IMG/VR virus record: IMGVR_UViG_3300031758_011559 | Coordinates: 1 to 21,904 of that record | Length of the DNA: 21,904 nucleotides | Origin: a virus | Direction: 5' to 3' (one strand) | Part shown: positions 1-21,904 of the stretch, one piece after another | Layout of the letters: each line of letters starts with the position of its first letter | How positions within the stretch are numbered: position 1 is the stretch's first letter | The notes under the pieces: generated by a model | Seen by the model: only the letters and a program-made list of their open reading frames with translations | What the model was told of the DNA's origin: nothing | Databases searched by the model: none | Translations under genes and position numbers: made by a program

Positions 1-97
1 TCTCTCGACAACAGCCCCGAACAAGCATCGACGCGATGACGGGTCAACTCTTCGAGAGATTGTTGTTTCCCGGTCGATGGACGACTTAAAGAAAAAG

Positions 98-277
98 TCA
101 CTCAGGATTTGGCGGATTCCCAGAAAACGCTCCTGATGCCCCTAGGGCGACACCGATCGCGACTCCCATTGCTACACCGATTGCAACGTTACCAAGTGCA
201 ACGCCTAGCGCCGCTCCAACGCCACATCCGAGAGCCAACGCTGCTCCCATATTCTTGTTGCCGTTGGTTGTCTTCAT
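98..277 (-). CDS. Small glycine-zipper membrane protein (59 aa)
   Basis: Read from the ATG whose complement is at 275-277 to a TGA at 98-100. After a short basic/polar start (MKTTNGNKN) nearly the whole chain from residue 10 to about 50 is Gly/Ala/Val/Ile/Leu with small residues at regular spacing (motifs such as GVGAALGVALG and GVAMGVAIGVALGA), then a polar Pro/Asn tail. This is the glycine-zipper pattern of small membrane-inserting proteins. A purine-rich stretch GGGGAAAGAG lies directly upstream of the ATG, with almost no spacer. The gene stands alone, facing away from the phage operon, so it could be a host gene at the phage border or a phage membrane peptide. The 97 bp to its left hold only an 8-bp inverted repeat (1-8 with 52-59) and a CATCG/CGATG hairpin near 26-38, which might end its transcript. 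Exact function unknown. Confidence 0.6.
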   Translation of the reverse strand: MKTTNGNKNMGAALALGCGVGAALGVALGNVAIGVAMGVAIGVALGASGAFSGNPPNPE

Positions 278-381
278 ACTCTTTCCCCGTTTCCCTTTGC
301 TTGGCTGCTTGAAGCACTCAATCCTACTCAGGCCTGTTTCACGCAGATTCTAGGCGCTGGTCTCTTTCTGGATTGAAGAAA

Positions 382-509
382 TGGGAATTTTCCCACCCCA
401 CTCTCGGGATTTTAGCAAATTTCTGATTGCGTTTACCCAGTGTTTTCCTGGGTTTCGTGCGATCTCGTTTGGGAATTTTCTTCTTTCCCAGCCCGTTTTG
501 GGAATTTTC
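382..509. promoter_or_regulatory. Operator-like cluster of TGGGAA/TTCCCA half-sites
   Basis: This lies in the 278-630 gap, which has no convincing gene. The block GGGAATTTTC occurs at 383-392, 471-480 and 500-509. The first is part of a perfect palindrome TGGGAATTTTCCCA at 382-395. The second has a TTCCCA partner at 485-490, so it reads TGGGAA, 9 bp, TTCCCA. The third is a half-site. Between them an ACCCAG/CTGGGT inverted repeat spans 435-453. Repeated dyads upstream of a regulatory gene suggest binding sites for a phage repressor or activator, but no such protein is identified in the window. Confidence 0.45.
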
Positions 510-549
510 GCCAGTAGCGGACGACAGGTCTGATTCACATCAGAAAACA

Positions 550-627
550 GCTCGCGAACAAGCGAGCGGGCCTCACAGGCTTTAACTTTCGGACCTGTTG
601 CCTGTGGGGCCTTAATCAGGAGGTCCG
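550..627 (+). promoter_or_regulatory. Structured leader of the sigma-factor gene with alternative pairings
   Basis: Three features are visible in the 80 bp before the start at 631. A small hairpin is formed by GCTCGC (550-555) and GCGAGC (562-567). A 12-pair stem is formed by GGCCTCACAGGC (569-580) and GCCTGTGGGGCC (600-611) with one G-U pair and a 19-nt loop. The loop sequence CGGACCT (590-596) is exactly complementary to AGGTCCG (621-627), which overlaps the very strong Shine-Dalgarno AGGAGG (618-623). Pairing of the last two would mask the ribosome site and compete with, or form a pseudoknot with, the 12-pair stem. This is the architecture of a translational switch; the trigger is unknown. 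Confidence 0.5.
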
Positions 628-630
628 TTC

Positions 631-1227
631 ATGTCAGACAACCAATCCATCAACCTTGGTGACGACAACTTCGTTCGCAGTGTCATCCATCGGCAGGTTG
701 GAAAGCTAATCGCCAAGTCCGACTTTACACAGCAAGATCGAAACGATCTGGTCCAAGAGGTTTACGTTCGGGCGACCAAGAGTCTTCGCCTCTACGATCC
801 ATCGGTTGGCCATCTCTATCCGTACGTCTGCACTGTGGTGCAACGCCATTTGGCCAACGTCGTTCGCGATCGCTCCGTTGTTAAGCGTACGACTGCCGGC
901 CGCGTCAGTCTGAGCAAGAACGTCCGTGGTGATGACGGTGGCCAAGTCGAAATGTCTCAGACGCTACACGACAAGGATCAAGATCGACGGCTAGGTCGTG
1001 CACGTCGCCTTGGTGAAGAGGAGCTCAACGACCTGCGCATGGACCTAGCCACGTTCATGTCGAAGCTACCAGAAAAATTCCAAGACATTCTCCGTCGCCG
1101 TCAAAACCACTCGATCACCGAGATTTCTCGCGACCTTGGCATCCCACGCACCACGCTAAATGACTGGATGTTGCAGATCCGCAAGCTCTTCGAGGAAGCA
1201 GGATTCGACAGATATCTGGAATCGTAA
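631..1227 (+). CDS. Sigma-70 family (ECF-like) RNA polymerase sigma factor
   Basis: 198 aa. Residues about 10-85 fit sigma region 2 (DLVQEVYVRATKSLRLYDP followed by YVCTVVQRHLANVVRDR) and residues about 135-192 fit region 4, with a helix-turn-helix in SITEISRDLGIPRTTLNDWM. No region 1 or 3 is evident, and the length is typical of ECF or phage sigma factors. The start is chosen at the ATG 7 nt after AGGAGG, the strongest ribosome site in the window, preceded by a structured leader. It would direct host core polymerase to phage promoters. A 39-bp motif begins directly after its stop codon and recurs at 20198, which would make sense as its target. A non-sigma DNA-binding role using the same fold is an alternative. 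Family call is confident; the regulatory target is inferred. Confidence 0.85.
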   Translation: MSDNQSINLGDDNFVRSVIHRQVGKLIAKSDFTQQDRNDLVQEVYVRATKSLRLYDPSVGHLYPYVCTVVQRHLANVVRDRSVVKRTTAGRVSLSKNVRGDDGGQVEMSQTLHDKDQDRRLGRARRLGEEELNDLRMDLATFMSKLPEKFQDILRRRQNHSITEISRDLGIPRTTLNDWMLQIRKLFEEAGFDRYLES

Positions 1228-1228
1228 C

Positions 1229-1267
1229 CGTCAATTCACCCGGGTACCGGGTATTCCAACAGATAGA
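1229..1267 (+). promoter_or_regulatory. Candidate phage promoter, copy 1 of a 39-bp motif
   Basis: CGTCAAT at 1229-1235, 10 variable bp, then ACCGGGTATTCC at 1246-1257, one variable base, and ACAGATAGA to 1267. The same pieces with the same spacing occur at 20198-20236. If CGTCAAT is read as a -35 element, TATTCC at 1252-1257 sits 16 bp further on as a -10 element, and the conserved ACAGATAGA would cover the transcription start. It lies 53 bp before the gene at 1320, right behind the sigma gene, so it could start the replication operon. An extra CCGGGTA is tandemly duplicated at 1240-1246. Confidence 0.6.
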
Positions 1268-1319
1268 GAAAGCAACTTTTCAATCAACACGAGTCATCAA
1301 CCAAAAGGAATTCCAGTCA

Positions 1320-1559
1320 ATGAGTGCACCCAACATGAATATCGATCAGCGAGTCACAATTTCGCTCGCTTTGCAGCGATACATACGAGCGGTCGAGCGC
1401 TTCGAAGCAGCTTCCAACGAATTCAACGAATCCTGCCAAACGATCCGTCAGGCACTTCCTCGTGAAAGCCGCTTCGTCGCCAACATCTCGCACCAGCACT
1501 ATCTGGTGACCAGCGACAACGAAGGCAACTTCGAAGTCGAGTCAGTCGACACGGTTTGA
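1320..1559 (+). CDS. Small uncharacterised protein (79 aa)
   Basis: MSAPNMNIDQRVTISLALQRYIRAVERFEAASNEFNESCQTIRQALPR is followed by a short strand-rich end. The first 50 residues look like two amphipathic helices, the last 30 like a small beta element. The start at 1320 has AAAGGAA 9 nt upstream. It is the first gene after the candidate promoter at 1229-1267 and the next frame opens at its stop codon, so it is likely the head of the early operon. I recognise no family; a small early regulatory or host-takeover protein is only a guess from position. Confidence 0.65.
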   Translation: MSAPNMNIDQRVTISLALQRYIRAVERFEAASNEFNESCQTIRQALPRESRFVANISHQHYLVTSDNEGNFEVESVDTV

Positions 1560-1612
1560 TTCGCAATCTGTCATCCCCCTCTTCGACCTCCTCGCTGAAA
1601 GATCCAAAGGCG

Positions 1613-1837
1613 ATGTCAACAAGACCTTTACCCCATGAACCCGGTGATCGGAAGTGCCTGAAGTGCAACGAAACGTTTCGTTCTAAGAGTGCAGCTAACC
1701 GCATTTGCAAGAAGTGCTCGCAGATCAACGCGTCGCTGAAAGTGAGTGAAGCGCAGTTGGCTCGAGAACGAGGCGCTAAGCGACTCAACGGCATTCTGAT
1801 CGAAGAACAAGACACCTACGAGATGAACTTCTCGTAA
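1613..1837 (+). CDS. Small zinc-ribbon protein (74 aa)
   Basis: Cys15-Cys18 (CLKC) and Cys32-Cys35 (CKKC) make a two-knuckle CxxC...CxxC zinc ribbon separated by 13 residues, as in small phage nucleic-acid-binding or transcription proteins. The rest is a charged helix (KVSEAQLARERGAKRL) and an acidic tail. The frame could begin at a TTG at 1556 overlapping the previous stop, but the extra 19 residues are low-complexity Ser/Pro. I therefore choose the ATG at 1613, which has AAAGG close upstream. Start uncertain; zinc-binding role inferred from the Cys pattern. Confidence 0.65.
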   Translation: MSTRPLPHEPGDRKCLKCNETFRSKSAANRICKKCSQINASLKVSEAQLARERGAKRLNGILIEEQDTYEMNFS

Positions 1838-1885
1838 GCCTCAAGAAAACAAAGAAAACGCACCCAATTAAAGTTCGAAAGTCTT

Positions 1886-2932
1886 ATGTCACAAGCAACC
1901 CTAACCTCTGAAACGAGCGACAAGAACGTGCTGACCTACTCGGCACTCAACACGTTCCGCAATTGTCCTCGCAAATACAAACATCGTTACGTCGATAACC
2001 TGCGTCCACGGATGAAGGTTGAATCGCTTTCGTTCGGAAGCGTGATCCACAGTGCTATCGAAATCTGGTATCGCTCGGTGGACGATTCCAACCGACTGTG
2101 GATTGTCTTGGATTTCATTGATCGAAGCTTCCCAGAACGAGCGACAGATGAGAACCAGCAAGCCAACTGGCACCTGGCTCGTGCCATCATGACTGGTTAC
2201 GCCTCGCGGTATGCCACCGAGGACTTCACGATCATCGAGATTGAGAAATCATTTACAGGAAACATTCGCAATCCAGACACGGGTCGCTGCAGCCAAACGT
2301 TTGTGATGGCGGGCAAGGCCGATGCGATCGTACAGCGATCCGATGGCATGTATCTGCTTGAGCATAAGACAGCCGCCTCGATCGACTCGAACTATCTCGA
2401 CAAGCTGTGGACAGACACGCAGATCGCACTGTACTGCTACTACCTGCGTGAACTTGGCTATCCGATCGTTGGCGTGATTTACAACGTGCTGCTCAAGAGC
2501 CGCCTCAAGCAAAGCAAAGGCGAAACGCAGGAAGAGTACGAAGCTCGGCACGCAGAACTCGCCGCCAAAAACAAGAGTGGCAAGTCAACGGCCAAACGTC
2601 AGTTGCCTGAAACCAACCAAGAGTTTCAAGGCCGGCTGGCAGCTTGGTATGCGAAGCCAGAGGCGTTCCATCGCGAGTTCATTTATCTCTCCGAAGATCG
2701 GCTTGCGATGCTGCAAGACGAAGTCTGGGAGATCACCCAGCAATATCTCGACGCGCGACGTCGTGGCAAATGGCTACTCAACACATCGAGCTGCTTCTCC
2801 TATCAGCGACCGTGTGAGTATCTGCCGTACTGCCAATCAGGCTTCAATCCAAATGTTGTGGACAACCTCTACGAGATCACTCCACCGCACGAGGAACTCA
2901 ATTCAATCGATTCTGACGCACCCGTTTTTTGA
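1886..2932 (+). CDS. PD-(D/E)XK nuclease, RecB/Cas4-like, with probable Fe-S cluster
   Basis: 348 aa. The PD-(D/E)XK core is visible: His55 in GSVIHSAIE, Asp146 in GKADAIV, and Glu159/Lys161 in LLEHKTA, followed by the QxxxY-like helix TQIALYCYYL. Four cysteines, Cys27 (FRNCPRKY) near the N-terminus and Cys303, Cys310 and Cys316 near the C-terminus, match the four-Cys iron-sulfur staple of AddB, Dna2 and Cas4 nucleases. A charged insert lies at about 205-245. The likely role is a 5'-3' exonuclease that resects DNA for phage recombination. It sits directly before a Sak4-like ATPase and an SSB-like protein, the usual partners. Family call strong; no CRISPR array or Cas1/Cas2 is nearby, so a CRISPR role is not supported. 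Confidence 0.85.
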   Translation: MSQATLTSETSDKNVLTYSALNTFRNCPRKYKHRYVDNLRPRMKVESLSFGSVIHSAIEIWYRSVDDSNRLWIVLDFIDRSFPERATDENQQANWHLARAIMTGYASRYATEDFTIIEIEKSFTGNIRNPDTGRCSQTFVMAGKADAIVQRSDGMYLLEHKTAASIDSNYLDKLWTDTQIALYCYYLRELGYPIVGVIYNVLLKSRLKQSKGETQEEYEARHAELAAKNKSGKSTAKRQLPETNQEFQGRLAAWYAKPEAFHREFIYLSEDRLAMLQDEVWEITQQYLDARRRGKWLLNTSSCFSYQRPCEYLPYCQSGFNPNVVDNLYEITPPHEELNSIDSDAPVF

Positions 2933-2947
2933 AAGGAATAACCTCTA

Positions 2948-3730
2948 ATGTCAATTGTATTACCAACTGAAGCATCCAAACCCGTGACCGAACTCGGTAA
3001 ACAAACCATCCTGCTCTATGGCAGCCCCAAGCTTGGGAAGAGTTCCTTCGCGAGTAAGGCTCCTGGTTCGCTCTTTTTCGAGTGTGAACCTGGGCTCAAT
3101 CACTTGGAGGTTTTCAAAGTGCCGACCTATTCGTGGGAGGCATTTCTCGAGGCTTGCAAGCTTGTCGCCAAGGGGGATCACAACTTCAAAACAATTGTGA
3201 TCGACACCGTCGACAACGCTTTCAAGATGTGCTCGGACTATATCTGTGCCAAGCATGGCATCGAGTACGAAGGCGACATGGGCCATGGCAAAGGCTGGGC
3301 TCTAGTGAAGAACGAATGGCATCGCGTGCTGACTCGATTGGCCAGCCTGCCATACGGCTTGATCATGATCTCTCACGCGATCGACAAGACCATCGAAACG
3401 CGAACGGGTGAATACACCAAAACAACTCCGAGCCTGCCCGATCGCGCTCGCAATGTTGTCTTGGGCCTCGTGGACATCATTCTGTTCGGCGACTCGATCG
3501 CCAAGAAGGATGCAGCGGGCAATGTCACCATCGAACGCGTTGTGCGCACCAAGCCGCATCCAACCTACGAGGCCGGCGATCGCACTGGTCGTTTGCCTGA
3601 ACTGCTCCCTCTCGACTACGAGCATTTCGTCAAAGCTTTCAATTCTCCCGCTCGCAGCTCGGAAACCGGCACCAGCAGCGCAGCGAAGAGCTCCACGCCG
3701 GCAAGCACCCTTTCAGGAAAGGCTAAATAG
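2948..3730 (+). CDS. Sak4-like RecA-fold ATPase (single-strand annealing recombinase)
   Basis: 260 aa. Walker A is YGSPKLGKSS (residues 24-33, Lys31) and Walker B is TIVIDTVDN (82-90), with a conserved SHAID segment near 140, as in the AAA_24/Sak4 family of small phage RecA-like ATPases. The C-terminal 35 residues are a Ser/Ala/Thr-rich, probably disordered tail. Sak4 proteins act with a phage SSB in single-strand annealing. Here the gene follows a resection nuclease by 15 bp (AAAGGAAT upstream of the ATG) and precedes the SSB-like gene by 2 bp, so all three are translated together. Function is by family and context. Confidence 0.82.
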   Translation: MSIVLPTEASKPVTELGKQTILLYGSPKLGKSSFASKAPGSLFFECEPGLNHLEVFKVPTYSWEAFLEACKLVAKGDHNFKTIVIDTVDNAFKMCSDYICAKHGIEYEGDMGHGKGWALVKNEWHRVLTRLASLPYGLIMISHAIDKTIETRTGEYTKTTPSLPDRARNVVLGLVDIILFGDSIAKKDAAGNVTIERVVRTKPHPTYEAGDRTGRLPELLPLDYEHFVKAFNSPARSSETGTSSAAKSSTPASTLSGKAK

Positions 3731-3732
3731 TC

Positions 3733-4194
3733 ATGAGTGATTACGAATCATTCGAACCTACCGATTCGCAAGTCGATCTCACCTCGTTTGATGACGAGTT
3801 CGAGACGGCAGACGCGCCGAGCTACGACGAGGTCCCCGACGGCAAGTACCAAGTGAAGATCCAGACTGCGAAGCTTGAATCGAGTCAGAAGGGTGACCCG
3901 ATGATCAAGTTCGATCTGGTGGTCATCTCGGGTTCGCAGGCTGGTCGGCACATCTTCAAGAACTCGGTCATCACCCAGGCATCCCTGCCTTACGTCAAGG
4001 GCGATCTCAAGACGCTTGGCCTGGAGCTGGCAAAGTTCAGTGAACTAGCGGGTCGGCTCGACGAGTTGTTGGACAAGACGCTCGAAGTCACCAAGCGTAC
4101 GCGAGGCGACTACACGAACGTGTATTTCAACCGTCGGCTGAATATCGCCTCCGCGCCGAGTGCTGGATTGGCGGACGAGGATCTTCCGTTCTAG
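3733..4194 (+). CDS. DUF669-type single-stranded DNA-binding protein
   Basis: 153 aa. The body (PDGKYQVKIQTAKLESSQKGDPMIKFDLVVISGSQAGRHIFKNSVI) follows the DUF669 pattern of phage proteins next to Sak4/Erf-type recombinases. The last six residues DEDLPF closely resemble the acidic tip of bacterial SSB (DDDIPF), the docking site for recombination and replication partners. An acidic N-terminal stretch (residues 1-35) precedes the fold. It lies 2 bp behind the Sak4-like gene with GGAAAGG upstream. It most likely coats single-stranded DNA and recruits the Sak4 ATPase and helicases. The SSB-like tip is seen directly; the binding role is inferred. Confidence 0.85.
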   Translation: MSDYESFEPTDSQVDLTSFDDEFETADAPSYDEVPDGKYQVKIQTAKLESSQKGDPMIKFDLVVISGSQAGRHIFKNSVITQASLPYVKGDLKTLGLELAKFSELAGRLDELLDKTLEVTKRTRGDYTNVYFNRRLNIASAPSAGLADEDLPF

Positions 4195-4221
4195 GCCGCT
4201 GGTCGCTTGGCCGGCGTTATT

Positions 4222-4316
4222 CGTTCCCTGTGAACGGGTGCGGCCGAGGCGGGATGGCGTGACTTGGAAGTAGTTCCTTGCGATGTGGTTCTTTGCCGGG
4301 GCCACATCGCACTTCC
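4222..4316. other. Two inverted repeats in the 191-bp gap before the ERCC4 gene
   Basis: CGTTC (4222-4226) pairs with GAACG (4232-4236). A stronger structure follows: GCGATGTGG (4280-4288) and CCACATCGC (4302-4310) form a perfect 9-bp stem around a 13-nt loop, and GGAAGT (4266-4271) with ACTTCC (4311-4316) can stack outside it, leaving an 8-nt bulge. There is no T-run, so a classical terminator is doubtful. An operon-internal processing site or a partial attenuator separating the recombination genes from the nuclease/helicase genes is more likely. Confidence 0.45.
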
Positions 4317-4385
4317 TTATCCAGACTCCCCGTGCCTGCCTCGGCTCTTTCTATTTCATCACTCGGATTGGATTGTCAGGAAAAC

Positions 4386-4838
4386 ATGGATTTCCGAATC
4401 GTTATCGACTCGCGCGAGCAACAACCCTACACGTTCGCGTGTGAGGTAGTGAAAGCCAAACTTGACGCCGGTGATTACTCGGTGGTTGGCTTCGAACAGC
4501 GAGTGGCTGTTGAACGCAAGAGCCTGCGAGATTTCGTCGGCACTGTCATTCACGATTTTGATCGTTTCGCTCGCGAGCTTCAAAGGCTTTCAGCGATGGA
4601 AGCGGCATGTATCGTGGTCGAAGCTGATCTAACTGCTGTGCTTTGCGGCCAACATGCTGAAGCACTTCGGGCAGTCGCTCCACAATCATTGCTTGGTGCG
4701 TCCACATACATTGGCGTCAAGTATCGGGTGCCTGTCTATTGGTGCGGATCGCGGCCAGGGGCCGTTCGATTCACCGATGCCTATCTACGATCGTTCATTC
4801 GTGTGATCTCCAACGCAGGAGATCTACACCATGAGTAA
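4386..4838 (+). CDS. ERCC4-type nuclease
   Basis: 150 aa from the ATG at 4386, which has AGGAAA just upstream; the frame extends further left but that part overlaps the hairpin region and has no conserved content. The ERCC4 (XPF/Mus81) nuclease signature is complete: IDSREQ (7-12), AGDYSV (28-33) and VERKSLRD (42-49), the last being the ERKxxxD metal-binding motif. The domain is alone, without the helix-hairpin-helix or helicase parts of XPF. Such stand-alone phage ERCC4 proteins are thought to cut branched or flap DNA. The stop overlaps the next start by 8 nt, so it is translationally coupled to the RecD2-like helicase. Confidence 0.85.
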   Translation: MDFRIVIDSREQQPYTFACEVVKAKLDAGDYSVVGFEQRVAVERKSLRDFVGTVIHDFDRFARELQRLSAMEAACIVVEADLTAVLCGQHAEALRAVAPQSLLGASTYIGVKYRVPVYWCGSRPGAVRFTDAYLRSFIRVISNAGDLHHE

Positions 4839-6999
4839 TCGTATCAGTGGTACGGTCGATCGAGTCTTCTTCACCAGCGCCAAGTTCTCCGCCGGCGCAC
4901 TTGTTCGCGACGACGGCGATCGTGTGCGGTTTCGCGGGCCATTCTGCGTGAGCGAAGGCGAACTGGTCACGCTCACAGGACACTGGAAAAGCGATCCCAA
5001 GTATGGACCGCAATTCGACGCCAAGAGCGTTAGCTACGATCTGCCGGAAACGCCTGAAGGCTTGGTGCAATACCTTGCGAAGCATCCAGCGTTTACTGGC
5101 ATCGGCGAAACCACGGCGCGGAAGATCGTCTCGTACGTTGCCAGCGCAGAGCATCTCGATCGCGTGATCCGCCAGGACATCGAGGAACTGCATCGCGCTT
5201 TGAGGATTCCCAAACGGACACTGAATTCACTGCGTGAAGCGTGGATTGCCAACAGTGATGAAAACGAAGTCAGAACGTACTTGGCCAGCTTCGGTCTTTC
5301 TCATAACCAGATGGAGACATTACTCGAGGAATTCGGCTCCTCGGTGGTTGGCGTTCTCAGAGCGAATCCCTATCTCATCATCCGCTACATCAAAGGCTAC
5401 GGCTTCAAGCGGGTAGACAAGATCGCGCGTTCGATGGGCATTCCCAAAGAGCACCCGGGCCGACTCGAAGCCGCCCTGTGTTATCTGGTTCGTGAAGAGG
5501 CGTCCGATGGTCATACATGGATCGCGCACGATGAGCTGATTCGCAAGGCGATCGATCTACTGTTGCTCGATTCACTCGACAGTGGCTCGATTATCGAGGC
5601 TGCCTTTCAGCGAGCGGTCGAGCAAGAGGAACTCGTTGTCGATGGCGATGCTGTTGCTCTTGCTCGATATGTTGAAGCGGAGCGACTGATCTATCAGTGC
5701 TTTGAATTGTACGGACAAGTCGTTGATCCGATCGGAATTGAACCAGCATACGGCACCGGGCTTAAGCGGGCTCAATTTGCCGCTTACGAAGCTGCGATGC
5801 GACACGCAATCGTTGTGATCTCCGGCGGAGCCGGTACCGGCAAGACGCATACGTTGGCCCGATTGGCGAAGACTTTTAAGGAAGCCAATCTCCGAATCGC
5901 ACTTTGCTCTCCAACTGGTAAGGCTGCCAAGCGGATCGAAGAGTCGCTGAAGGCTCTCGGACTCGATCTCGAAGCTAAGACGATCCACCGTCTACTTGCA
6001 TACAACGGACGGGAGTTCCGAAGGCAAAGTCTCTCGCCCCCAGATGACGAAGGCACACCCGGTATTCCGTCGGGTGATGGATTCGATGTCATCATTATTG
6101 ATGAGTTCTCTATGGTAGACGTGCCACTGATGGCAGAGCTACTACGTCGCATCGATCTCGACAAAACGCGATTGATTCTCGTTGGAGATCACAATCAGTT
6201 GCCTCCTGTCGGCGCTGGTAACGTCCTTCGTGACTGCATCAAACATAAGCTCGTGCCGACTTTCATTCTGGATGAAGTCGTACGCCAGGCCGGCGTTCTG
6301 AAGGTCAACAGCATGGCGATACTCTCGCAACGAGTTGTGCCAACGGCTGTTGGCGATCCAGCTTGGAGCGTCATCGATTCACTCAAAGAGCCGATGCAAA
6401 TTCAGGTCTACCTGCGTGACTTGGTTCTGAACCGCATTCCTAATCGGCTTGGTCTCGATCCAGTGAATGACGTACAGATCATCACTCCGACGCATCTGGG
6501 AAAACTCGGTACCAAAGCGATCAACGAGATGATGCAGTATCTGCTGCATGGCGAGGCTGATCGCAAGTTTGCAGTGGGCGACAAGGTCATTCAGACCTCC
6601 AACGATTATGACTTGGGAATTATGAATGGCACGATCGGTATCGTATCAGGGATCGAGATAGCGGATGGAACAAAGTACATTGTTGATTTCGATGGGGACG
6701 GTCGCCGGCGAATCCAAGATGATCAGATTCTAAATCTTCAGCTTGCCTACGCGTTGACTGCTCACAAGGCCCAAGGGAGTGAGTTTCCTTGCGTCGTTGT
6801 TCTCTGTCACAAGTCCCATTTCTTCGCCGATCGTAACTGGCTGTATACCGCGGTCACTCGCGCTTCCAAGTACTGCATCTTGGTCGGCGATCGATGGGGA
6901 CTCGGCAACGCTGTGAAGAAAAACAATGTTAGCCAGCGGCGAACGTTCCTAGATCGCTGGGCGACTGCGAATCTTGAATATTGGGAGGTGCTGCTTTGA
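4831..6999 (+). CDS. RecD2-like SF1B DNA helicase
   Basis: 722 aa. Residues 1-75 look like the OB-type N-terminal domain of RecD2 (FSAGALVRDDGDRVRFRGPF), then helix-hairpin-helix repeats at about 80-205 (FTGIGETTARKIV, YIKGYGFKRVDKIA). Helicase motifs follow: SGGAGTGKTH (331-340, Lys338), CSPTGKAAKR, KTIHRLL, IIIDEFSMVD (421-430), VGDHNQLPPVGAG (451-463), and near the end LTAHKAQGSEFP and YTAVTRASK. This is a 5'-3' DNA helicase of the RecD/TraA group, longer than phage Dda and without RecB/RecC partners. It sits between the ERCC4 nuclease and the primase, overlapping both, and probably unwinds forks or branched intermediates. Family call confident. Confidence 0.92.
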   Translation: MSNRISGTVDRVFFTSAKFSAGALVRDDGDRVRFRGPFCVSEGELVTLTGHWKSDPKYGPQFDAKSVSYDLPETPEGLVQYLAKHPAFTGIGETTARKIVSYVASAEHLDRVIRQDIEELHRALRIPKRTLNSLREAWIANSDENEVRTYLASFGLSHNQMETLLEEFGSSVVGVLRANPYLIIRYIKGYGFKRVDKIARSMGIPKEHPGRLEAALCYLVREEASDGHTWIAHDELIRKAIDLLLLDSLDSGSIIEAAFQRAVEQEELVVDGDAVALARYVEAERLIYQCFELYGQVVDPIGIEPAYGTGLKRAQFAAYEAAMRHAIVVISGGAGTGKTHTLARLAKTFKEANLRIALCSPTGKAAKRIEESLKALGLDLEAKTIHRLLAYNGREFRRQSLSPPDDEGTPGIPSGDGFDVIIIDEFSMVDVPLMAELLRRIDLDKTRLILVGDHNQLPPVGAGNVLRDCIKHKLVPTFILDEVVRQAGVLKVNSMAILSQRVVPTAVGDPAWSVIDSLKEPMQIQVYLRDLVLNRIPNRLGLDPVNDVQIITPTHLGKLGTKAINEMMQYLLHGEADRKFAVGDKVIQTSNDYDLGIMNGTIGIVSGIEIADGTKYIVDFDGDGRRRIQDDQILNLQLAYALTAHKAQGSEFPCVVVLCHKSHFFADRNWLYTAVTRASKYCILVGDRWGLGNAVKKNNVSQRRTFLDRWATANLEYWEVLL

Positions 7000-9359
7000 G
7001 CTCTGTACCTCAACCACCACTTGAAGCCATCGAGCGAAACTGCCCGAGTTGCATTCGCGATCGCAATCAGTGGGTTGCCTGGAAGTACGTCGAGCGTGGA
7101 GGCAAGCCGACCAAGGCTCCCATCAATCCGCACAACGGGTCGCTGGCTTCATCGACTGACGCCTCGACCTGGGGAACGTTCGCTGAAGCGATCGACGCGT
7201 GCCGGCGCAATAGTGCGTTAGCTGGCATCGGGTTTGTCTTCACCGCTGACGATCCGTACTGCGGTGTGGATCTCGATGACTCCGTCGATGAAGTAACTGG
7301 CCAGTTAAAGCCATGGGCTCAGCGGATCGTTGATCGCCTCGATAGCTACACGGAGATCAGTCCTTCGGGTTGGGGTTTGAAGGTATTCATCAAAGCCAAC
7401 AAGCCCGGCTCTCGTTGTCGTAAGGCATATGAAGATGGTGAAGTCGAGATCTATGATCGCGATCGCTTCTTCACGGTTACTGGGAATCGCCTCGCAAGTA
7501 TCCCAAGTGAAGTCAACATTCGCCAAGAGTCGCTCGAAGCTGTTTATTCGCATGTGTTTGGAAATGACGAACCAGGCACGAGCGCGACTCCATCCGCCAA
7601 TCGAGGGCCGCGGCCAAGCGATAGCGGCTCGGTTTCGCTGAGTGACGACGAGATCATCGAGCTTGCAGGTAAACGGCGCTCCACTGGCATGAAGTTTCAA
7701 GCTCTCTGGAATGGCGACTGGAACTCGTATTTCAATTCAGCTAGCGAGGCGGATTCATCCATCGTTTTCACCCTTGCCTACTTCACGAAGGATGCGGCTC
7801 AGATTGATCGCATCTTTCGACGCTCACAATTGATGCGAGACAAGTGGGATCAGAAGCATGGCAATGAAAGCTATGGACAACGAACGATCGTCAAAGCCCT
7901 GAGCAAGGTCACGAAACAGTACGAGCCGAAGAAAAAACGTCCTGCCGCTCCCAAGCAAGGAAGCCAGCCTCCAGCAAACCTTGGTTTTCCCAAGGCCGCC
8001 ATCGACTGGGATTTCAAAAGCGACCAGACCGAGAACGCGATGGCTGTGGAATTCATCGACGGCAACCAAGCCAAACTGCGTTATGTGCCATCGTGGAAGA
8101 AATGGCTCGCCTGGGACGGAAAGCGATGGAAGGTCGACATCGATCAAAGTCGAACGACTCGATTGGCGCGGAGGCTAGTCCGCAACTACTGGGACCGACT
8201 GCTGGCTATTCAAACAGAGAAGCAACAGAAGGAATGGGCCGACTTTTGTCGCTGGGCCAATCGCAAGACCACGATCGAAAACGTCGTATCTCTCGCTCGG
8301 TGTGATGCGAGGACCACTATTGATCACGAGCTGTTGAATCAGAACACTTACTTTCTGAATCTGCAAAACGGAACTCTTGATTTATCGACGTGGGAGTTTC
8401 GCGATCATCGCCAGACGGACTCGATCACGCAGATTGCAAACGTTGCGTACGATCCCAAAGCTCAATGTCCCAAGTGGCGAGCGTTTATCGATTTGATTTT
8501 CGGTAGCGACGATGAGGCCAAACGATACATTCAGGCTTTGCTGGGTTATTCGTGCTCTGGCGATGTCGGTGAGCACATTCTACCGATCTGCTATGGCTCG
8601 GGTGCCAACGGGAAATCAACCCTGTGGAATGCAATCGTCGAGTTGCTTGGCGATTACGCCATGCTGGCTCCCAGCAAACTCCTTCTGGGCACGACGAATG
8701 AACACGACACAGTCATTGCGTCGCTTTATCAGCGGCGTTTGGTGGCCATCAGCGAGCCCGACGAAGGTTCGAAGTTGCGTGAAGCCCGCGTCAAGGAACT
8801 AACTGGCGATGAGCAAATCACCGCTCGGCGGATGCGTGAGGATTACTGGAGCTTTCGGCGGACGCACAAGTTTTGGCTAAGTACGAACCATCTGCCTCAG
8901 ATCAATGGTACCGACGAAGGCATCTGGCGTCGCATCAAGCTGATTCCATTCCGGGTTGACCTCCGGAAGGTTACCGAGCCCATCCCTGACTACCACAAAC
9001 TGCTCGTAGGCGAGGAAGGCCCTGGGATCCTGAATTGGCTCCTGGATGGCTTCAAAGACTGGCGAGCCAACGGCTTCATCGAGCCGCAATCGGTCGTCAG
9101 CGAGACGCAAACCTATCGCGGCAAATCGGACGAGATCGGGCGCTTCATCGACGACTGTTGCAACGTCTCGCCCGAGCTAGTGGTCGTTTCCAGTGACCTC
9201 TATCACGCCTACAGGCAGTGGGGTGGCGAGCAGTCTCAGACCCGTTTTTCGACCGCGATGCAAGCGCGGTTTGTGTGCGCAAAACGCACCTTCGGACGCC
9301 TTCGAAACAAGCGTGTATTCGAGGGCATTTCAGTCGCAGAAATGGATGAAATTGAGTAA
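6996..9359 (+). CDS. Primase-polymerase fused to SF3 (P4/D5-type) replicative helicase
   Basis: 787 aa. I choose the TTG at 6996, which overlaps the previous stop (TTGA) and has GGGAGGTG 7 nt upstream. The N-terminal archaeo-eukaryotic primase-polymerase domain shows CGVDLDD (Asp92, Asp94), EISPSGWGLKVF (120-131) and EIYDRDRFFTVTG (151-163). In the second motif a Lys replaces the His of classical primases. A connecting domain lies at about 210-300 (DWNSYFNSASEADSSIVFTL), like that of phage NrS-1-type enzymes. The helicase has a D5-type N part, Walker A GSGANGKST (about 533-541) and sensor WLSTNHLPQ. It probably primes, unwinds and perhaps extends DNA at the phage origin, for which the palindromic region immediately downstream is the candidate. 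Confidence 0.9.
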   Translation: MSSVPQPPLEAIERNCPSCIRDRNQWVAWKYVERGGKPTKAPINPHNGSLASSTDASTWGTFAEAIDACRRNSALAGIGFVFTADDPYCGVDLDDSVDEVTGQLKPWAQRIVDRLDSYTEISPSGWGLKVFIKANKPGSRCRKAYEDGEVEIYDRDRFFTVTGNRLASIPSEVNIRQESLEAVYSHVFGNDEPGTSATPSANRGPRPSDSGSVSLSDDEIIELAGKRRSTGMKFQALWNGDWNSYFNSASEADSSIVFTLAYFTKDAAQIDRIFRRSQLMRDKWDQKHGNESYGQRTIVKALSKVTKQYEPKKKRPAAPKQGSQPPANLGFPKAAIDWDFKSDQTENAMAVEFIDGNQAKLRYVPSWKKWLAWDGKRWKVDIDQSRTTRLARRLVRNYWDRLLAIQTEKQQKEWADFCRWANRKTTIENVVSLARCDARTTIDHELLNQNTYFLNLQNGTLDLSTWEFRDHRQTDSITQIANVAYDPKAQCPKWRAFIDLIFGSDDEAKRYIQALLGYSCSGDVGEHILPICYGSGANGKSTLWNAIVELLGDYAMLAPSKLLLGTTNEHDTVIASLYQRRLVAISEPDEGSKLREARVKELTGDEQITARRMREDYWSFRRTHKFWLSTNHLPQINGTDEGIWRRIKLIPFRVDLRKVTEPIPDYHKLLVGEEGPGILNWLLDGFKDWRANGFIEPQSVVSETQTYRGKSDEIGRFIDDCCNVSPELVVVSSDLYHAYRQWGGEQSQTRFSTAMQARFVCAKRTFGRLRNKRVFEGISVAEMDEIE

Positions 9360-9403
9360 TCGAGCCATGTTCAAAAACCTTCAAAAACATTGGGATTTTC
9401 GCA

Positions 9404-9495
9404 AGTGCGCCGGGTTGCGCAGGGTTGTTTCATTATCTTCCATGCGCGCACGCGCATGGAAAACAACCAAAGTACCCAGCGCAACCCGGCGCACT
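9404..9495. repeat. 92-bp near-perfect long hairpin with three stacked stems
   Basis: Outer stem: AGTGCGCCGGGTTGCGC (9404-9420) and its exact complement at 9479-9495, 17 bp. Middle stem: GGTTGTTT (9423-9430) with AAACAACC (9461-9468). Inner stem: TTCCATGCGCG (9438-9448) with CGCGCATGGAA (9451-9461), sharing one base with the middle stem. About 35 pairs fall in 92 bp, with only short unpaired stretches. It could extrude as a cruciform in DNA or fold as a rod-like RNA. There is no T-run on either side, so it is not a simple terminator. Confidence 0.75.
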
Positions 9496-9503
9496 CGATG
9501 CAA

Positions 9504-9564
9504 TCGAAGCCTCTTGGTGACCAAGTGTTCGAGTCCTGTTCGGTCACCGAACGAGACGCTTCGA
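9504..9564. repeat. Three-way inverted-repeat structure with complementary loops
   Basis: TCGAAGC (9504-9510) and GCTTCGA (9558-9564) enclose two perfect palindromes: CTTGGTGACCAAG (9513-9525) and GTTCGGTCACCGAAC (9538-9552). As hairpins their three-base tips would be TGA and TCA, which are complementary to each other. Between them lies GTTCGAGTCC, which resembles a tRNA T-loop by sequence, but no T-stem forms. The two palindromes share the GGTGACC/GGTCACC core, suggesting two binding sites for one protein. Confidence 0.6.
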
Positions 9565-9867
9565 ACTGCCCTATGCAGCCCAGCCATCGACCCTGGCCTT
9601 CGCGTCGAAATTTCGCAACTCCAGCATGCGTTCGAGTGTCGCACGACGTTGCGCACTGACGCGAGATCTGTAGCAAGCCGCCCATCGCATCGACCATCGC
9701 ACTCATCGCAACAGTGGGCCAACGGTGGTCACACAACGCGTCTGCCACTATGGCACTCGCAAGCCCCAAACGATGGGTCCTCCCCCAAAAACCAACGCGT
9801 TCTTGGGCCGCGGGAACAGCCGCAAATGGACTCAGAGTTTGTTTCTGTAACGCATTGTCCTAAATCC

Positions 9868-10317
9868 ATGAATCACCAATTAAAAACATTCGAATTCGAG
9901 CTGCTTTGTAATGTGATGGCGGACATCGAAACATTCATCGAACTTAGCGACCGCCTGCAACGGAGCGACGAACGATTCGTGCGCGCGATTCGCGAAGTCG
10001 GTGTTCCATTTACGCCGTCTTCGTGGAAACGTGGAAGCATAACCTCCGCTCAGAAGATGGCTTACACGAGGGCAGTGCGACGGCTTGAACAATCAGGATT
10101 CATCCATCGAATCTCGGAATCCAAACGCGACCGAACAACCCATGTAAGACCAACAGAAACGGCGATTGCTTTCATGATTGATCAGTTGGGCTCGCAAATC
10201 GACTGCGATCAGCTTTTCGGTAGCATCAGCCGATTCGACTGGTGCGGCAACCTAGTGGGTAAATCTCAGCGGATGGCCGAACTAGAAAAGATCGAGGACA
10301 AAGTTCATGTCGAATAG
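9868..10317 (+). CDS. Probable winged-helix DNA-binding protein (149 aa)
   Basis: The ATG at 9868 begins MNHQLKTFEFELLCNVM; the frame is open far upstream, but that part covers the palindromic region and is not protein-like. Residues about 50-95 (SITSAQKMAYTRAVRRLEQSGFIHRISESKRDRTTHVRPTE) look like a recognition helix plus the beta wing of a MarR- or replication-initiator-type winged helix. No Shine-Dalgarno is evident. It lies between the candidate origin and an HNH gene and its stop overlaps the HNH start. It could regulate the operon or bind the adjacent palindromes as an initiator. The winged-helix call is from pattern only. Confidence 0.6.
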   Translation: MNHQLKTFEFELLCNVMADIETFIELSDRLQRSDERFVRAIREVGVPFTPSSWKRGSITSAQKMAYTRAVRRLEQSGFIHRISESKRDRTTHVRPTETAIAFMIDQLGSQIDCDQLFGSISRFDWCGNLVGKSQRMAELEKIEDKVHVE

Positions 10318-10879
10318 CGAAACCGAAGTCGAATCTTGGCTGCCAGTCCCCGGCTACGAAGAACTCTACGAAATCTCATCGATAGGACGATTGCGGCGAA
10401 AGAACGCTTCAAAGATGGCCCCAGCCGGCTATGTGATGAAGTGTCGTTTGGACGTGCATGGATATCCCAGATACTCGCTGAGCAAGTGTCGCAAGTACTG
10501 GACTGTTAAGGCTCATCGGCTGGTTGCCCTTGCTTTCCTTGGCCCTCCGCCATTTCCCAATGCCCAGGTCGCTCATTACGACGGAAACAAGCAAAACAAT
10601 CACGTAAGCAATCTTCGCTGGGCGACGCAAAAAGAAAACGCAGCGGACAACATTCGGCTCGGCGTCGTGCAAGGAGCACACCGAGGCGCTGAGCACCACT
10701 TAGCCAGTTTAACGACTGATACCGTCGTGCGCTTGAGATGTCTTGTCGAGTTTGGTTCAAGCATTGTTGACGCAGCAAAAGCCATTGGAGTCCACAAGAT
10801 GACCGCCTATGACGCGATCGTTGGAAAGACTTGGTCACACATTCCGTTTCCCCCTCCCGTTTCTCGAAGAAGGAAGTAA
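10307..10879 (+). CDS. NUMOD4/HNH homing-type endonuclease
   Basis: 190 aa. The N-terminal NUMOD4 motif is WLPVPGYEELYEISSIGRLRR (residues 11-31). The HNH core follows: AHRLVALAFLG, then VAHYDGNKQNNHVSNLRWATQKEN, with the conserved His and Asn residues. The C-terminal part (SSIVDAAKAIGVHKMTAYDAIVGKTW) is a helix-turn-helix used for DNA binding. These are free-standing homing endonucleases common in phages; they spread by cutting sites in related phages. It overlaps the winged-helix gene by 11 nt and precedes the methylase by 6 bp, so it may have invaded between a replication regulator and the methylase. No intron or intein is visible. Confidence 0.88.
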   Translation: MSNSETEVESWLPVPGYEELYEISSIGRLRRKNASKMAPAGYVMKCRLDVHGYPRYSLSKCRKYWTVKAHRLVALAFLGPPPFPNAQVAHYDGNKQNNHVSNLRWATQKENAADNIRLGVVQGAHRGAEHHLASLTTDTVVRLRCLVEFGSSIVDAAKAIGVHKMTAYDAIVGKTWSHIPFPPPVSRRRK

Positions 10880-10885
10880 CTTGCT

Positions 10886-12265
10886 ATGGAAATTAAGCTA
10901 ACACCCATTGATCAGATTAGACCATACGAAAATAACCCGCGTATCAATGATGGGACAGTTGATGCTGTTGCCAAAAGTATTCAGGAGTGGGGATTTCGTC
11001 AACCAATTGTTGTTGATGCCGATGGCGTGATTATTGTCGGGCACACGCGATGGAAGGCAGCAAAGAAGCTTGGGCTATCTGTCGTTCCAGTCCACGTAGC
11101 ACGCGATTTGAAGCCGGAAGCCGTGCAGGCTTACAGAATCGCTGATAACAAGACTGCAGAGCTATCTGATTGGAATTACGATCTATTGCCGATCGAATTG
11201 TCGGCTTTGCAGGAAGCGAACTACGATCTCGGGTTGCTTGGATTCAACGCTGAGGAACTTGCCAAGCTGATGGATACCGGCGTCAACGAAGGCTTGACTG
11301 ATCCGGATGACATCCCCGAGCCGCCAGACGAAGCGGTCACTCAACCTGGCGATCTTTGGATCCTCGGTAACCATCGGTTGCTCTGTGGCAACTCCTCATC
11401 GCCGGCAGACTTGGATCGTTTGCTGGCCGGCGCTGCGATTCACCTTTGCAATACAGATCCGCCTTACAATGTGAAGGTTGAACCGCGATCGAACAACGCA
11501 ATCGCTGCCGGCCTCTCGTCGTTCACGAACGATGGAGCATCTTCGAGGCTCAAAGGTGGCCAGGGTAACGCTGCTTCATTCGGTGTCGATCATGAGACTG
11601 GCAAACCGAAGCATGCGGCGACGCACAAAAAGCTTCGTGCTAAAGACCGTCCGTTAGCAAACGACTTTGTTAGCGATGAGGCTTTTGATCAGCTGCTCGA
11701 AGATTGGTTCGGAAACATTGCCCGAGTATTGCTACCTGGTCGTTGCTTCTACATCTGGGGCGGCTACGCCAATTGCGGCAACTATCCGCCCGTGCTGAAG
11801 AAGCATGGTCTCTACTTCTCGCAGTCCATCATTTGGGACAAACAGCATCCGGTCCTAACACGCAAGGACTTTATGGGCGCTCACGAATGGGCGTTCTATG
11901 GATGGAAGGAAGGGGCTGGGCATAAGTACTACGGTCCCAAGAATGCGACGGACCTATGGCAGGTGAAGAAGATCAATCCGCAGTCAATGTCACATTTGAC
12001 TCAGAAGCCAGCGGAGCTTGCCGTTCGCGCGATGCAGTACTCGTCAGTGCAAGGCGAGAACGTGCTTGATCTCTTTGGTGGTAGTGGCTCGACGATGATC
12101 GGTGCCGAGCAATGTGGTCGCAATTCGTTCTTGATGGAACTCGACACGCTTTACTGTGACGTCATCGTTGATAGGTACCAAAGGTTCTCTGGTAACAAGG
12201 CCATCCTGGAACGGACCGGCGAATCTCCGATCCCAATGCAGCCTCGTGAACATAACATGCGATAG
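10886..12265 (+). CDS. ParB-domain fused DNA methyltransferase (beta class, N6A or N4C)
   Basis: 459 aa. Residues 1-100 form a ParB/Srx-like domain (PIDQIRPYENNPRIN, then ADGVIIVGHTRWKAAKKLG). Methyltransferase motif IV DPPY is at about 191-194 (NTDPPYNVKVE) and motif I LDLFGGSGST at about 393-402; this order, with the AdoMet site after the catalytic site, marks the beta class. DPPY fits amino-methylation of adenine or cytosine N4. Such ParB-methylase fusions are common orphan enzymes in phages; no restriction enzyme is next to it. A likely role is protection of phage DNA or marking for packaging. AAGGAAG lies upstream of the ATG. It ends 10 bp from the convergent minus-strand array. Confidence 0.92.
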   Translation: MEIKLTPIDQIRPYENNPRINDGTVDAVAKSIQEWGFRQPIVVDADGVIIVGHTRWKAAKKLGLSVVPVHVARDLKPEAVQAYRIADNKTAELSDWNYDLLPIELSALQEANYDLGLLGFNAEELAKLMDTGVNEGLTDPDDIPEPPDEAVTQPGDLWILGNHRLLCGNSSSPADLDRLLAGAAIHLCNTDPPYNVKVEPRSNNAIAAGLSSFTNDGASSRLKGGQGNAASFGVDHETGKPKHAATHKKLRAKDRPLANDFVSDEAFDQLLEDWFGNIARVLLPGRCFYIWGGYANCGNYPPVLKKHGLYFSQSIIWDKQHPVLTRKDFMGAHEWAFYGWKEGAGHKYYGPKNATDLWQVKKINPQSMSHLTQKPAELAVRAMQYSSVQGENVLDLFGGSGSTMIGAEQCGRNSFLMELDTLYCDVIVDRYQRFSGNKAILERTGESPIPMQPREHNMR

Positions 12266-12275
12266 GAGGTCGCGA

Positions 12276-12593
12276 TCAAAACTTATGACTATGCCAAGCC
12301 TCGTCTTCAAAGACATAGATGTACTCCGCTCCGCAGTTCCTGGCGAATTCATGCAAGGCTGCGCGAGTGGGCATGACAACCGCTCGGTTGCCGTCGGTGA
12401 ATCGTTCGGGCGTTCCGTCGTTGGCGAGCGACCGAATATCGCCGCCTGCGACCAGCGTTCGCGCCGACTCGATCGATGTGTAATGTTCTTTGAGGACTCT
12501 GCCGGCATGGTCTTGGTAGCCATCGAAGTGAAGATAGATAGCCGCGTAGCGACCATCTTCCTGCTTGCAGGCAATCGTTGCTCTTGTGGACAT
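12276..12593 (-). CDS. Phage/plasmid conserved protein with FDGYxxHxG motif (105 aa)
   Basis: Begins MSTRATIACKQEDGRYAAIYLHFDGYQDHAGRVLKEHYT. This resembles a widespread group of unnamed phage and plasmid proteins that start MSTRSxIA and carry a HWDGYPxHxG-like motif, followed by a helical part and a C-terminal aromatic segment (EYIYVFEDEAW). AAGGAAACC precedes the ATG at 12593. It is the last gene of the minus-strand array, ending 10 bp from the convergent methylase, and probably shares a transcript with the next two genes to the right. Function unknown. Confidence 0.75.
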   Translation of the reverse strand: MSTRATIACKQEDGRYAAIYLHFDGYQDHAGRVLKEHYTSIESARTLVAGGDIRSLANDGTPERFTDGNRAVVMPTRAALHEFARNCGAEYIYVFEDEAWHSHKF

Positions 12594-12605
12594 AGGTTGG
12601 TTTCC

Positions 12606-12830
12606 TTACTTCGATGGTTCGTGGTGGTTGGGTTCGACGATGGCGACACAATCGTCGGGCATCGTCAGCATGAGCGAGCGGCCGTTGTCCCAGTCGACAT
12701 CGACCTGCGCCCAATCGCGGTGGTCATGAACGGCGACAACAGTCCCGAGCGATCCAACGGGGATCGGGTCTGGATCTTGCGGCATCGATACCAAACGGAT
12801 GCGATCGCCTTTCTTCAATCGTGTCTGCAT
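12606..12830 (-). CDS. DUF4314-like small protein (74 aa)
   Basis: MQTRLKKGDRIRLVSMPQDPDPIPVGSLGTVVAVHDHRDWAQVDVDWDNGRSLML matches the DUF4314 pattern of a small all-beta, SH3-like domain (GDRxRLVSM..DP.PI..G..GTV...V.WDNG.SL). I take the second ATG (12830) because AAGGAA is 9 nt upstream of it and only 3 nt from the first one (12836). The protein may bind nucleic acid or another protein, but the family role is unknown. The TTTCTTC-rich leader and spacing match its neighbours. Confidence 0.78.
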   Translation of the reverse strand: MQTRLKKGDRIRLVSMPQDPDPIPVGSLGTVVAVHDHRDWAQVDVDWDNGRSLMLTMPDDCVAIVEPNHHEPSK

Positions 12831-12848
12831 AGTCATTGGTTCCTTGTT

Positions 12849-13064
12849 TCATTTGGTGGTTGCGTTGAGTTTGTCGAGCAGCTCGCCGGCTTGAGCCAGG
12901 CGTGCGTTGACCTGCGCCATCGTGTGAACGTTCCGCCATCGCAGCTTTGGGTCATCTGGTTGTTGCAAGGCGTCGAGCGAATGACGCAATCGATCGAGGT
13001 AATCGCGTGCAACGAGGTGAAGGTTCTCGTAGGGAGCTGCCGGCTCAAGGGCTGGTTGGGCCAT
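12849..13064 (-). CDS. Small helical protein (71 aa)
   Basis: MAQPALEPAAPYENLHLVARDYLDRLRHSLDALQQPDDPKLRWRNVHTMAQVNARLAQAGELLDKLNATTK has two or three predicted amphipathic helices with no recognisable family. The start is the ATG at 13064 with AGGAA 6 nt upstream; the frame is open 14 codons further but with no ribosome site. A diverged copy of the array's leader repeat lies at 13098-13139, so this gene probably starts a three-gene minus-strand unit (13064, 12830, 12593). Confidence 0.65.
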   Translation of the reverse strand: MAQPALEPAAPYENLHLVARDYLDRLRHSLDALQQPDDPKLRWRNVHTMAQVNARLAQAGELLDKLNATTK

Positions 13065-13097
13065 GGTTGGTTCCTGGTTGTTGGAGAAACGAAAGAC

Positions 13098-13139
13098 GAT
13101 CCTCAACAGTCAGCCAGCGAATCGCAAAAACATCAAGCC
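13098..13139 (-). promoter_or_regulatory. Diverged seventh copy of the array leader repeat
   Basis: On the minus strand it reads GGCTTGATG, TTTTG, then CGCTGGCT and ends GATCG, aligning with the 38-bp repeat found before six other genes (GGCTTGATG, TTTTGAACC, GCATGGCT, ATCG) with small gaps. It sits 34 bp upstream of the start at 13064, close to the 41-59 bp spacing of the intact copies. A perfect dyad ACATGC-GA-GCATGT (13141-13154) adjoins it. Confidence 0.4.
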
Positions 13140-13257
13140 AACATGCGAGCATGTTTTGCGAAATTCTTCCAAACATGTGGCTGCGCCGGCGAACGGCAGT
13201 TTCGCGACGTGTCGCGTTGTGTTGCATGTTGGGCTTATGTTCGCATCAACGAGAAAA

Positions 13258-13283
13258 CGCCCACACGGTGTAAACGTGGGGCG
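13258..13283 (-). terminator. Rho-independent terminator after the 13317 gene
   Basis: On the minus strand CGCCCCACG (13283 to 13275) pairs with CGTG-T-GGGCG (13267 to 13258), nine pairs with one bulged T, and is followed by TTTT. It lies 34 bp beyond the stop of the gene at 13317 and separates it from the unit starting at 13064. Confidence 0.7.
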
Positions 13284-13316
13284 ATTGGTGGGAAGCGTTC
13301 CGTGCTTCGGGCTTGT

Positions 13317-13550
13317 CTACAAATCGTGCGGTACCAGGATGGCAGCGCCGTGGCCGGAGACTGCGATCGAGTCTCCGTTGGTCGTTCGCGCGAACAGAAC
13401 TGGGCCTTGTCGGATCACGTCAACAACGCTGCCGACGTCGAGTCTGCGATTGTTGATCGTTCGCAGGTCGTAGGTGATGCCTGGCTCTGGAGTTGCAATC
13501 TCGCCGTCGGCCAGGTCATCCACCGTTCGCAAATCGTAAAAGTATTTCAC
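13317..13550 (-). CDS. Small uncharacterised protein (77 aa)
   Basis: MKYFYDLRTVDDLADGEIATPEPGITYDLRTINNRRLDVGSVVDVIRQGPVLFARTTNGDSIAVSGHGAAILVPHDL. The segment YDLRT occurs twice (residues 5-9 and 27-31), and the rest alternates short strands, suggesting a small beta barrel. It starts 12 bp after the stop of the HARE-HTH gene, so the two are probably cotranscribed, and a terminator follows at 13258-13283. No family recognised. Confidence 0.65.
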   Translation of the reverse strand: MKYFYDLRTVDDLADGEIATPEPGITYDLRTINNRRLDVGSVVDVIRQGPVLFARTTNGDSIAVSGHGAAILVPHDL

Positions 13551-13562
13551 CGGCTTGGTCTC

Positions 13563-14132
13563 CTAGCCTCGAGCCGTGAATCGTCCGCGTTCGGTCTTTA
13601 CGAACTTGCTGTCGTCGCCCTTGGCCAAGTCGCGAAGGATCGCGCTGTACAGCGTCGCGTGTGGAGTCTTGCCTCCAGGGCTTGTCCAATAGCCCTTCGA
13701 TTCCATCGCCGTGATCAACTCTTGTGCGTTCATCGGTTCGCTCGATTCGCCAAGAACTTTCAAGGCCGCAGCGACGCAGCTCAATCGCTTCTCGCCGGCG
13801 TCGCCGGTCTCGGTAGTTTCGGTCTTGGCTTTGCGTGGCTTCTTGAGAACCGCAACCGCTGTGGACGTTTCGCCCCCGATCGTTTCGACGGTTGCCGGTT
13901 CGTTCTCAACCACCGTTACGTTGCCTTCAGTGGTGACCTTCGCGCGTCCCCGCTTCGCACCCACTTCTCCCAGAAGGCGTTGAGCGCTCTTAATGAGTAT
14001 CTTCTTGCCGGTTGCGAGGTTGGTTGCATCCCAGCCACCGCGAGGCTTCTCGGCATCGATTTGAATCTCGCATCGGTTGCCCGAAACGTTCGCGTAGTAC
14101 TTGCCACCAATCTTTACTTCTGCCTTCTTCAT
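13563..14132 (-). CDS. HARE-HTH domain protein (189 aa)
   Basis: The start is the ATG at 14132 with GGAGAG 6 nt upstream. Residues 1-50 (MKKAEVKIGGKYYANVSGNRCEIQIDAEKPRGGWDATNLATGKKI) form a small beta domain. A linker rich in Thr, Glu, Val and Lys follows. The C-terminal 75 residues (LSCVAAALKVLGESSEPMNAQELITAMESKGYWTSPGGKTPHATLYSAILRDL, then FVKTERGRFTARG) match the HARE-HTH winged-helix domain, known from RNA polymerase delta, ASXL proteins and some restriction systems, where it is linked to sensing or binding of modified DNA. It is the only array gene in a different reading phase. A role near the ParB-methylase is possible but unproven. Confidence 0.8.
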   Translation of the reverse strand: MKKAEVKIGGKYYANVSGNRCEIQIDAEKPRGGWDATNLATGKKILIKSAQRLLGEVGAKRGRAKVTTEGNVTVVENEPATVETIGGETSTAVAVLKKPRKAKTETTETGDAGEKRLSCVAAALKVLGESSEPMNAQELITAMESKGYWTSPGGKTPHATLYSAILRDLAKGDDSKFVKTERGRFTARG

Positions 14133-14225
14133 CTTCGTCTCTCCAATTCTGTGTTCGTGGTTGGCTGCCATCGTCAGGCCGATCGAACCACCGATCGACT
14201 ACGCGCGTCCGTGCTGCGTTTCGGC

Positions 14226-14540
14226 TTATTGACCAAAGACCAAGTCCGACAATCCCTCGCAAAGGAAGTCGACCACCACTTGGACTTCCGTGTTGACCGC
14301 CGGCACATCCAAACCACGGTCGAAGTTGAACATTACTTTCCGGTCGGAAAGTCGCTGAATCCAAAGCTTCGAAATTTTGCTTTGATTCAGTTCGAAGGAT
14401 TCTTGGTCGGCGTGGTCGGCGAAGACCAAGGCGTCGAAGCGGTATTCATCGTTGATCTTGCCTTGTACCCAAGATCCGCCAGCGGTGCGGTTGCGGTTGC
14501 TGATCTTGGTGATTGTGAGGTCGAGGTCGTGTTCGGTCAT
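14226..14540 (-). CDS. Small uncharacterised protein (104 aa)
   Basis: MTEHDLDLTITKISNRNRTAGGSWVQGKINDEYRFDALVFADHADQESFELNQSKISKLWIQRLSDRKVMFNFDRGLDVP, then a strand and helix. It reads as an alpha/beta fold with many short strands; no family recognised. I take the ATG at 14540 with GGAGACGAA upstream, not the longer frame through the leader. Leader repeat copy 1 begins 41 bp upstream. Its stop is followed on the minus strand by a CGATCG hairpin in the leader of the HARE-HTH gene. Confidence 0.65.
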   Translation of the reverse strand: MTEHDLDLTITKISNRNRTAGGSWVQGKINDEYRFDALVFADHADQESFELNQSKISKLWIQRLSDRKVMFNFDRGLDVPAVNTEVQVVVDFLCEGLSDLVFGQ

Positions 14541-14580
14541 TTCGTCTCCGTTGTTGGGTTGGTGAATCGTTTTCGCGTTA

Positions 14581-14618
14581 ACACACATGAGCCATGCGGT
14601 TCAAAACGCATCAAGCCG
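14581..14618 (-). promoter_or_regulatory. Array leader repeat, copy 1
   Basis: On the plus strand it starts ACACACATGAGCCATGCG (shared by all six intact copies) and ends CAAGCCG, with ATGCG/CGCAT arms around GTTCAAAA in between. On the gene strand it lies 41 bp upstream of the 14540 start, followed by the partly shared CGCGAAAACGATTC and the ribosome site. Promoter or operator role inferred from position. Confidence 0.7.
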
Positions 14619-14621
14619 GAT

Positions 14622-14870
14622 TCAGAAGGATTTCGGAATCTTTTCTTTGGTGCATACCTGTGTTCGGAAATGTTGGGCGAGCTTCGCAGCCGTGGCTTGC
14701 ACATCGGCCAGCTCGTCAAAGAAATGTCTCAGGGTTGTTGGGTCGGCAGCGGCAAGGATCGGCATCTCCTCGATCGCTGCGTACAGGTCGCTGACGGACT
14801 GGAGCGCTCGTCGGTGTGCGCTGAGGAACTGGGCCGAGGTCAGGCGTGGTCGGTTTGTCATGGTTGGCAT
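14622..14870 (-). CDS. Small helical protein (82 aa)
   Basis: MPTMTNRPRLTSAQFLSAHRRALQSVSDLYAAIEEMPILAAADPTTLRHFFDELADVQATAAKLAQHFRTQVCTKEKIPKSF is predicted to be nearly all helical. The start is the ATG at 14870, with AGGAG 7 nt upstream; upstream codons are the leader repeat itself. The gene ends only 4 bp from copy 1 of the repeat, so its 3' end (a GATTC/GAATC hairpin) is fused to the next unit's leader. No family recognised. Confidence 0.65.
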   Translation of the reverse strand: MPTMTNRPRLTSAQFLSAHRRALQSVSDLYAAIEEMPILAAADPTTLRHFFDELADVQATAAKLAQHFRTQVCTKEKIPKSF

Positions 14871-14915
14871 CTTGTTTCTCCTAAGCTGGTTTGGACTGAA
14901 ATTGCATTTGCGATG

Positions 14916-14953
14916 ACACACATGAGCCATGCGGTTCAAACCGCATCAAGCCG
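14916..14953 (-). promoter_or_regulatory. Array leader repeat, copy 2
   Basis: Same 38-bp layout. This copy has a perfect palindrome ATGCGGTT-CA-AACCGCAT at 14929-14946. It lies 46 bp upstream of the 14870 start. It is the only intact copy not in the common reading phase of the others. Confidence 0.7.
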
Positions 14954-14955
14954 AA

Positions 14956-14993
14956 GGGGAAAAGATTCTGAAGGTTTTTCAGAATCTTTCCCC
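14956..14993 (-). terminator. Strong hairpin after the 15015 gene
   Basis: GGGGAAAAGATTCTGAA (14956-14972) pairs with TTCAGAATCTTTCCCC (14978-14993), 16 pairs with one bulge and a 5-nt loop. It lies between the stop of the 15015 gene and leader repeat copy 2. No clean T-run follows on the gene strand (TTCGGCTTG), so it may act as a stability element as much as a terminator. Confidence 0.6.
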
Positions 14994-15014
14994 AGGCGCA
15001 TCGCTGTGTTGCAA

Positions 15015-15284
15015 TCAGCTATTTCGGCATGTGTCCCATGCTCGTTTGCTGCCGTAACAAATCTGACCACCCTCGACGATGTAAACGATGTTTTCGTCGG
15101 CAACGTCTTGATCGTCGTCGGCTTCGTCGTCGTCGTTTGTGTCGTTCATCTCTTGGCCCGAGGTAACGCCACAAATGCGGTTCTCAAATGGCCAGTTCTG
15201 TTGGGTCATCAACCGGACCTCGGCATCGCCGCCATGTTCATCGCGGTAGTCGTTGAGGATTTCGATCAGGGTGTCGAGATTCAT
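15015..15284 (-). CDS. Small acidic protein (89 aa)
   Basis: MNLDTLIEILNDYRDEHGGDAEVRLMTQQNWPFENRICGVTSGQEM, then an acidic run (NDTNDDDEADDDQDVADEN) and a beta end VYIVEGGQICYGSKRAWD. The Asp/Glu-rich middle separates two parts that together look like one small alpha/beta domain with an insertion. The start ATG at 15284 has GGAG 9 nt upstream. The acidity could suit a DNA-mimic or chaperone role, but nothing shows this. Leader repeat copy 3 begins 44 bp upstream. Confidence 0.7.
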   Translation of the reverse strand: MNLDTLIEILNDYRDEHGGDAEVRLMTQQNWPFENRICGVTSGQEMNDTNDDDEADDDQDVADENIVYIVEGGQICYGSKRAWDTCRNS

Positions 15285-15327
15285 GTTCTTGTCTCCGTTG
15301 TTGTGAATGAAAAATCGTTTTCCGATA

Positions 15328-15365
15328 ACACACATGAGCCATGCGGTTCGAACTGCAGCAAGCCG
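15328..15365 (-). promoter_or_regulatory. Array leader repeat, copy 3
   Basis: Same invariant start ACACACATGAGCCATGCG and CAAGCCG end; the central dyad is TGC.GTTCGAAC.GCA. It lies 44 bp upstream of the 15284 start. To its right (upstream on the gene strand) are ACATG and GCATGC motifs at about 15382-15412. Confidence 0.7.
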
Positions 15366-15520
15366 ATTTCAGCAGCTTTTCCACATGTTTTTTCATGTTT
15401 GTTTGCATGCCACACATTGCCCCACGTTGGCGTGTGTTGCACTTGTTTCCATGTGGGGTCGTCAGTCGCATCCGAGACAAAGGACGCGACGGTGGGCGAC
15501 TGTCGCGACCGAATGAGAAT

Positions 15521-15544
15521 ACGCCGCGCATCCGTTCGCGGCGT
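15521..15544 (-). terminator. Hairpin terminator after the 15570 gene
   Basis: ACGCCGCG (15521-15528) pairs perfectly with CGCGGCGT (15537-15544) around an 8-nt loop, 25 bp beyond the stop at 15570. On the gene strand ATTCTC follows, a weak T-containing tail. The rest of 15366-15569 holds a CCCCAC/GTGGGG inverted repeat near 15420-15456 and no gene. Confidence 0.6.
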
Positions 15545-15569
15545 CCGTGGCATTCCGTTGTGCGGTGGT

Positions 15570-15827
15570 TTAGAGGATCGCGCCGAGCCGACTTCGCTTC
15601 ATTGCGTCGATGGCTTCGATGGCGTAAAGGTGTTCGACGAGCAAAGGGCCTGCGGACTCTTGTTGGTTGGCGTCGGCAATCTCAAGGGCGTCTGCCAAGG
15701 TTCGCAATCCCTCGACCGCGTTGTAGTACGCTTCTCGAATCTCTTGTGCTTGGTGTGCTTCCATCGCTTTGAAAATCACGCGAAGGGCTGCGTCGGTTGC
15801 TTTGTGTTCGTTACTGTTCTTGGCCAT
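15570..15827 (-). CDS. Small helical protein (85 aa)
   Basis: MAKNSNEHKATDAALRVIFKAMEAHQAQEIREAYYNAVEGLRTLADALEIADANQQESAGPLLVEHLYAIEAIDAMKRSRLGAIL. It is almost entirely predicted helix with heptad-like hydrophobic spacing, perhaps a helical bundle or coiled coil. GGAGACAAGACC precedes the ATG. Leader repeat copy 4 begins 47 bp upstream and a terminator follows, so this is a single-gene unit. No family recognised. Confidence 0.7.
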   Translation of the reverse strand: MAKNSNEHKATDAALRVIFKAMEAHQAQEIREAYYNAVEGLRTLADALEIADANQQESAGPLLVEHLYAIEAIDAMKRSRLGAIL

Positions 15828-15873
15828 GGTCTTGTCTCCGTTTCGGAAAAGGGTTCGAATCGTTTATGCGATA

Positions 15874-15911
15874 ACACACATGAGCCATGCGGCTCAAAAC
15901 GCATCAAGCCG
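15874..15911 (-). promoter_or_regulatory. Array leader repeat, copy 4
   Basis: Identical 38-bp layout with ATGCG/CGCAT arms and one substitution (GGCTC for GGTTC). It lies 47 bp upstream of the 15827 start, with AAACGATTC following on the gene strand as in copies 1, 3 and 5. Confidence 0.7.
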
Positions 15912-15938
15912 AGCTTGCAAACATTTCAAAAAGAATTT

Positions 15939-15964
15939 GCCGGCGGCTCCTTTGGGCCGCCGGC
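15939..15964 (-). terminator. GC-rich terminator after the 15981 gene
   Basis: GCCGGCGGC (15939-15947) pairs perfectly with GCCGCCGGC (15956-15964) around an 8-nt loop; on the gene strand it is followed by AAATTCTTTTTG. It lies 16 bp beyond the stop at 15981 and before leader repeat copy 4. Confidence 0.75.
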
Positions 15965-15980
15965 CATTCCATCTCTCTCG

Positions 15981-16271
15981 CTAGTCGTTCTTCAAAAAGA
16001 ACTTGAGCATTGCCTGCTGCTCGTAGAGTTTGGTGAGATCTGCTTTAGCTTCACGCGCGTTGCGGAGATCGCATTCAGCGAACTCAACCCAGGACATGCT
16101 GCAGGGTTGGTTGGCCAGCATGGCCTCTGTGTCGTGAACCGCGTTTTGGGCCCGTCGCAACATCTCTTGTGCGACACCGGCCAAGCGCCGTTGCGCGTCG
16201 GGGATCATCCATTCGAGGCGTCGCAGTTGTGCTTGAATCGCTTGCTCGACGTTGTTGGTTGTTTCGCTCAT
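15981..16271 (-). CDS. Small helical protein (96 aa)
   Basis: MSETTNNVEQAIQAQLRRLEWMIPDAQRRLAGVAQEMLRRAQNAVHDTEAMLANQPCSMSWVEFAECDLRNAREAKADLTKLYEQQAMLKFFLKND. Long amphipathic helices suggest a coiled coil or helical hairpin. GGAGAAAAAACC precedes the ATG at 16271. It is a single-gene unit with its own leader repeat (copy 5, 47 bp upstream) and terminator. No family recognised. Confidence 0.7.
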   Translation of the reverse strand: MSETTNNVEQAIQAQLRRLEWMIPDAQRRLAGVAQEMLRRAQNAVHDTEAMLANQPCSMSWVEFAECDLRNAREAKADLTKLYEQQAMLKFFLKND

Positions 16272-16317
16272 GGTTTTTTCTCCGTTTCGGAAAGGGAATG
16301 GAATCGTTTACGTGATG

Positions 16318-16355
16318 ACACACATGAGCCATGCGGTTCGAATAACCTCAAGCCG
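16318..16355 (-). promoter_or_regulatory. Array leader repeat, copy 5
   Basis: Same layout; the central dyad has changed to GGTT/AACC around CGAAT. It lies 47 bp upstream of the 16271 start. To its right GATTCC-AAAA-GGAATC (16368-16383) forms a small hairpin. Confidence 0.7.
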
Positions 16356-16521
16356 AGCCTTCGAGGATTCCAAAAGGAATCTGAATGTTTTTTAGGATCG
16401 CGTCAGTTCGCACAAAACGCGCCGCGTTGTGTTGCGGTTCGGGTTTGGCCACTATTAGTGACATACACGATTCGACCCCACGGTGACGTAAAATTGGCCC
16501 CACGTCGCCAAACGTGTGAAA

Positions 16522-16541
16522 GCCGAACCTCCGTGTTCGGC
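16522..16541 (-). terminator. Terminator after the amidoligase gene
   Basis: GCCGAAC (16522-16528) pairs with GTTCGGC (16535-16541) around a 6-nt loop, followed on the gene strand by TTTC. It lies 18 bp beyond the stop at 16560. Confidence 0.65.
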
Positions 16542-16559
16542 GTTTCGTTTGGTTGTGGG

Positions 16560-17417
16560 CTATGCCGCGCGGTCGTATTTGCGGGCGAGGTCGAGGAGCT
16601 TGGTTTTGATCGTTTTCCATTCCGGTTTGGTTTCGCTGGCGATCTCTCCGTAGACCTTGTCGCGAAGGGCACCCTTGTACCAACCCTTGGTCCATCCGAG
16701 TCGGTAGAACAATCGGTTGAGTTCCGTCTCGCCAAGGCCGGCACCAGGGCGATCCCAGCAACTCTTGGTGCCTTCCTTTTTGATGTAGTCCCATTCGCTG
16801 CAGCGTTTGGTATTGAGGGCGAGTTCAACCAAACCCAAAACCATCATCAGGTATCCGACCACCTTGGTCTTGTTGAGCGTTCCGCCGAAGGCTCGGAACT
16901 CGATTCGGTTCTTGCCGCGGGTCAGGTGGGTCAGGTTCAGCAGGTGGTAGCGATCCGATTCGCATCGGCTCTTGGCGTTGTCTTTGTTTCCGTATTGTTT
17001 GATTCGCTTGGCGTACATCATTTGTTCGCGTTTGCGGGTTCCGGTCGAAGCGTAAATCGCTCGTTCGTGGTTGCCGACCAAGGAAATCAATCTTGCCAAA
17101 GCGGCCGCGTCTCCATTCCAGCTAACCGTTATGTGAAGGCCGCAGCTCGAATTTACTTGGCCACCTCGTGCGTTGATTTGGTCGATCGCGTTTTCGATCT
17201 GTCGTACGCCATCAACCCCTTTGAGTATTGGGCTTACAAACTCGCATCCTTTGCGTGCGTTGTTTTCGGGGCGGATGCTCCCGTCGCGTTCTGCTTTCCA
17301 TCCGGTTGGCAGCCAAGGTACTTGGTATCCGCTGTGGTAGGGTCCGATCGGTGTGTTGTCGGTACCGGGGAGGGTGGTTTCGAATTCGATTCCGAAGGCG
17401 ATTTCGTTTGCGTTCAT
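16560..17417 (-). CDS. Putative amidoligase (COOH-NH2 ligase family)
   Basis: 285 aa from the ATG at 17417, with AAGGAACAG upstream; the frame runs on through the leader repeat but that part is not conserved in character. Motifs of the Amidoligase_2 family (glutamine-synthetase/GCS-like fold) are present: FGIEFET (8-14), AERDGSI (42-48), GCEFVSP (57-63), CGLHITV (92-98) and RIEFRAFGGTLN (171-182). The acidic and basic residues of these motifs bind metal and ATP in the family, which joins a carboxyl and an amine, with suggested roles in cell-wall or peptide modification. It is the largest gene of the array and the first one transcribed on this strand, preceded by leader repeat copy 6. The substrate is unknown. 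Confidence 0.85.
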   Translation of the reverse strand: MNANEIAFGIEFETTLPGTDNTPIGPYHSGYQVPWLPTGWKAERDGSIRPENNARKGCEFVSPILKGVDGVRQIENAIDQINARGGQVNSSCGLHITVSWNGDAAALARLISLVGNHERAIYASTGTRKREQMMYAKRIKQYGNKDNAKSRCESDRYHLLNLTHLTRGKNRIEFRAFGGTLNKTKVVGYLMMVLGLVELALNTKRCSEWDYIKKEGTKSCWDRPGAGLGETELNRLFYRLGWTKGWYKGALRDKVYGEIASETKPEWKTIKTKLLDLARKYDRAA

Positions 17418-17475
17418 CGTTCTGTTCCTTTGTGGTTCGAGGTGTGTTTTGCGTCGCGTTTTCTGCGTCGCGATG

Positions 17476-17513
17476 ACACACATGAGCCATGCGTTTCGAG
17501 GAACATCCAGGCG
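17476..17513 (-). promoter_or_regulatory. Array leader repeat, copy 6
   Basis: Invariant ACACACATGAGCCATGCG start; the dyad and tail have diverged (GAACATCCAGGCG in place of GCATCAAGCCG). It lies 59 bp upstream of the amidoligase start and faces the divergent packaging operon. Confidence 0.65.
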
Positions 17514-17519
17514 ATTCCC

Positions 17520-17657
17520 GCATGTTTTTCCAGTAATTCTGCATGTTTCCTGGGAGGCCACCGGTGCCCCAACATTACGCGACGGTCGCGTCCAAACATG
17601 CTCCGCATAACGAGGCGAACATGCGGCTAAGACGCGACAGTGCGCAATCGGTGCCCC
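17520..17657. promoter_or_regulatory. Divergent control region before the packaging operon
   Basis: Between the minus-strand array and the plus-strand head genes lie four GCATGT/ACATGC sites (17520-17525, 17541-17546, 17596-17601, 17619-17624), a perfect 15-bp palindrome ACGCGAC-G-GTCGCGT (17577-17591), and CGGTGCCCC twice (17562-17570, 17649-17657). No gene fits here. The dyads suggest regulator binding sites between divergent promoters, but no promoter hexamers stand out. Confidence 0.45.
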
Positions 17658-17691
17658 CACGTTTCAAGATGCCAAACCATGGAGAAATGCG

Positions 17692-17898
17692 ATGAGTGAA
17701 GGAAACAATCAGGTCGATCCGACGAGGCTTTCGTTAGAGCAAGCAGCGAAGCTATTGTCGGCCGCATTCCGAGAACGCATCGAGCCAGAGGAGATTCGAC
17801 TGGACGTACAAGAAGGTGCGCCGGTGAACGTTGATGGAACGATCAACCTCGTGCACTACAGCGCATGGCAAGCAAAGGAGATGGGACGTGGCGAGTGA
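17692..17898 (+). CDS. Small protein related to the terminase N-terminal domain (68 aa)
   Basis: MSEGNNQVDPTRLSLEQAAKLLSAAFRERIEPEEIRLDVQEGAPVNVDGTINLVHYSAWQAKEMGRGE, with GGAG 8 nt upstream. It occupies the place of a terminase small subunit. Its residues 9-59 align with the first 55 residues of the next protein: both read DPxxL, LL, a segment ending GAP/GAR, then D-G/K-TxxLxxYxAW. The shared part looks like a small helix-turn-helix domain, so it may be the DNA-recognition partner of the terminase. The stop lies 11 nt inside the next gene. The homology is seen by eye; the function is inferred. Confidence 0.65.
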   Translation: MSEGNNQVDPTRLSLEQAAKLLSAAFRERIEPEEIRLDVQEGAPVNVDGTINLVHYSAWQAKEMGRGE

Positions 17899-20158
17899 TC
17901 CAAGGAAACTAAAACCAAGCGAACTATGCCGACTACTCAACTCGACGCCGCTAGGCGAGGTGATCAGCGAACGGCAACTCTATCGGCATCGTCAACGCGC
18001 CGGCGCACGCATCGGCGACAACAAGACCGTTGACTTGCTTCGCTATTGCGCTTGGATGCATGTCGTACGACATACGCCTCGTACGACCAACGGTGTCGAT
18101 CCATACGATGCGATGAAGGAACGAGCGCGTGCGCGAAATGCAGCGCTCGCACTTGCCGGTCGCGACATTGGTGAACTATCAGAGGTCGATAACCCAGATC
18201 GCAAAGATCGCGCGTCGCGTGACTTCCGATACTTTTGTGAAACCTATTTTCCATTGACGTTTCATCTGGCTTGGTCGCCGGACCATATTAAGGTCATCAA
18301 TAAGATTGAGCAAGCCGTTGTCCATGGGGGCTTGTTCGCACTCGCGATGGCTCGTGGTAGCGGTAAGAGTTCGATTGCCGAAGTCGCATGTATTTGGGCA
18401 GTGCTCTATGGGCATCGCAACTTCGTATGTTTGATCGGCAGCGATGAAGGGCATGCATGTGATATGCTCGATTCGATCAAAACCGAACTCGATAGCAACG
18501 AGTTGCTCTTAGCCGACTTCCCAGAGGTTTGTTTTCCCATCCAAGCCCTCGATGGGATTTCGAATCGGGCGAACGGCCAACTCTATAAAGGGAAACGCAC
18601 TCAGATTGGATGGACAGCAAAAGAAGTCGTCTTGCCAACGATCGAGGGTAGCAGCGCTAGCGGTGCGATCATCAAGGTCGCCGGCCTAACTGGCCGCATC
18701 CGAGGTATGAAGTTCAAGCGTCCTGACGGTAGAACAGTGCGTCCAAGTCTCGTGGTACTGGATGACCCGCAAACGGATGAAAGTGCTCGTTCGCTCTCGC
18801 AATGTGCGAATCGCGAAAGCATACTCGCCGGCGCGGTGCTTGGCTTGGCCGGGCCGGGCAAGAAGATCTCGGGCATCATGCCCTGCACCGTAATTCGCCC
18901 GGGTGATATGGCCGACAATATCCTCGATCGCAATCGCCATCCGGAATGGAATGGCGAACGCACCAAAATGGTTTATGCGTTCCCCAAGAACGAAACGCTA
19001 TGGGAACGTTACGCCGAAATCCGCGCCGAAGGGATGCGTGGCGGTGATGGTGGTGAAGCTGCCACCGAGTTCTATCGTCAGAACCAAGCCGCGATGGACG
19101 AGGGTGCCGTTATCGCTTGGCAAGAGCGGTTCAACTACGACGAACTCTCCGCGATCCAACACGCAATGAACCTCAAATTGCAAGACGAAGCAGCGTTCTT
19201 CGCCGAATATCAAAACCAGCCTCTGCCGGCGGAGACGGTTGTCGATGGGATGCTCAAACCCGAAGAGGTCGCCAGCAAATTCAACCGCATGGAACGCGGG
19301 TTGGTCTCGATCGGCGCGAATCATCTCACTGCATTCATCGACGTCCAGCAGAAGCTACTCTTCTTTGTGGTCGCTGCGTGGGAGGATGATTTCACCGGTT
19401 ATGTGATTGACTATGGTTGCTACCCTGACCAGCAGCGTCCGTACTTCACACTACGTGAGGCACGGCAAACGCTGAGCTCCGAAGCGACTGGAACCGGACT
19501 AGAGGGATCGATCTACGCCGGCCTCGAATCGCTGACATCGAAACTGCTCGAACGCGAGTGGCAACGCGATGATGGTGCAGCGATGCGGATCGGTCGCTGT
19601 TTGATCGATGCCAACTGGGGCCAGTCGACTGATGTGGTCTACCAGTTCTGCCGACAGTCCAAGCACGCCGCTGTGATCATTCCCAGCCATGGTCGGTTCG
19701 TCGGCGCTTCGAGCTTGCCGTTTAGCGAGTATCGTCGCAGGCCAGGTGACCGCGTAGGTCTCAATTGGCGTATACCTAGTGTGCATGGCAAACGAGCCAT
19801 CCGTCACGTGGTCTACGATACCAACTGGTGGAAGTCGTTTATCAACGCTCGGCTTCGTGTTTCGATGGGTGATCGCGGTTGCCTCTCGCTCTTTGGTACG
19901 AACGCCGAAACGCATCGCATGCTCGGCGAGCACCTAACTTCCGAGTACTTCATCAAAACCGAGGCTCGCGGACGGAGCGTTGATGAGTGGAAGCAGCGCC
20001 CGGAGCAGCCCGACAACCACTGGTTCGACTGTTTGGTTGGTTCTGCGGTCGCGGCATCCATGCAAGGAGTGATTCTTCCAGGCATCGAAGGTAAAGCTGA
20101 AGTCCGTAAGGGACGAATGAGCTTTACTGAAATGCAAAAGCGACGCCGGAGCAAATAG
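17888..20158 (+). CDS. Phage terminase large subunit (GpA-like ATPase-nuclease)
   Basis: 756 aa from the GTG at 17888, which has AAGGAG (17876-17881) 6 nt upstream; an ATG at 17831 in frame is possible but lacks a ribosome site. Residues 1-58 are a small domain shared with the preceding protein. The ATPase shows Walker A ARGSGKSS (about 155-162) and Walker B SLVVLDDPQTD (about 286-296). The RNase H-like nuclease shows acidic strands FIDVQQK (about 483), LIDANWG (about 571) and a late DNHWFDC (about 708). It packages DNA into the prohead and cuts at termini, as in lambda gpA. A gpW-position protein and lambda-type portal follow, supporting the call. Confidence 0.9.
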   Translation: MASDPRKLKPSELCRLLNSTPLGEVISERQLYRHRQRAGARIGDNKTVDLLRYCAWMHVVRHTPRTTNGVDPYDAMKERARARNAALALAGRDIGELSEVDNPDRKDRASRDFRYFCETYFPLTFHLAWSPDHIKVINKIEQAVVHGGLFALAMARGSGKSSIAEVACIWAVLYGHRNFVCLIGSDEGHACDMLDSIKTELDSNELLLADFPEVCFPIQALDGISNRANGQLYKGKRTQIGWTAKEVVLPTIEGSSASGAIIKVAGLTGRIRGMKFKRPDGRTVRPSLVVLDDPQTDESARSLSQCANRESILAGAVLGLAGPGKKISGIMPCTVIRPGDMADNILDRNRHPEWNGERTKMVYAFPKNETLWERYAEIRAEGMRGGDGGEAATEFYRQNQAAMDEGAVIAWQERFNYDELSAIQHAMNLKLQDEAAFFAEYQNQPLPAETVVDGMLKPEEVASKFNRMERGLVSIGANHLTAFIDVQQKLLFFVVAAWEDDFTGYVIDYGCYPDQQRPYFTLREARQTLSSEATGTGLEGSIYAGLESLTSKLLEREWQRDDGAAMRIGRCLIDANWGQSTDVVYQFCRQSKHAAVIIPSHGRFVGASSLPFSEYRRRPGDRVGLNWRIPSVHGKRAIRHVVYDTNWWKSFINARLRVSMGDRGCLSLFGTNAETHRMLGEHLTSEYFIKTEARGRSVDEWKQRPEQPDNHWFDCLVGSAVAASMQGVILPGIEGKAEVRKGRMSFTEMQKRRRSK

Positions 20159-20197
20159 CTCTCCAAGATTGAATCAAAAAAAATCTTCTGGTTCGTC

Positions 20198-20236
20198 CGT
20201 CAATCTACATGTGAACCGGGTATTCCTACAGATAGA
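20198..20236 (+). promoter_or_regulatory. Candidate phage promoter, copy 2 of a 39-bp motif
   Basis: CGTCAAT (20198-20204), 10 bp, ACCGGGTATTCC (20215-20226), one base, ACAGATAGA (20228-20236). The 22-bp right block differs from that at 1246-1267 by one base. It lies 34 bp before the start at 20271, in the 112-bp gap after the terminase gene, which also holds a weak AAGATT/AATCTT hairpin. It could start the head-gene transcript. Confidence 0.6.
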
Positions 20237-20270
20237 AGTCCACGTCTTCATTCTTAGGTAGGCCGATAGC

Positions 20271-20468
20271 ATGTCAGATAACTTGCAAGAGACGATTCGC
20301 GAGAGTGCGAAAGCACCCGCTAAGGCATCGGGAGATGCCGGAAGCGTCGAGCAGCACAAGCTCACCGAGCAGATTGCTGCTGACAAGTATCTGGCGTCCA
20401 AGGCGGCCGCCTCTAAGCCGAAGCGTGGCCTTCGATTTAACAAGCTCGTGCCACCAGGTGCCGACTAA
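20271..20468 (+). CDS. Small head-joining-position protein (65 aa)
   Basis: MSDNLQETIRESAKAPAKASGDAGSVEQHKLTEQIAADKYLASKAAASKPKRGLRFNKLVPPGAD. The first half is helical and polar; the end GLRFNKLVPPG is well formed. It lies exactly where lambda has gpW, between terminase large subunit and portal, and is of similar size. I recall similar small proteins in this position in other phages, usually left unnamed; gpW identity by sequence is not shown. AGGTAGG lies about 8 nt upstream of the ATG, and the 39-bp promoter motif precedes it. Confidence 0.75.
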   Translation: MSDNLQETIRESAKAPAKASGDAGSVEQHKLTEQIAADKYLASKAAASKPKRGLRFNKLVPPGAD

Positions 20469-20501
20469 CCGTTCGCGCTTGATTGAGCTTGTTTCTATAG
20501 G

Positions 20502-20628
20502 CAGGGGTGTCGGGTTTAACAGAAGGGATTGATTCACGGATGTTTAAATTGTTGTCAGGGATTCTGAGCAAGAACGGCGATCGTAAAGATCGGTCGCTCG
20601 TCCGTGGACGCTCGGCCCGACACCCCTG
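20502..20628 (+). promoter_or_regulatory. Inverted repeat bracketing the portal start codon
   Basis: CAGGGGTGTCGGG (20502-20514) and CCCGACACCCCTG (20616-20628) are perfectly complementary, 13 bp, with a 101-nt loop containing the ribosome site and the first 25 codons of the portal gene. Inside the loop CGATCG/GATCGG form a smaller hairpin near 20578-20592. Could limit or couple portal translation; the role is inferred. Confidence 0.4.
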
Positions 20629-21904
20629 GTCGTTAGTGAGAATGCTGGGGCGCTACGACGCTGCGACCACCACGATCGACAACGTTCGCCACTGGGCAGC
20701 CGCAGACGGACTTTCGGCCAGCGCGGCCAACAGCCCTGAAGTACGCCGCACGCTACGCAACCGTTCGCGTTACGAGGTCGCGAACAACTCTTATGCCCGC
20801 GGTATTTCGCTGACTCTTGCCAACGACTGTGTTGGTACCGGACCTCGATTGCAGATGCTGACTGCGGATGCATTCGCAAACCGCTTTGTTGAGCAAGAGT
20901 TCTTCGCTTGGGCTGATGCGGCTGGCTTGGCAGAAAAGCTACGCACGATGCGGCTCGCTCGCGTTTCCGATGGTGAATCTTTTGGCTTGCTGACCAGTAA
21001 CCCAAGAGTCGACTCTCCGGTTCAACTCGATTTGAAGCTCGTCGAAGCCGAACAAGTCACATCGCCCATCTTGGCACTCGACAGTTATCGCTACCTCGAT
21101 GGCATTCGATTTGATGAGCATGGAAATCCAATCTCTTACGATGTTCTCCGAGGACATCCGGGCGATGACGCTTTCTCGTTGACCGAGAACTATGACACCA
21201 TCGATGCCAGTTCGATCCTTCACTATTTCCGAAGCGATCGGCCAGGGCAGATTCGAGGTATTCCCGACATAACGCCAGCCCTGCCGCTATTTGCACAACT
21301 ACGACGATTCACGCTGGCTGTATTGGCGGCTGCAGAGACAGCGGCAGACTTCGCTGGGATACTCTACACCGATGCGCCGGCAGGTGGCGAAGCCGATGCA
21401 GCCGAACCGTTCGAGCCGATCGAACTGGAGAAGCGAGCGCTCCTAACGATGCCAGGCGGTTGGAAGATGGCTCAGATGCACGCTGAGCAACCGGCGACCA
21501 CGTACGCCGAGTTCAAGCGTGAGATTCTTAACGAAATCGCACGTTGTTTGAACATGCCGTTCAATGTCGCTGCCGGTAATTCGTCGGGTTACAACTACGC
21601 ATCCGGGCGACTCGATCATCAAACCTACTTCAAGTCGATCCGTGTCGAGCAGTCCCAAATAGCTCGCACCATTCTGGATCGCATTCTGTACGCATGGCTG
21701 CGCGAAGCGATTCTCATCGAAGGCTATCTGCCTAACTCGCTTCGCACTCTCGACTCGTCGTTCGAGCATCAATGGTTCTGGGACGGACATGAGCATGTCG
21801 ACCCAGCCAAAGAAGCCAATGCCCAGAAAATCCGCCTCGCCAATCATACGACAACTCTGGCCCATGAATACGCGAGGCAGGGGCGTGATTGGGAGGCGGA
21901 ACTT
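20540..21904 (+). CDS. Phage portal protein, lambda family (5' part)
   Basis: Open from the ATG at 20540 to the end of the window, 455 codons with no stop, so the C-terminus is missing. Characteristic portal segments are present: YDAATTTIDNVRHW (about 38-51), NNSYARGISLTLANDCVGTGPRLQ (about 84-107), and MPFNVAAGNSSGYNYASGRLDHQTYF (about 340-365), the last being the hallmark of lambda gpB-type portals. It forms the dodecameric ring through which DNA enters the head. The start has only AGAAGGGA about 11 nt upstream, and a 13-bp inverted repeat (20502-20514 with 20616-20628) brackets the start codon. Confidence 0.92.
   Translation, partial: MFKLLSGILSKNGDRKDRSLVRGRSARHPWSLVRMLGRYDAATTTIDNVRHWAAADGLSASAANSPEVRRTLRNRSRYEVANNSYARGISLTLANDCVGTGPRLQMLTADAFANRFVEQEFFAWADAAGLAEKLRTMRLARVSDGESFGLLTSNPRVDSPVQLDLKLVEAEQVTSPILALDSYRYLDGIRFDEHGNPISYDVLRGHPGDDAFSLTENYDTIDASSILHYFRSDRPGQIRGIPDITPALPLFAQLRRFTLAVLAAAETAADFAGILYTDAPAGGEADAAEPFEPIELEKRALLTMPGGWKMAQMHAEQPATTYAEFKREILNEIARCLNMPFNVAAGNSSGYNYASGRLDHQTYFKSIRVEQSQIARTILDRILYAWLREAILIEGYLPNSLRTLDSSFEHQWFWDGHEHVDPAKEANAQKIRLANHTTTLAHEYARQGRDWEAEL

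Follow-up and report, generated by a model that had tools for sequence, protein, structure and literature searches.

Among the closest described counterparts of the element reported here are the origins of the pRN1 family of Sulfolobus plasmids. In pRN1, a stem-loop of about 100 nt located 54 bp behind a PrimPol-SF3-winged-helix gene is required for replication, and it restores replication of a construct without it when moved elsewhere (PMC4234260). Replication also depends on the loop, and the effect of a mutation in the stem was reversed by restored symmetry (PMC4234260). The 2014 pRN1 study extended the stem-loop to BIP-1 and BPP-1, saw no iterons in pRN1 or in BPP-1-type phages, and named 'not yet identified sequence motifs' (PMC4234260). 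The SF3 helicases SV40 large T antigen and papilloma E1 use two pairs of short recognition sequences, one hexamer per pair (PMC5295021), and SCCmec Cch2, like SaPI Rep, binds iterons behind its own gene via its C-terminal domain (PMC7581432). The NrS-1 PrimPol recognises short template motifs and has the recognition sequence TTTGGTTA (PMC8718748).

The window, which is the whole stretch of DNA analysed (21,904 nucleotides), is a 21.9-kb virus fragment from IMG/VR with a lambda-type terminase and portal (Pfam). Related PrimPol genes were found mainly in planctomycete assemblies (Pirellula and others), and therefore the host is most likely a planctomycete. A preliminary description had reported a palindrome with a perfect 17-bp outer stem at 9404-9495, adjoining a primase-helicase gene. 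The palindrome was confirmed at exactly this position, beginning 45 nt past the stop codon of a gene for a 792-aa PrimPol-HBD-D5/SF3 helicase. We propose, with a probability of roughly 0.88, that it is the phage's origin of DNA replication; its position, mirrored iterons, conservation and co-segregation with the type of the initiator's C-terminus are established from the sequence. The preliminary description had suggested an origin cruciform or a primer-initiation structure. The origin part of that interpretation held up, given the mirrored iterons, the fixed place and the origins of relatives, whereas a cruciform or a primer-initiation structure was not demonstrated: the arms consist of tandem iterons in mirror arrangement, conservation of the middle stem is lacking, most relatives have an alternating pyrimidine-purine tract in place of the inner stem, and no specific priming site was established. 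The features of the locus are as follows.

6981-9359, + strand: initiator gene, with PrimPol (N-terminal), NrS-1-like HBD, D5_N, SF3-type helicase (DUF5906), Pox_D5 and a C-terminal winged helix (Pfam, relatives).
9132-9335, + strand: codons of the predicted C-terminal winged helix (about residues 718-785), the likely iteron-binding domain (AlphaFold2, Foldseek).
9373-9402, + strand: conserved 5' block AAAAACCTTCAAAAACATTGGGATTTTCGC, present among clade members as well as in L138, L139 and L213, helicase-swapped loci that share PrimPol and HBD.
9404-9495, no strand assigned: the whole palindromic element, the proposed replication origin.
9406-9415, + strand: iteron 1, TGCGCCGGGT, outer left.
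9416-9425, + strand: iteron 2, TGCGCAGGGT, inner left, in tandem with iteron 1 (9/10 identical; composition-shuffle p 0.0025).
9426-9473, no strand assigned: core of 48 nt flanked by the mirrored iterons (TGTTTCATTATCTTCC ... GGAAAACAACCAAAGT), with a near-invariant CRTTATCT stretch in the alignment.
9441-9458, no strand assigned: 18-nt perfectly alternating pyrimidine-purine tract CATGCGCGCACGCGCATG, at the centre of the inner stem.
9464-9471, - strand: TTTGGTTG, matching the NrS-1 PrimPol recognition sequence at 7/8 positions, a weak lead.
9474-9483, - strand: iteron 2', reading TGCGCTGGGT on the minus strand.
9484-9493, - strand: iteron 1', reading TGCGCCGGGT on the minus strand.

Comparison with the pRN1 family showed that both have an element of about 100 nt directly 3' of a PrimPol-HBD-SF3-winged-helix gene, arms of about 20 bp around a core of 50-60 nt (22-nt arms and a 48-nt core here, 21 and 58 in pRN1), and an arm symmetry and layout that are kept while the sequence changes. 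pRN1 and pHEN7, and weakly pRN2, also carry two tandem 9-mers per arm, as in the window's 10-mers: the pRN1 arm contains TGTCCA twice with 9-bp spacing (p 0.009), the pHEN7 arm has the tandem 9-mers GTCACCACT GTCACAACT, and the pRN2 arm has a weaker GGAC pair (p 0.17). No comparable element was found in the stretches of pIT3 and pXZ1 examined. The present element differs from that of pRN1 in belonging to a bacteriophage, in its 10-bp iteron spacing and in its long alternating pyrimidine-purine core tract, which is absent from pRN1 and pRN2. The putative origin of BPP-1/BIP-1 (L328; PMC4234260) is likewise a mirrored element behind the primase, with perfect tandem 9-mers (TTGCCTCGT twice) in each arm and a 14-nt alternating tract in the core, although it lies about 470 nt behind the stop and its iteron sequence is unrelated. 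These comparisons suggest the same mirrored-iteron build for the 'stem-loop' origins described in pRN plasmids and in phages of the BPP-1 type.

In Lactobacillus phage A2 (AJ251789), the annotated rep_origin extends over the 3' end of the gene for a primase that is homologous to the present one (33% identical), and iterons ACGGGAGGAT lie in both orientations around a core in the same place behind the primase; it differs in its wider spacing, more numerous copies and AT-rich core, and in having no long perfect palindrome. The likeness to SV40 and E1, two pairs of short sites, is an analogy only, since these have another origin-binding domain, much closer pairs and melting regions that flank the sites instead of lying between them. 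SaPI Rep and Cch2 are other helicase proteins, without a PrimPol fusion. Beyond the known kind of origin, the features added here are, as a general observation, the iterons in the arms and the alternating tract in the core.

The arms of the palindrome (9404-9448 and 9451-9495) are 45 nt each and 84% complementary. The perfect outer stem (9404-9420/9479-9495) is the longest perfect stem in the window, and in 100 dinucleotide-preserving shuffles of the window the longest perfect stem did not exceed 14 bp. Folding of the element gave -67 kcal/mol as RNA (z -9.3) and a z of -9.6 as DNA, and the claim that the palindrome lies beyond chance was thus substantiated. It had also been called triple-stacked. 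All three stems are present, the middle one of 8 bp at 9423-9430/9461-9468 and the inner one of 11 bp at 9438-9448/9451-9461, with base 9461 belonging to both; however, the alignments showed no conservation of the middle stem among relatives and the inner stem is not general, so that 'triple-stacked' fits the window sequence alone and not a design conserved across relatives. In one clade (CATATGCGTGCGCGCATG) the pairing of the inner stem is lost and strict pyrimidine-purine alternation is retained. GC skew along the window gave no usable origin signal, because the genes switch strand. Two other candidates were rejected: an attC-like reading, in which the arm boxes proved on inspection to be wrongly oriented, and a tRNA-like 3' half at about 9515-9545, for which ARAGORN was negative.

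The element was found in the same place in 20/20 loci in which a closely related primase is followed by sequence past its stop codon, several of these contigs being near-identical and about a dozen distinct; its absence from relatives with the same primase, which would have spoken against the preliminary description, was thus not observed. A 15-mer arm pattern gave mostly unrelated contigs among the matches listed, and the two-arm pattern alone was specific. In 14 aligned copies, 93% of the pair cells were standard pairs and seven pairs were changed on both sides, and the covariation score exceeded all 500 shuffles and all slid controls. Covariation alone does not distinguish RNA pairing from mirrored protein sites. 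On the + strand, G-T cells slightly outnumbered A-C cells (24 vs 9), a weak hint of a folded + strand.

This hint and the strong fold would also suit a structured RNA cotranscribed with the primase mRNA, either a regulatory RNA or a terminator, but we regard such an RNA as very improbable. An intrinsic terminator has a G+C-rich hairpin followed by a T run, and no T tract follows the outer stem past 9495; terminator-like matches occurred solely within the left arm and at chance level. The mirrored DNA repeats lie about one helical turn apart with a unit that varies by lineage, and the annotated origin of A2 occupies the same place. The Rfam 15 covariance models gave no match over the element. 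An RNA element was also tried as a candidate with a covariance model, and rejected; the model recovered the same origin family together with weak matches to other primase-downstream elements.

Each arm in the window consists of two tandem 10-bp units, TGCGCCGGGT TGCGCAGGGT, mirrored about the core, so that a short sequence occurs four times in the element, as two opposed pairs. Like the iterons of SF3-initiator origins, these repeats are short, direct and helically phased, and form groups that face each other; across elements the repeats in the arms are spaced 9-10 bp, about one helical turn. A detector requiring two tandem and two mirrored units was used to scan the 600-nt regions behind primases, with windows from the same loci as controls. 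Mirrored tandem iterons were detected downstream of the primase in 19/59 non-redundant loci and in 0/2,729 control windows; as the detector was devised after examples had been seen, the 19/59 is descriptive and the zero in the controls is the informative figure. The remaining 40 loci lacked the strict pattern; some of them, such as A2, failed through its strictness alone, and others, for example haloarchaeal loci, showed nothing of the kind. In distant relatives the layout is kept and the unit changed, being AGGGTCACAT in L145, GCGAGGTTA in the L138 group, GTGACGGGTT in L214 and ACCAGCGCGA in L271, with further units elsewhere. Many extra GCGAGGTTA iterons, in both orientations, were also observed past the primase stop, ahead of the mirrored element, in L139 (10400-11070) and L138 (10580-10890).

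The C-terminus of the initiator was modelled with AlphaFold2, and the result showed secondary-structure elements ordered H-E-H-H-E-E, as in a winged helix, with a core pLDDT of about 90. The best Foldseek matches were the RFX winged-helix DNA-binding domain and ASFV PrimPol (E 5e-3 to 1e-2). By this model and by analogy, the winged helix is likely to bind the iterons. Within the window clade the helicases are 90-99% identical, yet residues 696-786 sort into three types, and the iteron type tracks the C-terminal type and not the PrimPol type, a comparison that leaves out L272, whose primase frame is broken after residue 330 in our translation. Thus L262 resembles L131 in its PrimPol but the window in both C-terminus and origin, and the PrimPol of L125 and L260 is similar to that of L126, whereas their C-terminus and origin are similar to those of L124. 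Both helicase and C-terminus have been replaced in L138-L140 (no D5_N, DUF5906 or Pox_D5), as have the iterons, there GCGAGGTTA, whereas the 5' block AAAACATTGG is retained; GCGAGGTTA iterons with a different helicase and C-terminus also occur in relatives of these loci. Since the C-terminus adjoins the origin, co-segregation of the types could reflect linkage without selection. A separate observation is that L133, L134 and L135 have a PrimPol unlike that of the window (the match starts from residue 142-169) and agree with it in HBD, helicase, C-terminus and origin.

The outer units were symmetric at 10/10 positions in each of the 11 members of the clade that were compared, whereas tandem copies agreed at 78% on average; for the inner units, symmetry was barely above tandem agreement. 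The outer unit is therefore under an extra constraint, or a homogenisation of symmetry, beyond iteron identity, and its perfect symmetry exceeds what iteron binding alone demands. For this reason an extruded hairpin, cruciform or single-stranded, which the primase-helicase would recognise by shape rather than by arm sequence, a model put forward for pRN1, was kept as a serious rival or complement of the iteron model, although we consider it unlikely. The covariation across relatives, the rescue of the pRN1 stem mutation by restored symmetry (PMC4234260) and the slight G-T excess agree with such a hairpin, as does the core of the window clade, which folds better than shuffles that preserve pyrimidine-purine order. 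However, the arms are significantly tandem-repeated in most lineages (composition shuffles), the cores of most other lineages fold no better than chance, the inner stem is disrupted in the CATATGCGTG clade, and arm sequence tracks the C-terminal DNA-binding type.

Once alternation was accounted for, unusually good folding of the core was confined to L235 and some members of the window clade. The inner stem is therefore better read as an alternating tract. The CATGCGCGCACGCGCATG tract ranks first in its locus (p 0.0012; composition-shuffle p 0.0005). Alternating pyrimidine-purine runs of 13-34 nt were above composition expectation (p ≤0.007) in the cores of 17/20 phage elements, which are not all independent (four belong to the window clade and three to the GCGAGGTTA group), and mostly ranked highest within their own locus. 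The tract is absent from L214, L235, L278 and the pRN plasmids. In the elements that have it, it may act in origin opening as an easily distorted or melted segment.

It is quite unlikely that the element serves solely for primer initiation, like the ssi sites of RSF1010, while replication truly starts elsewhere. The reading of short template motifs by NrS-1 PrimPol (PMC8718748) and the presence of TTTGGTTG/A on the minus strand of the core are consistent with it, and exact TTTGGTTA is present in the L125 and L135 elements. However, five TTTGGTTR sites occur in the window, no motif of this type was seen in the L138/L139 elements, and mirrored iterons suit a double-strand initiator. As a priming site, TTTGGTTA was given little weight on these two counts, its lack of uniqueness in the window and its absence from L138/L139. 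Being palindromic and intergenic, the element could also be viewed as a mobile REP- or MITE-like repeat inserted behind the primase, but this is hardly credible: the record holds a single copy, the place behind the primase is fixed in all relatives with no empty site seen, and a core-motif scan of viral contigs gave the same phage group alone, primase-linked or cut at a contig edge.

If the palindrome is the origin, the C-terminal winged helix would bind the iterons, as relatives and the literature suggest, and the two opposed iteron pairs would seat two helicase hexamers face to face. The facing hexamers would melt the core, where the alternating tract may yield easily, the PrimPol/HBD part would prime both strands, and forks would depart in both directions. 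More broadly, and only tentatively, PrimPol-SF3 replicons from archaeal plasmids to phages might have one origin design, mirrored tandem iterons round a core, in which the C-terminal domain and origin are swapped together as a cassette that sets specificity; the core of most phage members would be a long alternating pyrimidine-purine tract, a torsion-sensitive, possibly Z-forming opener replacing the usual AT-rich one.

A concrete origin is thereby proposed for a group of uncultured planctomycete phages, together with a candidate for the sequence signal that the initiator recognises at 'stem-loop' origins of the pRN1/BPP-1 type. Arm symmetry against arm sequence offers a simple and decisive mutational test, for which the mosaic C-terminus/origin cassettes are natural swaps. 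The alternating tract is GC-rich, although origins usually have an AT-rich opening element at this point, and is a testable feature.

Several other features of the window were observed. A second conserved noncoding block (GATGGGTCCTCCCC ... GGGCCGCGGGAACAGCC ... AGTTTGTTT) at about 9740-9845 is common to the helicase-swapped relatives and L276, the L130 contig ends within it, and it is possibly a cos site. Between the origin and a ParB-methyltransferase gene, a MarR-like ORF and a NUMOD4/HNH endonuclease occupy 9868-10879; in L123, L124, L132 and L139 the methyltransferase-like frame comes directly, without them. A type II hammerhead ribozyme above the Rfam cutoff lies at 14159-14226 on the minus strand between two minus-strand genes, and this ribozyme also occurs in the related loci L123, L134, L143, L170 and L163. 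At 14573-17528, a repeat of about 60 nt (ACACACATGAGCCATGCGGTTC...) occurs six times near the starts of small minus-strand genes and resembles a shared leader or promoter. Finally, a 40-nt direct repeat (83% identical) is present at 1228-1267 and 20197-20236, 19 kb apart.
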